A stretch of 64,000 nt of DNA from Blautia sp. Lineage in GTDB: Bacteria > Bacillota > Clostridia > Lachnospirales > Lachnospiraceae. Below are positions 1 through 64,000 of the stretch, in pieces. Position numbers and translations under genes: made by a program. Numbering within the stretch: position 1 is the first letter of the stretch; every line of letters begins with the position of its first letter. The stretch lies in assembly GCA_022770365.1 (NCBI GenBank), contig JALEHU010000005.1, positions 1 through 64,000 of the forward strand, read 5' to 3'. The notes below the pieces were generated by a model. That model was not told the DNA's origin and did no database searches. It was given only the letters and a program-made list of their open reading frames with translations.

Positions 1-237
1 AAGAACATTGATCTTCATCTTGTTCCATGGTACCGGAATCAGTGTTGTGGAGATCGAAAACTGTCTCTTAATTTCTTCTTTATCAAAGTCACTGACTGTA
101 TTGCCATCCTCTACTCTGCCGAGGCGGTTTGTCATTCCTGCTAAATAAGCCATTGCCTCTGCCAAAGTTGTCTTGCCGGCTCCGCCATGACCTAATAGGA
201 CTACATTTCTAATTCGGTCAGTTCTAAAAACGTCCAT
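1..237 (-). CDS. EF-G-like translational GTPase, 5' end only
   Basis: The first 79 codons of a gene that runs off the left edge. The translation begins MDVFRTDRIRNVVLLG and carries a P-loop reading GHGGAGKTTL at about residues 16-25, followed by DGNTVSDFDKEE, which matches the G1 and switch I start of EF-G family GTPases. GHGGAGKT rather than the AHIDAGKT of canonical FusA suggests the second, EF-G-like paralogue common in Clostridia, whose role is less certain than translocation. The start is the ATG at 237, preceded by GGGAGG about 7 bases upstream. It is divergent from tyrA. The downstream domains lie outside the window, so the exact subfamily cannot be settled here. Confidence 0.8.
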   Translation of the reverse strand, partial: MDVFRTDRIRNVVLLGHGGAGKTTLAEAMAYLAGMTNRLGRVEDGNTVSDFDKEEIKRQFSISTTLIPVPWNKMKINVL

Positions 238-369
238 ATGTAATACCTCCCTGTTTGTCTAATATGTCCATATTCTACTAAAAATCTGTTCAACTTTCAA
301 GTATTTTATGAAATTTAAACAAGGTTTTTTCTGTTTTTCCACCAAAAACATTGTTATTTTCACCGACAA

Positions 370-398
370 TTGACTTTTTTCTCCTAATCTCTTACAAT
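370..398 (+). promoter_or_regulatory. Sigma-A promoter of tyrA-aroA
   Basis: TTGACT at 370-375 and TACAAT at 393-398 are separated by exactly 17 bases. A start point near 405 would give a leader of about 95 nt before the tyrA ATG at 501. A second TATAAT at 415-420 with a weak TTACAA 17 bases upstream could be an alternative start. Confidence 0.75.
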
Positions 399-433
399 AA
401 ACAGAAGATTTTACTATAATATAGTATCATTGC

Positions 434-461
434 GATGGCTGTACGGCAGAACACAGCCGTC
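434..461 (+). other. Short leader hairpin upstream of tyrA
   Basis: Bases 434-442 can pair with 453-461 (9 bp including one G-T pair) around a 10-nt loop in the untranslated leader. There is no T-tract, so it is not a terminator. I see no T-box or other known leader. A role in mRNA stability is only a guess. Confidence 0.35.
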
Positions 462-500
462 AATTGCGACAACACTGTTACTGGAAAGGAAGCATTACCC

Positions 501-1592
501 ATGAAAACCATAGCTTTTATCGGTCTTGGACTGATCGGCGGTTCCATAGCCAAAGCAATCCGGAAATATCATCCGGACTACCATCTTCTGGCTTACGCCA
601 GACATAAAGAAACACTGGCCGCAGCATTAAGCAACAATACCATTGATGCGGTCTGTGAAGCACAGGATGATCGTTTCAGTTCATGTGACTATATTTTCCT
701 GTGCGCTCCTGTGGAATATAACCTCCAATATCTGGAATATCTGAAAGGTGTCATTTCCGATCACTGCATTATCACCGATGTTGGCAGCGTGAAAAATATC
801 ATCCATCAGCGCGTCAAAGAACTTGAAATGGAAAAATGCTTCATTGGCGGACATCCCATGGCCGGGTCGGAGCGCTCCGGTTTTGCTTATTCCAATGACC
901 GGCTGATAGAAAATGCTTATTATATCATCACTCCCGGCGGAGAGGTTGAACTGGAAAGTCTCACGGATTTCACGGAACTGATTTCTTCTATCGGAGCCAT
1001 TCCCATGGTACTGACCGCCCAGGAACACGACTATATTACCGCAGGCATCAGTCATCTCCCCCATATTATCGCTTCCGCACTTGTTAATCTTGTAAATGCG
1101 CTGGACAATGAGCAGGAATATATGAAGACGATTGCCGCAGGCGGTTTCCGGGACATTACAAGAATCGCTTCTTCTTCCCCTGTCATGTGGCAGCAGATCT
1201 GCCTGGAAAATCATGAGAATATTTCCATCGTACTTGACGAATATATCCGCATGCTGATTCAGATCCGATGCACGATCGATAACCAGGAGTCTGATAATCT
1301 TTATCAGATGTTTGCAAGTTCCAGGGATTACAGAGATTCCATCGATGCCACGTCCAGCGGTCCCATCAGCAAACTTCATGTGCTGTATCTGGACATCGCA
1401 GATGAAGCCGGCGGAATTGCCACGATTGCCACAATTCTTGCCTTGGATAATATCAGTATTAAAAATATCGGCATCATCCATAACCGCGAGTTTGAACAGG
1501 GTGTACTGAAAATTGAATTTTATGAAGAGGATGCCATGAAACGCGCTGTCTCTCTTTTACAGAAAAGAAATTATATTGTTTACGAACGGTAG
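501..1592 (+). CDS. tyrA: Prephenate dehydrogenase with C-terminal ACT domain
   Basis: 363 residues. It oxidatively decarboxylates prephenate to 4-hydroxyphenylpyruvate in tyrosine synthesis, in the cytoplasm. The N-terminus has the NAD Rossmann motif GLGLIGGS at residues 8-15. GGHPMAGSERSGF contains the His/Ser active-site signature of the family, and a second conserved stretch reads HLPHIIAS. Roughly the last 75 residues form an ACT-type regulatory fold starting near KLHVLYLDIADEAGG, so feedback control by tyrosine is likely. The ATG at 501 is chosen because GGAAAGGA lies about 10 bases upstream; the in-frame ATG at 435 lacks a ribosome site and would add 22 unrelated residues. aroA follows after 9 bases, forming a short aromatic amino acid operon. 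Confidence 0.95.
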   Translation: MKTIAFIGLGLIGGSIAKAIRKYHPDYHLLAYARHKETLAAALSNNTIDAVCEAQDDRFSSCDYIFLCAPVEYNLQYLEYLKGVISDHCIITDVGSVKNIIHQRVKELEMEKCFIGGHPMAGSERSGFAYSNDRLIENAYYIITPGGEVELESLTDFTELISSIGAIPMVLTAQEHDYITAGISHLPHIIASALVNLVNALDNEQEYMKTIAAGGFRDITRIASSSPVMWQQICLENHENISIVLDEYIRMLIQIRCTIDNQESDNLYQMFASSRDYRDSIDATSSGPISKLHVLYLDIADEAGGIATIATILALDNISIKNIGIIHNREFEQGVLKIEFYEEDAMKRAVSLLQKRNYIVYER

Positions 1593-1601
1593 GTATCAGT
1601 T

Positions 1602-2876
1602 ATGGAAATCAAAAAACAAACCTCACTCCACGGCGAAATAACTGTTCCCGGGGATAAATCCATTTCCCACAGAGCAGTCATGTTCGGCTCTCTGGCAGAC
1701 GGCACGACAAGGATCACTCACTTCCTCAATGGTGCCGACTGTCTTTCCACCATTTCCTGCTTCCGCAAAATGGGCATTAAAATCACACAGAAAGATTCAG
1801 AAATTCTGGTCCACGGCAAAGGTCTCCACGGACTCTGTGCTCCGGACAGTATTCTTGATGTCGGCAACAGCGGCACGACCACACGCCTGATTTCGGGCAT
1901 TCTGGCAGGACAGAATTTTGTCTCTGAGCTGAACGGAGATGCCTCCATCCAGACCCGTCCCATGAAGCGCATTATGACACCGCTTCTCTCCATGGGTGCT
2001 GATATCATCAGCATACAGGATAACGGCTGTGCACCTCTTCGCATTACCGGACGCCCTCTCCATGCCGTACATTATAATTCTCCGGTAGCTTCCGCCCAGG
2101 TCAAATCCTGTGTGCTGCTGGCCGGTATGTATGCGGACGGAATCACCAGTGTCACAGAACCGGTACTTTCCAGGAATCATACAGAAATTATGCTGAATTA
2201 TTTCGGCGCGGATGTAACCTCCCGGGGTACTACTGCTTCTATCCATCCGAATCCTGTGCTGGAAGCAAGAGAAATCAATGTACCCGGGGATATTTCTTCC
2301 GCTGCTTATTTTATTGCTGTAGGTCTTCTCACACCAGGAAGTGAAATACTGATCAGAAACGTGGGGATCAACCCTACAAGAGACGGCATCCTTCGGGTAT
2401 GCAGGAATATGGGAGCCGATATTACACTTATGAATGTTTCTCATGACGGAGAACCTACTGCTGATCTGCTCGTACGTACAAGCAGCCTGCATGGAACCAC
2501 CGTGGAAGGTGATATCATCCCTGCTCTGATCGATGAGATCCCGATGATCGCGGTAATGGCTGCATTTGCCGAGGGAACCACGATTATCAAAGATGCCCAG
2601 GAACTGAAAGTCAAAGAATCAGATCGTATTGAAGTTATGACAGAAAACCTGAAACGCATGGGCGCGGATATTGAGGCAACAGATGACGGTATGATCATCC
2701 GCGGAGGCGTTCCCCTTCACGGTGCAGTGATCGATTCTCATCTGGATCACCGCATCGCCATGTCTTTCGCTGTAGCAGGCACTATCTGCGACGGACCGAT
2801 GATGATTGAAGGTGCAGAATGCGTCAATATCTCCTATCCGGAGTTTTATCAGGATCTGTACAGACTGGGCAAGTAA
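1602..2876 (+). CDS. aroA: 3-phosphoshikimate 1-carboxyvinyltransferase (EPSP synthase)
   Basis: 424 residues, normal for the family. It joins shikimate 3-phosphate and phosphoenolpyruvate to give EPSP, the penultimate step to chorismate. Recognisable signatures are GDKSISHRA near the N-terminus, GNSGTTTRL, GDASIQTRPM, SAQVKSCVLLAG in the middle and LDHRIAMSFAV near the C-terminus, all substrate-binding elements of the two-lobed inside-out barrel. It lies 9 bases after tyrA and is presumably cotranscribed from the promoter at 370-398. A strong terminator follows about 45 bases after the stop. No truncation or unusual feature is visible. Confidence 0.97.
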   Translation: MEIKKQTSLHGEITVPGDKSISHRAVMFGSLADGTTRITHFLNGADCLSTISCFRKMGIKITQKDSEILVHGKGLHGLCAPDSILDVGNSGTTTRLISGILAGQNFVSELNGDASIQTRPMKRIMTPLLSMGADIISIQDNGCAPLRITGRPLHAVHYNSPVASAQVKSCVLLAGMYADGITSVTEPVLSRNHTEIMLNYFGADVTSRGTTASIHPNPVLEAREINVPGDISSAAYFIAVGLLTPGSEILIRNVGINPTRDGILRVCRNMGADITLMNVSHDGEPTADLLVRTSSLHGTTVEGDIIPALIDEIPMIAVMAAFAEGTTIIKDAQELKVKESDRIEVMTENLKRMGADIEATDDGMIIRGGVPLHGAVIDSHLDHRIAMSFAVAGTICDGPMMIEGAECVNISYPEFYQDLYRLGK

Positions 2877-2922
2877 CCTTCCTTTTCCATGCGCACGGAT
2901 TCAGAGCACTCATCCGAACCGC

Positions 2923-2967
2923 AAAAAACTCTCTTTGCAGCGTTTATGCTGCTTAGAGAGTTTTTTT
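2923..2967. terminator. Bidirectional rho-independent terminator between aroA and the GH112 gene
   Basis: ACTCTCT at 2928-2934 pairs with AGAGAGT at 2955-2961, and inside it GCAGC at 2937-2941 pairs with GCTGC at 2948-2952. A run of seven T follows on the plus strand and six A precede it, so it can stop transcription from both converging units. Confidence 0.85.
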
Positions 2968-3011
2968 ACTGACTTACATTATGCCAATGAAATCATTTCT
3001 CAGTATTCCGG

Positions 3012-5195
3012 TTAATCGTTTATATTGTACCAGATAATTTCATTTGCTTCCATCCGGAGTTCGAAGCTGCTTCCATCTCCACGATAAACAACTGTCTCCT
3101 GCGGTTCATAAGTATTATTGACCACACAGTATTTACCATTTTTAACATAAGCATGAACCTCAACATTGCAGTTGGTGCTGAACCACTGATGCAGTTCATC
3201 CTCACTGTGAGCACTCCACATAATGCTTCTGTAAAGAATACGGCTGTTTTCAAAGCTGTACGGAAGTCCGCTGATATAAACGGTTCGTCCTTCCCCAAAA
3301 GAATTCACCGCCATCTGTACTTCTTTATCACGCTGAACAAGTATGTCTGCCCCCGCAAAAGCATAAATATTTTTCTTACCTTCTCCAAAATCGACCTGTC
3401 CCTTTACATCTTCCAGAATGAAGTGGTCCGGATGTTCCTCCCAGTTGTATTTATCATAATTCAGAGTAAATCCGGTTTCTTTTTCCACTCCCATCATATC
3501 CGCCAGCTGCAGGTAGTGCCCCTGATACTGATGACCTGCCGGTTCTCCTACACCGATGAAACCGCCCCCGCGGTAAACAAACTCACGGACGGCAGAAGAA
3601 ATTTCGGGATTTTCCCAGACAGCCCCTCCTGTGTGTGCTGTATCCCCGTCACCCACATTAATAATAACATCAATCTCTTTCAGAATCTTTCTGTTTTCAA
3701 GAATATCATCAAAAGAAATAAATTTCACATCAAAAGGTGCGCCGCTCAGAGATTCGATAATCCCCGCATAACTGTAATTCTGTTTCTGATACAACGCATG
3801 ATGCACCATATGGCATCCCCAGCTCCGGATTTTGCCCCAGCTGTTCAGTACTGCCACTCTTTTTACACAATAAGGAGTGGTTCCCTTTGCATTATCATAC
3901 AGCTCCCTGAATTCGCTGCATACGCTTTCCACATAATCAATAAATTCCGGAAAATCAAGAGCCAGCTTCAGATAACCGCCATAGCCGATACGGTCTACAG
4001 GCTTGCGCAGAATAGCACGTCTTGCGGTAACCCAGTTTTCCTTCGCTTCCCGGACAGGATCTCCGCCCTCATGGAAGGTATCCGGAAAGAAATAAGGAAG
4101 AAAACGACCCTCCGTGTACTTCACACCCGGGATATCCGAAATCAGACGCAGGGTGCTTCCATTTCCGACACTTCCCACAACAGCATCCAGCCCGATGGAT
4201 GCGAATTCCGGCATAAATGGTTCCGTACCGATCCAGTGATCTCCAAGAAACATCATTGCTTCTTTACCGCAATCATGAGTAATATCCACCAGCTCTTTTG
4301 CTAGTTTTGCAACTTCACGGCGCTGGAAAGCCTGGAAATCCTTAAATTCTCTGCCCGGCACGCGATACTGATTATTATAATATCCCTGATCAATGATATA
4401 TTCCGGGCGAAACGGATAACCCGCTTCTCTTTCAAACTGTTCCAGAATATACGGGCTCACAGAGGCTGAATAACCATACCAGTCCACATACTTTTCCCTT
4501 TTCAGTTCATCAAAAATCAAAGTAAACTGATGGAAAAAGGTCGTAAATCGAATCACGTTGACATATGGATGCTCCTGGCAGAATCTGCGAAGTCTCTTTT
4601 CGGAAAACGCTCTTGTCTTTGGCTGGCGCACATCAAAAGTAATCTGATGTTCAAAATCTTTCCAGTCATTTGTCACTGCATTATACATATGAACAGGATC
4701 CCAGATCAGATAAGCCAGAAAGCTGACTGTATATTCATGAAAAGGTTTGGCATTATTGATTAAAACGCAGCCTGTCTCTTCCTCGTAATCCCACTGATCC
4801 ACAGGTACGATTTCGTCAGCAGACCGATCGATCACTTCCCACCAGCGTTTCCGGTCATCCCTTGTATTTACCTGCATCAATTCCGGAGAAATCCCCTTCA
4901 TTAAGGGAATACGAAGCGTTTCCTCTACTGCCGGATAAAAAGCAGTCATAATATAACACTGCTGCACTTCATCAGGATTGCTCCTTGCCCATTCGTTATC
5001 TTTTCGTGTCGTATAATAGGTGGAGTAAATCTTGGCACCCACTTTTGTCAGTTCTTCGGGAAACTCCGTTCCGTCACAGTCACGGATGGCATCCGCTCCC
5101 CAGCGTTTTAAAACTTCGATTGTTTCAGGCACAACATCCACATTTGTAGGAATCGTCACACGTCCTGTCGTTGTTTTCATGTCTTTTTCATTCAT
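3012..5195 (-). CDS. GH112 1,3-beta-galactosyl-N-acetylhexosamine phosphorylase
   Basis: 727 residues, the usual length for family GH112. These cytoplasmic enzymes phosphorolyse lacto-N-biose and galacto-N-biose, the cores of milk oligosaccharides and mucin O-glycans, to galactose 1-phosphate and the N-acetylhexosamine. The N-terminus TTGRVTIPTNVDVVPET and the barrel segments FLGDHWIGTEPFMPEF, VGSVGNGSTLRLI and RILYRSIMWSAHSED are family hallmarks; a TIM barrel is followed by a glutamine-amidotransferase-like region with GGGFIGVGEP and a small C-terminal beta domain. No signal peptide. It is the last gene of a binding protein - permease - permease - small membrane protein - GH112 operon, which implies import of the intact disaccharide. 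The ribosome site AAGGGTGA overlaps the end of the preceding gene. No kinase, galT or galE gene is nearby, so later steps are encoded elsewhere. Confidence 0.93.
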   Translation of the reverse strand: MNEKDMKTTTGRVTIPTNVDVVPETIEVLKRWGADAIRDCDGTEFPEELTKVGAKIYSTYYTTRKDNEWARSNPDEVQQCYIMTAFYPAVEETLRIPLMKGISPELMQVNTRDDRKRWWEVIDRSADEIVPVDQWDYEEETGCVLINNAKPFHEYTVSFLAYLIWDPVHMYNAVTNDWKDFEHQITFDVRQPKTRAFSEKRLRRFCQEHPYVNVIRFTTFFHQFTLIFDELKREKYVDWYGYSASVSPYILEQFEREAGYPFRPEYIIDQGYYNNQYRVPGREFKDFQAFQRREVAKLAKELVDITHDCGKEAMMFLGDHWIGTEPFMPEFASIGLDAVVGSVGNGSTLRLISDIPGVKYTEGRFLPYFFPDTFHEGGDPVREAKENWVTARRAILRKPVDRIGYGGYLKLALDFPEFIDYVESVCSEFRELYDNAKGTTPYCVKRVAVLNSWGKIRSWGCHMVHHALYQKQNYSYAGIIESLSGAPFDVKFISFDDILENRKILKEIDVIINVGDGDTAHTGGAVWENPEISSAVREFVYRGGGFIGVGEPAGHQYQGHYLQLADMMGVEKETGFTLNYDKYNWEEHPDHFILEDVKGQVDFGEGKKNIYAFAGADILVQRDKEVQMAVNSFGEGRTVYISGLPYSFENSRILYRSIMWSAHSEDELHQWFSTNCNVEVHAYVKNGKYCVVNNTYEPQETVVYRGDGSSFELRMEANEIIWYNIND

Positions 5196-5207
5196 ATCAA
5201 GTCACCC

Positions 5208-5411
5208 TTATTTTTTTCGTTTCGGATTTTCAAATGGCTTATTATAAATTGCAAGTGCTGCAAGCAGACACACAAGACCCAGAAGCATCCAGACAAGTCC
5301 GGTTATCATCCCTGTCATTTTCCATCCTCCAATGATCATTGCAAGCCCTGCCGCAAACAAAACCGCAAGCAATACTATCCGCAATTTGACATGTTCTTTC
5401 CAAAATTCCAT
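5208..5411 (-). CDS. Small two-helix membrane protein of the GH112 transport operon
   Basis: 67 residues from the ATG at 5411 (a GTG at 5420, overlapping the permease end, would add three). Two hydrophobic segments, about LRIVLLAVLFAAGLAMIIG and MITGLVWMLLGLVCLLAALA, are separated by a short GWKMTG turn, with a basic tail NPKRKK. Small proteins of this type occur next to sugar ABC permeases in Firmicutes (possibly the DUF6903 group, recalled and not checked). It sits between the second permease and the GH112 gene with no real spacing, so it is cotranslated with them. A role in assembling or stabilising the importer is inference. Confidence 0.7.
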   Translation of the reverse strand: MEFWKEHVKLRIVLLAVLFAAGLAMIIGGWKMTGMITGLVWMLLGLVCLLAALAIYNKPFENPKRKK

Positions 5412-5420
5412 ATTATTCAC

Positions 5421-6314
5421 CTATCCTTTCAGACCGCCCATGGTCATACCCTGTGTCAGCTGGTTCTGTACACAGATATAAAGAATCAATGTAGGCAGCA
5501 TTACCAGTACAAGTCCGGCATACATGATGCCATACTGTGCAGCAGACTGCTGTGCCTGCATAAGATTCAGAAGACCTACCGGAAGTGTCTTCGGTCCTTT
5601 TGCAGAGCTCATGAGAGTCATGGATATAATATACTCATTCCAGAAGGAAAGGAAATTAAACAAAATCACCGTAATGATCGAAGGCTTTGCCATAGGAAAA
5701 ATAATCTTCCACATGGTTGTCTCATATCCTGCACCGTCAATATAGGCTGCTTCCTCATAATCATGCGCCAGCGTCTGGAAATAACCTGACAGCAGATAGA
5801 TTGTAAAAGGAAGAGCTGTTGCAGCATACACCACAGCAAGTATAAACACATTATTCAGGAGAAATCCGTTGCCAAATACTTTTTTCAGCCATACATCTCC
5901 GTCACGAAGCATCAGAAAAATCGGAACTACTATATAATTTACATTGATAAAAAGTCCGGCCATAAAGCAGATGTTTAAAAACTTCTGTCCCTTGAATTTA
6001 AACCGTGAAAGGCAGTAAGATGCAGGCAGCGCGATCACCAGAAGCAGAACCAGCGCCAGGCCCGTAACGAGTACAGAATTTACCATATACTCACCCATGC
6101 TTGCAGCATTCCATGCATCTACAAAATTCTTCCAGTAAATCCCTTTTGGAAGCGTCCAGGGATTCCCATAAAACTCACTGTTTTCTTTTATGGAAGCCAT
6201 GAATACCCAGGCAACCGGAACCAGAATGGAAATCGCCAGAATTCCCAGTATTACATAGATAAACATTTTATACAAACGCTCACCGGAGCCGATCTGTTTT
6301 TTTGTATCCATCAT
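5421..6314 (-). CDS. Sugar ABC transporter permease, MalG type
   Basis: 297 residues with about six transmembrane helices. The cytoplasmic EAA loop reads EEAAYIDGAGYETTMWKI, the site that docks the ATPase in carbohydrate importers (CUT1 family). It is the second of two permease genes after the binding-protein gene, 9 bases from its MalF-type partner. Operon position next to GH112 points to lacto-N-biose or galacto-N-biose as substrate. No ATPase gene is in the operon, so a shared MsmX/MsmK-type ATPase encoded elsewhere is expected. Confidence 0.93.
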   Translation of the reverse strand: MMDTKKQIGSGERLYKMFIYVILGILAISILVPVAWVFMASIKENSEFYGNPWTLPKGIYWKNFVDAWNAASMGEYMVNSVLVTGLALVLLLVIALPASYCLSRFKFKGQKFLNICFMAGLFINVNYIVVPIFLMLRDGDVWLKKVFGNGFLLNNVFILAVVYAATALPFTIYLLSGYFQTLAHDYEEAAYIDGAGYETTMWKIIFPMAKPSIITVILFNFLSFWNEYIISMTLMSSAKGPKTLPVGLLNLMQAQQSAAQYGIMYAGLVLVMLPTLILYICVQNQLTQGMTMGGLKG

Positions 6315-6323
6315 CCGTCCTCC

Positions 6324-7208
6324 TTAAAATTCCAGCGGTTCGCGTTCCGTAACTTTGTTCACCAGTGCGGATAGGGCAAAGGAGAATAAGAAAATCACAA
6401 CGCCAATCGCCATACTGTAACCGTAAAGACCTGCATCCTTCTGGCTGTACATGTAGCTTAAGGTGACTTCTGATGCATGATTTGGTCCGCCTGAAGTCAT
6501 GGCTTTTACAAACAGGAACGCCATATTAATGGTGGAGATTATAAAAAATGTCAGAGTAGTCCGGATGTTCGTCCACACAAGCGGAATCGTAATCTGAAAG
6601 AACTGAGCCATTCTCCCTGCTCCGTCAAGACTGGCACTTTCATACAGGCTTTGCGGAACACTCGCCATGGATGCCATATACATAACCATATAATACCCGA
6701 TTGCCTGCCAGACCATAGCAATGATCAGACTTACCATAACCAGCTTTTCTCCCTTCCAGAGAATCGGGTCAGACATATCCCTGAACAATCCGATAATACT
6801 GTTGAGCATTCCATTTTCCGGTTTGTATATTGCAGAAAAAATACCGGAAATGACAACAACCGAAAGAATATTCGGAATGTAAAAAACAATACGGAAAAAA
6901 TTTTGTCCTTTAATCTTCTCTCTGGTGAGAATTGCCGCAAATACAAGTGAAAATGCAAATGTAATGACAGTAACTATCACGATCAGAAGAATCGTATTCT
7001 GCATGGAACGTATAAAATTCACATCTGTAAGCAGAGTCCGGAAATTTTTAAGGCCAACAAAAGTTTCTGTCGGAGCGTACGCTCCTTTTTCAAACAAAGA
7101 CATTCTGAATACATTCAGCGTAGGAAATATCATAAAAATAAAAAACAGAATCACTGCCGGCGCAACAGAGATAAACAGAAAGGTGCTGCGTCCCCTGGTT
7201 TTTTTCAT
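6324..7208 (-). CDS. Sugar ABC transporter permease, MalF type
   Basis: 294 residues, six predicted transmembrane helices, with the EAA loop YESASLDGAGRMAQFFQI. It is the first permease gene of the operon and pairs with the MalG-type protein encoded just downstream. The basic N-terminus MKKTRGRSTFLF leads straight into the first helix. It follows the binding-protein gene after a gap of about 95 bases that contains a perfect 13-bp stem-loop, a set-up expected to lower permease output relative to the binding protein. Confidence 0.93.
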   Translation of the reverse strand: MKKTRGRSTFLFISVAPAVILFFIFMIFPTLNVFRMSLFEKGAYAPTETFVGLKNFRTLLTDVNFIRSMQNTILLIVIVTVITFAFSLVFAAILTREKIKGQNFFRIVFYIPNILSVVVISGIFSAIYKPENGMLNSIIGLFRDMSDPILWKGEKLVMVSLIIAMVWQAIGYYMVMYMASMASVPQSLYESASLDGAGRMAQFFQITIPLVWTNIRTTLTFFIISTINMAFLFVKAMTSGGPNHASEVTLSYMYSQKDAGLYGYSMAIGVVIFLFSFALSALVNKVTEREPLEF

Positions 7209-7231
7209 GTTCGTCCATCCTTTCTAATGCA

Positions 7232-7262
7232 GATACGGCGGGCAAGACCTGCCCGCCGTATC
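7232..7262 (-). other. Perfect intercistronic stem-loop after the binding-protein gene
   Basis: Bases 7232-7244 pair with 7250-7262 without a mismatch (13 bp, mostly G/C) around a 5-nt loop. No T-run follows in the direction of transcription, so it is more likely a 3' stabiliser or partial terminator that sets the ratio of binding protein to permeases. Confidence 0.75.
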
Positions 7263-7304
7263 CTGAAATACCTTAAGTTTTAAAACATTCCTGTTCTGAC
7301 CGCC

Positions 7305-8630
7305 TTATTTCAGATTTGCTCTCATCTGATCACTTGCGGAGATGATTCCTGCGATCCAGTCTTCCTCAGTAGTATCACCGGAAACAAGAGAATTCACCGG
7401 ATCAAAGAATACCTGACGGATCTCCACACCTGGAATTGCCTCAAACGCTGCAAAGTTACCCATAGCAGCCTTTGCTCCATTATCATAGACGGAGTAGAAC
7501 ATTACATTATCGCCTTCCAGTTTATCGGAAATATTAAGTACAGGCTGAACAGCGCCGGAAGCTGCAAAAATCTCACATGCTGTATCGCTGTAAAGGAAAG
7601 AAAGGAACAGTTTTGCAGCATCTGTATTTTCTGCACCAGCCGGAATCCATGCCTGCTCAAACCATGTGTAGCTGTAGCTGTCTCCGCCTTCTTCAATGGC
7701 AGGAAGTGCAGTCATACCCCATTCAAAACCATCTGCTCTCGGAGCATCTGCCATTTCACCAACGATCCAGGTTCCGTTCGGCATAAAGATTGCCTTGTTG
7801 TCCAGTACAAGCTGCTGGTTCTGAGTGAAATCCTGATCATTTGCCTGTGCCGGTGTGATCGGGTTGGTATAGGAAGCCAGTTTAGTTACAATATCAAAAC
7901 ATTTCTGAGCTTCTTCTGTTTCCCAGATACCTTCTTCATAGTGAGTTGCCTTGTCGAAGAATTCTGCTCCGCCTGCGGAATACATTAATGCATAGAAAAA
8001 TGCATCAAAGTATCCTGTAGTCGGGTATGTAAAGAGATAGATTCCCTCTTCCATGGCCTTGTCGCCCAATTCCCACATTTCATCCCATGTGGCCGGTACT
8101 TCCCACCCTTTTTCTTCCAGAAGTCCTTTGTTGTAGAAAAGTCCGCATGGTGAATAAAACATCGGCGCAAGGTAAGTTTTTCCATCACCATAAGGATTTG
8201 TCAGAGAAGTTTCCGTAAAACCGCCTGCAATTTTTTCAGATACAGTTACATCTTCACCGGGAACTTTCATAGACAGCATATCTGAGATATCTGTTATAAG
8301 GTTGTCTTTGATGAACTGTTCTGTAAGAGCTGCTTCACGTCCGGTAGCAAGATGTACCACATCCGGATATTCTCCGCCCTGCATGGATGGACCGATCACA
8401 TCCTCAAGATTCTTGTCTGTGATCAGATCTACTTCAATGCCTGTAAGAGCAGTAAACTCTTCACATACCTTCGTCCACATTTCAGAACCGTAGGCAGTTT
8501 CAATTGCTGCAACACTAATGGAAGTTCCTGCATAATCTGCATATGCATCTTCTGCAAAAACGGTTGTTCCGCTCATTCCTGCAACCATAGCTGCTGCAAG
8601 AACTACACTCATGATTTTCCTCATCTTCAT
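7305..8630 (-). CDS. Extracellular sugar-binding protein of the GH112 operon
   Basis: 441 residues, family 1 solute-binding protein fold for carbohydrate ABC importers. The signal peptide MKMRKIMSVVLAAAMVAG ends near TTVFA-EDA, a signal peptidase I type site. There is no lipobox cysteine, which is unusual for a Gram-positive binding protein. The body has the bilobal pattern (ISVAAIETAYGSEMW, DVVHLATGREAAL, YNKGLLEEKGWEVPATWDE). The ATG at 8630 is chosen because GGAGGG lies 8 bases upstream; the ATG at 8645 is itself part of that ribosome site. First gene of the operon, transcribed divergently from the AraC regulator. Substrate assignment to lacto-N-biose/galacto-N-biose rests on context. Confidence 0.92.
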   Translation of the reverse strand: MKMRKIMSVVLAAAMVAGMSGTTVFAEDAYADYAGTSISVAAIETAYGSEMWTKVCEEFTALTGIEVDLITDKNLEDVIGPSMQGGEYPDVVHLATGREAALTEQFIKDNLITDISDMLSMKVPGEDVTVSEKIAGGFTETSLTNPYGDGKTYLAPMFYSPCGLFYNKGLLEEKGWEVPATWDEMWELGDKAMEEGIYLFTYPTTGYFDAFFYALMYSAGGAEFFDKATHYEEGIWETEEAQKCFDIVTKLASYTNPITPAQANDQDFTQNQQLVLDNKAIFMPNGTWIVGEMADAPRADGFEWGMTALPAIEEGGDSYSYTWFEQAWIPAGAENTDAAKLFLSFLYSDTACEIFAASGAVQPVLNISDKLEGDNVMFYSVYDNGAKAAMGNFAAFEAIPGVEIRQVFFDPVNSLVSGDTTEEDWIAGIISASDQMRANLK

Positions 8631-8690
8631 TACTTTTCCCTCCATGATTAAGTTTTAGAATCCCTTTATCGTTGTTATCAGGTTAATTTA

Positions 8691-8718
8691 AGTATACCTG
8701 ATTCCTCTTGCAAAACAA
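8691..8718 (-). promoter_or_regulatory. Promoter and candidate operator of the GH112 transport operon
   Basis: On the minus strand TTGTTT (8713-8718) and TATACT (8691-8696) are 16 bases apart. An interrupted inverted repeat CAGGT (8679-8683) / ACCTG (8696-8700) straddles the -10 region and start point and could bind the divergent AraC regulator. The rest of the 354-bp divergent gap (8631-8984) is very A/T-rich, with no further gene seen. Confidence 0.55.
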
Positions 8719-8887
8719 CCTTATTGTTGCTCCGATTTTTAGTTATATTGCTATATCTTTATTTTTTATATAATACATCTAAATTGCGAGCATCTATTTT
8801 GTGCAGACCTTACAAAGTTTTATTTTCCAATAATCTATTCAATTTTTTTGATATTTGTAAAATATTAGAAAATATTTCTACTTTTTA

Positions 8888-8916
8888 TTGTTTTCTATAC
8901 TCTCTCATTCTATAAT
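8888..8916 (+). promoter_or_regulatory. Promoter of the AraC-family regulator gene
   Basis: TTGTTT at 8888-8893 and TATAAT at 8911-8916 with a 17-base spacer. The expected leader is about 60 nt before the ATG at 8985. Confidence 0.65.
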
Positions 8917-8984
8917 ATAGTTATCTTGTGTATATTACTTCCATAAAACAACAATAACTATAAATCATAATAATGGGGGTTTTT

Positions 8985-9830
8985 ATGAGTACAAACCGAT
9001 ATGATTTTGCACCCCTGGAAAACTCAGGGATCCGCAATGCAGCGAAATTGCTGTATGTAAGCTCTGCCAAATATGGCGGGGACTGGCACAGCACTCCACA
9101 CACTCACAGCTGTACAGAACTATTCTATGTCACCGGAGGCCAGGGACAGTTCCGTATTGAGAATCAGATCTATCCTGTGATCACCAATGATCTGGTGATT
9201 GTAAATCCTCACGTAGAGCATACTGAACTCAGTCTGAACACTGCCCCTCTGGAATACATTGTCCTTGGAATTGAAGGTCTGGAACTTTCCATAGCAGATG
9301 AATCAGACAACCAATTCTGTATTGTCAGCTTCAAAAACAAAAAAGAAACCCTTCTCTTTTATCTGCAGAATCTGCTGAGAGAAGTCACCGCCAAAACTCC
9401 GGGACATGAAATCGTCTGCCAGAATCTCATGGAAATTCTTGTCATCCATCTGACACGTCAGACGAATTATTCCGCCACACTTGCTCCTATCAAGAGCAAA
9501 GCCAGCCGCCTGAGCGTCTCTGTACACCGCTACATAGATGCTCACTATAAAGAAAATATCAATCTGGACACTCTGGCAGAAATCAACCACGTAAGCAAAT
9601 ATTACATGGTACATGCTTTTACAGAAGAATATGGCATCTCTCCCATCAACTATATGATTTCCTGCAGGATCGAGGAGGCACGGCAATTACTGAAAACAAC
9701 CGATTATTCCCAGGCTGTAATAAGCAGGATGCTGGGATTTTCTTCACCCAGTTACTTTTCTCAGGTTTTCCGCAGAACAGAGAAAAAAAGTCCTACCGAG
9801 TATCGCAAACGATCACAGCAGGATTCCTGA
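8985..9830 (+). CDS. AraC-family transcriptional regulator with cupin sensor domain
   Basis: 281 residues. The N-terminal half is a cupin-like ligand domain with HTHSCTELFYVTGGQG and NPHVEHTE. The C-terminal hundred residues form two helix-turn-helix motifs (INLDTLAEINHVSKYYMVHAF, then AVISRMLGFSSPSYFSQVFRR), the standard AraC/XylS DNA-binding unit. The ATG at 8985 follows GGGGGT by about 5 bases; the upstream in-frame ATG at 8973 is part of that ribosome site. It is divergent from the GH112 transport operon and is its probable activator, with the glycan or a derivative as effector (inference). A strong terminator follows. Confidence 0.9.
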   Translation: MSTNRYDFAPLENSGIRNAAKLLYVSSAKYGGDWHSTPHTHSCTELFYVTGGQGQFRIENQIYPVITNDLVIVNPHVEHTELSLNTAPLEYIVLGIEGLELSIADESDNQFCIVSFKNKKETLLFYLQNLLREVTAKTPGHEIVCQNLMEILVIHLTRQTNYSATLAPIKSKASRLSVSVHRYIDAHYKENINLDTLAEINHVSKYYMVHAFTEEYGISPINYMISCRIEEARQLLKTTDYSQAVISRMLGFSSPSYFSQVFRRTEKKSPTEYRKRSQQDS

Positions 9831-9837
9831 ATAAAAT

Positions 9838-9887
9838 AAAACTCTCCCGCATCAGATCATCAGATCCGTTCTGCGGGAGAGTTTTTA
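9838..9887. terminator. Bidirectional terminator between araC-type gene and barstar gene
   Basis: ACTCTCCCGCA (9841-9851) pairs with TGCGGGAGAGT (9872-9882), flanked by A-rich sequence on the left and TTTTTATT on the right. It serves the regulator gene on the plus strand and the barstar gene on the minus strand. Confidence 0.88.
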
Positions 9888-10157
9888 TTATTCAATGGAG
9901 ACTTCCAGATATTCACCGGCATCCGCTGCATCTGTCAGAACTTCCGCCATTCGTTCCAGCATTTCGATCATTTTGTCATCTTCCACACCGGAGAGGTTCA
10001 GAACAATTCTGGTATCATCACTCAACTCAGTGAGCACATCATACAGAGCAGATAAGCTCCTTTTATAACCATATGGCCAATCCAACTCTTCAGCCAGAAA
10101 TTCAAATACTTCTTCCGTTGTATCAAAATCACTTCCGTTAATAATAACTTCCTGCAT
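9888..10157 (-). CDS. Barstar-family ribonuclease inhibitor
   Basis: 89 residues, the same length as Bacillus barstar. The N-terminus VIINGSDF matches barstar's VINGEQI, and SLSALYDVLTEL aligns with the barnase-contact helix NLDALWDCLTGW; the Asp equivalent to barstar D39, its main contact with the RNase active site, is kept, while D35 is Ser and Y29 is Gly. Barstars bind and block barnase-type RNases in the cytoplasm. The start at 10157 has AAGGAGG 9 bases upstream. No active barnase gene adjoins it, but a barnase-fold lipoprotein lies about 2.3 kb to the right on the same strand. It may be an immunity protein whose toxin has decayed, or an orphan inhibitor. Confidence 0.85.
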   Translation of the reverse strand: MQEVIINGSDFDTTEEVFEFLAEELDWPYGYKRSLSALYDVLTELSDDTRIVLNLSGVEDDKMIEMLERMAEVLTDAADAGEYLEVSIE

Positions 10158-10232
10158 ACTTTTTTCCTCCTTCCGAATAATTTGTTAATTGCAGGATATC
10201 TTATCAATATAATATGAGAGGAGCCAGATTAT

Positions 10233-11222
10233 ATGAAAATTCTATTTTATGGTGCCAAAAATTATGACGAACAGTTTTTCCTGAAACTTCTTCCCGAATA
10301 TCCCGGGATCACCTTTCAATTTATTGAGGCAAATCTATGCCCGGAAACTGCTTCTCTGTCTTTGGGATATGACGGCATATGTGCATTTGTTAATGCAGAT
10401 CTCGGGACAAAAGTGATCGAAGTTCTGTCTGTGAACAGCGTAAAACTGATTCTTATGCGCTGTGCCGGATATAACAATGTTGACCTTACTGCCGCACGCA
10501 GGCACAACATCAAAGTCCTCAGAGTTCCGGGCTATTCTCCGGAAGCTGTGGCAGAGCACGCCATGGCTCTTGCGCTGACTGCCAATCGTCACACACACAA
10601 GGCTTATATCAAATGCAGGGAAAACAACTTCGCCCTGAACGGGCTGATGGGTGTAAACTTCTATCAAAAAACCGCCGGAATTATCGGTACCGGAAAAATA
10701 GGTCTGGCGATGGCACGCATCTGCAGAGGATTCGGGATGAATGTCATCGCATACGATCTTTATCCCAATAAGGGACTTGATTTTCTGACCTATGTTTCTC
10801 TGGATGAACTGCTCGCTGACAGCGATCTGATCAGTCTTCACTGCCCTCTGACAGAACAGACTCACCACATTATCCGTCAGGAAACCATTGATAAAATGAA
10901 AGACGGAGTCATTCTAGTAAACACTTCCAGAGGCGGACTTATCAAAACAGGTGATCTGATCAACGGAATCAGAGATCACAAATTTTTTGCAGTAGGACTT
11001 GATGTATACGAAGAAGAAACAGACTTTGTTTATGAAGATATGTCTGAGCGTATTCTTCAAAGCTCCACGATCCAGCGTCTCCTCTCATTCCCCAATGTGA
11101 CAATGACTTCCCATCAGGGCTTTTTTACAGAAGAGGCACTCACCAACATTGCTGAGACTACCATTCAGAATGCGCAGGCATTCATGAATGGTGAAGAGCT
11201 GAAAAACGAAGTTACTTCATAA
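10233..11222 (+). CDS. D-lactate dehydrogenase-like D-2-hydroxyacid dehydrogenase
   Basis: 329 residues, typical for the LdhA branch of the NAD-dependent D-2-hydroxyacid dehydrogenases. An N-terminal substrate domain includes LILMRCAGYNNVDL. The Rossmann domain carries GIIGTGKIGLAMA at about residue 150, then LHCPLTEQTHHII and NTSRGGLI with the catalytic Arg region, VGLDVYEEE with the catalytic Glu, and TSHQGFF with the catalytic His. The reaction is expected to be reversible pyruvate to D-lactate. It is a single gene, divergent from barstar and converging on the MFS gene. A TATAAT-like element at 10208-10213 lies too close to the ribosome site to be a convincing -10 box. Confidence 0.88.
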   Translation: MKILFYGAKNYDEQFFLKLLPEYPGITFQFIEANLCPETASLSLGYDGICAFVNADLGTKVIEVLSVNSVKLILMRCAGYNNVDLTAARRHNIKVLRVPGYSPEAVAEHAMALALTANRHTHKAYIKCRENNFALNGLMGVNFYQKTAGIIGTGKIGLAMARICRGFGMNVIAYDLYPNKGLDFLTYVSLDELLADSDLISLHCPLTEQTHHIIRQETIDKMKDGVILVNTSRGGLIKTGDLINGIRDHKFFAVGLDVYEEETDFVYEDMSERILQSSTIQRLLSFPNVTMTSHQGFFTEEALTNIAETTIQNAQAFMNGEELKNEVTS

Positions 11223-11283
11223 TGCTTCACACACTCACATAATGCTCTGCATTCCAGGCCAGAAACAATGGTTTCCCTGAACG

Positions 11284-12459
11284 CTACTGATTTTGTTTTT
11301 TCAAAGTATTTACACCAATGATCAGGATCACCGGAAAGATAATCGCCGCCAGAAGGCCGGTCTTCAGATTACCATTGAAAATACCGGAGATACAGCCCAC
11401 CACAGAAGGTCCTCCCGAACACCCGATATCTCCTGCCAGTGCAAGCAGGGCAAACATAGCTGTACCTCCCTGAGGGCAGTATTCTGCAGCCAGACTGAAC
11501 ACTCCTGGCCACATAATACCAACAGAAAGTCCGCAGATACCGCATCCCACAAGAGAAAGCACCGGATCTGGTGATAAAACAGCGATGAGATAACTCAGGA
11601 CACAAAGAATACTGCTGATCGATATAAACTTTTTCAGAGGAATCCTGTCTCCTTTAATTCCATAAAAGGTTCTGGACGCACCCATAAGTACTGCAAACAT
11701 ACACGGGCCCAGAAGATCCCCCATCGTCTTTGATACCCGAAGACCGCTTTCCGCAAAATAGGATGCCCACTGGCTCATAGCCTGCTCTGATGCCCCAGAA
11801 CAGATCATCAGCACAAAAAAGCACCAGAATAATTTCATAGAAAACAGTTTCCTGGCGGGAATTGCTTTACCCTCTTCCACTAACACTTTGATTGGAGCAC
11901 CCGCATATATGAAAATATTGACAATCGGCACCAGAGCCCATAACACTGTCAGAATTCTCCAGTTCCCGATTCCCACCACGCGAAAAAAAACAGTGGAAAG
12001 TACCACTACCAGTACATGGCCCCAGCAGTAAAATGCGTGGAGCAGACTCATGGCAGCCGACTTCTCATCCATAGGAAGCGCCTGTACAATAGGGCTGACA
12101 AGTACTTCTATTAAGCCTCCTCCAATAGCATAGATCGTGATGGCAGTCAGGAGACCCGCATATGCATTACCCATTACAGACGGCAGGAATCCCATTCCGA
12201 TCAGGCCTGCCGCCGCAAAGACATGGGCTGCAATAATTGATTTTTTATATCCGATTTTTTCTACATATTTTGCCGCCAGAATATCTACCACCATCTGAGC
12301 CGCAAAATTATAGGTTACCAGAAATCCAATCTCTGCCACCGAAATACTGAATTCCTTCTGAAATGTAACAAACAGAAGCGGTGCAAAATTATTGACAATT
12401 GCCTGGGTTATGTATCCCAGATAGCTGGCATACAGCGTTCTTTTATATTTTCTTTCCAT
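11284..12459 (-). CDS. Major facilitator superfamily transporter
   Basis: 391 residues with about twelve hydrophobic segments. The N-terminus MERKYKRTLYASYLGYITQA runs into helix 1, and the interdomain loop region contains FYGIKGDRIPLKKF, resembling the MFS loop motif. The fold fits FucP/YfkF-like MFS proteins, but no substrate can be read from the sequence. It is the last gene after nfo and the barnase-like lipoprotein gene, 28 bases downstream of the latter, so cotranscription is likely. No obvious terminator separates it from the converging D-lactate dehydrogenase-like gene. Confidence 0.85.
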   Translation of the reverse strand: MERKYKRTLYASYLGYITQAIVNNFAPLLFVTFQKEFSISVAEIGFLVTYNFAAQMVVDILAAKYVEKIGYKKSIIAAHVFAAAGLIGMGFLPSVMGNAYAGLLTAITIYAIGGGLIEVLVSPIVQALPMDEKSAAMSLLHAFYCWGHVLVVVLSTVFFRVVGIGNWRILTVLWALVPIVNIFIYAGAPIKVLVEEGKAIPARKLFSMKLFWCFFVLMICSGASEQAMSQWASYFAESGLRVSKTMGDLLGPCMFAVLMGASRTFYGIKGDRIPLKKFISISSILCVLSYLIAVLSPDPVLSLVGCGICGLSVGIMWPGVFSLAAEYCPQGGTAMFALLALAGDIGCSGGPSVVGCISGIFNGNLKTGLLAAIIFPVILIIGVNTLKKQNQ

Positions 12460-12487
12460 CTCTTCATCCTTCGTAAAATACAGTTTT

Positions 12488-13207
12488 TTAATATAATTGT
12501 TCGAACGTTTCGTAATTATCTTCCGAATAGAAAATCAGTCCGTCATTGGAAAAGACAATTCTCTTGCTGCCCCGCGCTCCGCCTTCATAGTCAATGTCAC
12601 ATTCCTGATACGTTCTTCCATCTTCTTCCGGAAGCATCTTGTTTTCATTCTTAAATTCATCGCCGCCGATACTCTTGCCAGGAGCTACTTCATCCAGATT
12701 ATCTTCGCTGCTCACCCAGCCAAGTTTCTCTGCTTCTTCCTCTGTAATATAGTTGGAAGGCAGTTTCCCATATGTGTGAATATAAACAGCCACATCAATC
12801 TTGCCGGTATAGGTTCCGTCTTCTTTTATCTTCTCATAAACGGACGTACCATCTGTTCCGGTTTTGTCACCGTCATCTTCTTCTATATCATCAGGTATGA
12901 GTTCATCTTCTGGCTGTTCCAGATCGGATTCATCAAGTGGTCTCATCTCATCATCTTCAGAAAATATTTCCCCTTCCGGATCCTCCATCATAGCAAGTTC
13001 GTCACCTTCCAGAGGTGTCAGTTCTTCACTCATGATCTCGTCAATTTCTTCCTGAGTCACAGATTCCTCCACATCATCCATTGTGCTGTCGGCATCCTCT
13101 TTTTTGCTGTCAGAACTGCTTCCGCAGCCACCATATGCAAGTACAAATATCAGAAGTGCCGGAAACAGCAGCCATTTTAATATTTTCATTCTATTCATTT
13201 TTTTCAT
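12488..13207 (-). CDS. Lipoprotein with a barnase-type ribonuclease fold and substituted active site
   Basis: 239 residues. A signal segment ends at AYGGC (Cys28), a loose lipobox; residues about 35-115 are a very acidic linker; the last 100 residues align with barnase. Shared blocks include YGKLPSNYIT, KLGWVSSEDNLDEVAPGKSI, GGDEF, GRTYQECDIDY and RGSKRI. Compared with remembered barnase numbering, E73, R83 and R87 are kept (Glu202, Arg212, Arg216), but K27 is Glu156, the guanine-loop R59 and E60 are Glu188 and Asn189, and the general acid H102 is Asn231 (codon AAT). It is thus probably not an active guanyl RNase, though it keeps the fold. The ATG abuts the nfo stop with AGGAG upstream, implying coupled translation. 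The product should sit on the outer face of the membrane. Confidence 0.82.
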   Translation of the reverse strand: MKKMNRMKILKWLLFPALLIFVLAYGGCGSSSDSKKEDADSTMDDVEESVTQEEIDEIMSEELTPLEGDELAMMEDPEGEIFSEDDEMRPLDESDLEQPEDELIPDDIEEDDGDKTGTDGTSVYEKIKEDGTYTGKIDVAVYIHTYGKLPSNYITEEEAEKLGWVSSEDNLDEVAPGKSIGGDEFKNENKMLPEEDGRTYQECDIDYEGGARGSKRIVFSNDGLIFYSEDNYETFEQLY

Positions 13208-14047
13208 TCAATCTTCTCCTGTATATGCTTTTCTGAGGGCAGCAATTTCCCTTGTCCAGCCTTCATCATCGTTGGGCGTTTCCAGAATAAACGGAATTCC
13301 CGAAAGTGCCGGATGACAGATTACACGTACCAGTGCTTCCATTCCGATCTGTCCCTCTCCGATTTTTGCATGACGGTCTTTATGACTGCCAAGGCCGTTC
13401 AGACTGTCGTTGAGATGAACCGCTTTCAGATTGGAAAGCCCGATAATACGGTCAAAAGTGCCCAAAACTCCGTCCAGGTCGTTCACGATATCGTATCCGC
13501 CGTCCCAGACATGGCAGGTGTCAAGGCAGACGCCAATCTTTTCTTTCTTCTCCACAAGATCCATGATCCCGCGGAGTTCTTCAAAAGTACCTCCGACTTC
13601 GGAACCTTTTCCAGCCATGGTTTCCAGAAGAACCGTGGTAGTCTGTCCATCTGTAAGAACATCATTCAGTATTTCCGCAATTCTGCAGATTCCCGCTTCT
13701 GTTCCCTGTCCCACATGACTGCCGGGATGAAAATTGTAATAATTTCCGGGTGTCATCTCCAAACGCTGAAGATCGTCTGCCATTGTCTCCCGCGCAAAAT
13801 CACGAAGATTCTCTTTGGCAGCACATGCATTCAGGGTATACGGTGCATGTGCAACAATTTTGCCAAAATGATTTTCTTCTGAAAGCGCACGGTAAATCTC
13901 CACATCTTTCGGGTCAATGGCTTTGGCCTTGCCGCCGCGGGGATTGCGGGTGAAAAAAGCAAAGGTATTTCCGCCATTCTGAATCATCTGACGTGCCATA
14001 GCCGCATAGCCTTTGGAAGATGTGGTGTGATTGCCTATATATAACAT
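13208..14047 (-). CDS. nfo: Endonuclease IV (AP endonuclease)
   Basis: 279 residues, usual length. It cleaves DNA at abasic sites and removes 3' blocking groups in base excision repair, using three metal ions in a TIM barrel. Visible metal-site motifs are [65 protein letters not shown] and GEGQIG near the C-terminus, followed by ILETPND. First gene of the group nfo - barnase-like lipoprotein - MFS. A TATAAT at 14147-14152 on the minus strand could be its -10 box, but no good -35 box precedes it. Confidence 0.95.
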
Positions 14048-14252
14048 AAATCTTTCCTCTTCTCTAAAGTAAAATGAATCTACTCCTTATTATCACAGGC
14101 TAATATGCTGTGTAAAAATAAGGTGTATGTGAATAAAACCGTTTTTATTATAGCAAAAAACAACGGTGATGAAAAGAGCTTGCAATTAACAAAAAAATTA
14201 CAAAAAGCTGCCATAACTCCTCCGATTCCCATCTCCTCCAAAGAGAAAGTTA

Positions 14253-14281
14253 TTGACGAATATACAAATACTTCCTATACT
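14253..14281 (+). promoter_or_regulatory. Promoter of the CapA-family gene
   Basis: TTGACG at 14253-14258 and TATACT at 14276-14281, spacer exactly 17 bases, 44 bases before the ATG at 14325. The rest of the nfo-CapA gap (14048-14252) is A/T-rich with nothing else recognised. Confidence 0.75.
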
Positions 14282-14324
14282 GAATTTAAGAAAAATAACC
14301 AATAACTACCCGAAGGAGAAATGT

Positions 14325-15677
14325 ATGGAAAATACCCCTGATAAAAGAAAATATCCGGTAAATTCAGCCCGCAGTAAAGGGAAATCCAATGCTTCCCGCA
14401 GCAGACAAAACGCCAGACGAAAAAAGATTTACCGCAAATCTGTATATTACCGAAAAAGACAGCTGAAAATCCGAATGCTAACGGGAGCTGCCGCTGTTCT
14501 GTTTTTGTTTCTTTTCGTTCTTACTATCAGAAGCTGTACCGGATGTAGTGACAGAAAAGCCGTATCCGCCTCCGCTGATAACCGGGCTTCTGCATCTTCC
14601 AATGAGAAAGATGCCGGAACATCATTGAAAAATCAGGATACGGAAACCAATGATTCTGGAGAAGTTTTAAATACAGACAACGATTCCGATCAAGTTTCAG
14701 ATGAAAACTCTGATCCAGTAAAAGCTTCCGGCGAAGAAACGGATGCCTCTCTTCAGTCCGAACCGGTATCTCTTACTGTCAGTGTCGTAGGTGACTGCAC
14801 TCTAGGCACCGATGAATATTTTGACTATGATACCAGTCTCAACGCCTATTACTACAGCTACGGCAAAGAGTATTTCATGCAGAATGTGAAGAGTATCTTC
14901 AACGCGGATGATCTGACCATAGCCAATTTTGAAGGAACTCTCACGGATTCGGAAAACCGGGAAGACAAGCAGTTTGCTTTCAAAGCACCTGCAGAGTTTG
15001 CCGGAATCCTTTCAAGCGGTTCCATCGAAGCAGTAACTACTGCAAATAATCACAGCCATGATTACGGAGAACAGAGCTTCACTGACACAATGACGGCACT
15101 GGAAGCCGAAAACATCGTACACTTTGGTTATGATGAAACTGCAGTCATGGATATTAAAGGTATCAAAGTCGGCCTTGTTGGAATCTATGAGCTGAATGAT
15201 CACCTTGGGCGCACAGAACAGCTGAAAGCCAATATCGCCAAAGTAAAAGCGGACGGTGCACAGCTTGTCATCGTGATCTTCCACTGGGGAAATGAAAAAG
15301 AGGAAGTACCGGACACAAACCAGATGACGCTTGGACGCATGGCAATTGATGAAGGCGCAGACCTGGTATGCGGACATCATCCGCATGTACTCCAGGGAAT
15401 CGAAACATACAAAGGGAAGAAGATCGTTTACAGTCTCGGAAACTTCTGCTTCGGCGGCAATTCCTATCCCAGCGATATGGACAGTATGATTTTCCAGCAG
15501 ACATTTACCATTGATCAAAACGGTGTAAAAGCAGATGATGTTACTAATATTATTCCTGTTTCCATCTCATCTGATTATGGCTGCAATAATTACCAGCCCA
15601 CACCTGCCCAGGGTGATGAAGCCACCAGGATCCTGAATAAGATCGAAGAGCGGAGTTCCTGGATTCCGGCTCCATAA
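14325..15677 (+). CDS. CapA-family (poly-gamma-glutamate synthesis type) membrane-anchored protein
   Basis: 450 residues. A Lys/Arg-rich cytoplasmic start is followed by one transmembrane helix (MLTGAAAVLFLFLFVLTI), a Ser/Asp/Glu-rich linker, and then the CapA domain with a metallophosphatase-like fold: SVVGDCTLG, IANFEGTLTDS, TTANNHSHDYG, VIFHWGNEKEE, CGHHPHVLQG and YSLGNFCFGG carry the likely metal ligands. Family members act in poly-gamma-glutamate capsule formation or as phosphatases on cell-surface substrates; with no capsule genes nearby the role here is open. The ATG at 14325 has AAGGAG 6 bases upstream; the longer in-frame start at 14253 lies inside the promoter. Confidence 0.88.
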   Translation: MENTPDKRKYPVNSARSKGKSNASRSRQNARRKKIYRKSVYYRKRQLKIRMLTGAAAVLFLFLFVLTIRSCTGCSDRKAVSASADNRASASSNEKDAGTSLKNQDTETNDSGEVLNTDNDSDQVSDENSDPVKASGEETDASLQSEPVSLTVSVVGDCTLGTDEYFDYDTSLNAYYYSYGKEYFMQNVKSIFNADDLTIANFEGTLTDSENREDKQFAFKAPAEFAGILSSGSIEAVTTANNHSHDYGEQSFTDTMTALEAENIVHFGYDETAVMDIKGIKVGLVGIYELNDHLGRTEQLKANIAKVKADGAQLVIVIFHWGNEKEEVPDTNQMTLGRMAIDEGADLVCGHHPHVLQGIETYKGKKIVYSLGNFCFGGNSYPSDMDSMIFQQTFTIDQNGVKADDVTNIIPVSISSDYGCNNYQPTPAQGDEATRILNKIEERSSWIPAP

Positions 15678-15757
15678 GTATTATATCAGTTCGTTTGAAC
15701 CACACCGGGCAAACAGAACAATTCCTCTGGTTTGTATAAAAACAATTCTTATAAAAC

Positions 15758-15824
15758 AAAAAGACAGGTGATCATACAGAGGTTATTTCAAAATAATAAT
15801 TCTGAATGATCAGCCTGTCTTTTT
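15758..15824. terminator. Bidirectional terminator between CapA-family gene and queA
   Basis: AAAAAGACAGG (15758-15768) pairs with CCTGTCTTTTT (15814-15824); just inside, TGATCA at 15769-15774 pairs with TGATCA at 15807-15812 with one bulged G. T-rich tails lie on both strands. Confidence 0.82.
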
Positions 15825-15862
15825 ATTCATTTTTACAACTATACAAAAGTAAGAAAACGGTG

Positions 15863-16888
15863 CTAAACGATAAGCATGGCATCCCCAAATGAGAAAAACC
15901 GATACCGTTTTTTAACAGCTTCCTCATATGCCCTCATGATATTTTCTTTTCCTGCCAGCGCTGATACCAGCATGAGAAGCGTAGATTCCGGCAGATGGAA
16001 ATTTGTGATCAGTCCGTCGATCATTTTAAAATGATAGCCCGGATAGATAAAAATCTCTGTCCATCCGCTTCCTGCCCTGAGGATTCCATCCTCTCCTGTG
16101 GCAGATTCCAGGGTTCTGCAGCTGGTAGTTCCCACAGAAATCACCCGTCCTCCATTCTTCTTTGTATCATTAATCATCTTCGCCTGATTTTCTTCCACCA
16201 TATAGAATTCCGAATGCATATGATGGCTTTCCACATCATCAACCTTTACCGGCCGGAAGGTTCCAAGGCCTACATGTAGAGTTACATGAGCGATATTTAC
16301 GCCCTTCGCTTCTACCTGGGCCAGCAGTTCCTTTGTGAAATGAAGTCCTGCAGTGGGTGCCGCAGCCGATCCTTCATTTTTGGCATAAACAGTCTGATAG
16401 CGACTCTTATCCTTCAGCTTATGAGTAATATACGGAGGAAGCGGCATTTCCCCCAATCGATCCAGAATTTCCTCAAAAATTCCTTCATAATGGAATTGAA
16501 TCAATCTGTTTCCTTCTTCCACTACATCTATTATTTCACCTTTTAAGATACCATCACCAAAAGTGATCTTCGCACCCGGACGTGCTTTTTTGCCCGGTTT
16601 TACCAGACATTCCCAGATGTCATTCTCTTTTCTCTTCAGCAGAAGGATCTCTATGACAGCTCCTGTATCCTCTTTATGCCCGTAAAGGCGGGCGGGAATG
16701 ACCTTTGTGTCATTGATCACAAGGCAGTCTCCCGGATTGAGATATTCCAGGATATCTTTAAAATGACGATGTTCCAGACTGCCGTCTTTCAGAGAAAGAT
16801 GCATCAGTCTGGAAGCGCTTCTGTCCTCCAGAGGATCCTGTGCGATCAGCTCCTGAGGAAGATCATAATAAAAATCTGTCGTTTTCAT
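15863..16888 (-). CDS. queA: tRNA preQ1(34) S-adenosylmethionine ribosyltransferase-isomerase
   Basis: 341 residues, normal length. It transfers and rearranges the ribose of S-adenosylmethionine onto preQ1 in tRNA, giving epoxyqueuosine. The N-terminus [12 protein letters not shown] and the blocks [49 protein letters not shown] and [15 protein letters not shown] are family signatures. The start has GGAGGAG about 8 bases upstream. It follows trmD after about 50 bases and is probably read with that operon, occupying the place where rplS is often found. The terminator at 15758-15824 ends the unit. Confidence 0.96.
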
Positions 16889-16936
16889 AATAAAACTCCT
16901 CCACGACGGAGCTGATTCCAGCTCCCTGTCCGTATT

Positions 16937-17704
16937 CTACGATTCACTGTCTTTCCGGTCAGCTTCCGATTTCCACTGTTTCTTCCACTGACGCACCTCA
17001 TTCCATTCTTTGTTGGTCAGATCCGCATTTTTCAGAAGATCCGGCCTCCATCTGGCAGTGCGGAGAATGGATTGCTCTCTTCTCCATTTTTCTATATTTG
17101 CATGATGACCGGAAAGAAGCACATCGGGCACTTTTTTGCCGTGCCATTCCTCCGGTCTGCTGTACTGCGGATATTCCAGCAGATTTCCCGCAAAGGATTC
17201 GGTTTCTCCTGATTCCTGATTGTTCAGAACTCCCGGAACCATACGGGAAATGGAATCCATCATCACCATTGCCGGAAGCTCTCCTCCAGTCAGCACATAA
17301 TCACCGATGGAGACATAATCTGTTACAATCTCCTCCAGAACCCTCTCATCGATTCCTTCGTAATGACCGCAGAGAAATACAAGATCCTCTTCCTGCGCCA
17401 TCTCCCGTGCCATTGACTGGTTAAACACCTTTCCCTGGGGAGTAAGAAAAACAACGCGCGGCTTTTTTCCGATTCTCTGCGCGATTGATTCGTACGCCAG
17501 ATAGACCGGTTCGGCCTGCATGAGCATTCCGGCTCCTCCCCCATATGGATAATCATCCACTTTCTGGTGCTTATTAAACGCGTAATCCCTGATATTCACA
17601 GCTTCTATAGAAAGCAGTCCCCTGGCTATGGCGCGTCCCGTGATACTGGTGTTCATTCCCTGGAGAATCATTTCCGGAAATAAAGTCAATACATGAAAAT
17701 TCAT
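16937..17704 (-). CDS. trmD: tRNA (guanosine(37)-N1)-methyltransferase
   Basis: 255 residues. A SPOUT-class methyltransferase that methylates G37 next to the anticodon and prevents frameshifting. Visible motifs are FHVLTLFPEM at the start, YPYGGGAGMLMQAEP, FLCGHYEGIDERV and the knot region SIGDYVLTGGELPAM, followed by PDVLLSGHHANIEKWRR near the C-terminus. It starts directly after the rimM stop with no spacing, so the two are coupled. The order rimM-trmD is conserved in bacteria. Confidence 0.97.
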   Translation of the reverse strand: MNFHVLTLFPEMILQGMNTSITGRAIARGLLSIEAVNIRDYAFNKHQKVDDYPYGGGAGMLMQAEPVYLAYESIAQRIGKKPRVVFLTPQGKVFNQSMAREMAQEEDLVFLCGHYEGIDERVLEEIVTDYVSIGDYVLTGGELPAMVMMDSISRMVPGVLNNQESGETESFAGNLLEYPQYSRPEEWHGKKVPDVLLSGHHANIEKWRREQSILRTARWRPDLLKNADLTNKEWNEVRQWKKQWKSEADRKDSES

Positions 17705-18211
17705 TTATAAAAGCCCCTTCATCAAATGGATGGTCATACGATTTTCTTCCAGGTTTACATCAAGAATGCACTCATGAATCGCCGGCAGAAGCACTTCGCT
17801 TCCATCTGTACGTGTTACAATATAAACATCATTTGCACCAGTCTCCATCACATCTTTCAGAGTTCCGAATCTGCTTCCGTCTTCCAGATAAACCTCCATT
17901 CCCAGAAGGTCTGCAATATAATATTCATCCTCATCCAGTTCCTGTCCTTCCTCTCTGGGAATCCACAGGTCACGTCCTCTGTACATTTCAATATCATTGA
18001 TATTGTCAATTTCTTCAAATTTCAGAATGGCAAGATTCTTAAAGAATTTTACATTCTGAATAGTAAGCTTTCGAAGTTCCCGTCCTGTATCCAGAAGCAC
18101 ATATTCCAGATCAAGAAAACGCTCCGCATCATCTGTCGTGGGATATACTTTGACTTCACCGCGCACGCCATGAGTGGTGGTGATGACTCCAACCTTCAAT
18201 AAATCTTCCAT
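17705..18211 (-). CDS. rimM: 16S rRNA maturation factor
   Basis: 168 residues. It binds S19 and assists maturation of the 30S head. The N-terminal beta-barrel begins LLKVGVITTTHGVRGEVKVYPTTDD, the family signature, and the C-terminal PRC barrel includes YYIADLLGMEVYLEDG and VLLPAIHECILDVNLEE. It is translated just upstream of trmD. A 12-bp stem-loop separates it from khpA. Confidence 0.96.
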   Translation of the reverse strand: MEDLLKVGVITTTHGVRGEVKVYPTTDDAERFLDLEYVLLDTGRELRKLTIQNVKFFKNLAILKFEEIDNINDIEMYRGRDLWIPREEGQELDEDEYYIADLLGMEVYLEDGSRFGTLKDVMETGANDVYIVTRTDGSEVLLPAIHECILDVNLEENRMTIHLMKGLL

Positions 18212-18234
18212 CTGTTCTTCTCCCTGCTTCCAAA

Positions 18235-18269
18235 GAAACAGGAGCTATGGCAACCACAGCTCCTGTTTC
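18235..18269 (-). other. Perfect 12-bp intercistronic stem-loop between khpA and rimM
   Basis: Bases 18235-18246 pair with 18258-18269 with no mismatch around an 11-nt loop, 6 bases after the khpA stop. Only three T follow in the direction of transcription, so it is a weak terminator at best and more likely a partial attenuator or processing/stability element inside the operon. Confidence 0.65.
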
Positions 18270-18275
18270 ATCATT

Positions 18276-18506
18276 TCATTGCAGAATATCTACAATCACT
18301 TTTTTGCTGCTCTTTGAAGAAGCTGCCTTCACTACGGTACGGATTGCCTTGGCGATTCTGCCCTGGCGTCCGATCACTTTTCCCATATCAGAAGGACCAA
18401 CCTTCAGTTCAATGACTACGGCATCTTCTTTTTCTGTTTCCGTAACAACTACCTCGTCCGGATTTTCTACAAGAGATTTTGCAATTACTTCCACTAAATC
18501 CTTCAT
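18276..18506 (-). CDS. khpA: KH-domain RNA-binding protein
   Basis: 76 residues, a single KH domain with the GxxG loop in VIGRQGRIAKAIRTV. KhpA (YlqC) forms a heterodimer with KhpB/Jag and binds many RNAs in Firmicutes. It lies between rpsP and rimM, its conserved location. No anomaly. Confidence 0.95.
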   Translation of the reverse strand: MKDLVEVIAKSLVENPDEVVVTETEKEDAVVIELKVGPSDMGKVIGRQGRIAKAIRTVVKAASSKSSKKVIVDILQ

Positions 18507-18564
18507 TACATACCTCCCTGTTTTCGTCCAGTGCGGACATCACAGAAATACCCTGAGGGATTTC

Positions 18565-18810
18565 TTATTTTTCGATTCCGGCTTCTTTGAAGATTCTTGC
18601 TACAACTTCTGTAGGCTGAGCGCCTGCTGCAAGCCATTTTTTAGCTGCTTCTTCATCTACTTTGTATGCGCTTGGCTCAAGGTTAGGATCATAGGTTCCG
18701 ATTTCATCGATGCATTTTCCGTCACGCTTGCTGCGGGAATCTGCAACAATGATTCTATAAAAAGGTGCCTTTTTCTGTCCCATTCTTCTTAATCTGATTT
18801 TTACTGCCAT
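18565..18810 (-). CDS. rpsP: 30S ribosomal protein S16
   Basis: 81 residues. The start [20 protein letters not shown] and the segment [21 protein letters not shown] are diagnostic for S16, which binds the 5' domain of 16S rRNA. It lies between ffh and khpA in the conserved ylxM-ffh-rpsP-khpA-rimM-trmD operon. Confidence 0.98.
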
Positions 18811-18862
18811 TTTAGTTTTCCTCCATTTATCATGTTTTCTTTTCGTTTGGTATTATATTTAT

Positions 18863-20212
18863 TTAAAAAGGAAGCTTGAAGCCGCCTCTTCTACCCATTT
18901 TGCCTCCGGACATCATTCCGGGCATCTGCTTCATCATTTTCTTGCTCTGTTCAAACTGCTTTACAAGACGATTCACTTCCGCAACTTCCACTCCTGCACC
19001 TCTGGCTATGCGGTTCTTGCGGGATATGTTCAGGATTGACGGATTGCTGCGCTCCTGAGGTGTCATGGAAAGAATGATGGATTTGGTCCGGTCAAGTGCC
19101 TTCTCGTCGATCATTCCTTCAATGTCTTTCATCTTGCCGCTCATACCGGGGAGCATGTTCAGGATGCTTCCGATTCCTCCCATTTTATTCATCTGTTCCA
19201 TACTGGTCAGATAATCATTGAAATCGAAATCCATCTTCTTGAGCTTCTTCTGCATCTCCTGGGCCTGCTGCTGATCAACAGACGCTTCCACCTTCTCAAT
19301 AAGGCTCATGACATCGCCCATGCCAAGGATTCTGGAAGCCATACGTTCCGGATAAAACTGTTCCAGGTCGGAAAGCTTTTCTCCCATACCTACATACAGA
19401 ATCGGTTTGCCGGTGACCGCTTTAATCGAAAGAGCTGCACCGCCACGTGTATCACCGTCCATCTTGGTAAGAATAACGCCGTCGATTCCCACCTTTTCCG
19501 TAAAGGTCTTGGCTACATTTACCGCATCCTGTCCGGTCATGGCGTCTACAACCAGGATTGTGGCATCTACGTGTACATTTGCCTTGATGTCGGCAAGCTC
19601 CTGCATCATATTCTCATCAATATGCAGACGACCTGCGGTATCGATCATGACGACATTCTGCTGATGCACCTTGGCATGTTCCAGAGCAGCCTTGGCAATA
19701 TCCACAGGTTTCTGTCTGTCTCCCATGGAAAAGACTTCCACGCCCTGCTTCTCGCCGTTTACCTGAAGCTGCGTGATCGCTGCGGGACGGTATACGTCAC
19801 AGGCTACCAGAAGCGGACGTTTGCCCTTGGATTTCAGCTTGCCTGCAAGCTTGGCAACGGTAGTTGTCTTACCTGCACCCTGAAGACCTGCCATCATAAG
19901 AACCGTGATCTCATTGCCGGCTTTCAGCGGAAGTTCTGTAGTCTCACTTCCCATGAGATTTACAAGCTCGTCGTTAACAATCTTGATTACCATCTGGCCG
20001 GGATTCAGTCCGTTCATCACGTCCTGTCCTACAGCCCGTTCCTGAACCGATTTGGTAAACTGCTTCACTACCTTGAAGTTGACATCGGCTTCCAGAAGAG
20101 CCATCTTGACTTCTTTCAGAGCGATTTTCACATCTTCCTCTGTCAGACGTCCCTTGCTTCTCAGCTTTTTGAATACATTTTGAAGTTTCTCAGTTAAGCT
20201 TTCAAATGCCAT
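18863..20212 (-). CDS. ffh: Signal recognition particle protein
   Basis: 449 residues with the N, G and M domains of the SRP54 GTPase that targets nascent membrane proteins together with SRP RNA and FtsY. The G domain shows GLQGAGKTTTVAKLAG (G1), DTAGRLHIDENMM (G3) and TKMDGDTRGGAALS (G4). The C-terminal M domain is methionine-rich (KKMMKQMPGMMSGGKMG) and begins near EKVEASVDQQQAQEM. It starts 3 bases after the ylxM stop. The SRP RNA gene is not visible in the window. Confidence 0.98.
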   Translation of the reverse strand: MAFESLTEKLQNVFKKLRSKGRLTEEDVKIALKEVKMALLEADVNFKVVKQFTKSVQERAVGQDVMNGLNPGQMVIKIVNDELVNLMGSETTELPLKAGNEITVLMMAGLQGAGKTTTVAKLAGKLKSKGKRPLLVACDVYRPAAITQLQVNGEKQGVEVFSMGDRQKPVDIAKAALEHAKVHQQNVVMIDTAGRLHIDENMMQELADIKANVHVDATILVVDAMTGQDAVNVAKTFTEKVGIDGVILTKMDGDTRGGAALSIKAVTGKPILYVGMGEKLSDLEQFYPERMASRILGMGDVMSLIEKVEASVDQQQAQEMQKKLKKMDFDFNDYLTSMEQMNKMGGIGSILNMLPGMSGKMKDIEGMIDEKALDRTKSIILSMTPQERSNPSILNISRKNRIARGAGVEVAEVNRLVKQFEQSKKMMKQMPGMMSGGKMGRRGGFKLPF

Positions 20213-20215
20213 GTA

Positions 20216-20539
20216 TTATAACTCCTCTAATATTTCATTGGAAATCGCTGCGATCTCTCCATCCTGGTACTTACCTGCCAGTTCATGTATCTTCTGTACC
20301 TGGCGTCGGATATTCAGGAATTTTTCTACCAGATGAAGTTTCTCCTCGTATCCCTCCAGGATGTGATTGCAGCGCCTGATCATATCGTGCACACCCTGAC
20401 GGCTGATTTCCAGTTCCTCTGCCACTTCGCTCAGGGAATAATCCTCCAGCACCACGCTCTCATATACCTGGCGCTGCCGCTCAGTGAGCAATTCTCCATA
20501 AAAATCATATAATAATGCCTGTTCAACAAATCTCTCCAT
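20216..20539 (-). CDS. ylxM: YlxM-type helix-turn-helix protein (UPF0122)
   Basis: 107 residues. A sigma-70 region-4-like helix-turn-helix is seen at [21 protein letters not shown] through [13 protein letters not shown]. YlxM is an accessory SRP component in Firmicutes and is nearly always encoded just before ffh, as here. Its ATG is only about a dozen bases downstream of the predicted transcription start, so the mRNA leader is very short. Confidence 0.95.
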
Positions 20540-20556
20540 CTGATATCACCTTGGGT

Positions 20557-20585
20557 ATCATAACTTATTTTGTATTGGGTGTCAA
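20557..20585 (-). promoter_or_regulatory. Promoter of the ylxM-ffh-rpsP-khpA-rimM-trmD operon
   Basis: Minus strand TTGACA (20580-20585), a 17-base spacer, and TATGAT (20557-20562). The -35 box is one arm of an inverted repeat, TGTCAAG (20580-20586) / CTTGACA (20595-20601). Confidence 0.85.
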
Positions 20586-20659
20586 GTATTTTTTCTTGAC
20601 AGCAATAATTTTTTTCTGTTGTCTGTTTTACTGTTTTTTATGCGCAGCTGTATAATCAC

Positions 20660-21283
20660 TTATCTGATCAGATGCTCCTGAAGATTGTCATCATCATAAT
20701 CAAACTCACAGCGTTCGTAAGCATTGATAATATGTGTGTCCATAAATTTGTCATATCGTTTCTGTTTTCTGTTATAGGACATATGGACATGCCCGTGTAT
20801 AAAAAACCTGGGTTTATACTTTTCCATTAATTCCAGAAAGACTTTGAATCCCTGATGAGGCAGATCCATCCCGTCGTTAAGCTGATATGCCGGTGCATGG
20901 GTTACCAGAATATCAAATCCCCGGTGTCTTAGTATCTGAAACCAGAGTTTACGGATTCTTTTGCGCATATCCCGCTCTGTGTACTGATTCGCACCCCCGG
21001 AATAAAGCATGGAGCCGCCAAGTCCCAGGATACGGATTCCCTCATGGACATAAATCTTATCTTCAATTTCGATGCATCCCTCCGGAGGAATGCGTTCATA
21101 TTTTGCATCATGATTTCCTCTCACATAAAGCACCGGAGCAGTGCAGAATGTGGCAAGAAACGAAAGGTAATGCGGATCCAGATCGCCGCAGGAAATAATA
21201 AGGTCGATTCCCTCCAGCTTGCTTTTTTCATAAAAATCCCAGAGATATTTTGACTCCTCATCCGCCAGTGCAAGTATCTTCAT
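20660..21283 (-). CDS. Calcineurin-like metallophosphoesterase
   Basis: 207 residues. Metal-binding motifs of the metallophosphoesterase fold are readable: LALADEES at the start (the usual D-x-H is altered to D-E-E here), ISCGDLDPHYL (GD), YVRGNHDAKYE (GNHD), LVTHAPAYQ (TH) and FIHGHVHMSYN (GHxH). The change of the first D-x-H motif may alter metal binding. It starts 36 bases after the ParB/BMP fusion gene on the same strand, which suggests cotranscription and a shared role. Substrate unknown. Confidence 0.85.
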   Translation of the reverse strand: MKILALADEESKYLWDFYEKSKLEGIDLIISCGDLDPHYLSFLATFCTAPVLYVRGNHDAKYERIPPEGCIEIEDKIYVHEGIRILGLGGSMLYSGGANQYTERDMRKRIRKLWFQILRHRGFDILVTHAPAYQLNDGMDLPHQGFKVFLELMEKYKPRFFIHGHVHMSYNRKQKRYDKFMDTHIINAYERCEFDYDDDNLQEHLIR

Positions 21284-21319
21284 GTATCTGTAAATCCTTC
21301 CTCCAGTGCTCCTGATCCA

Positions 21320-23338
21320 TTACACGATCGGTTTGTTTTCTTCTACGCCCTGCTGTGCAGTGACAGGTTTCGCTTCTTCCTGAAGCTCTTCCATTTTGGG
21401 GATCTCTCCGATCACATTTTCTGCCAGCCAGTCCATAGTTACGATTTCTTCAGGAGTCATCCTGCGGTTCGGGTCATCCTGAATAAGTCCCTTCTGGGAA
21501 TACAGAATACCGGAAAACGGGTTAAACTCACCGGAAAGGATCGTACTCTTCAGAAGATCCACAAGGCGCTTCGTGCCGATCGGAAGGTTCTGTGAACAGA
21601 TGACATCAATGACACCTGCCGACATGCCCCACCAGTAATTGATTGCTTTTTTTGCAGCAGTATTATCATCGTATTTCCATGTTCCGTCCATGATCGTACG
21701 GATCAGACGCTCATAGAATTTTCCCCAGTGCCAGACAGGCATGGCAAGATTTCTCACCTTCATTTCCGTATCTTCCCCGCTGCTGTACTGTTCATTGCTT
21801 TCTTTATGTTCCCCGCTGCTGTGCTGCTTATTAAAATCATATTCCACACTGTAAAGGCCGAAAAATCTGGATGCTTCCTCCGGAATCACCATATCCTTGC
21901 CGGAAATAATGGAAACCTGATTTTTCTTGAAGTTCTCCATGGCATTTACGCCCTTTTTGGAAGTCCATTCAAGGTAAACCTCTGCTCTCGGGTTGATCAT
22001 TTTTGCACCCAGGGCAAAAGCGTTGATGTTGGCGATGGAACCAAGGATCGGATAATCCGCCAGATACCCCAAACGGTCATTCTCTGTCATGGCTCCTGCA
22101 ATAGCTCCCATCAGGAATTTGGCTTCATGCATACGTGCATAATAATTACGGATATATCTGTGAGAAGTATTCAGAGAACAGTTGAGGATCTTCACATTGG
22201 GATGCGCAATGGCTGCTTTAACACTGGCCTGAACCTGTGTCGGTGTTGTGGTAAATACGATATTGCATCCGGAAGCAATGGCCTTCTCAATCGTTTCTTC
22301 CACATTATCCTGCGTAACGTTCTCATAATAAAGAGTGCTGACTTCTTCCGGGAACGTTTCCTCCAGATGAAGTCTTCCCAGCTCATGGGCATAAGTCCAG
22401 GCAGAAGAAGTGGGGGTTTTCTCATAAACAAAGGCAATTTTCAGCTTGGGTGAGCTGATCGGAAGAAGTCTGTTCAGAAGAGAGGCTTTCTCTTCTGTAG
22501 GATCCATCTTCAGGTCGATCTCATCTTCTTCCTGTCTCAGGCTGAATTCTTCCCAGCTCTTGATTACCAGTTCTCTCAGCTCGTTGGTTGTTTTTTCCGA
22601 CAGAGACTCATAACCGTAAATTCCAATGAAAGCCAGGAATGCGTCTCCTGTTGTAATGTTCAGTTTCTTCCCGCCTTTTGCCTCAAATTCTGCGGCAAAA
22701 CGATTATAAACGGAACTGAAATTCAGCTTGTCATCATCTGTCCATATTTCATCAGGGGCTTTTCCTATCGCTGCCTGAAGTCTGGCAAAGCTTCCAAGCT
22801 TTGTAAACCAGATATAGTTAATGCCCGACAGATTATAAAAGTCTACGAATTCATAATAAATTCTGTTTTCTTTTTCTGCTGTTCTCGGAGGGAGAATCCT
22901 GGTGACGATTCCGGGAATGGCAACAGCATCAAAGTATTTCAGTACACTGACACGTTTATTCCCCTCCTCCACATAAAATTTGTTCATATATTCATAAGCT
23001 TTGATCGGATCACGTATTCCCTCGTTCTGGTGGCTGGTACAGAGGCTTTTCCATTTAGCTGCAAATTCCGTATTATCACGCAGAATCGGCATGAAATTAG
23101 CTGCAAACGCACTGCTTCTTCCGCCGGTTCTTGTTCCCACAATCTGATCTGCCGGAATCTGTACAAGCCCGAGCGGAACTTCAGAATAACTGCCTTTGGG
23201 CGGAAGTATTTCATCCAGCACTTCCAGTGTAGGTACTTCCCCTCTCATCATGCGTGACTGATACTCTTTTTTTCCTGATTTATATGCTTTATTGTAATCC
23301 TCAATTGAATTTGTAACCATAGACGTATTTGATGCCAT
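21320..23338 (-). CDS. Cytoplasmic ParB-like / BMP-type binding-domain fusion protein
   Basis: 672 residues, no signal peptide and no transmembrane helix. The first ~150 residues resemble the ParB/sulfiredoxin-like fold: VQIPADQIVGTRTGGRSSAF, then FYVEEGNKRVSVLKYF, which fits the ParB E-G-N-x-R signature. From about residue 295 a BMP/PnrA-type periplasmic-binding domain starts at PKLKIAFVYEKTPTSSAWTYA and includes FTTTPTQVQASVKAA and MGAIAGAMTENDRLGYLADYP. BMP proteins normally bind nucleosides outside the cell, so a cytosolic version joined to a ParB-like part suggests an intracellular sensor. Residues near 505-530 hold a duplicated 12-residue hydrophilic linker. The phosphoesterase gene follows. 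Function not known to me. Confidence 0.8.
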   Translation of the reverse strand: MASNTSMVTNSIEDYNKAYKSGKKEYQSRMMRGEVPTLEVLDEILPPKGSYSEVPLGLVQIPADQIVGTRTGGRSSAFAANFMPILRDNTEFAAKWKSLCTSHQNEGIRDPIKAYEYMNKFYVEEGNKRVSVLKYFDAVAIPGIVTRILPPRTAEKENRIYYEFVDFYNLSGINYIWFTKLGSFARLQAAIGKAPDEIWTDDDKLNFSSVYNRFAAEFEAKGGKKLNITTGDAFLAFIGIYGYESLSEKTTNELRELVIKSWEEFSLRQEEDEIDLKMDPTEEKASLLNRLLPISSPKLKIAFVYEKTPTSSAWTYAHELGRLHLEETFPEEVSTLYYENVTQDNVEETIEKAIASGCNIVFTTTPTQVQASVKAAIAHPNVKILNCSLNTSHRYIRNYYARMHEAKFLMGAIAGAMTENDRLGYLADYPILGSIANINAFALGAKMINPRAEVYLEWTSKKGVNAMENFKKNQVSIISGKDMVIPEEASRFFGLYSVEYDFNKQHSSGEHKESNEQYSSGEDTEMKVRNLAMPVWHWGKFYERLIRTIMDGTWKYDDNTAAKKAINYWWGMSAGVIDVICSQNLPIGTKRLVDLLKSTILSGEFNPFSGILYSQKGLIQDDPNRRMTPEEIVTMDWLAENVIGEIPKMEELQEEAKPVTAQQGVEENKPIV

Positions 23339-23393
23339 AAGTTTTCCTCCATTTCAAAAATTACATGATTTGCTGACATAATTGACCATTTAC

Positions 23394-23422
23394 AATATAA
23401 CCCAGACATCTGTCAAAATCAA
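23394..23422 (-). promoter_or_regulatory. Promoter of the ParB/BMP fusion gene
   Basis: Minus strand TTGATT (23417-23422), 17-base spacer, TATATT (23394-23399). A TTGACA inside the spacer is poorly placed for any -10 box and is likely fortuitous. Confidence 0.6.
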
Positions 23423-23476
23423 GTGTTTTATATTTACTGTACATTGCCTGTTATATTAAACCTTTTATAAAACCGC

Positions 23477-23505
23477 TTGATAAAATAACAGATTTCGTGT
23501 ATGAT
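23477..23505 (+). promoter_or_regulatory. Promoter of the DUF362 ferredoxin gene
   Basis: TTGATA at 23477-23482, 17-base spacer, TATGAT at 23500-23505. The ribosome site GGGAGG lies at about 23530, ahead of the ATG at 23544. Confidence 0.75.
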
Positions 23506-23543
23506 TTTCTATAGAAATTTGATCTATCAGGGAGGATTCTTTT

Positions 23544-24653
23544 ATGGAAAAAGCAAAAGTTTACTATACCAATATGCGTACGGGTTTTAATGATGGACTT
23601 CTGGATAAACTGAAACGGCTTATCATAAAAGCCGGAATCGGAAATATTGATTTCGACGGAAAATATACCGCTGTCAAAATTCATTTCGGTGAACCGGGCA
23701 ATCTGGCTTTTCTTCGTCCCAATTATGCAAAAGTCGTTGCAGATACAGTGAAAGAACTGGGCGGCAGACCATTCCTTACAGACTGTAATACTCTCTATGT
23801 AGGCGGCCGCAAAAATGCTCTCGATCATATGGACACCGCATACACCAACGGATTTTCCCCATTCTCCACAGGCTGCCATGTTCTGATCGCAGACGGACTT
23901 AAAGGAACTGACGAAGAATATGTCCCGGTAGAAGGCGGTGAGTATGTAAAAGAAGCAAAGATCGGACGTGCCGTCATGGATGCTGACGTATTCATCTCCC
24001 TTTCTCATTTTAAAGGACATGAAGCAACCGGTTTCGGCGGAGCGCTGAAAAATATCGGAATGGGATGCGGTTCCCGTGCAGGCAAAATGGAAATGCACAG
24101 CGCAGGCAAACCTCATGTAGATCAGGATCTCTGCATCGGCTGTCACCGCTGTGAGAAAATCTGTGCACACAATGCTCCGTATTTCACAGATAAAAAAGCT
24201 GCCATTGACCACGAAAAATGCGTAGGCTGCGGCAGATGTATCGGTATCTGTCCAAAAGATGCGGTACTTCCTGCATCTGATGAATCCAATGATGTGCTGA
24301 ACTGCAAGATTGCCGAGTATTCCAAGGCAGTCATCGACGGACGTCCGAACTTCCATATCTGTCTTGTGATTGATGTTTCACCATACTGTGACTGTCATGC
24401 GGAAAATGATGCGGCAATCGTTCCGGATGTGGGATTCTTTGCTTCCTTTGATCCGGTCGCACTTGATGTTGCCTGTGCAGATGCAGTCAATGCGCAGCCC
24501 ATCATCGCCAATACTCTTCTTGCTGAGGCAGACCATGAGGGACATGATCATTTCGGTGCTGTTTCTCCATCCACCAACTGGAGATCCTGTATTGAACACG
24601 CAAAGAAAATTGGTCTTGGTACCGATGAATATGAACTGATCGAAGTTAAATAA
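23544..24653 (+). CDS. DUF362 protein with two 4Fe-4S ferredoxin clusters
   Basis: 369 residues. The N-terminal and C-terminal parts belong to the DUF362 fold (VKIHFGEPGNLAFLRPNYA, FLTDCNTLYVGGRKNALDH, SLSHFKGHEATGFGGALKNIGMG). A two-cluster ferredoxin module is inserted at about residues 190-245: CIGCHRCEKIC and CVGCGRCIGIC, each with the fourth Cys of a 4Fe-4S motif. These proteins are common in anaerobes as putative redox or metal-handling enzymes of unknown substrate. Monocistronic: own promoter at 23477-23505 and terminator at 24661-24711. Confidence 0.92.
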   Translation: MEKAKVYYTNMRTGFNDGLLDKLKRLIIKAGIGNIDFDGKYTAVKIHFGEPGNLAFLRPNYAKVVADTVKELGGRPFLTDCNTLYVGGRKNALDHMDTAYTNGFSPFSTGCHVLIADGLKGTDEEYVPVEGGEYVKEAKIGRAVMDADVFISLSHFKGHEATGFGGALKNIGMGCGSRAGKMEMHSAGKPHVDQDLCIGCHRCEKICAHNAPYFTDKKAAIDHEKCVGCGRCIGICPKDAVLPASDESNDVLNCKIAEYSKAVIDGRPNFHICLVIDVSPYCDCHAENDAAIVPDVGFFASFDPVALDVACADAVNAQPIIANTLLAEADHEGHDHFGAVSPSTNWRSCIEHAKKIGLGTDEYELIEVK

Positions 24654-24660
24654 ACAAATC

Positions 24661-24711
24661 AAAAAACCAGTCTGAACGATAGTTTCAAACTTATCCTTCG
24701 GACTGGTTTTT
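24661..24711. terminator. Bidirectional terminator between DUF362 gene and ilvA
   Basis: AAAAACCAGTC (24662-24672) pairs with GACTGGTTTTT (24701-24711), giving A- and T-tracts on either side of the stem. It serves the converging DUF362 and ilvA units. Confidence 0.85.
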
Positions 24712-24729
24712 CATACAATAATTCTTATA

Positions 24730-25941
24730 TTACAGACTTGCGCGGATTACTCTCGGTCTGCACCCTGCATCTTCCAGAGCTTTGACAATTTCATTTTTAT
24801 GCTCGGTGCCATAAGCTTCCATTGTGATTTTCAGTTCCACTGCCGCATTACGGTTGGTGCTGACAAACTGGTTATGATCAAGTTTGATAACATTGCCCTG
24901 CTTTTCTGCAATAATTGTCGCCACACGCACAAGCTCTCCGGCTTTATCCGGAATCAGTACAGAAACTGTAAAGATTCTGTCACGCTGAATCAGACCATGC
25001 TGTACAACCGAAGACATTGTGATTACATCCATATTACCGCCGCTTAAGATAGATACCACCTTTTTGTTCTGGAAATCAAGATGACGGAGAGCTGCAACCG
25101 TCAGAAGCCCGGAATTCTCTACGATCATCTTGTGATTCTCGACCATATCAAGGAAAGCTACGATCAGTTCATCGTCCTCCACTGTGATAACATCATCCAG
25201 ATTTTCCTGAAGATACGGGAAAATCTTTTCGCCCGGAGTCTGTACTGCAGTACCATCCGCTATGGTATTGATATTGGGAAGCGTTACAACCTCGCCCTTA
25301 TTCAGCGATGCGCGCAGGCAGGCAGCTCCAGCCGGTTCCACGCCAATCACCTTGATATGAGGGTTCAGAAGTTTTGCCAGAGTTGATACACCTGTTGCAA
25401 GACCGCCTCCGCCTACCGGGACCAGTATGTAATCCACAAGAGGAAGTTCCTGAATGATCTCCATGGAAATGGTTCCCTGACCGGTTGCTACTGCCAGATC
25501 ATCAAAGGGATGAATAAAAGTATATCCTTCCTTTTCAGCAAGTTCCATTGCATATGCACACGCTTCATCGTACACATCACCCTTCAGGATCACCTCTGCA
25601 CCATAATTTTTGGTTCTTTCCACTTTAATCAGAGGTGTCGTTGTGGGCATGACAATAACAGCTTTCACACCGTATTTATGAGCTGCATATGCGACACCCT
25701 GGGCATGATTGCCGGCTGATGCCGCGATCAGTCCTCTTTCCCTTTCTTCCTCCGAAAGCGTGCTGATCTTATAATATGCCCCGCGGACCTTATAGGCACC
25801 GGTACGCTGCATATTTTCCGGTTTGAAAAAGACTTTATTTCCGGTAAGCTCGCTGAAATAGCTGCTCTTGATAAGCTTTGTCTCCTGTGTGACTTTTTTT
25901 ACAATCTCTGATGCTTCTTCAAAACTCTCTAATGTAAGCAT
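24730..25941 (-). CDS. ilvA: Threonine ammonia-lyase with C-terminal ACT-like domain
   Basis: 403 residues. A PLP enzyme that deaminates threonine to 2-oxobutyrate, feeding isoleucine synthesis or fermentation. The PLP lysine lies in RTGAYKVRGAYYKI, the phosphate-binding glycine loop reads VPVGGGGLATG, and SAGNHAQGVAYAA is conserved. From about residue 325 a single ACT-type domain begins (DRIFTVSVLIPDKAGELVRVA), the shorter architecture of about 400 residues rather than the 510-residue two-domain form. It lies 23 bases after ftsY on the same strand and appears to be the last gene of the plsX-to-ftsY transcription unit. Confidence 0.93.
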   Translation of the reverse strand: MLTLESFEEASEIVKKVTQETKLIKSSYFSELTGNKVFFKPENMQRTGAYKVRGAYYKISTLSEEERERGLIAASAGNHAQGVAYAAHKYGVKAVIVMPTTTPLIKVERTKNYGAEVILKGDVYDEACAYAMELAEKEGYTFIHPFDDLAVATGQGTISMEIIQELPLVDYILVPVGGGGLATGVSTLAKLLNPHIKVIGVEPAGAACLRASLNKGEVVTLPNINTIADGTAVQTPGEKIFPYLQENLDDVITVEDDELIVAFLDMVENHKMIVENSGLLTVAALRHLDFQNKKVVSILSGGNMDVITMSSVVQHGLIQRDRIFTVSVLIPDKAGELVRVATIIAEKQGNVIKLDHNQFVSTNRNAAVELKITMEAYGTEHKNEIVKALEDAGCRPRVIRASL

Positions 25942-25964
25942 TCTAACACCGTTCCTCCTCTGTA

Positions 25965-26903
25965 CTAATCTTCCGCAGTGCGGTTGAATAATGCATCTAC
26001 AAATGCATCCGCATCGAATTTCTGGAGATCATCGATGCTTTCGCCAACACCAATATATTTCACCGGAATATCCAGTTCGGACTGAATGGCCACGGCAATA
26101 CCGCCTTTGGCTGTACCATCCAGCTTGGTCAGGATAATTCCTGTAACATTTGCCACTTCTGCGAACTGTTTTGCCTGAACAAGAGCATTCTGCCCGGTTG
26201 TTCCGTCCAGAACTACAAGCGTTTCCAGATAAGCTTCCGGATATTCCCGTTCAAGAATTCTGTAAATCTTCCGCAGTTCTTCCATCAGATTCTTCTTATT
26301 ATGAAGACGTCCTGCCGTATCACAGATCAGCACATCCGCATTTCTTGCCTTGGCTGCTGCAACTGCATCGAATACCACCGATGCAGGATCTGCTCCGGAC
26401 TGTCCGCCGATGATATCCACACCCGCTCTATTGGCCCACTGGGTAAGCTGCTCTCCGGCAGCCGCACGAAATGTATCTGCAGCTGCAAGAACCACCTTTT
26501 TACCCTGATCTTTCAGCTTTCCGGCCAGCTTACCAACGGAAGTAGTCTTACCCACACCATTGACACCAATTACCAGAATGACAGATTTACGGTTCTCGAA
26601 TTCATACTCTGTACTGTCCACTCTCATCTGTTCTTTGATGCTGTTGATCAGAAGATCCTTGCATTCCTTAGGATCACGGATATGATTCTGCGCTACCTGT
26701 TCCTTAAGATGCTCCAGAATGGAAGAGGTTGCATTGATTCCAATGTCTCCCATGATCAGGATTTCTTCCAGTTCCTCATAAAAATCTTCATCAATACTGG
26801 AATAGCCGCTGAAAATCGAATCAAATCCGGCTACAATATTGTCTCTTGTCTTGGTAAGTCCGCTTACCAGACGTTTAAAAAATCCTTTTTTTTCTTCTGC
26901 CAT
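25965..26903 (-). CDS. ftsY: Signal recognition particle receptor
   Basis: 312 residues with the NG domain of the SRP GTPases and only a short N-terminal extension, as usual in Firmicutes. G1 reads [17 protein letters not shown]3 [12 protein letters not shown] and G4 [14 protein letters not shown], with the family-typical [13 protein letters not shown] near the end. It docks SRP-bound ribosomes at the membrane. It follows smc by 26 bases, the conserved smc-ftsY pairing. Confidence 0.97.
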
Positions 26904-26929
26904 ATGCTTCCTCCTCGTATCAGTGTCCG

Positions 26930-29900
26930 TTACTTGCTCAGCTGATTCTCCACGAGATCAACAGAGACAAGCGTTGAAACACCTTTTTCCTGCATTGTGA
27001 TACCATAAAGCCTGTCAGCAGCGTTCATGGTACCGCGTCTATGTGTTATTATAATAAACTGTGTGTTTTTCGTCAACTTCTGAAGATATGCGGCAAAACG
27101 TCCTACATTGGAATCATCAAGCGCAGCTTCTATCTCATCAAGAAGACAGAACGGAGAAGGCTTCAGATTCTGGATTGCAAAAAGAAGTGCAATGGCTGTC
27201 AGCGCCTTCTCCCCGCCGGAAAGCTGCATCATATTCTGAAGTTTTTTGCCCGGCGGCTGGGAAATGATCCTGATTCCAGCCTCAAGGATATCCTCATCTT
27301 CCGCAAGTTCCAGAGTACCCTTTCCGCCTCCGAAAAGCTCTTTGAAGGCTTTGTCAAATTCTCTCTGGATATCCCGGAATTTTTCCGTAAACTGACGTCT
27401 CATGCCCTCGTCCAGTTCCTGAATAATACCTTCCAGCGTTTCTTCTGCTTTTACCAGATCATTGTACTGTCCGGAAAGGAACGTATGACGCTCCAGGAGA
27501 TTTTTGTAATCCTCAATAGCATTTACGTTTACAGTACCCAGTTTCCGTATCTCATCTTTGATCACCGCAATCTGCTTCTTCATGGCATCACGGTCATTCA
27601 GTTCTTCCTTACGGTACTTAAGTGCGTTATTCGGAGTAATCTCATACTCCTGCCACAGATAATTAATCTGGGCTTCCATATGTTCTTCCAGTTTTTCAAT
27701 CTGACTCTTCAGACGGAAACATTCTCTGTCAAGAAGGCTGATATGTCCGGACAGCTCATCTCTCTTTTCGAAAAAGGCTTTGTGGCTCGCATTTTTCTGA
27801 TCTTTTTCTTTTTGCCACTGTTCCATCTGCGTGCTGTCCTGTTTCTGTTTTTCTCTGCATCCGGCAATGGCAGATTTCAGTTCTGCAATAGCCTTTTCTT
27901 TTTTCTCCATTTCCTCGCTGCCTTCCAGCAGGAGTTTCTGAATTCCTTCCTGTTCTTCATGAAGATTCCGGATTTCCGATATCAATCGGTCAAGATTCTC
28001 CTGAGCAAAGCTGGATTTCTGTTCCATTGCAGAAGCTTCCAGACGGATCGTCTCCAGTTCTTTGCTCTTGGAAGTTTCTTCATTATGTAACTCATCCAGT
28101 TCTTTCTGTTTGCTCTCAATGAATTCTTTCAGTTCTGCCTCATCCTTCTGGGATTCTGCCAGTTCTTCCGCAATGTGACTGTTATCTGCTTTAATTTCGT
28201 CAGACTGACGTTTCAGTTCCATACGCTCCCGTTCAATCTGAGTATAACTGTTTTTGATTTCTTTTTCTTTTTCATCAAACTGTTCCAGATTCATCCTGGC
28301 TGTATTCTGCGCCACATACTGACTGCGGAGTTTCTCCTGAAATTCGGCAATGGTATCTCTGATCACATTACGTCTGCTTCGATTATCGTCAATGGATTTC
28401 TGCATTTCATCCATATCTTTTTTCAGGGCTTTGACGCTGTTCTCCAGCTCCTCTATTTCACGGCGCCTTCCAAGAAGATTGCTGTTATTTTTAAATGCAC
28501 CTCCGGTCATGGATCCACCGGGACTGAATGATTCTCCTTCTACAGTTACCATTCGCAGACTGTGGCGGTATTTTTTTGCAATGGCAATGGCATTGTCAAT
28601 ATGATCCACCACCAAGACACGGCCAAGAAGATATTTCACCAGTCCAGCATATTCCTGTGACGTACTTACCAGGTCACTTGCAACACCAATGACACCTTTT
28701 TCTTTCAGCGCATCCTTCTGCTGAAAATCCCCTCTGAAGCCCACACTGCTCAGAGGAAGAAACGTAGCACGCCCAAAACGGTTTCTCTTGAGGAATTCGA
28801 TCATCTTCTTGGCGGTCTGCTCATTGTCTGTTACAATGTTCTGAATACTTCCTCCAAGTGCCGTCTCAATGGCTATTTCATAATCCTTATTCACCTGGAT
28901 AAGATCTGCCACAACACCTTTGATGCCGGGAATCCGATCCTTCTGTTCCATAACACGGCGGATACTGTTGCCGTAACCCTCATACCGCTCTGTGATATTT
29001 TTCAGGGATTCCAGCCTGGATTCTTCCCGGTGGTAAGCAGTCTGGCCGATTTCCATCTGGGCATTCTGCTTCTTTAATTCTGCCTGAAGTTTCTGTACTT
29101 CACCATCCAGACGGACACACTCATCATTCATGGACTGAATAATGGAACTGATTCCATTGTATTCTGCCCGGGCTTTTTCCCGTGCAGTAATCAATTCGTC
29201 TTCATCTGTTTTCAGATGAAGGATTCTCTGATTGATTTCTGCCTTACGAATGTCCATCTGCTCCATCATGGTATCAAAACGCTGCGCTTTTCCTTTGATC
29301 GTGGAACGGCTGTTGAGGATTTCGATGATCTCATTTTTCCCTTCCTCCACGGATTGGCTGCATTCCCGGGCGTTTTCCTGGATCGTATCCAGATGTTCTT
29401 CCTCTGCTTTGAGTTTTTGACGGATTTCTTTTAATGAACCACGCAGTTCTGATTTTTGCTGTTCCAGCTCTTCCCTGGAAGTTTCTCTTTTTTTCAGATC
29501 TTCCTCAATGGCATCCAGTCTGCTGCGGTAATGCTGGTCTGTCTGATGCCCGGAGGATATCTGTTCCTGAAGGACGCCTATCTGTCCTTCGTATTGCTGG
29601 GATTTCAGTATATTCTGCTGGGATTCTTCCCGCAGCGTATCCATTCTGGAATTCAGTTCTTCCAGAGCTTCCTCCAGCTTCTCATATTCCTCTTTTGTCT
29701 TTTCAAAAGAAGCCTGAGTCTCCTCCAGCTCCTCCTGGGCTGCACGGCTCTTCCCGTCCAGTTCCTGAAGCACCTTGCCTGTGTATTCATGGTCGTTAAG
29801 AAACAGATTCACATCCAGTTCTCTTAAAACATCTCTCTTGGCAAGAAAAATCTTCGCTGTCTCAGATTGTTTCTCCAAAGGTCCCAGCTGTTTGGTAAGC

Positions 29901-30490
29901 TCACTTAAAATATCTGTCACACGTACAAGATTCTGACGTTCTTCTTCAAGTTTCTTGATCGTTGTATTTTTACGGCGTTTGAATTTTACGATTCCGGCAG
30001 CTTCATCAAACAATTCCCTGCGTTCTTCCGGCTTACCGCTTAAGATTTTGTCAATCTGTCCCTGTCCGATAATGGAATAGCCTTCCTTACCGATACCTGT
30101 ATCATAAAACATTTCATTAATATCTTTCAGACGGCAGGCACTTCCATTGATCAGATATTCACTTTCACCGGAACGATACAGCCTCCTTGTGACCGTCACT
30201 TCATTATAATCGACCGGAAGCTTATGGTCACTGTTGTCAAGCGTAATGGCCACAGAAGCAAAACTTAAGGGTTTTCTGGTCTCCGTACCGGAAAAGATCA
30301 CGTCCTGCATATTGCCTCCACGAAGCTGCTTGGCACTCTGCTCTCCCAGCACCCAGCGCACAGCATCGCCTACATTGCTCTTTCCGCTGCCGTTAGGTCC
30401 GACAATACCGGTAATTCCGTTATGAAATTCAAAATTGATTTTCTGGGCAAATGACTTGAACCCATGTACTTCGATGTTTTTTAAATACAT
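26930..30490 (-). CDS. smc: Chromosome partition protein SMC
   Basis: 1186 residues, full length. The N-terminal ATPase half has GPNGSGKSNVGDAVRWVLG (Walker A) and the C-terminal half LSGGEKALTAIALLF (signature) with LLDEIEAALDDSNV (Walker B). Two long coiled-coil arms of charged heptads flank a hinge domain at roughly residues 510-670, which includes GVIGVASDLV, LLGRVLVVDHI and SPGGSMTGGAFKNNS. SMC works with ScpA and ScpB in chromosome condensation and segregation. It follows rnc by 13 bases. Confidence 0.98.
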   Translation of the reverse strand: MYLKNIEVHGFKSFAQKINFEFHNGITGIVGPNGSGKSNVGDAVRWVLGEQSAKQLRGGNMQDVIFSGTETRKPLSFASVAITLDNSDHKLPVDYNEVTVTRRLYRSGESEYLINGSACRLKDINEMFYDTGIGKEGYSIIGQGQIDKILSGKPEERRELFDEAAGIVKFKRRKNTTIKKLEEERQNLVRVTDILSELTKQLGPLEKQSETAKIFLAKRDVLRELDVNLFLNDHEYTGKVLQELDGKSRAAQEELEETQASFEKTKEEYEKLEEALEELNSRMDTLREESQQNILKSQQYEGQIGVLQEQISSGHQTDQHYRSRLDAIEEDLKKRETSREELEQQKSELRGSLKEIRQKLKAEEEHLDTIQENARECSQSVEEGKNEIIEILNSRSTIKGKAQRFDTMMEQMDIRKAEINQRILHLKTDEDELITAREKARAEYNGISSIIQSMNDECVRLDGEVQKLQAELKKQNAQMEIGQTAYHREESRLESLKNITERYEGYGNSIRRVMEQKDRIPGIKGVVADLIQVNKDYEIAIETALGGSIQNIVTDNEQTAKKMIEFLKRNRFGRATFLPLSSVGFRGDFQQKDALKEKGVIGVASDLVSTSQEYAGLVKYLLGRVLVVDHIDNAIAIAKKYRHSLRMVTVEGESFSPGGSMTGGAFKNNSNLLGRRREIEELENSVKALKKDMDEMQKSIDDNRSRRNVIRDTIAEFQEKLRSQYVAQNTARMNLEQFDEKEKEIKNSYTQIERERMELKRQSDEIKADNSHIAEELAESQKDEAELKEFIESKQKELDELHNEETSKSKELETIRLEASAMEQKSSFAQENLDRLISEIRNLHEEQEGIQKLLLEGSEEMEKKEKAIAELKSAIAGCREKQKQDSTQMEQWQKEKDQKNASHKAFFEKRDELSGHISLLDRECFRLKSQIEKLEEHMEAQINYLWQEYEITPNNALKYRKEELNDRDAMKKQIAVIKDEIRKLGTVNVNAIEDYKNLLERHTFLSGQYNDLVKAEETLEGIIQELDEGMRRQFTEKFRDIQREFDKAFKELFGGGKGTLELAEDEDILEAGIRIISQPPGKKLQNMMQLSGGEKALTAIALLFAIQNLKPSPFCLLDEIEAALDDSNVGRFAAYLQKLTKNTQFIIITHRRGTMNAADRLYGITMQEKGVSTLVSVDLVENQLSK

Positions 30491-30503
30491 ATTCCACCTG
30501 CTG

Positions 30504-31187
30504 TCATTTCATCTTGCGGATTGCCTGATAGGCAGCTGCCTGTTCCGCAGCTTTCTTCGTATGTCCCGTGCCGACACCCATCTGGACACCGTCAATGGAT
30601 GCGCTCACAGTAAAGCTCTTATTATGATCCGGTCCTTCTTCCTTTAACAGGATATACTCCACAAAAGACTGTCTGCTGCCTTCCTGAACAATTTCCTGTA
30701 AGATGGTCTTGCTATCATAAAAGAGCTGTTTATGCTCCATATCGTTCAGTATAAAATTTAATACAAACTCCTTTGCACTAGCAAAACCACCATCAAGATA
30801 GATGGCACCAAGGAGTGCCTCTGTTGCATCCGATACAATGGAATCCCGCTGCCTTCCCCCTGTCATATCTTCACCTTTTCCGAGAAGAAGATACTCCTGC
30901 AGCCCAAACTCTCTTGCACAGAAGGCAAGACTTGGCTCACAGACAAGACTCGCACGTTTTTTGGTCAGTTCTCCTTCCGGAAGGGAAGGAAATTTGTTAT
31001 AAAGAAATTCGCTGCTCACAACCTCAAGAACTGCATCTCCGAGAAATTCCAGACGTTCATTGCAGCCAAGCTTGCCCAGTTTCTTCTCGTTTGCATAAGA
31101 ACTGTGAGTCAGAGCCTGCTCTAAAAGGCTTTTGCTTTGGAACGAATAATTAATTTTTTGTTCCAGTTCCTGCATTTTTTTATTCAA
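30504..31187 (-). CDS. rnc: Ribonuclease III, probably from a TTG start
   Basis: 227 residues from the chosen TTG at 31187, which has GGAGTG 6 bases upstream. The in-frame ATG at 31175 lacks a well-placed ribosome site, and the longer reading to 31247 adds 20 unsupported residues. The catalytic signature NERLEFLGDAVLEV and the metal-binding Asp/Glu in SDATEALLGAIYLDGG are intact. A double-stranded RNA-binding domain occupies the last 75 residues (DSKTILQEIVQEG through HTKKAAEQAAAYQAI). It processes rRNA precursors and structured mRNAs. It lies between acpP and smc. Confidence 0.94.
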   Translation of the reverse strand: MNKKMQELEQKINYSFQSKSLLEQALTHSSYANEKKLGKLGCNERLEFLGDAVLEVVSSEFLYNKFPSLPEGELTKKRASLVCEPSLAFCAREFGLQEYLLLGKGEDMTGGRQRDSIVSDATEALLGAIYLDGGFASAKEFVLNFILNDMEHKQLFYDSKTILQEIVQEGSRQSFVEYILLKEEGPDHNKSFTVSASIDGVQMGVGTGHTKKAAEQAAAYQAIRKMK

Positions 31188-31340
31188 TGTTTTCACTCCG
31201 ATCCTGATATCCACAGGCATCTGCAGGTTTACCTGCAGAACACCCATAGCATAATTTTATATTTTGATGATGAAGTCAAAAAATATTTTGCCCTTCTGAT
31301 ACACGGATTTCCCCGCACTTTGTGCTCCCGAAATCCAATT

Positions 31341-31571
31341 TCAGCCGGTGATCCGGCGTACAGCTTCCACTGCACCTCTCACTGTCTGAATTCCGTCAAC
31401 CGTATCACTGTCAATTTCAATATCATATTCTTCTTCAAGATCCATGATAATCTGAAAAATGTCCAGTGAATCCGCACCCAGATCATCTACAAATGAAGTA
31501 TCTTCCGTGATCGTGTCTGCATCAATATCCAGAATTTCCGCGATGATCGATTTCAGCTTTTCCAGTTCCAC
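31341..31571 (-). CDS. acpP: Acyl carrier protein
   Basis: 76 residues, highly acidic. The phosphopantetheine attachment serine lies in DDLGADSLDIFQI at about residue 36. It carries growing chains in fatty acid synthesis and serves as acyl donor through PlsX for phospholipid synthesis. It follows plsX by 20 bases. The ~150 bases between it and rnc hold no other gene. Confidence 0.96.
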   Translation of the reverse strand: MELEKLKSIIAEILDIDADTITEDTSFVDDLGADSLDIFQIIMDLEEEYDIEIDSDTVDGIQTVRGAVEAVRRITG

Positions 31572-31591
31572 TTTTAAGCCTCCCGTTCCTG

Positions 31592-32635
31592 TCAGTCTTC
31601 CTGTTCTTTTGCCGGTTCCTGATTCTTTGATTCAAGGATACGCTCAGCAATTTTTACATTGATTTCCTGTTTGGTGAACTGCTCACACTGGAAAATCGCA
31701 TGCCGGATTTCCACTGCTTTTGCGCTTCCATGAGTCTTTACAACAAGACCCTTCAGTCCAAGAAGAGGTGCTCCGCCATGTTCACTGGCGTCAAAGTCCT
31801 TCAGTGTCTCTTTCAAAGCAGGTTTTACCAGCAGCGCGCCGATCTTGCTGCGGAGATTTTTCATCATGCCGCCTTTGATTTTTTTCATCATAGCAGCGCC
31901 AACACCTTCATACAGCTTCAATATGACATTTCCCACAAATGCCTCGCAGACAATCACATCCGCATATCCCATAGGAATTTCTCTTGCTTCGATACTTCCG
32001 ATGAAATTAATGTCTTTACATGCTTTCAGAAGAGGGAATGTCTCTTTTACAAGTGCATTTCCTTTTTCTTCTTCCGCACCGTTATTGACGATGGCAACTT
32101 TTGGATTTTTGATTCCTACCACGTGTTCCATGTAGATGGATCCCATTTTGGCAAACTGTACCAGATGGGAAGGACGTGCATCTACATTTGCGCCGCAGTC
32201 GATCAGAAGAGAAACTCCTTCCAGTGTGGGAAGAAGCGGTGCCAGAGGAGGTCTTTCCACGCCTTTGCTTCTGCCCACAATCACCTGTCCGCCAACCAGT
32301 ACGGCACCGGTACTTCCGGAAGAAACAAACGCATCTGCTTCTTTTTTCTTCACCATATTCAGACCGACGACTATGGAAGAATCCTTTTTCTTACGAATTG
32401 CATTTACCGGAGGTTCTGCAGTCTCGATCACTTCAGATGCATGAACGATCTCAATCCGGTCTGTGGGATAATCCGGATATTTCGCCAGTTCTTTCTCGAT
32501 GACCTCCTTCTGTCCGGTGAGGATCACATGAATTTCCTTTTTTTCTTTTACGGCTTCTACAGCGCCTTTGACCGGTTCCACCGGTGCGTTGTCACCGCCC
32601 ATTGCATCTACAACAACTCTTACTATTTCTGCCAT
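31592..32635 (-). CDS. plsX: Phosphate acyltransferase
   Basis: 347 residues. It makes acyl-phosphate from acyl-ACP for PlsY-dependent phospholipid synthesis. The N-terminus VRVVVDAMGGDNAP is the family signature; further conserved parts are DAFVSSGSTGAVLVGG, LLIDCGANVDARPSHLVQFA, NNGAEEEKGNALVKE, FIGSIEAREIPMG and APLLGLKGLVVKTHGSA. First gene of plsX-acpP-rnc-smc-ftsY-ilvA. In many relatives rpmF lies directly upstream; here it is about 24.6 kb away. A convincing promoter was not identified in the short gap 32636-32707. Confidence 0.96.
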   Translation of the reverse strand: MAEIVRVVVDAMGGDNAPVEPVKGAVEAVKEKKEIHVILTGQKEVIEKELAKYPDYPTDRIEIVHASEVIETAEPPVNAIRKKKDSSIVVGLNMVKKKEADAFVSSGSTGAVLVGGQVIVGRSKGVERPPLAPLLPTLEGVSLLIDCGANVDARPSHLVQFAKMGSIYMEHVVGIKNPKVAIVNNGAEEEKGNALVKETFPLLKACKDINFIGSIEAREIPMGYADVIVCEAFVGNVILKLYEGVGAAMMKKIKGGMMKNLRSKIGALLVKPALKETLKDFDASEHGGAPLLGLKGLVVKTHGSAKAVEIRHAIFQCEQFTKQEINVKIAERILESKNQEPAKEQED

Positions 32636-32707
32636 AAATATACCTCCTGATCATCATAGATCGTTCCTTTGTTTTATTACAAACAGATACGAAACAATTA
32701 AGCTTTA

Positions 32708-33244
32708 TCATACTAAACAATCCCTGTAAAAGTCAATAGATTGCCAGAAAATTTGCGGATCTACGGGAAGCTTCAGCGGTTTTCCGTCAAGGACTGCCTC
32801 TGTCAGATTATCACCCTCATAAGTAAGCTTCAGCGAAAAAAACGGGGCATCATCCCAGAGAAGTTTAAAAAAGATCAGATCCCCGGTCCATAGTTCCAGC
32901 TCCGGAAGCTTCGACTTTTGCACCCACTCAAGAGTTCCCTCATCACATTCCTTCAGTGTTCCGGTAAAACCATCTGCCGTATACAGGCACATATATTCTG
33001 TCCCGTATCCCTCCTGGGTGAACGTAACAATGCCCCGGAAGCGGTAAGATGTGAGCGTCAGACCGGTCTCTTCCAACGCTTCCCGAAGCATACATTCTTC
33101 CGGACTCTCCCCTTCCTCAAAATGGCCGCCTATGCCGATCCATTTATCCTTATTTACATCATTTTTCTTGGAAATCCGGTGCATCATCAGATATGCATCC
33201 TCTTTTTCCACGTAACAGAGCGTGGTAAGCGGACTCTTTTTCAT
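32708..33244 (-). CDS. Nudix hydrolase, MutT/8-oxo-dGTP diphosphatase type
   Basis: 178 residues. The Nudix box is complete: GGHFEEGESPEECMLREAL followed by EETGL, supplying the metal-binding glutamates. The start TTLCYVEKEDAYLMMHR and NDVNKDKWIGIGG resemble the MutT-like group that sanitises oxidised nucleotides, but the substrate cannot be fixed from sequence. The last ~40 residues (WDDAPFFSLKLTYEGDNL) form a tail seen in many clostridial homologues. It follows the ABC-F gene by 40 bases on the same strand and may be cotranscribed. Confidence 0.9.
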   Translation of the reverse strand: MKKSPLTTLCYVEKEDAYLMMHRISKKNDVNKDKWIGIGGHFEEGESPEECMLREALEETGLTLTSYRFRGIVTFTQEGYGTEYMCLYTADGFTGTLKECDEGTLEWVQKSKLPELELWTGDLIFFKLLWDDAPFFSLKLTYEGDNLTEAVLDGKPLKLPVDPQIFWQSIDFYRDCLV

Positions 33245-33284
33245 GAAATTTTTCCTTATCCTTTCTTCCCTGTGAAAAATTCAT

Positions 33285-35111
33285 TCAGTTATTCTGTGCT
33301 TCAATTTTTTCTGCCAGATCATTCAGATATACCCATCTGTCCATCTTTTCTTCAAGCTGAGCTTCTGCTTCATTTTTTTGTTTCGTTAGCTCGTTCAGTT
33401 TACCGGAATTAGTGGCATTTTTCATGATCTCATCATCCAGCAGCGCGATTTTTTCTTCCAATACGGCAATCTCATCATCAATGGTCTCAAATTCTCTCTG
33501 TTCTTTAAAAGTAAATTTCAGTTTAACAGGACGAATCTGGTTCTGTTTCCAGTCTTTGCCGGAAGTACGCGGCTTTTCTTCTGATTTAGCTGTTCCTGAT
33601 TCTGCAGAAACAGAGGACATCTCTCCCTGTTTTCTTCTTTTTGCCTCCAGATAGTCTGTATAACCGCCTTCGTACTGGGTAAGATTTCCATTTCCATCAA
33701 ATTCAAAAATACGCTCTGCCAGATTATCCAGAAAATACCTGTCATGAGATACCGCTATCACAATTCCCGCAAAAGAATCCAGATAGTCCTCAAGAATCGT
33801 CAGGGTGGGTATATCAATATCATTCGTGATCTCGTCAAGAAGCAGTACATTCGGTGCCGCAGCAAGTACTTTCAAAAGATACAGCCGTTTCTTTTCACCG
33901 CCGGAAAGTTTGGAAATCGGTGCATACTGCATGGCTGAATCAAAAAGGAAACGTTCCAGAAGCTTTGCTGCACTTACAAGTCCCTCTTTTGTGGGGATAT
34001 ATTCCGCAACGTCACGGATATAGTCAATCACTCTCTCACCGGTATCCATCTCTTCAATTTCCTGAGAAAAATATCCGATCCTGATTGTCTCACCAATTTC
34101 AATTTCCCCGCAGTCCGGTGTAATGATCCCTGCTATCATTTTCAACAGCGTAGACTTGCCGCATCCATTGGGTCCGATAATACCAAGCCGCTGATTCTTC
34201 AAAACAATATAATCAAAATCCCGGATGCATACTTTCGGCCCAAAGCTCTTGGATATATGATGAAGTTCAATGGTCTTTTTACCCATGCGTGTCTCCACAG
34301 AATCAATTTCCACATTCTGGTCACGGACTGGCGCAGTACCGTTCTTCAATGCTTCCAGTCGATCTAATCTTGCACGCTGTTTGGTGCTTCTTGCCCTGCA
34401 GCCTCTTTTGGCCCATTCCAGTTCCATTCTCAGTACGCTCTGACGCTTCCGCTCAGAAGCAAGTTCCATTTCTTCACGTTCAGCCTTCAGTTCCAGAAAT
34501 CTGGAATAATTCGCCTCATAGGCATATAATTTACCGTGACTGATTTCCAGGATTTTATTCGTTACACGGTCGAGAAAATAACGGTCATGAGTGACCATGA
34601 TCACAGAGCCGCGAAACCGGCTCAGAAAATCTTCCAGCCATGCGGCCATCTCATTATCCAGGTGGTTCGTAGGCTCGTCCAGAATCAGAATATCTGCCGG
34701 ATTGATAAGAGTTCTTGCAAGGGCAACCCGCTTTTTCTGCCCTCCGGACAAATGCTCCACCGGTTCTTCATGATTTGTAATTCCCAGACGATTCAGTACA
34801 GTTCTTGCATCGGTTTCCGGATTCCAGCTCTCCTCCTTCTTCCCTTCTGACACATAGGAAAGGACTGTCGCTCCCTCCGGGAACTGCGGATGCTGAGGCA
34901 GGTAGGTTACTCTCAATCCATTCTGCATAATAACCTGCCCTTCATCCGGCTCCTCCAGTCCTGCAATGATACGCAAAAGGGTTGTTTTTCCAGTTCCGTT
35001 GATTCCGATGACACCAATCTTCTCTCCCCGGCTCATACCATAGGAGACATCATCAAAAATCACTTTATCACCATATATCTTACTGATATGTTCAATATTT
35101 AATATATTCAT
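33285..35111 (-). CDS. ABC-F family ATPase with C-terminal coiled coil
   Basis: 608 residues, two ABC domains and no membrane part. Domain 1: GINGTGKTTLLRI, LSGGQKKRVALARTL, ILDEPTNHLD. Domain 2: GPNGCGKSTLLKM, LSGGEKKRLYLLKVL and LLLDEITNDIDI, where the usual D-E-P-T-N has Ile for Pro. Between the domains a charged linker (LELKAEREEMELASERKRQ and following) may reach the ribosomal E/P site. The last 65 residues are a predicted coiled coil, as in Uup. ABC-F proteins act on ribosomes as translation factors or give antibiotic protection; Uup-like is the best guess. It has its own promoter at 35157-35185. Confidence 0.92.
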   Translation of the reverse strand: MNILNIEHISKIYGDKVIFDDVSYGMSRGEKIGVIGINGTGKTTLLRIIAGLEEPDEGQVIMQNGLRVTYLPQHPQFPEGATVLSYVSEGKKEESWNPETDARTVLNRLGITNHEEPVEHLSGGQKKRVALARTLINPADILILDEPTNHLDNEMAAWLEDFLSRFRGSVIMVTHDRYFLDRVTNKILEISHGKLYAYEANYSRFLELKAEREEMELASERKRQSVLRMELEWAKRGCRARSTKQRARLDRLEALKNGTAPVRDQNVEIDSVETRMGKKTIELHHISKSFGPKVCIRDFDYIVLKNQRLGIIGPNGCGKSTLLKMIAGIITPDCGEIEIGETIRIGYFSQEIEEMDTGERVIDYIRDVAEYIPTKEGLVSAAKLLERFLFDSAMQYAPISKLSGGEKKRLYLLKVLAAAPNVLLLDEITNDIDIPTLTILEDYLDSFAGIVIAVSHDRYFLDNLAERIFEFDGNGNLTQYEGGYTDYLEAKRRKQGEMSSVSAESGTAKSEEKPRTSGKDWKQNQIRPVKLKFTFKEQREFETIDDEIAVLEEKIALLDDEIMKNATNSGKLNELTKQKNEAEAQLEEKMDRWVYLNDLAEKIEAQNN

Positions 35112-35156
35112 CCGGGTTTTACCTCACTTCAATATAATCCGTCAATTCAGCTTTTT

Positions 35157-35185
35157 ATTATAACACAAGTCAGACGACGGCTCAA
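35157..35185 (-). promoter_or_regulatory. Promoter of the ABC-F gene
   Basis: Minus strand TTGAGC (35180-35185), 17-base spacer, TATAAT (35157-35162), about 45 bases before the ATG at 35111. Confidence 0.65.
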
Positions 35186-35222
35186 TCATGTAAAGAAAAA
35201 AAGGAACCTGCCCTGAGCGCTG

Positions 35223-35267
35223 TTTTATATTATAAGAAAATGCAGAATACTTTCTTATGATATAAAA
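35223..35267. repeat. Long A/T-rich inverted repeat downstream of the Cna-B gene
   Basis: Bases 35223-35239 pair with 35251-35267, 17 positions with a single T-G pair on the plus strand (A-C mismatch on the minus strand), around an 11-nt loop. It sits between the terminator-like stem at 35262-35308 and the ABC-F promoter. Confidence 0.6.
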
Positions 35268-35308
35268 TACTGGCTGTTCCTCCTGATTTGACGCAGAAAA
35301 ACAGCCAG
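35262..35308 (-). terminator. Probable terminator of the sipW/TasA/Cna-B operon
   Basis: CTGGCTGTT (35270-35278) pairs with AACAGCCAG (35300-35308), 9 bp. On the minus strand the stem is followed by TATTTTATAT. It lies about 30-80 bases past the Cna-B gene stop. Confidence 0.65.
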
Positions 35309-35340
35309 ATTTTATCCGCAGTATAAGCGGAACACTATAT

Positions 35341-38300
35341 TCAGTTAAAGTTTACAGGTATGGTGTTTTTTACAACGTCGTTGTGAAGATAGCGGTCACA
35401 GCGTGCTTTCTTATTGACAAATGTTATGGAAGCATGATTGTTTACAGCAGTCAAAGTGACATTTCCATATGCAATTTCTTCCGGCAATAATCCATAAGAC
35501 GGTGAAGCACCTTTTGTAACCGTTACATTCGATGTGTTCGCAAAGACATTCTCAAGATAATAGTACAATGCAGATTTTTCATAAACACGGTACGTTCCTG
35601 CCGGAACATTACGGAATGTAATCTGAAGCACAGCATAGCCGCTGTCATCCACAGTATATCCATCCTGAGAAAAGCAGACATAATTTTCGTATTTTCGATG
35701 ATTCCCTTTCGCATCCGTTCCTTCCACTACAAAACAAAAAACAGGATTTCCATGCGCCCAGATAATCTCATTTTCCCGGATCTTCTTTATGATCACAATT
35801 TCCCCAAGAGCAGGTCTGTCAGGTTCATTGACTGCTTCAAAAATCCCTGGTTCCGTATTGTCCTCTGTTAAAACAAATTCTTTTTCCCAGGAACCAATAT
35901 AACCTGATGGTGCCTTTGTCTCAGTTACTTTGAATTTCCCTTCATTTTTTGGAGTGATTTCCAGATCTTTTGAACAGTATAACTGACTGGTTTCATCGAA
36001 CTGAGTTTTTGCACTTTCACCAAGGGTGTTTTCGTATTTTCCGGTATCTTTATTATATTGAAAGATGGTAAATTCCGCATCTTTCAGAACAGTTCCTGTC
36101 TCTGACGCAGTCTTTCGGATTTTGATCCGTCCTTTTACATAAACCACAGGCACATTTTCCACTGTAAATTGAAGCCGCTGATTATCCTTGCAAAGATCAA
36201 TTTCCTGTTCAAACCCACCTGTGTATCCATCCGGAACTCTCGTCTCAACAATCTTATATCGTCCCGCATTTTTTTCTGTGATATCCAGTACTTCACTATA
36301 ATATTTACCATCCAACGCATGATAAGTCAGTAATTTTCCGGTGTTCTCATAGGAAGTATTTATGCTGTTCCACTCATAGATAGTAAATTCTGCATCTTTA
36401 AGAATATTCTTCGTTACAGAATCCAGCTTGACTATTTCCACCCTTTTGGGTCCGATATCATTCTCTGCCGTAAACTCGAACAGCTCTTCCTGTCCCATCT
36501 TACTGAGTATAAACTCCTTGCTGAAAGTTCCGGTGAAGCCTTTGGGATTCTGTGTTTCTCTTACCAGGAATTTCCCCTGGTTATCCGCTGTATACCGGAT
36601 AGTTCCCGATTCATAACGTTTTACAGAAGAATTATAGGTAAGATTAACACCGCCGGTATAAGAATTACTGCTTTTGCTCCAGGAATAAAGCGTAAACACC
36701 GCATCCGACAAAATCAGCTGCGTATCAGTTATCACTTTTTTAATGGAAACTCTTCCATAAGAATCCGGAATCTCACTTACGGATACTACTGTCTCAGCAT
36801 TCTGAGTCACCACAGCAGAATGCCTTGAGTTATCAAGTACATATTTTTCTGCTTCCGTCCCTGCTTTGGCATCTGTCTCAATGAGATAATAACTGCCTGC
36901 AGGCACATAGAGAAATTTCAGTTCTCCATTCTGATCCGTATACCCTTCATCCACTTTTTCGTCTTTCTTAAAAACTGTCACACCATTGGAAACAATATTT
37001 ACTGCAGCTTTGAGCTGATATCCTGCTCCTTCAATTTTTTCTTCAGCATTATTGTCTGCTGTTTTCTTAAGCAGAATACTTCCGCATGGAGAAGGACTCA
37101 ACGTCATCGACAATGTCTCCCTGGCTCCTTCATAGTAATATGTTCCCAGATCCTGATAATTGCTTCCATTCATCTGCACATCACCGCTGATGCAGATATA
37201 CTGTACCGGTTTTAAAAGTGCCGTGTAACTGAATTTTTTGGAAGCTGTGGTATTGTATGGTAAAGCAAACCGTATTTTTGCACCTTTATACAATGTGACA
37301 CTTTTCCCTTTGCCCAGAACCCGGGGATTACTCAGACCTCTCGTCGAGTAGTCATCCGCACTCGTCCAATACCCCAGTACCCAGGTGTCTGTGGATGCCC
37401 TGGTGATCTTGATTCCGTTTTTTGCCTGACTGGCTGTCAGCGTATAAACAGAAGAAATCTGGACACCTTTTGTCATGCCGGTCCATCCAAGAGATGCCGG
37501 GACAGTTCTGTAATAGGTAAGATTCCCTTTCATATCTTTTAAAGATACAATATCTCCATTAGAATTCCTGCCGTTGAATTTAACATCTATTACATTGGGA
37601 ATTGTAAGGGAAGTGAGTTTTGTGATCCATCTGTTCAATCCCACATGCTCGCATTCTGCAGCCGTTGCGCCTCCAACATCACCGGAATATATTTTACTCA
37701 GTGCATAATGTGTCAGTACATAACGATTGGACATTTTTGACCAGTCACAATGGCTGCAGGTGGGGTCATAAGTATCACAGATATCTGCAGGTCCTCCATA
37801 GCCATAATACAGAATTTTCTTTATGGATGAATTCGTCAGAGCTTTGATGGCTTCCTCTTTCAGCGTCATCGAGGGAGTCATTGGTCCATTTTTACTTGCA
37901 TTCAGACAATAAACAGGAGCTTTGTGTGATACTCCTTCGTCATCCGTATATTTGATTTCTCTGTAGGAAGTTCCCAGATATGTACTGTGATTACCGTCAT
38001 TAACCCAGATTTCATCCATATTCAGATAATCACTCCGAAGCATGGTAAACTTACTTGTCTGGGCAGCAAGGCTGACTCCTTCATCTGATGATACATTCAT
38101 TACGGTAGCAGCACTCATAAGAGACACATTTTCCACAGGTGCAAGAGCAATGACTTCCCCTGCTTCAATATCTTCGATCAGGTCCTCTTCTTCCTCTGTT
38201 TCTGGCTGAAGAAGTCCGGCATTTTCTTCGGAGAAGAGTACAAAATCATACTCATCAGGAAATTCATCGTTACCAAAATAAGTTTCTTCCTCTGTTTCAT

Positions 38301-38559
38301 CAGCAAAAGTAAACGCATCTCGATCACTTAATGTTACAGAATTTTCTTCAGAATCTGTACTCTCAGTCGAACCTTCTCCGGATATCGTATCCGTTTCTTT
38401 ATTTGACGTTTCCTCTTGTTCCGCATTTTCATTCACTTCCGTATTCTCCTGTATGCCTGTGAATTCCACAATGTCAGTTTCAGCTGCCAGTACAGACATT
38501 GAGATCGGAGCGGCTGCCACAGCTGCCGCCAGCAAAAGACTTAATACTCTCTTTTTCAC
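35341..38559 (-). CDS. Large secreted surface protein: thioester-like domain plus Cna-B repeats
   Basis: 1072 residues from a GTG start with AAGGAG 10 bases upstream; it overlaps the previous stop by 4 bases. A signal peptide (VLSLLLAAAVAAAPISMSVLA) is followed by an acidic Ser/Thr/Glu-rich stretch to about residue 150. Residues ~170-500 resemble a Cys-Gln thioester adhesion domain: APVYCLN puts the likely thioester Cys at 218, and YYGYGG fits, but the position expected for the partner Gln appears as His284 (VLTHYALS). From ~505 on, five Cna-B/SpaA-like modules begin near GSILLKKTA, GRVSIKKVI, KRVEIVKLD, GRIKIRKTA and GEIVIIKKI, with E-T motifs typical of Lys-Asn/Asp isopeptide modules. No C-terminal LPXTG motif or helix; it ends in a charged tail, so attachment to the cell is unexplained. 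Confidence 0.85.
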   Translation of the reverse strand: MKKRVLSLLLAAAVAAAPISMSVLAAETDIVEFTGIQENTEVNENAEQEETSNKETDTISGEGSTESTDSEENSVTLSDRDAFTFADETEEETYFGNDEFPDEYDFVLFSEENAGLLQPETEEEEDLIEDIEAGEVIALAPVENVSLMSAATVMNVSSDEGVSLAAQTSKFTMLRSDYLNMDEIWVNDGNHSTYLGTSYREIKYTDDEGVSHKAPVYCLNASKNGPMTPSMTLKEEAIKALTNSSIKKILYYGYGGPADICDTYDPTCSHCDWSKMSNRYVLTHYALSKIYSGDVGGATAAECEHVGLNRWITKLTSLTIPNVIDVKFNGRNSNGDIVSLKDMKGNLTYYRTVPASLGWTGMTKGVQISSVYTLTASQAKNGIKITRASTDTWVLGYWTSADDYSTRGLSNPRVLGKGKSVTLYKGAKIRFALPYNTTASKKFSYTALLKPVQYICISGDVQMNGSNYQDLGTYYYEGARETLSMTLSPSPCGSILLKKTADNNAEEKIEGAGYQLKAAVNIVSNGVTVFKKDEKVDEGYTDQNGELKFLYVPAGSYYLIETDAKAGTEAEKYVLDNSRHSAVVTQNAETVVSVSEIPDSYGRVSIKKVITDTQLILSDAVFTLYSWSKSSNSYTGGVNLTYNSSVKRYESGTIRYTADNQGKFLVRETQNPKGFTGTFSKEFILSKMGQEELFEFTAENDIGPKRVEIVKLDSVTKNILKDAEFTIYEWNSINTSYENTGKLLTYHALDGKYYSEVLDITEKNAGRYKIVETRVPDGYTGGFEQEIDLCKDNQRLQFTVENVPVVYVKGRIKIRKTASETGTVLKDAEFTIFQYNKDTGKYENTLGESAKTQFDETSQLYCSKDLEITPKNEGKFKVTETKAPSGYIGSWEKEFVLTEDNTEPGIFEAVNEPDRPALGEIVIIKKIRENEIIWAHGNPVFCFVVEGTDAKGNHRKYENYVCFSQDGYTVDDSGYAVLQITFRNVPAGTYRVYEKSALYYYLENVFANTSNVTVTKGASPSYGLLPEEIAYGNVTLTAVNNHASITFVNKKARCDRYLHNDVVKNTIPVNFN

Positions 38560-39770
38560 TGTCGCACATCTCCTTTCCGAATAATCAGAACAGTCGTACC
38601 CGTCAGCATTGATATAATTGCCATTACAAGAAGGCTCAGTAAAGGAGTTTCATCTGCTGTTTTTACCGGTTCGGCAGTGTCTGTTCCATTCCGGTAACCG
38701 GAAGAGCCGGATGTCTGTACCCGATTTTCTTCTGGAATGACTGATGGTTCTGCGTCATCTTCATAGACAGAGAAATACCACTTCACAGCAGCGTCTCTAA
38801 GCGCATATGCATTTTTTAATTCAGCAGGCACAGATACTGTGAATTCCATAGTTCCTCCCTCGCCCGGCTGAAACACTCCAAGCGAAACTTCTTCTTTTAA
38901 TTCTTCTGCAAGAAGATTTCCTGAATAAATAGCTTTTCCATCCATAGATATTGTTAATTGAATCTTTCTCAACAGATCCATCCTGTCTTCTCTCTGGCAT
39001 ACGATCCCCGTATGAAAAAAGATTTCCGCAGGTTTTTTTGTCGTATTTAGAATGTCTATAGAATCCCGGAATGTATCACCCGGCATAGCTGTCCTGAAAT
39101 TTGCAAAGAAATCATCCGGAACCGCCAGAAGCTTATGTGCATTTCCGCTAAATTCCACAGATAATTCAACTTTTTTCTTTTCTGAAACAACTGTTCCATT
39201 TTCTTCATGGATACAAAGCTCAATCTCCTGATCTCCCCATGGAGACATGGCATTAAAATCCGGCTCAAAATTTGCTGCCTGTATAGCATCAGCCTGAATA
39301 TCTATTGTCAGCTTCTGATCAGAATGGGATTCATTCCATTCTTTTGGAATCTCCACAGCCTCAAATAGTGTTGCCGATTTTCCATAATCAAGGATTTCCG
39401 TATAGTAATAATACTCACCTTTTTTTACCCATTGAGCAGGAACACCCAGAATATTACTTTCAGACAGTCCCTCCAGTTCCTCTTTGTCCTGTTCGTAAGA
39501 AATCCTTGCTCTGATCCAGCAGGGCATGGCATGATTCGTAATGCGCGGGATTTTGGAGATTACATCACCCGGCAGAACAATCCTGGAGTTTGTATAGGAA
39601 ATCTCGGTTCCCTCTTTCACTTCATACTCTTTCAAACTGATATTCACATCACCTGTCGCTATGTGATTTGTTACTGTTACAATGTCTGAAAAATATCCAA
39701 ATGTTGCGGAAACACAGGCGATCAGCATTGCCGCAGTACATACAGCCAGTCGGTTTTTCCGTATTTTCAA
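38556..39770 (-). CDS. TasA/camelysin-like surface protein with C-terminal membrane anchor
   Basis: 404 residues from the TTG at 39770, chosen because AAGGAGG lies about 9 bases upstream; the ATG at 39824 would overlap the previous gene by 37 bases and has no ribosome site. The SipW-type signal KIRKNRLAVCTAAMLIACVS ends at ATFGYFSD, followed by HIATGDVNISLKE, the pattern of TasA/camelysin proteins. The middle is beta-rich. The C-terminus has PVKTADETP, a hydrophobic helix LLSLLVMAIISMLTGTTVLII and RKGDVRQ, resembling VKTGD-type clostridial wall anchors with Gly changed to Ala. It probably forms or anchors extracellular fibres. The next gene overlaps it by 4 bases. Confidence 0.82.
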   Translation of the reverse strand: MKIRKNRLAVCTAAMLIACVSATFGYFSDIVTVTNHIATGDVNISLKEYEVKEGTEISYTNSRIVLPGDVISKIPRITNHAMPCWIRARISYEQDKEELEGLSESNILGVPAQWVKKGEYYYYTEILDYGKSATLFEAVEIPKEWNESHSDQKLTIDIQADAIQAANFEPDFNAMSPWGDQEIELCIHEENGTVVSEKKKVELSVEFSGNAHKLLAVPDDFFANFRTAMPGDTFRDSIDILNTTKKPAEIFFHTGIVCQREDRMDLLRKIQLTISMDGKAIYSGNLLAEELKEEVSLGVFQPGEGGTMEFTVSVPAELKNAYALRDAAVKWYFSVYEDDAEPSVIPEENRVQTSGSSGYRNGTDTAEPVKTADETPLLSLLVMAIISMLTGTTVLIIRKGDVRQ

Positions 39771-39787
39771 AAAGGTCTCCCTCCTTC

Positions 39788-40357
39788 CTAAATACCTGAT
39801 ATCGGATTCAGAGAGTAATTCCATGCTGACTCATAGTCTTTGAATTCCCCGCACTCCACGGATTCCTCATACACATGGATTTCAAAATCCTTTATTTTAT
39901 CCTGATAGAGGGTATCAATTTTGTCCCGGTCAATGGTAAATCCGGTAAACAAAGGAGTAGTGGACTGACCTTCTTTCAGCAGATGCCTGTAATAATAGTA
40001 TCCATCACTGCTGTTATATTTCCAGTTCGCAGTATCCAGCCCAAGCAATGCAACACCTTTTCCGATATCGTAGTTTGAATAAGACACAGATACCCGCACA
40101 TAGCAGTCCACATTGAAAGCATTTTCTGCTGAAGATACATTCTTTACCCATACCGTTTTTTTGTATTCCGGTTTTCTTTCGTCACCCGGATCTGATGGTT
40201 CAGGGAAATCTTCTTCTATCTGTGACTCATTTCTTCCTACAGCCACCCTGTTTTTGTGGTAATCATAATCGCTGAAATATGCCGCAGTTCCGCCAATACA
40301 CAAAATCCCTGCCAGTGCTGCAGCACATACGGATTCAGGTATCGTTCTTCTTCTCAT
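39788..40357 (-). CDS. SipW-dependent TasA-like protein 2
   Basis: 189 residues. The signal sequence SVCAAALAGILCIGGTAAYFSD has the A-Y-F-S-D end typical of substrates of ER-type signal peptidase SipW. The mature part includes NRVAVGRNES, KKTVWVKNVSSAENAFNVD and CYVRVSVSYSN, a beta-sandwich pattern as in camelysin/TasA, and a repeated aromatic stretch DGYYYYRHLL. It overlaps the upstream gene by 4 bases (ATGA), with GGGGTGA as ribosome site. Likely an extracellular matrix or minor fibre subunit. Confidence 0.82.
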   Translation of the reverse strand: MRRRTIPESVCAAALAGILCIGGTAAYFSDYDYHKNRVAVGRNESQIEEDFPEPSDPGDERKPEYKKTVWVKNVSSAENAFNVDCYVRVSVSYSNYDIGKGVALLGLDTANWKYNSSDGYYYYRHLLKEGQSTTPLFTGFTIDRDKIDTLYQDKIKDFEIHVYEESVECGEFKDYESAWNYSLNPISGI

Positions 40358-41001
40358 TTAGTCACCCCGCCGGATTGTCCATTATTCTGCTGCACATATT
40401 TCTTATAAGCCTCAGCCGCCTGCTGCACTACAGTTCCTTCATCTCCGCCGGTATTCGCTGTCTGGATTGCATAAGCTCTCACAGGTATGTCAAACTGCTG
40501 TGTATCAATCTGTCCTTCAATTACATTGGCAAATGTCACCATATCAAACAGTGTAGTCGTTGTCTGACCCGGTTTCAGCACTTTATTGTATGCAAAGGTA
40601 TAGACTCTGCTGGTTCCGGAAGTTTTTGCCTCCAGCTGCGTCCAGTCTGCTTTTTTAGTAAAGCTGAAAAGTTCCATATTCTTTTTGTCAATACGATTGC
40701 CGGAGGCATCTGCTGTGATAACATCTGCCGTCGGGATGGATACTTCCAGATACACAAAAGCATCATTGATTCCTGCATTTTTTACCTGCGGATCTTTCCT
40801 GATCTGCTGAGTCGGCTCAATTTTCGTATTATCCTCCGGTTTCCAGTTGGGCTCTTCCAGCTCAATATCTACTTTTCCTACGGTAAACTCATTTACAGTT
40901 TTGTCATAGTCTGTCAGGTATGCCATAGTTCCGCCCACTGCAAGGGCTGCTGCCGCACAGCATACTGCTGTTGTCCTGATGATCGTTTTTTTAATTTTCA
41001 T
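40354..41001 (-). CDS. SipW-dependent TasA-like protein 1
   Basis: 215 residues. The signal part TTAVCCAAAALAVGGTMAYLTD ends with the A-Y-L-T-D motif of SipW-processed TasA-family proteins, then KTVNEFTVGKVDIELEEPNW, where T-V-G-K-V-D-I matches the conserved start of the mature camelysin-like domain. Later parts, KDPQVKNAGINDAFVYLEVSIP and QFDIPVRAYAIQTAN, fit the same fold. A Gln/Gly-rich tail ends the protein. It starts by 4-base overlap with the signal peptidase gene. Best candidate for the main fibre subunit. Confidence 0.87.
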   Translation of the reverse strand: MKIKKTIIRTTAVCCAAAALAVGGTMAYLTDYDKTVNEFTVGKVDIELEEPNWKPEDNTKIEPTQQIRKDPQVKNAGINDAFVYLEVSIPTADVITADASGNRIDKKNMELFSFTKKADWTQLEAKTSGTSRVYTFAYNKVLKPGQTTTTLFDMVTFANVIEGQIDTQQFDIPVRAYAIQTANTGGDEGTVVQQAAEAYKKYVQQNNGQSGGVTK

Positions 41002-41504
41002 ATGACCTTTCCGCGCGTTTCTTCGCGCTCTCCTTTTCTTTTTTTATTGTTTTCATGAAAAACGGGCTTTGATTCTGCAAGAAAGAGCAGGATGTATACT
41101 ACAATGACCAGAAACAGTATCATCCTGTTCTGAAGATAAGAAACGACATAGCCTAAGAAAGGCAAAGAAAAACAGACCGTTCCCACTACGCGGGAAGGAA
41201 GAACTGTAACTGCGTCTTCTTCCAGATTTGCATCTCCCTTTGTCACATAAAAGCCGTCCTCAAGACGGACAACACGATGCGTGACCGTTGTTTTTTCGAT
41301 ACGATATGTAATCACATCGCCTGCTTTTGGTTTTCTTTTTCTCATATCTGTAAAAACCATTCCTCCCGCAGGGATTTCCGGCTCCATTGAGCCTGATAAT
41401 ACCGCATAAGGGCAGATTCCCGCCATACGGACCAGAAGAAGAGTCAGACCAAAGAATATGATAATTCCCATAAGCCCGTTTAAAATCCACCGAAAGAATT
41501 TCAT
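40998..41504 (-). CDS. sipW: SipW-type (ER-type) signal peptidase I
   Basis: 168 residues from the ATG at 41504 with AAGGAG 5 bases upstream; longer readings extend into the untranslated leader. An N-terminal helix LMGIIIFFGLTLLLVRMAG is followed by the catalytic Ser in VLSGSMEPEIPAGG and by VTHRVVRL, where the ER-type enzymes have His instead of the bacterial Lys. A second helix near the C-terminus (MILFLVIVVYILLFLA) anchors the enzyme. SipW cuts the signal peptides of TasA-like proteins, which are the next three genes, all linked by 4-base overlaps or short gaps. Confidence 0.92.
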   Translation of the reverse strand: MKFFRWILNGLMGIIIFFGLTLLLVRMAGICPYAVLSGSMEPEIPAGGMVFTDMRKRKPKAGDVITYRIEKTTVTHRVVRLEDGFYVTKGDANLEEDAVTVLPSRVVGTVCFSLPFLGYVVSYLQNRMILFLVIVVYILLFLAESKPVFHENNKKRKGEREETRGKVI

Positions 41505-41910
41505 TGCCGCTCCTTGTATTAGAATATTTACTCTGTCAGTAATTTCAACGTACTCCACCCAGGCGGAGAACGTCTGCAATATTTTTTCTCCAAAAAATCC
41601 CTTCCTTTCGAAAAACATCAAAAACAAATTCGATTTTGCCTGATAACAGGCATTACTAATTTTTTGCCTGACAACAGGCATTATCGAATAAAAAACGATC
41701 AGGGATTTTATAATGAAACAAAAAACGGGAATATAAAAATAGTAAGACTTTAATTAAATTAGAGAATTTTCAGCGAATTGCTTTGTATGGCTGATGATTA
41801 ACAGAGAAATTTAAAGAAACATTCCAAACGTTTTGATACAAAAAACCGGGAACCGGAGTAAAACAGAATACTTTCCTAAACTATATGCAATTATCAAAGA
41901 ACTTTGAGAT
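41505..41910 (-). other. Long untranslated leader of the sipW operon
   Basis: From the predicted start point near 41910 to the sipW ATG there are about 400 bases with no convincing gene. The stretch is A/T-rich and contains two tandem GC-rich palindromes (41637-41680), a 4-bp CCGG hairpin followed by six T (minus strand, ends near 41840) and a TCAAAG/CTTTGA palindrome at the start point. No known riboswitch class was recognised. Confidence 0.5.
41637..41680. repeat. Two tandem 16-bp palindromes in the sipW leader
   Basis: TGCCTG-N4-CAGGCA occurs at 41637-41652 and again at 41665-41680, a period of 28 bases, with the flanks (TTT before, TT after) also shared. As DNA they could be paired operators; as RNA each forms a 6-bp hairpin with a four-base loop. 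Confidence 0.75.
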
Positions 41911-41916
41911 GTTCTA

Positions 41917-41945
41917 ATATTACCTTCCTTAAGAATAAAAGTCAA
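41917..41945 (-). promoter_or_regulatory. Promoter of the sipW/TasA/Cna-B operon with start-point palindrome
   Basis: Minus strand TTGACT (41940-41945), 17-base spacer, TAATAT (41917-41922). The perfect inverted repeat TCAAAG-AA-CTTTGA at 41894-41907 covers the region just after the predicted start and would suit a repressor. Confidence 0.65.
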
Positions 41946-41990
41946 TCCATTTCCTGGTTTTTCCGCAAAGAATCGTTCGCCATAATTCGA

Positions 41991-42021
41991 CAAAAATCGG
42001 GAGCCGCAAAGTACGGCTCCC
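41991..42021 (-). terminator. Terminator of the second ABC importer / URO-D operon
   Basis: GGGAGCCG (41999-42006) pairs with CGGCTCCC (42014-42021) around 7 bases; on the minus strand the stem is followed by GATTTTTG. It lies 30 bases past the decayed URO-D gene. Confidence 0.82.
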
Positions 42022-42050
42022 ACATATCAAACAGATCAAAACACTATCTT

Positions 42051-42634
42051 TTATAAAGACCTCACGATTCTCCCGACTTCTTTCAGCTTTTCATACGTAA
42101 CTCCGGGAGGACAGCTGTCACTGTTAGCCAGGATAAATTTCCTTCCTTTTGACATAGAGCAAAGGTAATTTACACGTTCCTCTAATTCGTTCATATTACA
42201 TTGCTCATAAAATGTCGGTTCAATACCGCCAATCAATCCTTTATCATTGTCAAGAAGAGTAAACGCCTCGTCAAGATCAATATTTCCGGTTGGCGGAGGA
42301 GAAATGGATTCTACCATATCAATCGCTGTCTTGTTCATCAATGGAAGTAAATCTCTTATCTGCCCACATGCATGATGTATCAGATACTTATCGTGTTTAT
42401 GTATCATCTCACCCCATTTATGGATTACCGGAGCTGTATATTTTCTAAAGAAATCAGGACTGATATTGGTTGTTGAACTGTCTTCCCAGAAGATAAAACC
42501 TTCCGCCTCGGAATTAACAGAAATTTCCACCGACCTGACAGATACTTTTTCCATCACGGCGAGACATTCTTCCACTACTTCCGGAAAATCATACAACGCA
42601 ATCTTTGTTTCGGCGTTAATTCATCCTTTATCAT
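42051..42634 (-). pseudogene. Decayed URO-D family methyltransferase gene with internal deletion
   Basis: An intact start region (AAAGGAG, then ATG at 42634 encoding MIKDELTPKQRL, the typical URO-D N-terminus) runs after 12 codons into a sequence that fits only in another frame. That second frame, readable from 42596 to 42051 (about 181 residues), encodes the C-terminal half of a uroporphyrinogen decarboxylase/MtaA-like protein: LYDFPEVVEECLAVMEK, TTNISPDFFRKYTAPVI, the zinc-type motif HHACGQ, SISPPPTGNIDLDEAF and LIGGIEP. About 150-180 residues of the usual N-terminal half are missing. In frame one, a stop comes after 19 residues. It is the last gene of the second ABC importer operon. A sequencing artefact is unlikely given the size of the loss. 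Confidence 0.8.
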
Positions 42635-42662
42635 CGCTCAATCTCCTTTTGTCTGCCAAAGG

Positions 42663-43484
42663 CTATTCTTTTACTGCTCCTGATGTCATACCACCAATTA
42701 TGTATTTCTGGCCAATCATATAAACAATAACAACAGGAATACAGGTCAGCACGATATCTGCAAAAATATAATTCCAGTAGCTCTTATTCTTTCCAAAGAA
42801 CTGATATACTGCCATCGTCATCGGGAAAAGTTTGCTTTTACTCGACAGATACAGCGGTGTCAGGAAGTCACTCCATACTCCCATAAACTGAAGGATAAAA
42901 CATGTCACCATTGTCGGTTTGAGGAGCGGCATGATAATCTTAAAAAACAAGCTGATCGGACCGGCTCCGTCAATTACTGCCGCTTCGTCCAATTCTACCG
43001 GAACAGATGTTACAAAGTTTCGTATCGTAAATACACAGAACGGAATCATCGCACTTGTAAATACAGTAATAATGCCGACACGTGTATCATTCAGATGGAA
43101 AGACGAAAGTACCCGTACCAATGTAACATAGTTTACCGGGAAGAACAATCCACAGAGAACAAAATAATAAATAAAAACATTTAACTTTGTCCGTTTACGG
43201 CACAAAACAAAAGCAGCCATCGCACACAGCACAACTCCAAGGCCCGTGGAAACCAATGCGTAGATCAAACTGTTTGTAAATCCCTGGATCAGGTTACCTT
43301 TATCAATGACTTCCAGATAATTATTGAAATACCATTCTGTCGGAAGTGCAAGGCTCATTCGTGCAGCTTCTGATTTTGACTTAAATGAATTAATCAGAAC
43401 CATATAAAACGGAACAATAACCAGAAGGCTTAAGAAAACACATACCACATGCTTAAGGACTGTCTGAATTTTCTTTTTTGTCAT
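42663..43484 (-). CDS. Sugar-type ABC transporter permease, MalG type
   Basis: 273 residues, six predicted helices, EAA loop DEAAVIDGAGPISLFFKI for ATPase docking. It overlaps the MalF-type gene by 4 bases and is followed 28 bases later by the start of the decayed URO-D gene. Part of the CUT1 carbohydrate family, although neighbouring methyltransferase remnants leave open a methylated or osmolyte-like substrate. No ATPase gene in the operon. Confidence 0.92.
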   Translation of the reverse strand: MTKKKIQTVLKHVVCVFLSLLVIVPFYMVLINSFKSKSEAARMSLALPTEWYFNNYLEVIDKGNLIQGFTNSLIYALVSTGLGVVLCAMAAFVLCRKRTKLNVFIYYFVLCGLFFPVNYVTLVRVLSSFHLNDTRVGIITVFTSAMIPFCVFTIRNFVTSVPVELDEAAVIDGAGPISLFFKIIMPLLKPTMVTCFILQFMGVWSDFLTPLYLSSKSKLFPMTMAVYQFFGKNKSYWNYIFADIVLTCIPVVIVYMIGQKYIIGGMTSGAVKE

Positions 43485-44362
43485 TGCTGTACCTCCTGTT
43501 TTCCTAATGTTCTTACAATAAATACTCCTACCACGGCTGTAATTAAAAGAAGGATACTGTTCAATGCTGTGGACATCCCATACTGACCTTTGGAATATAA
43601 CTGGAATGCATAGGTTGTCATAACCTCTGTTGCATGTCCCGGACCGCCATTGGTCAGAACATATACAATATCAAATACCTTTAAGCCATATGTAATACCA
43701 AATACCAGGTTAATCATAATAGAACCTGTCAGCATTGGAAGCGTAACGTATCGCAGTCTCTGCCAGAAATTCGCACCATCAATCTGTGCTGCTTCATAAT
43801 AGGATTTAGGAATGGTATTCAAACCTGCCAGAAAAATTGTCATGACATAACCAATCCCTCGCCATGCATCTACACCGATTATGGATTTCCAGACAACATT
43901 CAGATCAGAAAGCCATTTTTGTTTTAAAAAGTCCATATGAAGCATCTCAAATATCATATTCAGAAGACCATTGTTATAGTTCAAAATAGACTTGAAAATC
44001 AAACCGATAATTACAAACGGGAGAATAGAAGGAAGATACATCACTGTTCGGTAAAAGCCCTGTCCTCTTAATCCCTCCTGAAGTATAATTGCAATCATAA
44101 GTGCAGGTATGATTTTTACAATATTTGACACTATCGTGAACATCAAAGTATGTCCAATGCCATCCAGATAATTCTTTTCTGAAGTAAATATTTCAATGTA
44201 ATTCTGAAGTCCTACAAAGTGTGTACCTTTCAGTACACTTCTGGAATTCCAGTCCGTAAAAGAATATCCTACACCCATAAAGCTGGGAAGCAGGAAAAAT
44301 ATGATATAAAGTGCCAGCGGGGCAATCAGAAACCATTGCGGATAAATCTTTTTCTTGTTCAC
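43481..44362 (-). CDS. Sugar-type ABC transporter permease, MalF type
   Basis: 293 residues, six predicted helices, EAA loop YEAAQIDGANFWQRLRYV. The first permease gene of the operon, about 100 bases after the binding-protein gene; that gap contains a perfect 10-bp stem-loop (44407-44429). The arrangement mirrors the GH112 transport operon at 5.4-8.6 kb. Confidence 0.92.
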   Translation of the reverse strand: MNKKKIYPQWFLIAPLALYIIFFLLPSFMGVGYSFTDWNSRSVLKGTHFVGLQNYIEIFTSEKNYLDGIGHTLMFTIVSNIVKIIPALMIAIILQEGLRGQGFYRTVMYLPSILPFVIIGLIFKSILNYNNGLLNMIFEMLHMDFLKQKWLSDLNVVWKSIIGVDAWRGIGYVMTIFLAGLNTIPKSYYEAAQIDGANFWQRLRYVTLPMLTGSIMINLVFGITYGLKVFDIVYVLTNGGPGHATEVMTTYAFQLYSKGQYGMSTALNSILLLITAVVGVFIVRTLGKQEVQQ

Positions 44363-44406
44363 AGAAAAACCTCCTATTCCTTCCTATTTTCCTCACAGAA
44401 TAAACA

Positions 44407-44429
44407 GTGCGAAGGATAATCCTTCGCAC
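44407..44429 (-). other. Perfect intercistronic stem-loop after the second binding-protein gene
   Basis: GTGCGAAGGA (44407-44416) pairs exactly with TCCTTCGCAC (44420-44429) around a 3-nt loop. No T-run follows. Same position and type as the stem-loop at 7232-7262. Confidence 0.75.
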
Positions 44430-44466
44430 CGTTGTCCTTTTTCTCAATTATCCCTTTCGAATGCAA

Positions 44467-45786
44467 TTAGTTCCATGCTTCATTGCCTGCAGTTTTTGCG
44501 GCTTCTGCACGATTCGTATCCATGTTCTTAAGAACATCATTTGCTTCCATTTCACCAAGGCAGAAGGAAACCATATCCTGTCCAAAATTCATCCAGTAGT
44601 CATTTGTATATTTCGTACCAGTCTGAAGAACAGAAACAGTCATCTTATCTGCAGGAATGCTTGCCATAAATTCTTCTTCCTCAGGCAGCCAATGCTGTTC
44701 TACTGCATCGTCATTTACATCAAGGTTTGTGTATGAAGGAGAATTATCCAGGATTTCCTGTAAACTTTCTGTTGACGTTACAAAACTGAAGAATTCTTTT
44801 ACAAGTTCCGGATGCTCTGTTCCATTATAGCCAAACATTGTCGGACCTGCAGGATTGGTCGGAAACCATGTATTTTCACCGAACGGCTCAAGGAATAAAC
44901 CAAACTCATCTTCTGTTCCGGTTTCTTCTTTAATCTGTTTGATAAAGCTGGAATTTGCAACAGCCATTGCACATGTTCTGTCTCCAAATTCATTTATCAT
45001 GTTAGTACTGTCTGTACCGATCCAGTCCTCTCCAAAGTATCCTGCATCAGAGAATTCTTTGAACTCATTCAGAACCTCAAGCATTTTTTCATTGTCGGCA
45101 AATGTAGCAGTATTATTATTCAATGCTTCATATAAGCCAGGCTGTGCTTCTTCATAGCATCCGCCAATCTGGAAAAATGTCAGCTGATGCTGCCATCCAT
45201 CTGCACCGGGCATAAACCATGGGGTAATTCCGGTATCATAGATTTCTGCGCACAATGCTTTTAATTCTTCATATGTAGATGGCACTTCCCATCCGTTTTC
45301 CTCAAATAAAGTTTTATTATAAACCATTACATATTCCGGAGAATTGTGCCATAACTGAAGTCCATATAATTTATCATTGTATTTACAGGAAGCAAGACGT
45401 GCCTCAGGCATCACGGACTCCCACTCAGCGCCTGTAAAATCAAGGCAATACTTTTCCGGATCAACGATTACAGATTCAATTGCAAATGGATTGGACTGAA
45501 TCCAGAAAACATCTGCGCAGGAATCTGTAGCCAGTTTTGACTGCAGAAGGTCGGAATACTGATCAGCCGGAATTGTCTGAAGATCCACGGTAACATCATA
45601 GGTTTCTTCAAAACGTTCAATTGTTGCATCATAACGGTTATCCATCCAGCCTGCGGATACAAGAATGCTCAGTTCTTCACCTGCAAAATCGGTGTTCTCT
45701 TCTGCTGAAACTGTCATTGCCATTCCTGCTGTCATGGATGCCACCATAGCAGCAGCCAACATCATAGATAAAGCTCTTCTTTTCAT
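44467..45786 (-). CDS. Extracellular binding protein of the second ABC importer
   Basis: 439 residues, family 1 solute-binding fold. The signal peptide MKRRALSMMLAAAMVASMTAG ends near MTVSA-EEN, a signal peptidase I type site, again without a lipobox Cys. Body motifs include LSILVSAGWMDNRYDATIERFE, YNKTLFEENGWEVPSTYEE and a late aromatic-rich region. First gene of SBP - permease - permease - (URO-D pseudogene), divergent from the YesM/YesN-type two-component genes, which probably control it. Substrate unknown; a glycan is likely given the GH31 gene beyond the regulators. Confidence 0.9.
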   Translation of the reverse strand: MKRRALSMMLAAAMVASMTAGMAMTVSAEENTDFAGEELSILVSAGWMDNRYDATIERFEETYDVTVDLQTIPADQYSDLLQSKLATDSCADVFWIQSNPFAIESVIVDPEKYCLDFTGAEWESVMPEARLASCKYNDKLYGLQLWHNSPEYVMVYNKTLFEENGWEVPSTYEELKALCAEIYDTGITPWFMPGADGWQHQLTFFQIGGCYEEAQPGLYEALNNNTATFADNEKMLEVLNEFKEFSDAGYFGEDWIGTDSTNMINEFGDRTCAMAVANSSFIKQIKEETGTEDEFGLFLEPFGENTWFPTNPAGPTMFGYNGTEHPELVKEFFSFVTSTESLQEILDNSPSYTNLDVNDDAVEQHWLPEEEEFMASIPADKMTVSVLQTGTKYTNDYWMNFGQDMVSFCLGEMEANDVLKNMDTNRAEAAKTAGNEAWN

Positions 45787-45841
45787 TTTTTTCCTCCTTA
45801 TTCAGCTTATGCCGTTCTTGTTTATAGTGCCAGTTTAACAG

Positions 45842-45870
45842 ATTATACTTATGTAATCCATGGATTATCA
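45842..45870 (-). promoter_or_regulatory. Promoter of the second ABC operon with internal palindrome
   Basis: A minus-strand TATAAT (45842-45847) has only a poor TGATAA at the -35 position (45865-45870), as expected for an activated promoter. The perfect 14-bp palindrome TAATCCATGGATTA at 45854-45867 sits in the spacer. Confidence 0.55.
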
Positions 45871-45989
45871 TGTTATGTTTTTGTACTTTTTTCACACTAT
45901 TTGTGTATTATCTCAATTTAAATGTACCAAATGCACAATCACTGCGACTCATTTTAGGTCATATCATCCAACAGATCACATGATTCTAT

Positions 45990-46018
45990 TTGTGATTTTA
46001 GTGAAAATATGTTATACT
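45990..46018 (+). promoter_or_regulatory. Promoter of the histidine kinase / response regulator pair
   Basis: TTGTGA at 45990-45995, 17-base spacer, TATACT at 46013-46018. An interrupted inverted repeat ATCACA (45975-45980) / TGTGAT (45991-45996) overlaps the -35 box and may be an operator. Confidence 0.6.
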
Positions 46019-46115
46019 TCAATTGAAATTCATTTTAATTTTTACTGCCGGAAGCGGTTCAGACTTTCCACAGCAAAATATTTATCAGCCATTGCATATA
46101 CCGGAGGTCACAATA

Positions 46116-48014
46116 TTGAAATTAAAGCAGAAGAAACTTCAGACCAAACTTTTTCTTGCATATATCATGGTTGCATGCCTGGTTCTTTTTTCCTTTGCTG
46201 TCTTCTTTTATGTATTTGTATCACGACAGCTGATCGACAGCAAAATCCAGGCAATGAATACACTGAACTCCAGCTTCCTCACACAGGTAGATTCAGAAAT
46301 CGAAGATTTGGATAATGTGTCTGTGAATATCAATTATACGAATATTTCCAAGAATATTCTGGACGAATCATTTAATCTGAGTATATCTAATGATATTCTT
46401 GAAGAAATGACAGATTTATTCATTGCACTTTCCGGAACTGAATGGAAAGCAGACCAGATGAATCTGTACGATACTTCCGGACATGTTCTGCAATCAGGCA
46501 TCACCACTATGGTCAAATCTGTAGATTTGTCCAGTATCGAATGGATTGAACGGGCGAGGGAGCTTCAGGGAGTCAAAATTATCACATGTCCTTATGCAAC
46601 AGATAAATATTCCAAATCCAACAAGCAACAGCAATGGTTTATTTCTCTGTACAGATCTTTTAATAATCAGTACGGTCGTTCTGTTGGAGCAATAGAAACC
46701 ATAAAACAATGCAAATCCATTTTTAAAAGCATCATTTCCTACGAAAAAAAGAACAAAGAAAATGCTGCAAGTATCTATATTTTTGACAGAGAGGGAGCTC
46801 TTGTTTACCCCTATGATATCAGTAATGAAGATGCTGCTCTTATCAAGGATTATTACCCGTTAACCGGCACTGTCGAATCCGGTTCTTCCTTCTCAAGTCC
46901 TCTTACGGGGCAAAAGGAATATGCCGCATACGAGTACTCCAATTATACCGGTTATACATATATGACCGTAATGCCGGAATCCATGATTCTTTCTCCTGTG
47001 TACCGTCTTCTGTGTATTCTGTTTGGAGTGGTTTGCATTATCCTGATCGTATCAGCGTTTATTTCCTACCGTCTGTCACGATCCATAGTACGTCCGATCA
47101 AGCATCTGAAGCATATCATTCAGAGACTGGAACTTGACACCCTGGGCAAAGAAAAAGCCACTTCCTACCCGGTATCTGTCAACGAACTGGAAGAGCTTTA
47201 CCAGGCTTTTCAGATCATGAGCGACAGCATGAAGGACTCCATGAACCAGCTGATAGAAGCAAAAGAACAGGAAATGAAATCCCGGACTCTTGCCCTGCAG
47301 ACGCAGATAAACCCTCACTTTTATTACAATACTCTATCCAGTATCATCGTTCTTGCGGAAAACGGCGACACAGACGTTGTGGTAAAAATGTGCAGGAATC
47401 TTACCAATATCATGCGGTATATCACCAATACCAGAACAACGGTCGTCACTCTCAGAGATGAACTTGACTACGTTCAGAAATATCTGTACTGCATGAAAGT
47501 CCGATATCAGACCAGTCTGAATTATACAATTGATGTACAGGAAGAACTGTTAAGCGAAAAAATACCTAAGCTGATCATTCAGCCTATCGTGGAAAATGCC
47601 ATCAAATACGGAACGGACTGCCAGCCGCCCTGGAATATCACAGTACGGGGATACAAAACAGAAGATTCGTGGATTATCGAGGTAGAAGATTCCGGTAACG
47701 GATTTACTCCGCAAGCCATCCGGAAAATCACGGATAATATTGAAAAAGCCGTCAAAACACCAGGTCTTCCTGACCTGAAGATCAATGGGCTTGGAACATT
47801 AAATGTTTATTTGCGATGGCGGCTGTTTTGCGGAGAAGATTTTATTTTTAAATATGGAAATACAGAGCAGGGGCATGGAATCGTATCCATCGGACGGTAT
47901 CTCCATAACACGCGGAGGGAAATAAATGACAATGAAATATACAGTAGTGGTAGCAGAGGACGAGGAGCTTTTGCTGAACAATCTTGTACAGAAGATACAG
48001 AAAGTAGACAATGA
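46116..48014 (+). CDS. YesM-type sensor histidine kinase, TTG start
   Basis: 632 residues from the TTG at 46116, chosen because GGAGG lies 8 bases upstream; the in-frame ATG at 46023 lies at the predicted transcription start and has no ribosome site. A helix (TKLFLAYIMVACLVLFSFAV) opens an extracellular sensor region of ~260 residues, followed by a second helix (LLCILFGVVCIILIVSAFI), a HAMP region, and the His_kinase domain with the phospho-His in QINPHFYYNTL. The ATPase domain has PIVENAIKYGTD and VEDSGNGF. Such kinases sense extracellular carbohydrates. The reading frame runs 89 bases into the response-regulator gene, ending in a tail unlike the family, so a late frameshift is possible. Confidence 0.88.
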   Translation: MKLKQKKLQTKLFLAYIMVACLVLFSFAVFFYVFVSRQLIDSKIQAMNTLNSSFLTQVDSEIEDLDNVSVNINYTNISKNILDESFNLSISNDILEEMTDLFIALSGTEWKADQMNLYDTSGHVLQSGITTMVKSVDLSSIEWIERARELQGVKIITCPYATDKYSKSNKQQQWFISLYRSFNNQYGRSVGAIETIKQCKSIFKSIISYEKKNKENAASIYIFDREGALVYPYDISNEDAALIKDYYPLTGTVESGSSFSSPLTGQKEYAAYEYSNYTGYTYMTVMPESMILSPVYRLLCILFGVVCIILIVSAFISYRLSRSIVRPIKHLKHIIQRLELDTLGKEKATSYPVSVNELEELYQAFQIMSDSMKDSMNQLIEAKEQEMKSRTLALQTQINPHFYYNTLSSIIVLAENGDTDVVVKMCRNLTNIMRYITNTRTTVVTLRDELDYVQKYLYCMKVRYQTSLNYTIDVQEELLSEKIPKLIIQPIVENAIKYGTDCQPPWNITVRGYKTEDSWIIEVEDSGNGFTPQAIRKITDNIEKAVKTPGLPDLKINGLGTLNVYLRWRLFCGEDFIFKYGNTEQGHGIVSIGRYLHNTRREINDNEIYSSGSRGRGAFAEQSCTEDTESRQ

Positions 48015-48684
48015 ATTTGAAGTGATCGGACAGGCTCAGACCGGAAGTCAGGCTTATGAGATCATACAGAAAAAGAACCCGGATGTTGTGATCACCGATA
48101 TCCGGATGCCGGTAATGGATGGGATCACACTTCTCACGAAAGTACGAGAGCAGTTTCCTCTCACCAAATTTGTGATCACAAGCGGCTTTTCTGATTTTGA
48201 ATATGCCCGGAGCGCGATTGCTCTGAAGGTCTCCGACTACCTTCTGAAACCCATTGATCCGGATGAGCTCTCCAGTGTTCTTTTAAAGATCAAAAAAGAA
48301 TTTCAGATCACCAAAGCCAGCTATGAGGAAGTATTTCATAATGATACATCACGGATGACACCTCACCAGATTGCCGCACTTCTGAAGGATTTTCTTGTGG
48401 AAAAATATTCCCAGGATGTCAACCTGAATCTGATCGCCAATATCATGAATTACAGTCCCAGTTATCTGACCAAGATTTTCTGTCAGGTATATGACCAGAC
48501 GCCCAGTAAATATATTACGAATCTGCGTATCACCCATGCCCAGAGGATGCTGCTGCATAATCCTGAGCTGTCTATTAAAGAAATCGGAGAAATGGTCGGT
48601 TATCATGATCAGGGATATTTCAGCCGGATTTTTAAGAAGCAGACAGGACTAAGCCCATTTGAATTCAGAGGAAATGCATCATAA
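47926..48684 (+). CDS. YesN-type response regulator with AraC DNA-binding domain
   Basis: 252 residues, a short form of the family. The receiver domain has the acidic pair in VVVAEDEELL, the phospho-acceptor Asp58 in VVITDIRMP and the Lys of YLLKPIDPDE. The C-terminal AraC-type domain shows VNLNLIANIMNYSPSYLTKIF and SIKEIGEMVGYHDQGYFSRIF. The central linker found in 500-residue YesN proteins is missing. The ATG at 47926 has GGAGGG 7-8 bases upstream. It is encoded with the sensor kinase and lies between the second ABC operon and the GH31 gene, both likely targets. Confidence 0.92.
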   Translation: MTMKYTVVVAEDEELLLNNLVQKIQKVDNEFEVIGQAQTGSQAYEIIQKKNPDVVITDIRMPVMDGITLLTKVREQFPLTKFVITSGFSDFEYARSAIALKVSDYLLKPIDPDELSSVLLKIKKEFQITKASYEEVFHNDTSRMTPHQIAALLKDFLVEKYSQDVNLNLIANIMNYSPSYLTKIFCQVYDQTPSKYITNLRITHAQRMLLHNPELSIKEIGEMVGYHDQGYFSRIFKKQTGLSPFEFRGNAS

Positions 48685-48711
48685 ATAATATCCCCTGCTA
48701 AGCAGTTATGT

Positions 48712-51081
48712 TCATTCTGCGATTTCAACTGTATATGACAACTCTTCCATACCAGGATAACTTCCCTGACGCGCAGCAGCTGTAAATTCGTGTTTCCTGT
48801 CATTCCATCTGAAAAAGGTCGTAGCATAAGCACCCTGCTCGAAATGATAATTATTTCCTTCATCTTCATACAGTGTAAACTCACCGTCTGCACCCGGGTA
48901 TACCGTAATCTTCATTGGTTTCTCCGGCTTCTGGGAAGCGTACTGAATTCCTTCCACAGTCGGCAGAATAGAACCTTCTCTGACAAAAACAGGGATTCTG
49001 TCAATAGGAGCATCAACTGTTATATACTGACCGCCCTCATACTTCTTATTTGTCCAGTAATCGTACCAGCCGCATCCCTTTGGAAGATAGCATTTCCATT
49101 TCGTATCGCGGCACAATTCTTCATTGTTTCTGCCGTAATACATTGGTTCTGTGACAGCACAGACCAGAAGAGATTTTCCAAACATAAACTGATTCTCGAT
49201 TTTTCTCGCTTCTTTATCCTGCGGAAAATCAAAGATCAGGCTCCTCATCATGGTCGCATCCTCAAAATGTACATCTGCAGCCATGGAGTAAATATAAGGC
49301 ATCAGATGATAGCGGAGATTGATGGATTTTTCGATTGCATCATAGAACATGGTTCCCTTTTCACCAAAATTCCAGATTTCTCTCGGGGTATCCGTTCCAT
49401 GAGAACGGAACATCGGAAGGAAGGTTCCCATCTGAAGCCAACGCGTATATAATTCGCAGTATCCCTTGTCTTTTACTCCTTCTTCGTAATCACCCTGCCA
49501 GAACCATTTCGGTGTGGAATCTGTATTACATCCGCATCCGCGGTTCTGCCATTTCTCTTTTACCGTAAAGAATGCACCGATATCCAGAGTCCAGTATGGA
49601 TACCCGCTCATACCCATGTTCAGGCCTTCCACGATCTGAATCTTAAAATTATCCCAGGTGGCACAGGTATCTCCAGACCAGAGCATTGCTGCGTATTTCT
49701 GTCCGGAAGCATAACCGGAACGTGTCAGGTTCAGCACACGCTTATCCTCACAGTCCTTCCTCTGGTTTTCGTAAATTCCCTTTGCGTGCATCAGGGCGAA
49801 CGCATTGGCTTTTGCCGGATCAAGATATTTCTTATGTTCGCCTCCCACAAGTACATATCGCTCCCATGGTTCCCGCTTCACTTCCCCGTTCCAGTCAGGG
49901 CCGGAAAACGGCTCTGTAGAATCGCACCACCAGGAATCAAAGCCCCCGTCAAACAATTCTTCTTTTGCCTGTTTCCAGTACATTTCACGGGCTTTTTCAT
50001 TAAATGCATCATAGGTGGCGTAATCATACAGAAGGTATCCGGCATCCAGAAATTCCTGATGATTTTTGCCGCCGGAATTCATATTCGGCCATACAGATAC
50101 CATGGAATGGGCATTCATCTTATGGATTTCATCCATGCACTCTTTCAGATCACCGTAACGGGATTTATCCACCAGTTTTTCTCCCCAGTTGCCGGGATCC
50201 CAGGTATTCCAGTCCTGGACCACGCAGTCCAGAGGAACATTGATCTCACGGTAATGTTTTACGATATCCGCCAGTTCACGAGCTGTATAATACTGCTCCT
50301 TGGACTGCACATAACCGTATGCCCATTTCGGCAGCATCTGGGCTTTGCCGGTAAGATACCGGTAATCATGGATCACTCCGTCCATCGTACCGCCGCCAAG
50401 GAAATAATAGTCCATCTGGTCTACAGTATCCATAAAAAGGTAAGGGTGTTTTCCATCATCATTGTATGTCATGATGGAACAGCAGTCCACCAGGACTCCA
50501 TAGCCCTCTGTAGAAGTAAACACGGGCATAGGAATACGCATATTATGCTGATACAGGTACTGATTATGCCCTCTGTAATTATAAATACCTTCTTCCGCCT
50601 GTCCAAGTCCATGAATGTCTTCGTCTTCTTTCCACTGGAAAAACAGCCTTGCACGGTAGGCTTTGCGGTCCACCTGCTCCTTCAGGTTCAGGATAAAGTT
50701 ACGCTCACCATCCACTGTTTTTACACGATTGATCACAGGTTTTTCTCCTCCTGTGGTATACCGGATCACATCGATTTCTGTCAGATCTTTTCCTGCCTCC
50801 TGAAGCCAGACGCTTCCATCCGGGTGTTTCCAGGTGACTGCACCGGTTGTCAGGTCAGCTGCTGCCTGTACTTTGGCTGTTTTCAGAATCACACTTCCGT
50901 CACACTCTTCCGTCTCAAATAATACCGGATCATATTCCTTTTTCTCTATTATCAGAGATTCCGCTTCCTGACAAATCTCTTTTTTGGAAACAATACAGCG
51001 AATAATTTCTTCTGTTACCGGAATCAGGCGGCAGTTCAAATGGTTCGCTGTAAATTCCACATATCTTTCTGTTTTTATCAT
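48712..51081 (-). CDS. GH31 glycoside hydrolase (alpha-glucosidase/alpha-xylosidase type)
   Basis: 789 residues from the ATG at 51081, which has GAGGAAG about 7 bases upstream; the ATG at 51111 adds ten charged residues with no ribosome site. An N-terminal beta-sandwich precedes the barrel. The nucleophile Asp lies in FDSWWCDSTEPF, the acid/base region in MLWSGDTCATWDNF, and FRSHGTDTPREIW is also typical of the family. C-terminal beta domains include YPGADGEFTLYEDEG. No signal peptide, so it acts on imported oligosaccharides. It converges on the YesM/YesN-type genes and lies beside an AraC regulator gene. The exact substrate cannot be told. Confidence 0.93.
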   Translation of the reverse strand: MIKTERYVEFTANHLNCRLIPVTEEIIRCIVSKKEICQEAESLIIEKKEYDPVLFETEECDGSVILKTAKVQAAADLTTGAVTWKHPDGSVWLQEAGKDLTEIDVIRYTTGGEKPVINRVKTVDGERNFILNLKEQVDRKAYRARLFFQWKEDEDIHGLGQAEEGIYNYRGHNQYLYQHNMRIPMPVFTSTEGYGVLVDCCSIMTYNDDGKHPYLFMDTVDQMDYYFLGGGTMDGVIHDYRYLTGKAQMLPKWAYGYVQSKEQYYTARELADIVKHYREINVPLDCVVQDWNTWDPGNWGEKLVDKSRYGDLKECMDEIHKMNAHSMVSVWPNMNSGGKNHQEFLDAGYLLYDYATYDAFNEKAREMYWKQAKEELFDGGFDSWWCDSTEPFSGPDWNGEVKREPWERYVLVGGEHKKYLDPAKANAFALMHAKGIYENQRKDCEDKRVLNLTRSGYASGQKYAAMLWSGDTCATWDNFKIQIVEGLNMGMSGYPYWTLDIGAFFTVKEKWQNRGCGCNTDSTPKWFWQGDYEEGVKDKGYCELYTRWLQMGTFLPMFRSHGTDTPREIWNFGEKGTMFYDAIEKSINLRYHLMPYIYSMAADVHFEDATMMRSLIFDFPQDKEARKIENQFMFGKSLLVCAVTEPMYYGRNNEELCRDTKWKCYLPKGCGWYDYWTNKKYEGGQYITVDAPIDRIPVFVREGSILPTVEGIQYASQKPEKPMKITVYPGADGEFTLYEDEGNNYHFEQGAYATTFFRWNDRKHEFTAAARQGSYPGMEELSYTVEIAE

Positions 51082-51150
51082 CTCTCTCTTCCTCTCTTTT
51101 TCTTTTCCCACTCATTATCACAGTAAAATGAGTAACACTTTTCTGTAATA

Positions 51151-51201
51151 TAAATAAGTCCTGAGCCAGAATATTTCTATAAATATCCTAACATCAGGAC
51201 T
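51151..51201 (-). terminator. Terminator of the second AraC-type gene
   Basis: AGTCCTGA/TCAGGACT arms (51157-51164 and 51194-51201, on the minus strand as inverted repeat) enclose an inner A/T-rich stem, followed on the minus strand by TTATTTATATT. It lies about 45 bases past the AraC stop and ahead of the GH31 gene. Confidence 0.7.
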
Positions 51202-51245
51202 CTGTCTCTGTCTATGGTATTTCTTCGACAGTTTTTATACTATTT

Positions 51246-52115
51246 TCACTTTTCAGATTTTTTATTATCCCTGGGCGGTTTGCCGATGTGTTTTTTGTAG
51301 AGACGATAAAAATTGGATATATTATTAAACCCGCATTCCAACGCTGCTTCTGTCACACTTTTTTCCGGGTCACGAAGAAGTTCTCTGGCATGCATAATAC
51401 GAAGCCTGGTCACATATTCACTGAAACTGATATTTGTTACTTTTCGGAAATAGGATGAGAAATAATTGGAACTCATATAAACCGAAGCTGCTACTTCATC
51501 CAGCGTAATTTTCTCACAATAGTGGGCATTAATATAGGCAAATGCCTGTTCCAGACGTTTCATGGCATTTTTCTTTTCTTTCAGCATTTCACCGGATTTG
51601 GTCTCATCCTGATAGGTCCGTATCAGCATCGTAAGAATACGCAGGATATTCGCTTTTATCATCAGTGGATATCCTTCTTTGCGCTCTTCCCACTCCTGGT
51701 AAATTTCCCGGATGGATTTGCGGATCTCGTGACTTACCGGTTCCTCACGGCCGATCCTGTTTTTGAAATTGCTTCCCCGCTCTACAAAAGGTTTCAGATA
51801 TTCCGAATCAAAAACACTCAGCTTTTCTGCCACAAACTCCGGAGAAAATATCATGACCAGAAGATGCATTTCCTCTCCCATGATCTTCCATCCATGAGGT
51901 TCCACATTATTAAATATAATGATATCTCCTTCATCCATCACATATTCCTGCCCATTGACAAAGTAGTTTCCCCGCCCCTTCTGAACATAGGTAATCTCGA
52001 AATAGCTGTGCCAGTGGAAAGTATCCGGTTGACTGTTTTCATGATCCAGAACCACTTTTGATATCTGAAAAGGGAAATTTTTATCCAACTGTATATTGTC
52101 TCTTACAAGCTTCAT
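51246..52115 (-). CDS. AraC-family transcriptional regulator
   Basis: 289 residues. The cupin-like N-terminal domain reads FHWHSYFEITYVQKGRGNYF and NNVEPHGWK. The C-terminal AraC domain contains ITLDEVAASVYMSSNYFSSYF and SVTEAALECGFNNISNFYRLY. It is encoded directly upstream of the GH31 gene on the same strand with a terminator between, and is the likely local regulator of that glycosidase. The ligand is not known. Confidence 0.9.
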   Translation of the reverse strand: MKLVRDNIQLDKNFPFQISKVVLDHENSQPDTFHWHSYFEITYVQKGRGNYFVNGQEYVMDEGDIIIFNNVEPHGWKIMGEEMHLLVMIFSPEFVAEKLSVFDSEYLKPFVERGSNFKNRIGREEPVSHEIRKSIREIYQEWEERKEGYPLMIKANILRILTMLIRTYQDETKSGEMLKEKKNAMKRLEQAFAYINAHYCEKITLDEVAASVYMSSNYFSSYFRKVTNISFSEYVTRLRIMHARELLRDPEKSVTEAALECGFNNISNFYRLYKKHIGKPPRDNKKSEK

Positions 52116-52201
52116 GTCACGCCCTCATCTTTCGTGTTTCTGTCTTCCTGATGACCCTCGTTCGCAGATAAGCGTCAGCAGCAGGCCCAAAAATATTTTC
52201 A

Positions 52202-52582
52202 TTAACATTCCGATTGACGCTCTGAGTTCAGGTAGGCACGTATGGCATCCACCGTCACTTCATAATCATGTTTTACCGTATTCAAAATCGGAGCTGCTTC
52301 CTCGGGGATGCCGTCGTTTTCCGGGCGCAGCAATTCTGTCAATCGACCTGCAGAAGCACCAAGACGGTCAAATCCAAGGTTTGCACAGACACCCTTCAGC
52401 GTATGCGCGGCTCGAAACGCTTTGTCCCGCTGTCCCTCCTGCATGGCCTGACACAGTTCAGAAAAGCTTCTATCGTCTAAAAACTTTGTGATGAACCGCC
52501 TGACTAAACGGACACTGGACAGACGCTGTTCTACCTGGACAAAATTGCCACCCAGCTGTTGATAGCACTCTTGAATCGTCAT
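52202..52582 (-). CDS. Histidine-containing phosphotransfer (Hpt) domain protein
   Basis: 126 residues, all-helical. The phospho-accepting His is His60 in FRAAHTLKGVCANLGF, the Hpt signature. Such proteins relay phosphate between a hybrid kinase and a response regulator. It overlaps the OmpR-type regulator gene by 4 bases (ATGA), so the two are made together, yet no kinase gene adjoins them; the phosphate donor must be encoded elsewhere. Hpt domains as separate small proteins are uncommon in Firmicutes. Confidence 0.88.
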   Translation of the reverse strand: MTIQECYQQLGGNFVQVEQRLSSVRLVRRFITKFLDDRSFSELCQAMQEGQRDKAFRAAHTLKGVCANLGFDRLGASAGRLTELLRPENDGIPEEAAPILNTVKHDYEVTVDAIRAYLNSERQSEC

Positions 52583-53271
52583 GTTTCTCTCCCCCTATTT
52601 TTCTCAGATAATTTAAAGCCAACACCCCGAACTGTTTCGATTTGGATCTTGCTATTAACACTACACAACTTCTTTCGTAAATTATAAATATGCTGCTTCA
52701 AAGATTTCTCCGTACAATCCGGTGTTTCATAACTGATACTATCCAGAAGTAAATCCCTGGAAATGGTATACCTGGAATGAGACATCAACAATTTAAGAAT
52801 CACACATTCCGTTTTTGTCAGCTTTACTTCCTGCGACTGAACAATCAATCTCAAAGACATGGGATCCAATGATAAATCACCAACAGATAGTATTGATTCC
52901 TCAGTGTGATTACTTGAATTTTTTTCTTTGCGTAACTGGACAAAAATACGGGCAATCAATTCTCTTGTATTAAACGGTTTGGTTATGTAGTCGCAGGCTC
53001 CCTCATTCAAAAGATTTATCTTATTCTCAACTTCTGCTTTTGAACTCAGTATTATGACCGGAATATCCTCAATATGTTCCAGAACACCTTCGCCGTCAAG
53101 ACCCGGAAGAATCAAATCCAGCAAAATCAGATCGGGCTTCTTATGTTTGATCAGATATAACGCTTCTGTCCCGGAATACGCCCGGAGCACGTGGAATCCT
53201 TCTTTCATTAAAATCTCTGCTATCATGTCTCCAGTCAGTACATTATCTTCAATTACAGCTATTGTTTCCAT
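52579..53271 (-). CDS. OmpR/PhoB-family response regulator
   Basis: 230 residues. The receiver domain has the acidic pair in AVIEDNVL, the phospho-acceptor Asp52 in LILLDLILPGLDG and the conserved Lys in DYITKPFNTREL. The winged-helix output domain covers the last 100 residues (VKLTKTECVILKLLMSH to ETVRGVGFKL). The ribosome site is GAGGTGAG. Its partner Hpt gene follows by 4-base overlap and no histidine kinase gene is adjacent. A promoter of the form TTTACA-17-TATAAT precedes it. Confidence 0.93.
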   Translation of the reverse strand: METIAVIEDNVLTGDMIAEILMKEGFHVLRAYSGTEALYLIKHKKPDLILLDLILPGLDGEGVLEHIEDIPVIILSSKAEVENKINLLNEGACDYITKPFNTRELIARIFVQLRKEKNSSNHTEESILSVGDLSLDPMSLRLIVQSQEVKLTKTECVILKLLMSHSRYTISRDLLLDSISYETPDCTEKSLKQHIYNLRKKLCSVNSKIQIETVRGVGFKLSEKNRGRET

Positions 53272-53365
53272 AACTCACCTCAAAAATAAAGTAATTATTC
53301 AACGTACATAATAAAATTGGCAATACTTTATTCTTATGTTTCTTCCAAACATATCATATCTTATT

Positions 53366-53394
53366 ATTATACATAATAAAAAGATATCTGTAAA
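53366..53394 (-). promoter_or_regulatory. Promoter of the response regulator-Hpt operon
   Basis: Minus strand TTTACA (53389-53394), 17-base spacer, TATAAT (53366-53371). The start point near 53359 gives a leader of ~88 nt. Confidence 0.7.
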
Positions 53395-53496
53395 TACTAC
53401 CATATTTTGTACTGTTTATGGACAATAATTATAATTGATATTGTAGAACTGTCAGATTTTTTCAGATGAATCTGTAATAATTCGTATTCTCCGTTT

Positions 53497-53847
53497 TTAT
53501 AAAGAACTGTGAATACATCTTATCTGATCTTTTTCGGAGAGATAATAAGCAACCATATCTATGAATTCACTGTTTGTCGGCCTGTAAGTCAAACGATAAC
53601 CGACCATCTCATCCATACCCTTCCTGTTCGTTTCCCAACATATGCTAATAACAGTACGAATATTATGTTCGATATTCACAGGTGTAGTTTTATATTTCCT
53701 GGCCAGATATGGATAGATGTCTTTCGTTATCATTATGGGCTTATCCTTATAATGCATTGCCAGGTAAATAGCATCTGCAACAAAAAAGTATCCCTTATAT
53801 TTTGATGTAGCTCCAAGTTTTCTGATTATCCCATATATTTTTTTCAT
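53497..53847 (-). CDS. Stand-alone Spo0A C-terminal-type DNA-binding domain
   Basis: 116 residues without a receiver domain. The layout fits the Spo0A effector domain: IIRKLGATSKYKGYFFVADA, ITKDIYPYLARKYKTTPVNI, then EHNIRTVISICW, corresponding to the recognition helix with V-E-x-x-I-R in Spo0A, and RPTNSEFIDMVAYYL matching the conserved P-T-N-S-E-F-I end. It should bind DNA constitutively, or be controlled by level rather than by phosphorylation. It lies between the RR-Hpt operon and the fusion methyltransferase gene, preceded by tandem TTGACTAA boxes. Confidence 0.87.
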   Translation of the reverse strand: MKKIYGIIRKLGATSKYKGYFFVADAIYLAMHYKDKPIMITKDIYPYLARKYKTTPVNIEHNIRTVISICWETNRKGMDEMVGYRLTYRPTNSEFIDMVAYYLSEKDQIRCIHSSL

Positions 53848-53989
53848 TCTCTTATGTTCTTCCTTTCTTACCCCTGTTGAAATATTTATAAAGTCCGGAC
53901 AGTTCTCGTTCCTTCTGTAATGAACATCATTTGCTTCTGAACTTATATTAATCTATAAATTCAAAAAAATGGTAAAGAAGATCGTCAAT

Positions 53990-54023
53990 ATTTTATCAAA
54001 ATATTAGTCAAGATTTAGTCAAG
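53990..54023 (-). promoter_or_regulatory. Tandem direct-repeat box and -10 element of the Spo0A-like gene
   Basis: On the minus strand CTTGACTAA occurs twice at an 11-bp period (54004-54012 and 54015-54023). A TAAAAT follows at 53990-53995, starting 8 bases past the second repeat, roughly as in PhoB/OmpR-activated promoters. A perfect AATATTTT-N3-AAAATATT palindrome (53987-54005) overlaps. The leader to the ATG would be ~136 nt; the rest of the gap 53848-53985 shows nothing further. Confidence 0.5.
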
Positions 54024-54083
54024 TCCGTTTTGATTTTTGCTTCTCCTGTTCTGCTTCGGACTTTCTCTCTTTCCTGTGATATC

Positions 54084-54128
54084 AAAAAGAAGCCGCAGGA
54101 CAACATTTCTGTCATCATACGGCTTCCT
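54084..54128 (-). terminator. Terminator of the fusion methyltransferase gene
   Basis: GAAGCCG (54089-54095) pairs with CGGCTTC (54120-54126), with an inner TGACA/TGTTGTC-type stem; on the minus strand the stem is followed by TTTTTGA. Confidence 0.78.
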
Positions 54129-54188
54129 CTATTTAAATATATGGGATTCGACAAATTTGTATATCAGCAGTTACTGCACCTGTAACGC

Positions 54189-57023
54189 TTATTTTCCAAG
54201 AGATTCTACAAACGTTCCTTTTACATCGCTCCAGTTTTTATCTGCATAATCCAGAAGATAGACAGCCTGCTCCATGGACATTTCCGGGAACAGAAGGAAT
54301 AAGCTGTGAGAGCCGTATTTTTTCACGATACGGTCTACGTTCCTGATCCAGTCCTCAAATTCTCCGGAATATACTTTTACCCAGATGGATTTGCCCGCAG
54401 CGATTGCCTTGTCATAGATCACATCCCAGTCCGGAAGCGTTCCGTCAGGACCTGCATCGCCGCTAGTCCACTGAAGAGCATCAATTCCATCAATTTCCAT
54501 CAGCGCATCCATATGCTTGATTGCAGCCGGTCCGTCCAGATGATAAAGTACATGATCCGCTTTCTCTGACTGTGTACGCAGTGACGGCTGGATATATTTG
54601 CGGAAATCTTCCGGTGACATCATGGCAGAGAAATCGCACTGGAGCTTCACAGTCTTTCCAGGACCCCAGATCTGGAAGACTGTGTAGGCATTTCCGCCTT
54701 CCTCATCTTTTATGATTTCGTAGAAACAGTCATAATATTCATAGTAAATATCTGTTACTTCCCGGATTCTCTCACCGACTTTGTCCGGTTCATCCAGAAG
54801 ATCAAAAAGTGTATCCTGCGCTCCGCGAAGAGATGCCAGAACATCGATGTTTTCCATTAAGTCAGGCATATCCACATAGAAATCATCTCCCGCAAGATCC
54901 CGACAGTCTTTTGCAAGCTGGATATGTTTTTTGAACCATTTATTATCCGGATCAAATGTCAGTTTCGGCACACCGTCCCAGCTGTCCAGGCATTTATTAA
55001 ACCATACGGTATCTTCCTTAAAACCTATCTCTGACCCAAGATAAGAAGCAAGAGAACCAGGTCCGAAGTCAATATTAAGGTTCGGGAAGCTTTCCCCCAG
55101 AAATGCATGAGTTTCGCAGAAATAGCGATAACGTGCCACAATTCTCTCTGCATTCTGATATTTGTCTTCCATGTCCTTCCATTTCAGTTCTTCAGGGAGA
55201 CTATAATATTTTCCCTGACAGATCTGATCCAGATAGCCGCCCTCTACAGGTGTTCCATCAGAAAGCTTCTCAACTTCCGGTCTTCTTGCAATGACACACA
55301 TCAGCGGTCTTCCAGTATTTTTATGATCCCAGTAATTACGGAATTTTTCTTTTGTTCCTTCCCAGTCTGTCTTGTATCCTTCGTCTGGTCCCGGAAGGCG
55401 GACAGAACTGATATCAACGGACGCACTGTCAAATTTTGGTGCCGCTTTTGTCTCCGATTTTACTCCGGATGTTTCTTCTGTATGCGCTCCTGTCGCCTTT
55501 ACAGACACATCCTCCGCAACTTCTATATTATCAAATTCTCCTGCAGCAGCCCTTGCGCAGAAACCGGAATCTGCATATTCTTTTGCTTTTTCGGCAGCAG
55601 ATGCAGCATCCTCCGTATAAGCGTCCGCACCGATCTCATCCGCAAATTCCTGACTGATCGGAGCACCGCCGACCATGATCTTGATACGATTACGGAAAGG
55701 CTGTTTCAAAAGAGCCGCAACGGTGTCACGAAGAGATGGCATCGTGGTAGTCAGAAGGGCGGAAAGTGCCACGATCGTAGCCTCTTTGTGCTCTTTTACC
55801 ACTTCGATAAAGCGTTCGATCGGTACGTCCACACCAAGGTCAATGACCTCAAATCCGGCGCTCTCAAACATCATGCCAACCAGATTCTTGCCGATATCAT
55901 GAAGATCTCCCGCTACTGTTCCAAGAATAATCGTTCCTGCACTTCCGGCTTCTCCGGTGGCAAGATACGGCTTCAGAACTTCTACTCCTGCCTTCATGGC
56001 ACGTGCTGCAGCCAGCATCTGCGGAACAAAAATAATCTCTTTCTTGAAATTCTCACCAACCACAGCCATAGCACCGATCATACCGTCATTCAGGATTGCA
56101 GTCGGATCACAGCCGGCATCAATGGCTTCCTGAACGCAGCGGCCGATCTCCTTGTTTTTACCATCCTGTGTTGCTTTGAAAACCGCCTGTATTTTTTCAT
56201 CCATAGGAGACGCCGGAGCTGCTGCTTCTTCTTCCACAACTTTTGCTGTAAACTTATCTATATATTTCAGACAATACTCATCCTGTTCAAGAAGAGCATT
56301 TGTCGCATAGATCATACCGATCATATTTTTGTTTGTAGGGTCAACGATCGCGCTGTCCATGCCTGCATTCATTGCCAGGACCATAAATGCCTGGTTGATA
56401 TTCTTTCTAACCGGAAGTCCGAACGAGATATTGGAAAGTCCGCTGGTGATGTGGATTTCCGGATATTCCGCCTTGATCTGACGACAGCAGTCTGCAAATA
56501 CAGTCAGTGCAGTCTGGTCTGTAGACAGAGTCACAACCAGAGGATCAATATGTAATCTGTTCGGTGCAATATGATATTCTTTTGCTTTTTCCATGATTCC
56601 GTGGAACACTTTCATACGACGTTCTACAGAATCCGGAATTCCGTCGTTATCACAGAGAAGTGCCACACATTCCCAGTCCGTATCCGCAATTACCGGGAAA
56701 ATCGTGTCAATCTTATCTCCTTCCAGGGACACGGAATTCACAAGTCCCGGACGTTTGCAGAATGGTATTGCTGCTACGCAGGATTTTGCGCTTGGACTGT
56801 CCACACAGATTGGTGTATCTGTCACTTCCTGTACAAGGTCAATCATCCATTTCAAAGTTTCTACTTCCACGTCCTCTTCCACGGACGCACATACATCCAG
56901 AAATGTAGCTCCTGCTTCTGCCTGCATTCTGGCTCTTTCTCTGATCAGGTCCGCATCCCGCTCAGCAATGGCTCTGGCAACTGACGGAATAGAACCGTTC
57001 AGTTTTTCCCCAATAATAATCAT
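54189..57023 (-). CDS. Three-domain pterin - corrinoid - URO-D fusion methyltransferase
   Basis: 944 residues from the ATG at 57023 (AGGAGG 7 bases upstream). Residues ~1-265 are a pterin-binding methyltransferase domain as in MetH/AcsE: MIIIGEKLNGSIPSVARAI, AGATFLDVCA, PICVDSPSAK, GLSNISFGLP. Residues ~275-485 are a corrinoid protein with helical cap and the cobalt-ligand motif D373-x-H375-x-x-G378 (GDLHDIGKNLVG), plus SALLTTTMPS and VGGAPIS. After a Glu/Thr/Lys-rich linker, ~550-944 is a URO-D/MtaA-like domain; its usual H-x-C zinc motif reads H828-L-D830-G. All three parts of a corrinoid methyl transfer chain are thus on one chain, suggesting methyl transfer from an unknown donor to tetrahydrofolate. 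The replaced Cys casts doubt on zinc-thiol chemistry. Confidence 0.85.
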   Translation of the reverse strand: MIIIGEKLNGSIPSVARAIAERDADLIRERARMQAEAGATFLDVCASVEEDVEVETLKWMIDLVQEVTDTPICVDSPSAKSCVAAIPFCKRPGLVNSVSLEGDKIDTIFPVIADTDWECVALLCDNDGIPDSVERRMKVFHGIMEKAKEYHIAPNRLHIDPLVVTLSTDQTALTVFADCCRQIKAEYPEIHITSGLSNISFGLPVRKNINQAFMVLAMNAGMDSAIVDPTNKNMIGMIYATNALLEQDEYCLKYIDKFTAKVVEEEAAAPASPMDEKIQAVFKATQDGKNKEIGRCVQEAIDAGCDPTAILNDGMIGAMAVVGENFKKEIIFVPQMLAAARAMKAGVEVLKPYLATGEAGSAGTIILGTVAGDLHDIGKNLVGMMFESAGFEVIDLGVDVPIERFIEVVKEHKEATIVALSALLTTTMPSLRDTVAALLKQPFRNRIKIMVGGAPISQEFADEIGADAYTEDAASAAEKAKEYADSGFCARAAAGEFDNIEVAEDVSVKATGAHTEETSGVKSETKAAPKFDSASVDISSVRLPGPDEGYKTDWEGTKEKFRNYWDHKNTGRPLMCVIARRPEVEKLSDGTPVEGGYLDQICQGKYYSLPEELKWKDMEDKYQNAERIVARYRYFCETHAFLGESFPNLNIDFGPGSLASYLGSEIGFKEDTVWFNKCLDSWDGVPKLTFDPDNKWFKKHIQLAKDCRDLAGDDFYVDMPDLMENIDVLASLRGAQDTLFDLLDEPDKVGERIREVTDIYYEYYDCFYEIIKDEEGGNAYTVFQIWGPGKTVKLQCDFSAMMSPEDFRKYIQPSLRTQSEKADHVLYHLDGPAAIKHMDALMEIDGIDALQWTSGDAGPDGTLPDWDVIYDKAIAAGKSIWVKVYSGEFEDWIRNVDRIVKKYGSHSLFLLFPEMSMEQAVYLLDYADKNWSDVKGTFVESLGK

Positions 57024-57194
57024 GGCTTTTCCTCCTGAAAATAATACATTGTTTTTGCCTGATCTCATTTTATAACAAAGGCGGAAAATGCCGCTTCCTT
57101 TTTTTTTCGATTCATATGTACTATTTTATGATATTTATTTATCCTCCGGATGGTTTTTATCATGGAAAAAGGCGGAGTACCTTTTTATGATACA

Positions 57195-57220
57195 AAAAAA
57201 GCTCCCTCAGGAGCTTTTTT
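57195..57220. terminator. Terminator after rpmF
   Basis: AGCTCC (57200-57205) pairs with GGAGCT (57210-57215) around CTCA, with A- and T-tracts on both sides; on the minus strand seven T follow. It closes the DUF177-rpmF unit. Confidence 0.88.
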
Positions 57221-57230
57221 CATATCATTA

Positions 57231-57413
57231 TTAGTCTTCTACTTTAATGATTTCTTTCTTGTTGTAGCTTCCGCAAGCCTTGCAAACTCTGTGAGGCATC
57301 ATCAGTGCACCACATTTGCTGCATTTTACCAAGTTCGGAGCGCTCATTTTCCAGTTAGCTCTTCTCTTATCACGTCTTGCTTTAGATGATTTATTCTTTG
57401 GACAGATGGACAT
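57231..57413 (-). CDS. rpmF: 50S ribosomal protein L32
   Basis: 60 residues. The start SICPKNKSSKARRDKRRANW and the zinc ribbon KCSKCGALMMPHRVCKACG with two C-x-x-C pairs identify L32, the zinc-containing (C+) form. It follows the DUF177 gene by 3 bases, the conserved pairing. Normally plsX would follow in many Lachnospiraceae; here a terminator and the accessory block come next. Confidence 0.97.
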   Translation of the reverse strand: MSICPKNKSSKARRDKRRANWKMSAPNLVKCSKCGALMMPHRVCKACGSYNKKEIIKVED

Positions 57414-57416
57414 ATG

Positions 57417-57944
57417 TTACACCTCCTTAAATTTACTAAATATATCACTGATAGCTGCCATGCGGGGATCCTTGGGTTCCTCTACGCAATCGCAGGGACC
57501 ATAGTTGAGGTTCTTCCCACACTGGCTGCATAATCCTTTGCAGTCTTCTTTACATAAGACCTTCAAAGGCCAGCTCATCAGTACCTCAAGATAGACCAGC
57601 CGGTCCACATCCAGGTCCATACCTGTGAGATAGCTTTTCTCATCCAAATCATGAATCCGATCTTCATCCGTAAGCTTCATATCAAGCTTCCTCTTAACAG
57701 AAAGAGGTATGCTGACAGCCACATCCTCCAGGCACCGGTCACAGGGAATACCAACGGTAATCTCTCCTGTTCCTTCAAGCTCAAGAACTTTATTGCCCGT
57801 ATTCGTAATGGTAAGCTCTATCGGATTCTTATGAAGAATCGGAAAGCTTCCCGACTGGAAGGTAATCGTATCCATCTCAAGTTCAACAGAGTGCTGGACA
57901 CATTTCCCATCGCAGGATGAAATCTCTGATAAATGTATCTGCAT
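57417..57944 (-). CDS. DUF177/YceD family protein
   Basis: 175 residues. YceD proteins are encoded beside rpmF throughout bacteria and have a suspected role in rRNA or large-subunit handling. The C-terminal region has LCKEDCKGLCSQCGKNLNYG with three Cys that may bind metal and CDCVEEPKDPRMAAI. The N-terminal half is beta-rich with TGEITVGIPCDRCLEDV. A fully consensus promoter precedes it. Confidence 0.93.
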   Translation of the reverse strand: MQIHLSEISSCDGKCVQHSVELEMDTITFQSGSFPILHKNPIELTITNTGNKVLELEGTGEITVGIPCDRCLEDVAVSIPLSVKRKLDMKLTDEDRIHDLDEKSYLTGMDLDVDRLVYLEVLMSWPLKVLCKEDCKGLCSQCGKNLNYGPCDCVEEPKDPRMAAISDIFSKFKEV

Positions 57945-57970
57945 AATTATCTCCTATCCACACCTAATAA

Positions 57971-57999
57971 ATTATACATATCACACCAGTATTTGTCAA
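57971..57999 (-). promoter_or_regulatory. Consensus sigma-A promoter of DUF177-rpmF
   Basis: Minus strand TTGACA (57994-57999), 17-base spacer, TATAAT (57971-57976): a perfect match to consensus, as fits a ribosomal protein operon. The ATG at 57944 is about 20 nt past the start point. Confidence 0.92.
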
Positions 58000-58040
58000 C
58001 GAATATTTTTCTGTATCTGAAAAATTTCCCGATATTCAAA

Positions 58041-58067
58041 GAGGTGCGCCAAAATCTGGCGCACCTC
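58041..58067 (-). terminator. Probable terminator of pta-ackA
   Basis: GAGGTGCGCC (58041-58050) pairs perfectly with GGCGCACCTC (58058-58067), 10 bp around a 7-nt loop, 75-100 bases past the ackA stop. Only three T follow on the minus strand, so it may be an imperfect terminator. Confidence 0.65.
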
Positions 58068-58141
58068 CTCATGTACTTCAGCCTGCAGAAAAAGTTCCGA
58101 CTGTTTCCTGCATGGTAAACGCTGAATAAAATTTCCGGAAT

Positions 58142-59329
58142 TTAAACAAGTGCTACAGTTTCTCTGCAGATTGCAAGTTCTTCGTTAGTCGGGATGACAG
58201 CAACTTTCACTTTGGAATCCGGTGTGGAGATTACCATTTCCTCGCCGCGTTTGCTGTTTGCTTCAGCGTCGATGGTAATTCCAAGATATCCAAGATAAGA
58301 GCATACGGTCTCACGAACGTTGCCTGCATTCTCACCGATACCGGCAGTAAATACGATCGCGTCAACACCGTTCATGGCTGCTACATAACCACCGACAAAT
58401 TTAGCGATACCATAGCAGAGAACATCGTATGCATTCTTAGCGTCTTCATTGCCTGCTTCGATTGCTGCGTCGATATCACGCATATCGCTGGATACGCCTG
58501 ACATACCCTGCAGACCGGATTTCTTGTTCAGAACATTCATGATACCTGTGATATCCAGGTTCTCTTTCTTTGCAATGTATTCCATGATAGCCGGGTCGAT
58601 GTTTCCGGAACGGGTTCCCATAACAACACCTTCCAGAGGAGTAAGACCCATGGTAGTATCTACACATTTGCCGTTCTTCACTGCGCTGATGGAGGAACCG
58701 TTGCCAAGGTGACATACGATTACCTTAGAGTTGTCCTTGTCAAGGCCAAGGAAATCAATGGCACGTTTGGATACAAAGCTGTGTGATGTTCCGTGGAAGC
58801 CATATCTTCTTACTTTATAATTCTTGTAGTATTCGATCGGAAGTCCATACAGATATGCTTTAGCAGGCATTGTCTGATGGAAAGCAGTATCAAATACGCC
58901 CACCTGCGGTACGCCCGGCATCAGTTCCGCACAAACACGGATACCGATCAGGTTCGCCGGATTGTGAAGAGGAGCAAGGTCATTACATTCTTCTACTGCT
59001 GCGATCATCTCATCAGTGATAACAGCAGAGGAAGCAAATTTCTCACCGCCGTGTACGACACGGTGACCGATTGCATTTACTTCCGCAAGGCTTGCGATCG
59101 CGCCTGTTTTCTCATTGGTCAGAGCATCCAGAACCATCTGGATCGCTTCTTTATGTGTCGGCATTGCAGCTTCTGTGATCTCTTTGTCACAGCCTGTTTT
59201 CTGATATACAAGTCTGCCGTCGATACCGATTCTCTCACAGAGACCTTTTGCAAGAACAGCCTCTGTATCGGAGTTAATGAGCTGATATTTCAGGGAAGAA
59301 CTTCCACAGTTAATTACCAATACATTCAT
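58142..59329 (-). CDS. ackA: Acetate kinase
   Basis: 395 residues, normal length. It converts acetyl phosphate and ADP to acetate and ATP, the energy-yielding end of acetate fermentation. The start MNVLVINCGSSSLKYQLI, the catalytic region VFDTAFHQTMP, the phosphate loop VCHLGNGSSISAVKNGKC with DTTMGLTPLEGVVMGTRSG, and FTAGIGENAGNVR are family signatures. It follows pta by about 85 bases on the same strand. Confidence 0.98.
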   Translation of the reverse strand: MNVLVINCGSSSLKYQLINSDTEAVLAKGLCERIGIDGRLVYQKTGCDKEITEAAMPTHKEAIQMVLDALTNEKTGAIASLAEVNAIGHRVVHGGEKFASSAVITDEMIAAVEECNDLAPLHNPANLIGIRVCAELMPGVPQVGVFDTAFHQTMPAKAYLYGLPIEYYKNYKVRRYGFHGTSHSFVSKRAIDFLGLDKDNSKVIVCHLGNGSSISAVKNGKCVDTTMGLTPLEGVVMGTRSGNIDPAIMEYIAKKENLDITGIMNVLNKKSGLQGMSGVSSDMRDIDAAIEAGNEDAKNAYDVLCYGIAKFVGGYVAAMNGVDAIVFTAGIGENAGNVRETVCSYLGYLGITIDAEANSKRGEEMVISTPDSKVKVAVIPTNEELAICRETVALV

Positions 59330-59413
59330 GATTTTACTCTCCTATATAAGATTAATACTTTAAATTATAATGCCAGGGGCAGGCATGTCTGCCCCTGCTA
59401 TCATATTACTGAA

Positions 59414-60562
<1,149 letters not shown>

Positions 60563-60582
60563 TCAACTTTTATTTATAAGTG

Positions 60583-60602
60583 ATGTCTGCGTCAGCAGAC
60601 AT
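60583..60602 (+). other. Leader hairpin and flanking repeat upstream of tmcAL
   Basis: ATGTCTGC (60583-60590) pairs perfectly with GCAGACAT (60595-60602) around a 4-nt loop. The nonamer AAAAGTCCC occurs on each side of it (near 60545 and 60609). No T-run. No clear -10/-35 pair for tmcAL was found in the gap. Confidence 0.4.
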
Positions 60603-60651
60603 TTCCGTAAAAGTCCCGTACAGACACGTTAGATTTCTTTCAGGAGGTTTT

Positions 60652-61884
60652 ATGAAGACAGCTGGAATCATTGCAGAATACAATCCTTTTCACCAGGGAC
60701 ATCAGCGACAGATTTCTTTTATTCGCGAACAGCTCGGAGCAGATTATATCATTGCCGTAATGAGCGGTGATTTTGTACAGCGCGGAACACCTGCCCTTCT
60801 TCCCAAACACGCACGGGCCGAAGCAGCACTTCGCTGTGGTGTCGATCTGGTTCTGGAGCTTCCTGTCTCCTGCGCAACCGCCAGTGCGGAATTATTTGCC
60901 CGGTGCGGTGTAGACATTCTGGACGGAATCGGTGTCACAGATTATCTTTGTTTTGGAAGTGAAGAAGGAGAAATTCCTATATTCTTAAAAACAGCCGAAC
61001 TTCTCACAGAAGAACCGGAAGAATACAAAATCCGGTTAAAAGCAGCGCTCAGAACCGGTACGACTTTCCCTGCAGCAAGAAGCCAGGCTCTTGCTTCCTG
61101 TGCTCTTCCCTATGGTATTACAACGGATCCGGATTCTTATAACCATTTTCTTTCGGAACCGAATAACATTCTAGGAATCGAATACTGCAAAGCTCTTCTT
61201 GGCAGAAAAAGCCGCATACAGCCAGTTACCTTGAAGCGTATCGGAGCAGGATATCACGAGCAGAATCTCTCACCGGAAAGCGCACCTTCTGCATCCGGCA
61301 TCCGCGCAGCCCTGAAGAAACACCATTCCACTGATTTCCAGGGGCTTCTGCCGGAGTCCTCACTGGAAGTACTGAATTCTTCAGTCGCAAAAAATCGGAT
61401 TATCTTTGAGGAAGACCTAAACCTGCTGCTTGCCTATTGTCTCTTTTCAGAAACAAAGGAAAGCCTCTCTCAGTATCTGGATGTTTCACCGGAACTGGCT
61501 TCCCGCATAATCCGTCTGCGCAATCAGTATTCCGGTTTTCTGCAATTTGCCGCTCTTCTGAAAACAAAGGAACTGACCCAGACAAGAATCCAGCGCGCGC
61601 TTCTCCATATTGTACTTCACATCCGGACTGTCCCGGATTCTCCGGGTTATGCCCGGGTACTCGGATTCCGCAAAAGCGCGGCTCCTCTCCTTTCCGCCAT
61701 AAAAAAAGAGGGCACCATCCCTTTGCTTACCAAAACCGCTGATGCCGCACAGCTTTTACCAAAAAAGACATTTCAGACATTAGAAGAAACTGTTTTTGCC
61801 TCCAATATCTATGAAACCCTTCTTTCAGCCAAAAGCCACACGTCCTTTATTCATGAACATCAAAAGCCCGTCATCATTCTCTGA
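60652..61884 (+). CDS. tmcAL: tRNA(Met) cytidine acetate ligase
   Basis: 410 residues from the ATG at 60652 (AGGAGG 4-5 bases upstream). TmcAL (YlbM) acetylates the wobble cytidine of elongator tRNA-Met using acetate and ATP in Firmicutes. The nucleotidyltransferase motif NPFHQGHQ lies at the start, followed by VMSGDFVQRGTPAL and the later SASGIRAAL block. It is divergent from pta-ackA, a neat link because its substrate acetate is their product. The stop codon lies inside the terminator stem. Confidence 0.95.
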   Translation: MKTAGIIAEYNPFHQGHQRQISFIREQLGADYIIAVMSGDFVQRGTPALLPKHARAEAALRCGVDLVLELPVSCATASAELFARCGVDILDGIGVTDYLCFGSEEGEIPIFLKTAELLTEEPEEYKIRLKAALRTGTTFPAARSQALASCALPYGITTDPDSYNHFLSEPNNILGIEYCKALLGRKSRIQPVTLKRIGAGYHEQNLSPESAPSASGIRAALKKHHSTDFQGLLPESSLEVLNSSVAKNRIIFEEDLNLLLAYCLFSETKESLSQYLDVSPELASRIIRLRNQYSGFLQFAALLKTKELTQTRIQRALLHIVLHIRTVPDSPGYARVLGFRKSAAPLLSAIKKEGTIPLLTKTADAAQLLPKKTFQTLEETVFASNIYETLLSAKSHTSFIHEHQKPVIIL

Positions 61885-61896
61885 CGGGCTTTTTTA
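61862..61896 (+). terminator. Terminator overlapping the tmcAL stop codon
   Basis: GCCCGTCA (61866-61873) pairs with TGACGGGC (61882-61889), flanked by AAAA and TTTTTT. The TGA stop at 61882-61884 is part of the right arm. Three imperfect TTTTTATATTACA repeats follow up to about 61930. Confidence 0.88.
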
Positions 61897-61941
61897 TATT
61901 ACAGCTTTTTATATTACATTTTTTATATCACAACTTTGCTG

Positions 61942-62736
61942 CTATTTCTTTTTGGAAAGAAGAATTCTGTCGTTATCCAGTTCCTTACCTGCGCCGGCAT
62001 TGAACTTTTCCAGAAGACCGTCTACAGTCAGTCCCTCACGTTCTTTACCGCTGATATCCAGTACGATATTTCCGGAATCCATCATCAGTGTACGGTTTCC
62101 AAGTTCCAAAGCAGAGTGCATATTATGTGTGATCATCAGACAAGTCAGATGATTCTCCTCCACAATTCTCTTCGTCATATTCAGTACTTTTTCCGCTGTT
62201 GCCGGATCCAGAGCAGCCGTATGTTCATCCAGAAGAAGAAGCTTCGGCGGATCCATGGTAGACATCAGAAGCGTCAGCGCCTGTCGCTGTCCGCCGGACA
62301 GAAGTCCTACCGGCTGGCTCATCCGGTTTTCCAATCCGATATCAAGAAGTGCCAGCTGTTCCCGGAATCTTTCTTTGTCTGCCTTTGATATATGAGAAAG
62401 CCATCCACCGGAACCTGCCGCAAGAGCAAGATTTTCTTCAATACTCATTCCCGGTGCACTTCCGCGCATGGGATCCTGATACAAACGTCCGATGCTTTTG
62501 GCCCGGACATGCTGCGGCTGAAATGTAATATCCACACCATCCAGTACTACAGAACCGGAATCTGTCAGAAAATCTCCGCAGATTGCATTAAACAGCGTGG
62601 ACTTTCCTGCTCCATTGGAACCGATAATTGTAGCAAAATCACCTTTTTTCAGATGAAGGGAAAGGTCTTTGACCGCAACTTTTTCATTGACTGTCCCGGG
62701 ATTAAAAGTTTTTGAGATATGATTCAGTTTCAGCAT
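61942..62736 (-). CDS. ABC transporter ATP-binding protein, TrpXYZ-like importer
   Basis: 264 residues. Walker A GSNGAGKSTLFNAI, signature LLSGGQRQALTLL, Walker B LLLLDEHTAALDP, and switch His in MITHNMHSALELG. Here Walker B is followed by H-T-A in place of the common P-T-S/N, as in the branched-chain/TrpXYZ-related group. It follows the permease gene by 3 bases and is the last gene of binding protein - permease - ATPase. The likely substrate class is an aromatic amino acid or related small molecule, from family only. Confidence 0.93.
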   Translation of the reverse strand: MLKLNHISKTFNPGTVNEKVAVKDLSLHLKKGDFATIIGSNGAGKSTLFNAICGDFLTDSGSVVLDGVDITFQPQHVRAKSIGRLYQDPMRGSAPGMSIEENLALAAGSGGWLSHISKADKERFREQLALLDIGLENRMSQPVGLLSGGQRQALTLLMSTMDPPKLLLLDEHTAALDPATAEKVLNMTKRIVEENHLTCLMITHNMHSALELGNRTLMMDSGNIVLDISGKEREGLTVDGLLEKFNAGAGKELDNDRILLSKKK

Positions 62737-62739
62737 AAC

Positions 62740-63666
62740 TCAAATCCCTCCCTTCTTATGCGTCAGTCTTCGTCTGATCTGCGGCCACTGGCTCTTCAGA
62801 TACGGCCCGGAAATCGCCAGTACAACAATGATCGAAGATACCAGTTTCAGCATAAATGCCGGCATATTGAAACGAAGTGCAATGGTATATACCAGACGGA
62901 AAATCACAGCACCAAGTACCATGCCAACCGCTCTTTTCAAAATTCCGCCCCGTCCCATAACAGTGCCTCCGATCAGCAGTGATGCCAGCGCAATCGTTAC
63001 CATACCCTGACCGATATTAATATCCACGGATTTCTGCGACTGAGCCAGCAGACATCCGGAAAGCGCAGTAAATGAGTTTGCAATACACAGACCCACAATT
63101 GTTGTAAATACCGGGTTAATAGAAGAAGATTTTACCATATCCGCATTATTTCCTGTTGCCCGGATTGCAAGACCCAGGCGCGTCTTCAGGAAGAATACCA
63201 GAAATGCTACAACACAGATGACTGCAATCAGTCCGATGATCAACTCTGTCTGTGCAGCGAACGGTGTACTGGAAAGAGCTTCCTTCATCATACTGAATAC
63301 TGTTGTCGTCTTATTCATATTCAATAAGGACGAGCCGCCCATCACAGCAATATTAATGGAATACAGTCCGGTATTCACAATGATTCCGGCCAGAAGGCTT
63401 TCCACTCCCAGCTTCGTCTGAAGAAATGCCGTCACAAATCCCGAACAGACACCCGCCAGCATTGCTGCAAAAACAGAGAGAAACGGATGTCCGCTGATTG
63501 CAACTGCGGCTCCCACTGCGGCTCCCAGAGTAAAACAGCCGTCAGTGGAAAGGTCACAGACATTTAACATAGAATAACTCAAAAACAGTGCCAGCACTGT
63601 CAGCGAACAGATCAGACCAAGCTTCAGGGCTGTCTGCCCAAGCGCAAGTGCAGTTGTCAGTGTCAC
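62740..63666 (-). CDS. ABC transporter permease, TrpXYZ-like importer
   Basis: 308 residues, eight to ten hydrophobic segments, of the branched-chain-permease fold (LivH/RbsC type). Conserved parts are LSYSMLNVCDLSTDGCFTLGAAVGA, ESLLAGIIVNTGLYSINI, LRLAIRATGNN-type sequence (GLAIRATGNNADMVKSS) and LASLLIGGTVMGRGG. It is encoded between the binding protein and ATPase genes and forms the membrane channel of the importer. Confidence 0.92.
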   Translation of the reverse strand: MTLTTALALGQTALKLGLICSLTVLALFLSYSMLNVCDLSTDGCFTLGAAVGAAVAISGHPFLSVFAAMLAGVCSGFVTAFLQTKLGVESLLAGIIVNTGLYSINIAVMGGSSLLNMNKTTTVFSMMKEALSSTPFAAQTELIIGLIAVICVVAFLVFFLKTRLGLAIRATGNNADMVKSSSINPVFTTIVGLCIANSFTALSGCLLAQSQKSVDINIGQGMVTIALASLLIGGTVMGRGGILKRAVGMVLGAVIFRLVYTIALRFNMPAFMLKLVSSIIVVLAISGPYLKSQWPQIRRRLTHKKGGI

Positions 63667-63696
63667 AATTCTTACCTCCCGGTATCTAATAATTTT

Positions 63697-64000
63697 TTAC
63701 TGTAATTCATCAAAGCTTTCTGCAGTTGTAATTTCATTTACCTGAGTGCAGAGAGGCTCAAATGCTTTTTTAACTGTTTCAAAATCAAGTCCAAGACCTT
63801 CACATGTTTCCGTATTTACGGTTGCAGTACCATTATCAAAGGTTTTCACAGGTGTTGCTGCAGGGTCTGCGCCGTTGATCAGGATATCTGCAACCATATC
63901 AGCTGTTTCCACGCCAAGGTTTGCATAATCAACACCATATCCTACAAATGCTCCGTTCAGCGCAAAGGAATCTGCACCGGTATAATGAGGAATCTTTGCA
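63697..64000 (-). CDS. ABC substrate-binding protein, 3' end only
   Basis: The last 101 codons of a gene running off the right edge. The readable end starts AKIPHYTGADSFALNGAF and goes on VGYGVDYANLGVETADMVAD, which fits the C-terminal lobe of the ABC_sub_bind (TrpX/YckG-like) binding proteins, where a conserved Tyr-Gly-x-Asp-Tyr-x-x-Leu-Gly follows the hinge. It is the first gene of the importer with the permease and ATPase downstream. Confidence 0.88.
   Translation of the reverse strand, partial: AKIPHYTGADSFALNGAFVGYGVDYANLGVETADMVADILINGADPAATPVKTFDNGTATVNTETCEGLGLDFETVKKAFEPLCTQVNEITTAESFDELQ

Follow-up and report, generated by a model that had tools for sequence, protein, structure and literature searches.

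The question raised by this locus is how a large adhesin could be held on a TasA-type fibre when its C-terminus carries no sortase motif and its operon encodes no sortase. The window, a 64,000-nucleotide stretch of a Blautia sp. contig, contains on its minus strand (region 35341-41945) one unit made up of sipW, three TasA-like genes and a gene for a 1072-residue TED_2/SpaA (Cna-B) protein (Table 1). What is new here is that this adhesin ends in a tail that appears to copy the N-terminal donor strand of TasA-type subunits, rather than in LPXTG.

Operon layout and transcription signals

An earlier note, made from the letters alone, had placed these five genes on this strand behind a promoter and a leader of about 400 nt, joined by 4-base overlaps or short gaps. 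The coordinates were reproduced. Three junctions are 4-base overlaps, and the TasA2/TasA3 junction is a 37-base overlap or a 17-base gap, depending on the TasA3 start chosen (ATG 39824 or TTG 39770; end 38556). The unit is bounded by two terminator-type hairpins, at 42022-41998 (z −5.6) and about 35312-35265. The leader length also holds, as the promoter match lies about 410 bases 5′ of ATG 41504, the sipW start with a good ribosome site within a longer in-frame ORF (41681-40998). The promoter fared less well: the match is present, in a block that also occurs upstream of sipW in five relatives, but the number of such matches does not exceed chance (16 vs. 17.4 in shuffles, s.d. 4.5), and the match alone was rejected as evidence. 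Upstream of it lies the TTTGTCGAA box, which we take to resemble a 0A-box; at least two copies occurred in 19/100 shuffles. In L043-L046, TTTTGTCGAAC was found upstream of sipW. Inside the operon, the same strand has four further, weaker matches of terminator type, three in sipW (overlapping or close) and one in TasA3, so that the transcript might stop early, before the adhesin gene. A search of the operon for Rfam families returned none except one match at chance level.

Table 1. Features of the SipW/TasA/adhesin unit, listed in the direction of transcription
Feature	Position	Strand	Remarks
TTTGTCGAA box, 0A-box-like (presumed), upstream of promoter	41986..41994	−	2 in window, 0.76 expected
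Sigma-70-like promoter match, TTGACT-17-TAATAT	41917..41945	−	pattern not above chance; block common to relatives
sipW-type signal peptidase	40998..41504	−	TIGR02228 81.2 bits (cut-off 51.85); Pfam S26 26.0 (22.9)
TasA1, TasA/BsaA-like, putative shaft subunit (donor + acceptor)	40354..41001	−	PF12389 31.8 bits; N37/E50/K69 63/63
TasA1 putative donor-strand segment after SipW signal, AYLTDYDKTVNEFTVG	40876..40923	−	donor role by homology to B. subtilis TasA
TasA2, second TasA/BsaA-like subunit	39788..40357	−	TIGR04090 48.8 bits, below cut-off 60
TasA2 putative donor-strand segment, AYFSDYDYHKNRVAVG	40235..40282	−	
TasA3, TasA-like, putative base subunit	38556..39824	−	home-made HMM 591 bits (this protein is one of its seeds); Pfam match below cut-off
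TasA3 donor-like segment, GYFSDIVTVTNHIATG	39651..39698	−	absent from some lineages
TasA3 C-terminal sorting-signal-like end: VKTAD, hydrophobic stretch, basic end	38559..38666	−	
Putative tip adhesin	35341..38559	−	ordinary-looking signal peptide, TED_2, SpaA/Cna-B domains, DUF7601-like C-terminal module
Adhesin C-terminal donor-strand-like tail, DRYLHNDVVKNTIPVNFN	35344..35397	−	N1065 invariant
Operon-closing terminator-like hairpin	35265..35312	−	z −5.0

SipW and the TasA-like subunits

The sipW product, scanned from the longer frame, exceeded the cut-offs of TIGR02228 (ER/archaeal-type signal peptidase) and Pfam S26, and scored 74.2 against NF046067, the Bacillus SipW equivalog, under its cut-off of 190. 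All three TasA/camelysin-like genes described beforehand are present, but only TasA1 is over the cut-off of 22.5 for PF12389 (Peptidase_M73), with TasA2 (19.0) and TasA3 (19.5) under it. The SipW-dependent signal domain TIGR04088 (cut-off 19) was matched by TasA1 (32.8) and TasA2 (19.9), TasA3 scoring 17.4, and all three proteins stay below the cut-off of the BsaA family TIGR04090 (TasA1 42.0, TasA3 15.4; TasA2 in Table 1). A search for solved structures similar by sequence to TasA1 found none.

The N-terminal donor-strand motif occurs in 58/64 TasA1, 59/62 TasA2 and 51/77 TasA3-type proteins. The TasA3 of some relatives is without the motif, and many carry a KTG plus hydrophobic end; the window TasA3 keeps a donor-like strand. 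Its end reads VKTGD or PKTGD in many relatives (T389 and G390 each 54/63), so that a sortase may still act at the base of the fibre.

The adhesin and the sortase question

The adhesin gene starts with GTG. Its product matches TED_2 at 47.4 bits (cut-off 27) and SpaA at 120 bits in five stretches, and in the relative L010 DUF7601 scores 24.9 bits at the position of the C-terminal module, below the cut-off of 27. The description of a thioester-like/Cna-B protein stands as to domains, but the thioester residues are incomplete: Cys218 is present, while the TQxA position, whose Gln is presumably the partner of the thioester Cys, reads THYA (His284 for Gln), making a Cys-Gln thioester doubtful. Since the adhesin has no TasA domain and its signal peptide looks ordinary, it is probably without an N-terminal donor strand. 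Solved structures similar by sequence were sought for the whole protein, with none found, and for the C-terminal module, with only one at chance level.

As the earlier note had said, the C-terminus lacks an LPXTG end (with hydrophobic stretch and basic end). By pattern, such an end occurs in 0/101 adjacent large ORFs, and an adhesin with a sortase signal was rejected on these two grounds. The phrase "without a sortase" holds only for this operon, however; one sortase turned up in another part of the genome, and a TLxTC sortase candidate lies near the cluster in 11/97 related loci (one of the 11 was checked with Pfam). In two matches that lie outside SipW/TasA loci, the ends are PQTG and LPKTG (L134, L141).

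The C-terminal tail

In place of LPXTG, the adhesin ends in a short tail resembling the N-terminal donor strand of the TasA-like subunits, located in the family at the C-terminus or within about 50 residues of it. Five columns are invariant among 26 diverged modules and the tail Asn occupies one of them, being present in 26/26 modules aligned without anchoring (26 of the 27 picked; L109 was left out) and in 52/54 rows of a search that itself demands Asn and counts two loci twice. In profile–profile comparison the tail ranked highest among 165 windows (z 5.0), in a single ungapped register, and a 13-column version of the tail profile beat 2000/2000 permuted profiles.

A strand matrix was applied to adjacent ORFs of at least 800 aa in loci not chosen by the module and in loci of other families. 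At 8.5-20.5 bits, 12/21 of these beat 160 controls (maximum 4.3 bits), from which three had been removed as tips themselves (L044, L090, L165); 11/21 exceed even the uncleaned control maximum of 8.9 bits. Example tails are TGYFSDTNVIVNRV (L157), SWFRDETETDNFFTV (L138) and TGYFHNTDSVFNIF (L145). The strand motif was found at the N-terminus in 0/43 high-scoring adjacent ORFs. The window adhesin's own tail scores 2.5 bits, whereas the 95% level of the controls is 2.95, and it ranks second among the 1019 windows within its protein; by itself it is not significant, and the argument depends on the family as a whole.

The strand matrix lacks full specificity, because internal Cna-B stretches reach up to 9.9 bits. 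In 8/43 high-scoring ORFs (L043, L045, L060, L062, L077, L089, L098, L099) the best window is such a stretch, 51-60 residues from the end, and not the tail; the same is true of the top control L044. When tails were paired with the strands of their own locus (75 loci), they were no nearer to these than to TasA strands elsewhere. The module profile contains the tail and is hence biased toward finding tails. Of eight matches to the domain part only, six have a clear tail (L094, L097, L099, L107, L108, L110), L109 has a poor one, and L095 has it inside the protein, L092/L095 being one gene; L103 is without a tail.

Conservation of the locus

Among 397 genomes of the family, the adhesin module was matched at 32 places in 29 genomes. 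All 32 adjoin TasA-like genes and 31 also adjoin sipW, so that the set is conserved in the family; a chance neighbourhood of the adhesin was rejected on this count. TasA1 is also present in 28 of the 29 genomes, and occurs without the module in 27 of the 397. The arrangement is not peculiar to the window locus.

The earlier note had named homologous loci without the Cna-B gene throughout as evidence against its reading. In a sample gathered from TasA first (34 loci, 32 from the 27 module-negative genomes and two from module-positive ones), 11 have an adjacent large protein that counts as a tip, nine by strand score and two (L164, L176) by module profile only; ten of the 11 lie in 10/27 genomes. 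The nine strand-score tails sit on other heads (VWA and others), and two further loci (L147, L152) look right by eye. In the other 21/34 no tip gene was found, some being minimal and some cut by contig ends, with seven of the 21 lacking sipW or TasA by a stricter scan. The tip gene is common among TasA loci but not universal.

By the same measure, 78/97 SipW/TasA loci are tip-positive and 19/97 are not, a proportion biased upward since L043-L120 were picked by adhesin homology, and the 34 TasA-first loci are the fairer sample. Duplicate rows were dropped (L073, L095, L097, L113, L115, L120, and L011, with L085 kept), and 23 loci were left out because SipW, TasA or both were missing from the sequence retrieved. 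After a search of the phylum 11 loci were fetched, six of them SipW/TasA loci or pieces (L135-L140) and five not (L133, L134, L141, L142, L143). With about 600-2000 aa the heads are long, and those of distant loci contain VWA (10 proteins), GBS104-like tip-pilin Ig (2) and adhesive (1) domains. The conservation of the set and the tip-adhesin domains of its distant versions thus lend good support to the earlier proposal that the fibre is composite and bears an adhesive tip. One tip gene, L055, is an orphan, with SipW/TasA genes absent within 20 kb.

Proposed assembly and alternative readings

We consider it probable that the locus encodes a donor-strand fibre to which the adhesin attaches without sortase, by insertion of its C-terminal strand into a TasA-like groove, with TasA3 as the base. 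TasA1 and TasA2 would be the shaft subunits; by inference from B. subtilis TasA, SipW would cut their signal peptides and free an N-terminal strand to complete the sheet of the subunit that follows. The last ~15 residues of the adhesin, copying this strand, would occupy the groove left open in a TasA-like subunit. The adhesin would thereby be a cap that only donates and either starts the fibre or forms its tip, in a TapA-like role but with its strand at the C-terminus and a head for adhesion, and TasA3 would be the acceptor at the cell end. The idea that the adhesin is held by the anchored TasA-like protein is refined accordingly, as the adhesin appears to have a TasA-type donor strand of its own.

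The tail might instead serve SipW, or a dedicated secretion factor, as a signal for recognition or cleavage, resembling TasA through the proximity of the strand to the SipW cleavage site. The motif shared by tail and TasA does overlap the NCBI "cognate SipW" domain TIGR04088, and the adjacency of sipW at nearly all module places agrees with such a signal. However, the tail lies at or near the C-terminus, what comes before it is a Cna-B strand with a polar linker and not a hydrophobic signal core, and its likeness to the TasA strands extends to N+2 and N+4, beyond the cleavage site, making this explanation improbable. We regard as equally far-fetched the view that the tail is merely the last strand of the Cna-B-like domain, coincidentally like TasA, and the adhesin loosely held or released. 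The non-significant window tail and the high-scoring internal Cna-B stretches would fit this view, but the domain's own final strand (F.N.K) precedes the tail, the tail recurs in other contexts in 12/21 ORFs from loci not chosen by the module, and 0/2000 permuted profiles matched its comparison.

The attachment by a donated C-terminal strand could also operate at the other end of the fibre, the adhesin being a donor-strand partner at the cell-proximal end, or only an assembly chaperone or nucleator like TapA, and not a displayed tip. TapA is a donor-only initiator (PMC9674648, PMC10151520), and the fibre could have either polarity relative to the cell. However, the length of the heads and their tip-adhesin domains (VWA, GBS104-like Ig) in distant loci point to display, and the anchor-like end belongs to TasA3 rather than to the adhesin; this placement is therefore judged unlikely, though less so than the two readings above.

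Comparison with known systems

Sortase-assembled pili carry VWA or thioester tip adhesins (GBS104, Cpa, RrgA). The present system resembles them in its heads of VWA, thioester and Cna-B domains and in a base with a sorting-like signal, whereas its putative tip has no LPXTG, the window operon has no pilin sortase, and attachment is proposed to be by strand insertion. If this is true, TasA-type "matrix fibres" would become adhesive pili. It would also explain how gut Lachnospiraceae such as Blautia and Fusicatenibacter display large LPXTG-less adhesins, and would supply a sequence rule for tip adhesins in other Bacillota (a big secreted protein with a TasA-like C-terminal strand and a sipW neighbour). 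The plug itself might serve as a short, modular, sortase-independent coupling tag.

The donor strands of B. subtilis TasA and the similar N-terminus of TapA have been published (PMC9674648, PMC10151520), for a fibre with the same elements, i.e., a SipW-type peptidase, TasA/camelysin subunits with an N-terminal donor strand and a donor-only accessory protein. In contrast, the accessory protein here is an adhesin of large size and several domains, whose donor-like strand is C-terminal, and the TasA-like subunits number three, one of which has an end like a sorting signal in many relatives. The sipW-bsaABCRSD locus of C. perfringens is likewise a SipW operon with a matrix protein, BsaA, whose family TasA1 and TasA2 match below the cut-off. 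The section of the report used here (PMC7395162) states that BsaA polymers withstand SDS, boiling and formic acid and that the nearby sortase gene, srtB, is unneeded for polymerisation, and it describes no donor-tailed tip adhesin; of the Bsa proteins, the comparison covered BsaA. The archaeal thread filament is also a donor-strand fibre, for which an inter-subunit isopeptide bond and a cap protein have been proposed, but its protein is archaeal, its strands are N-terminal, and the part of the source at hand (PMC9715654) describes no C-terminal donor-strand adhesin.

Invariant residues

Unlike those of the B. subtilis fibre, the strands here bear an invariant Asn. The aligned B. subtilis residue is, we assume, not Asn. 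Speculatively, the invariant Asn, Lys and Glu residues could form a covalent lock between tip and shaft through an inter-subunit isopeptide bond. The broader idea, of widespread Gram-positive fibres with self-locking strands in which the invariant Asn, that of the tip included, is bonded to a Lys of the receiving TasA-like subunit, is put forward tentatively, as it is somewhat less probable than its opposite; the invariant Lys and Glu could perhaps be structural instead. On this idea the fibres would correspond to pili made without sortase, and their exchangeable tip adhesins would share one plug. Besides the three TasA1 residues in Table 1, TasA2 has N36, E49, K67 and E165 kept in 56/56, and conservation is weaker in TasA3 (Lys 52/63, Glu 53/63).

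The C-terminal tail of the adhesin

The adhesin has a signal peptide of ordinary appearance, TED_2 (47.4 bits) and SpaA domains (the latter in five stretches), and ends, after the last Cna-B strand (F.N.K), in a short tail, DRYLHNDVVKNTIPVNFN. The earlier note's observation that this protein lacks an LPXTG motif was borne out, with no LPXTG-like pattern at the end of the adjacent large ORFs (n = 101). The tail can be aligned without gaps, using an Asn as anchor, with the N-terminal segment of TasA-like proteins, the shared positions being an aromatic residue or Leu at −8, S/T at −7, H or D at −6, V/I at −2, N at 0, I/V/L (F in TasA1) at +2 and V/L/I at +4. This Asn is among five columns that never vary across 26 highly divergent modules (27 had been picked). 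In B. subtilis TasA, residues 28–38 of one subunit enter the next as the donor strand, with F29 and F39 engaged in hydrophobic contacts, according to excerpts of PMC9674648. By analogy, the TasA segment aligned with the tail is the donor strand. F29 and F39 presumably correspond to positions −8 and +2 of this register.

At the N-terminal end, the strand motif was found in 58/64 TasA1, 59/62 TasA2 and 51/77 TasA3-type proteins, versus none of 43 high-scoring adjacent ORFs. In locus L095 (5473–9459, the same gene as in L092), a donor-like motif is internal, near residue 936, with some 380 further residues after it.

When windows were ranked within each protein by the TasA-strand scoring matrix (454–1515 windows per adhesin), the best window of the last 40 residues reached the top three in 37 of the 54 adhesins, taking first place in 15 of them. 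In a profile-versus-profile comparison, the tail ranked first of 165 windows (16.5 vs. 7.0 for the runner-up, z 5.0), and none of 2000 column-permuted profiles attained its score in a 13-column version. Against the donor-strand reading, the window's tail alone scores 2.5 bits, below the 95% control level of 2.95. The matrix is not fully specific: the 99% control level is exceeded by 43 of 101 adjacent large ORFs, in eight of which the highest-scoring window belongs to an internal Cna-B stretch 51–60 residues from the end, as it also does in the top control, L044 (8.9 bits). Across 75 loci, the tails were no closer to same-locus TasA strands than to those of other loci.

Occurrence of the tail and of the gene set

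The A2 profile of the adhesin C-terminal module, built from four sequences with the tail included, matched 32 places in 29 of 397 family genomes. Read with their flanks, all 32 have one or more TasA-like genes next to them, and sipW adjoins 31, the exception being L114 (TasA1 only). Eight places were matched by the domain part only; six of these have a clear terminal tail, L109 a poor one and L095 the internal motif. A scan of genome contigs gave 50 loci, chiefly from Blautia, Fusicatenibacter and other Lachnospiraceae, 42 of which hold both sipW and TasA-like genes within the fetched piece; of the remaining eight, seven run off the end of a contig and the last, L055, is an orphan tip gene. 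The most frequent gene order is sipW-TasA1-TasA2-TasA3-adhesin (28/97 loci), followed by TasA1-TasA2-TasA3-sipW-adhesin (6/97). A tip, here an adjacent large ORF with the A3 profile at its C-terminal end or a matrix score of at least 4.97, occurs in 78 of the 97 loci that hold sipW and TasA once duplicates are removed, a figure biased by locus choice.

TasA1 is present in 55 of the 397 family genomes, 27 of them without the A2 module. The earlier note had named a consistent lack of the Cna-B gene throughout homologous loci as evidence against its membership. Among 34 loci chosen by TasA (32 from the 27 module-less genomes, two from module-positive ones), a tip by the same criterion is present in 11, so the gene is frequent without being universal. 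Score identified nine of them, whereas L164 and L176 were recognised from the profile alone; the tips of L147 and L152, beyond these 11, were judged right by eye. When these loci are pooled with those of other families, 12 of the 21 adjacent ORFs that reach 800 aa score above all 160 control ORFs (maximum 4.3 bits once three tips were removed from the control set), and 11 exceed even the uncleaned maximum. Examples of tails are TGYFSDTNVIVNRV (L157), SWFRDETETDNFFTV (L138), KWLSDVASVVNEFTK (L156) and TGYFHNTDSVFNIF (L145). A phylum search found matches in 11 genomes out of 398, one being that of the window itself. Of its 11 loci, six are complete or partial SipW/TasA loci; tails are clear in L135, L136, L138 and L140 and weak in L137 and L139. 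L134 and L141, outside SipW/TasA loci, end in PQTG and LPKTG, and L133, L142 and L143 have neither a tail nor such an end.

The orphan tip gene (L055, 6611–10489) encodes a SpaA domain and a YSHNDVVRNTVTF tail, with no sipW or TasA within 20 kb. The same MAG has a full operon elsewhere (L058), and the orphan is perhaps an alternative tip.

Adhesin heads

The thioester-like domain proposed in the earlier note has a TED_2 match and C218, but His replaces the Gln of TQxA. Residue H284 (37708–37710, minus strand) gives THxA, with the Cys retained. Where a simple pattern locates the motif, nine relatives have TH and nine TQ, and one clade may therefore have lost or altered the thioester.

Heads, the parts preceding the tail, were scanned in 13 other-locus tips outside the Blautia, Fusicatenibacter and TED types (L100, L145, L156, L102, L105, L106, L107, L108, L110, L138, L140, L151 and L152). 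VWA was found in ten (all except L107, L108 and L110), a GBS104-like tip-pilin Ig domain in L138 and L140, and an ice-binding-like adhesive domain in L152; every PA14 match was below cut-off. Four further tips (L144, L157, L162, L165) gave SpaA or no family.

Proposed mechanism

The adhesin would act as a donor-only cap whose C-terminal strand inserts into a TasA-like subunit's groove, with TasA3 as the base of the fibre. We consider this model as a whole quite probable; strand docking is its firmest part and the tip position its weakest, and we infer the fibre polarity. In B. subtilis TapA, as source excerpts describe it, the N-terminus occupies the groove, whereas the adhesin would use a C-terminal strand in the same manner. 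A covalent bond between donor strand and receiving subunit is suggested by the invariant residues of TasA1 (N37/E50/K69, 63/63) and TasA2 (N36/E49/K67, 56/56), together with the resistance of C. perfringens BsaA polymers to SDS, boiling and formic acid (excerpts of PMC7395162) and the isopeptide bond proposed for archaeal threads (excerpts of PMC9715654).

In many relatives, the C-terminal end of TasA3 carries a motif of KTG or PKTG-like type, a hydrophobic stretch (52/60) and basic residues, with T389 and G390 each in 54/63; in the window the motif is VKTAD. Eleven of the 97 loci (L010, L065, L066, L068, L070, L072, L075, L091, L100, L102, L105) have a TLSTC sortase candidate no more than 6 kb from the cluster. 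One, examined with Pfam, is a sortase, and such candidates perhaps serve the PKTG-like base protein TasA3.

Among the titles and abstracts listed, none was recognised as describing an adhesin of TasA fibres with a donor strand at its C-terminus, in a search with preprints outside its scope and subscription journals barely covered, so priority is not established. From excerpts of their sources, B. cereus CapP (PMC13082335) is a different system, and TasA occurs in PMC7616799 in the reference list only.

Operon layout and flanking signals

Features of the operon and its flanks (window positions)
Feature	Position	Strand
URO-D ORF	42051-42596	minus
Hairpin terminator preceding operon	42022-41998	
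TTTGTCGAA box	41986-41994	minus
Promoter	41945-41917	minus
Leader palindromes	41630-41685	minus
sipW	41504-40998	minus
TasA1 (TasA-like)	41001-40354	minus
TasA2 (TasA-like)	40357-39788	minus
TasA3 (TasA-like)	39824 or 39770 to 38556	minus
Adhesin, 1072 residues, GTG start	38559-35341	minus
Hairpin terminator closing operon	about 35312-35265	

Consecutive genes overlap by 4 bases, TasA2/TasA3 excepted, in agreement with the junctions claimed earlier, and we infer that the operon is transcribed as one unit. Four weaker terminator-like matches lie on its strand within sipW and TasA3. The promoter match, as a pattern, is not above chance, and it sits in a block common to the regions upstream of sipW in five relatives.

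The TTTGTCGAA box upstream of the promoter resembles the Spo0A box, and four relatives have TTTTGTCGAAC at roughly 380–430 bases before sipW (L043 3567, L044 3755, L045 3939, L046 4041); sporulation/biofilm control of the operon through these boxes is possible. Upstream of the operon, the URO-D ORF aligns with profile positions 169–344 of 346 only, so its N-terminal half is seemingly missing. The sipW leader contains two near-identical 14-base palindromes, GCCTGTTGTCAGGC and GCCTGTTATCAGGC, able to pair into a strong predicted structure (z −5.4), and one copy, partly imperfect, is discernible in L043–L045.
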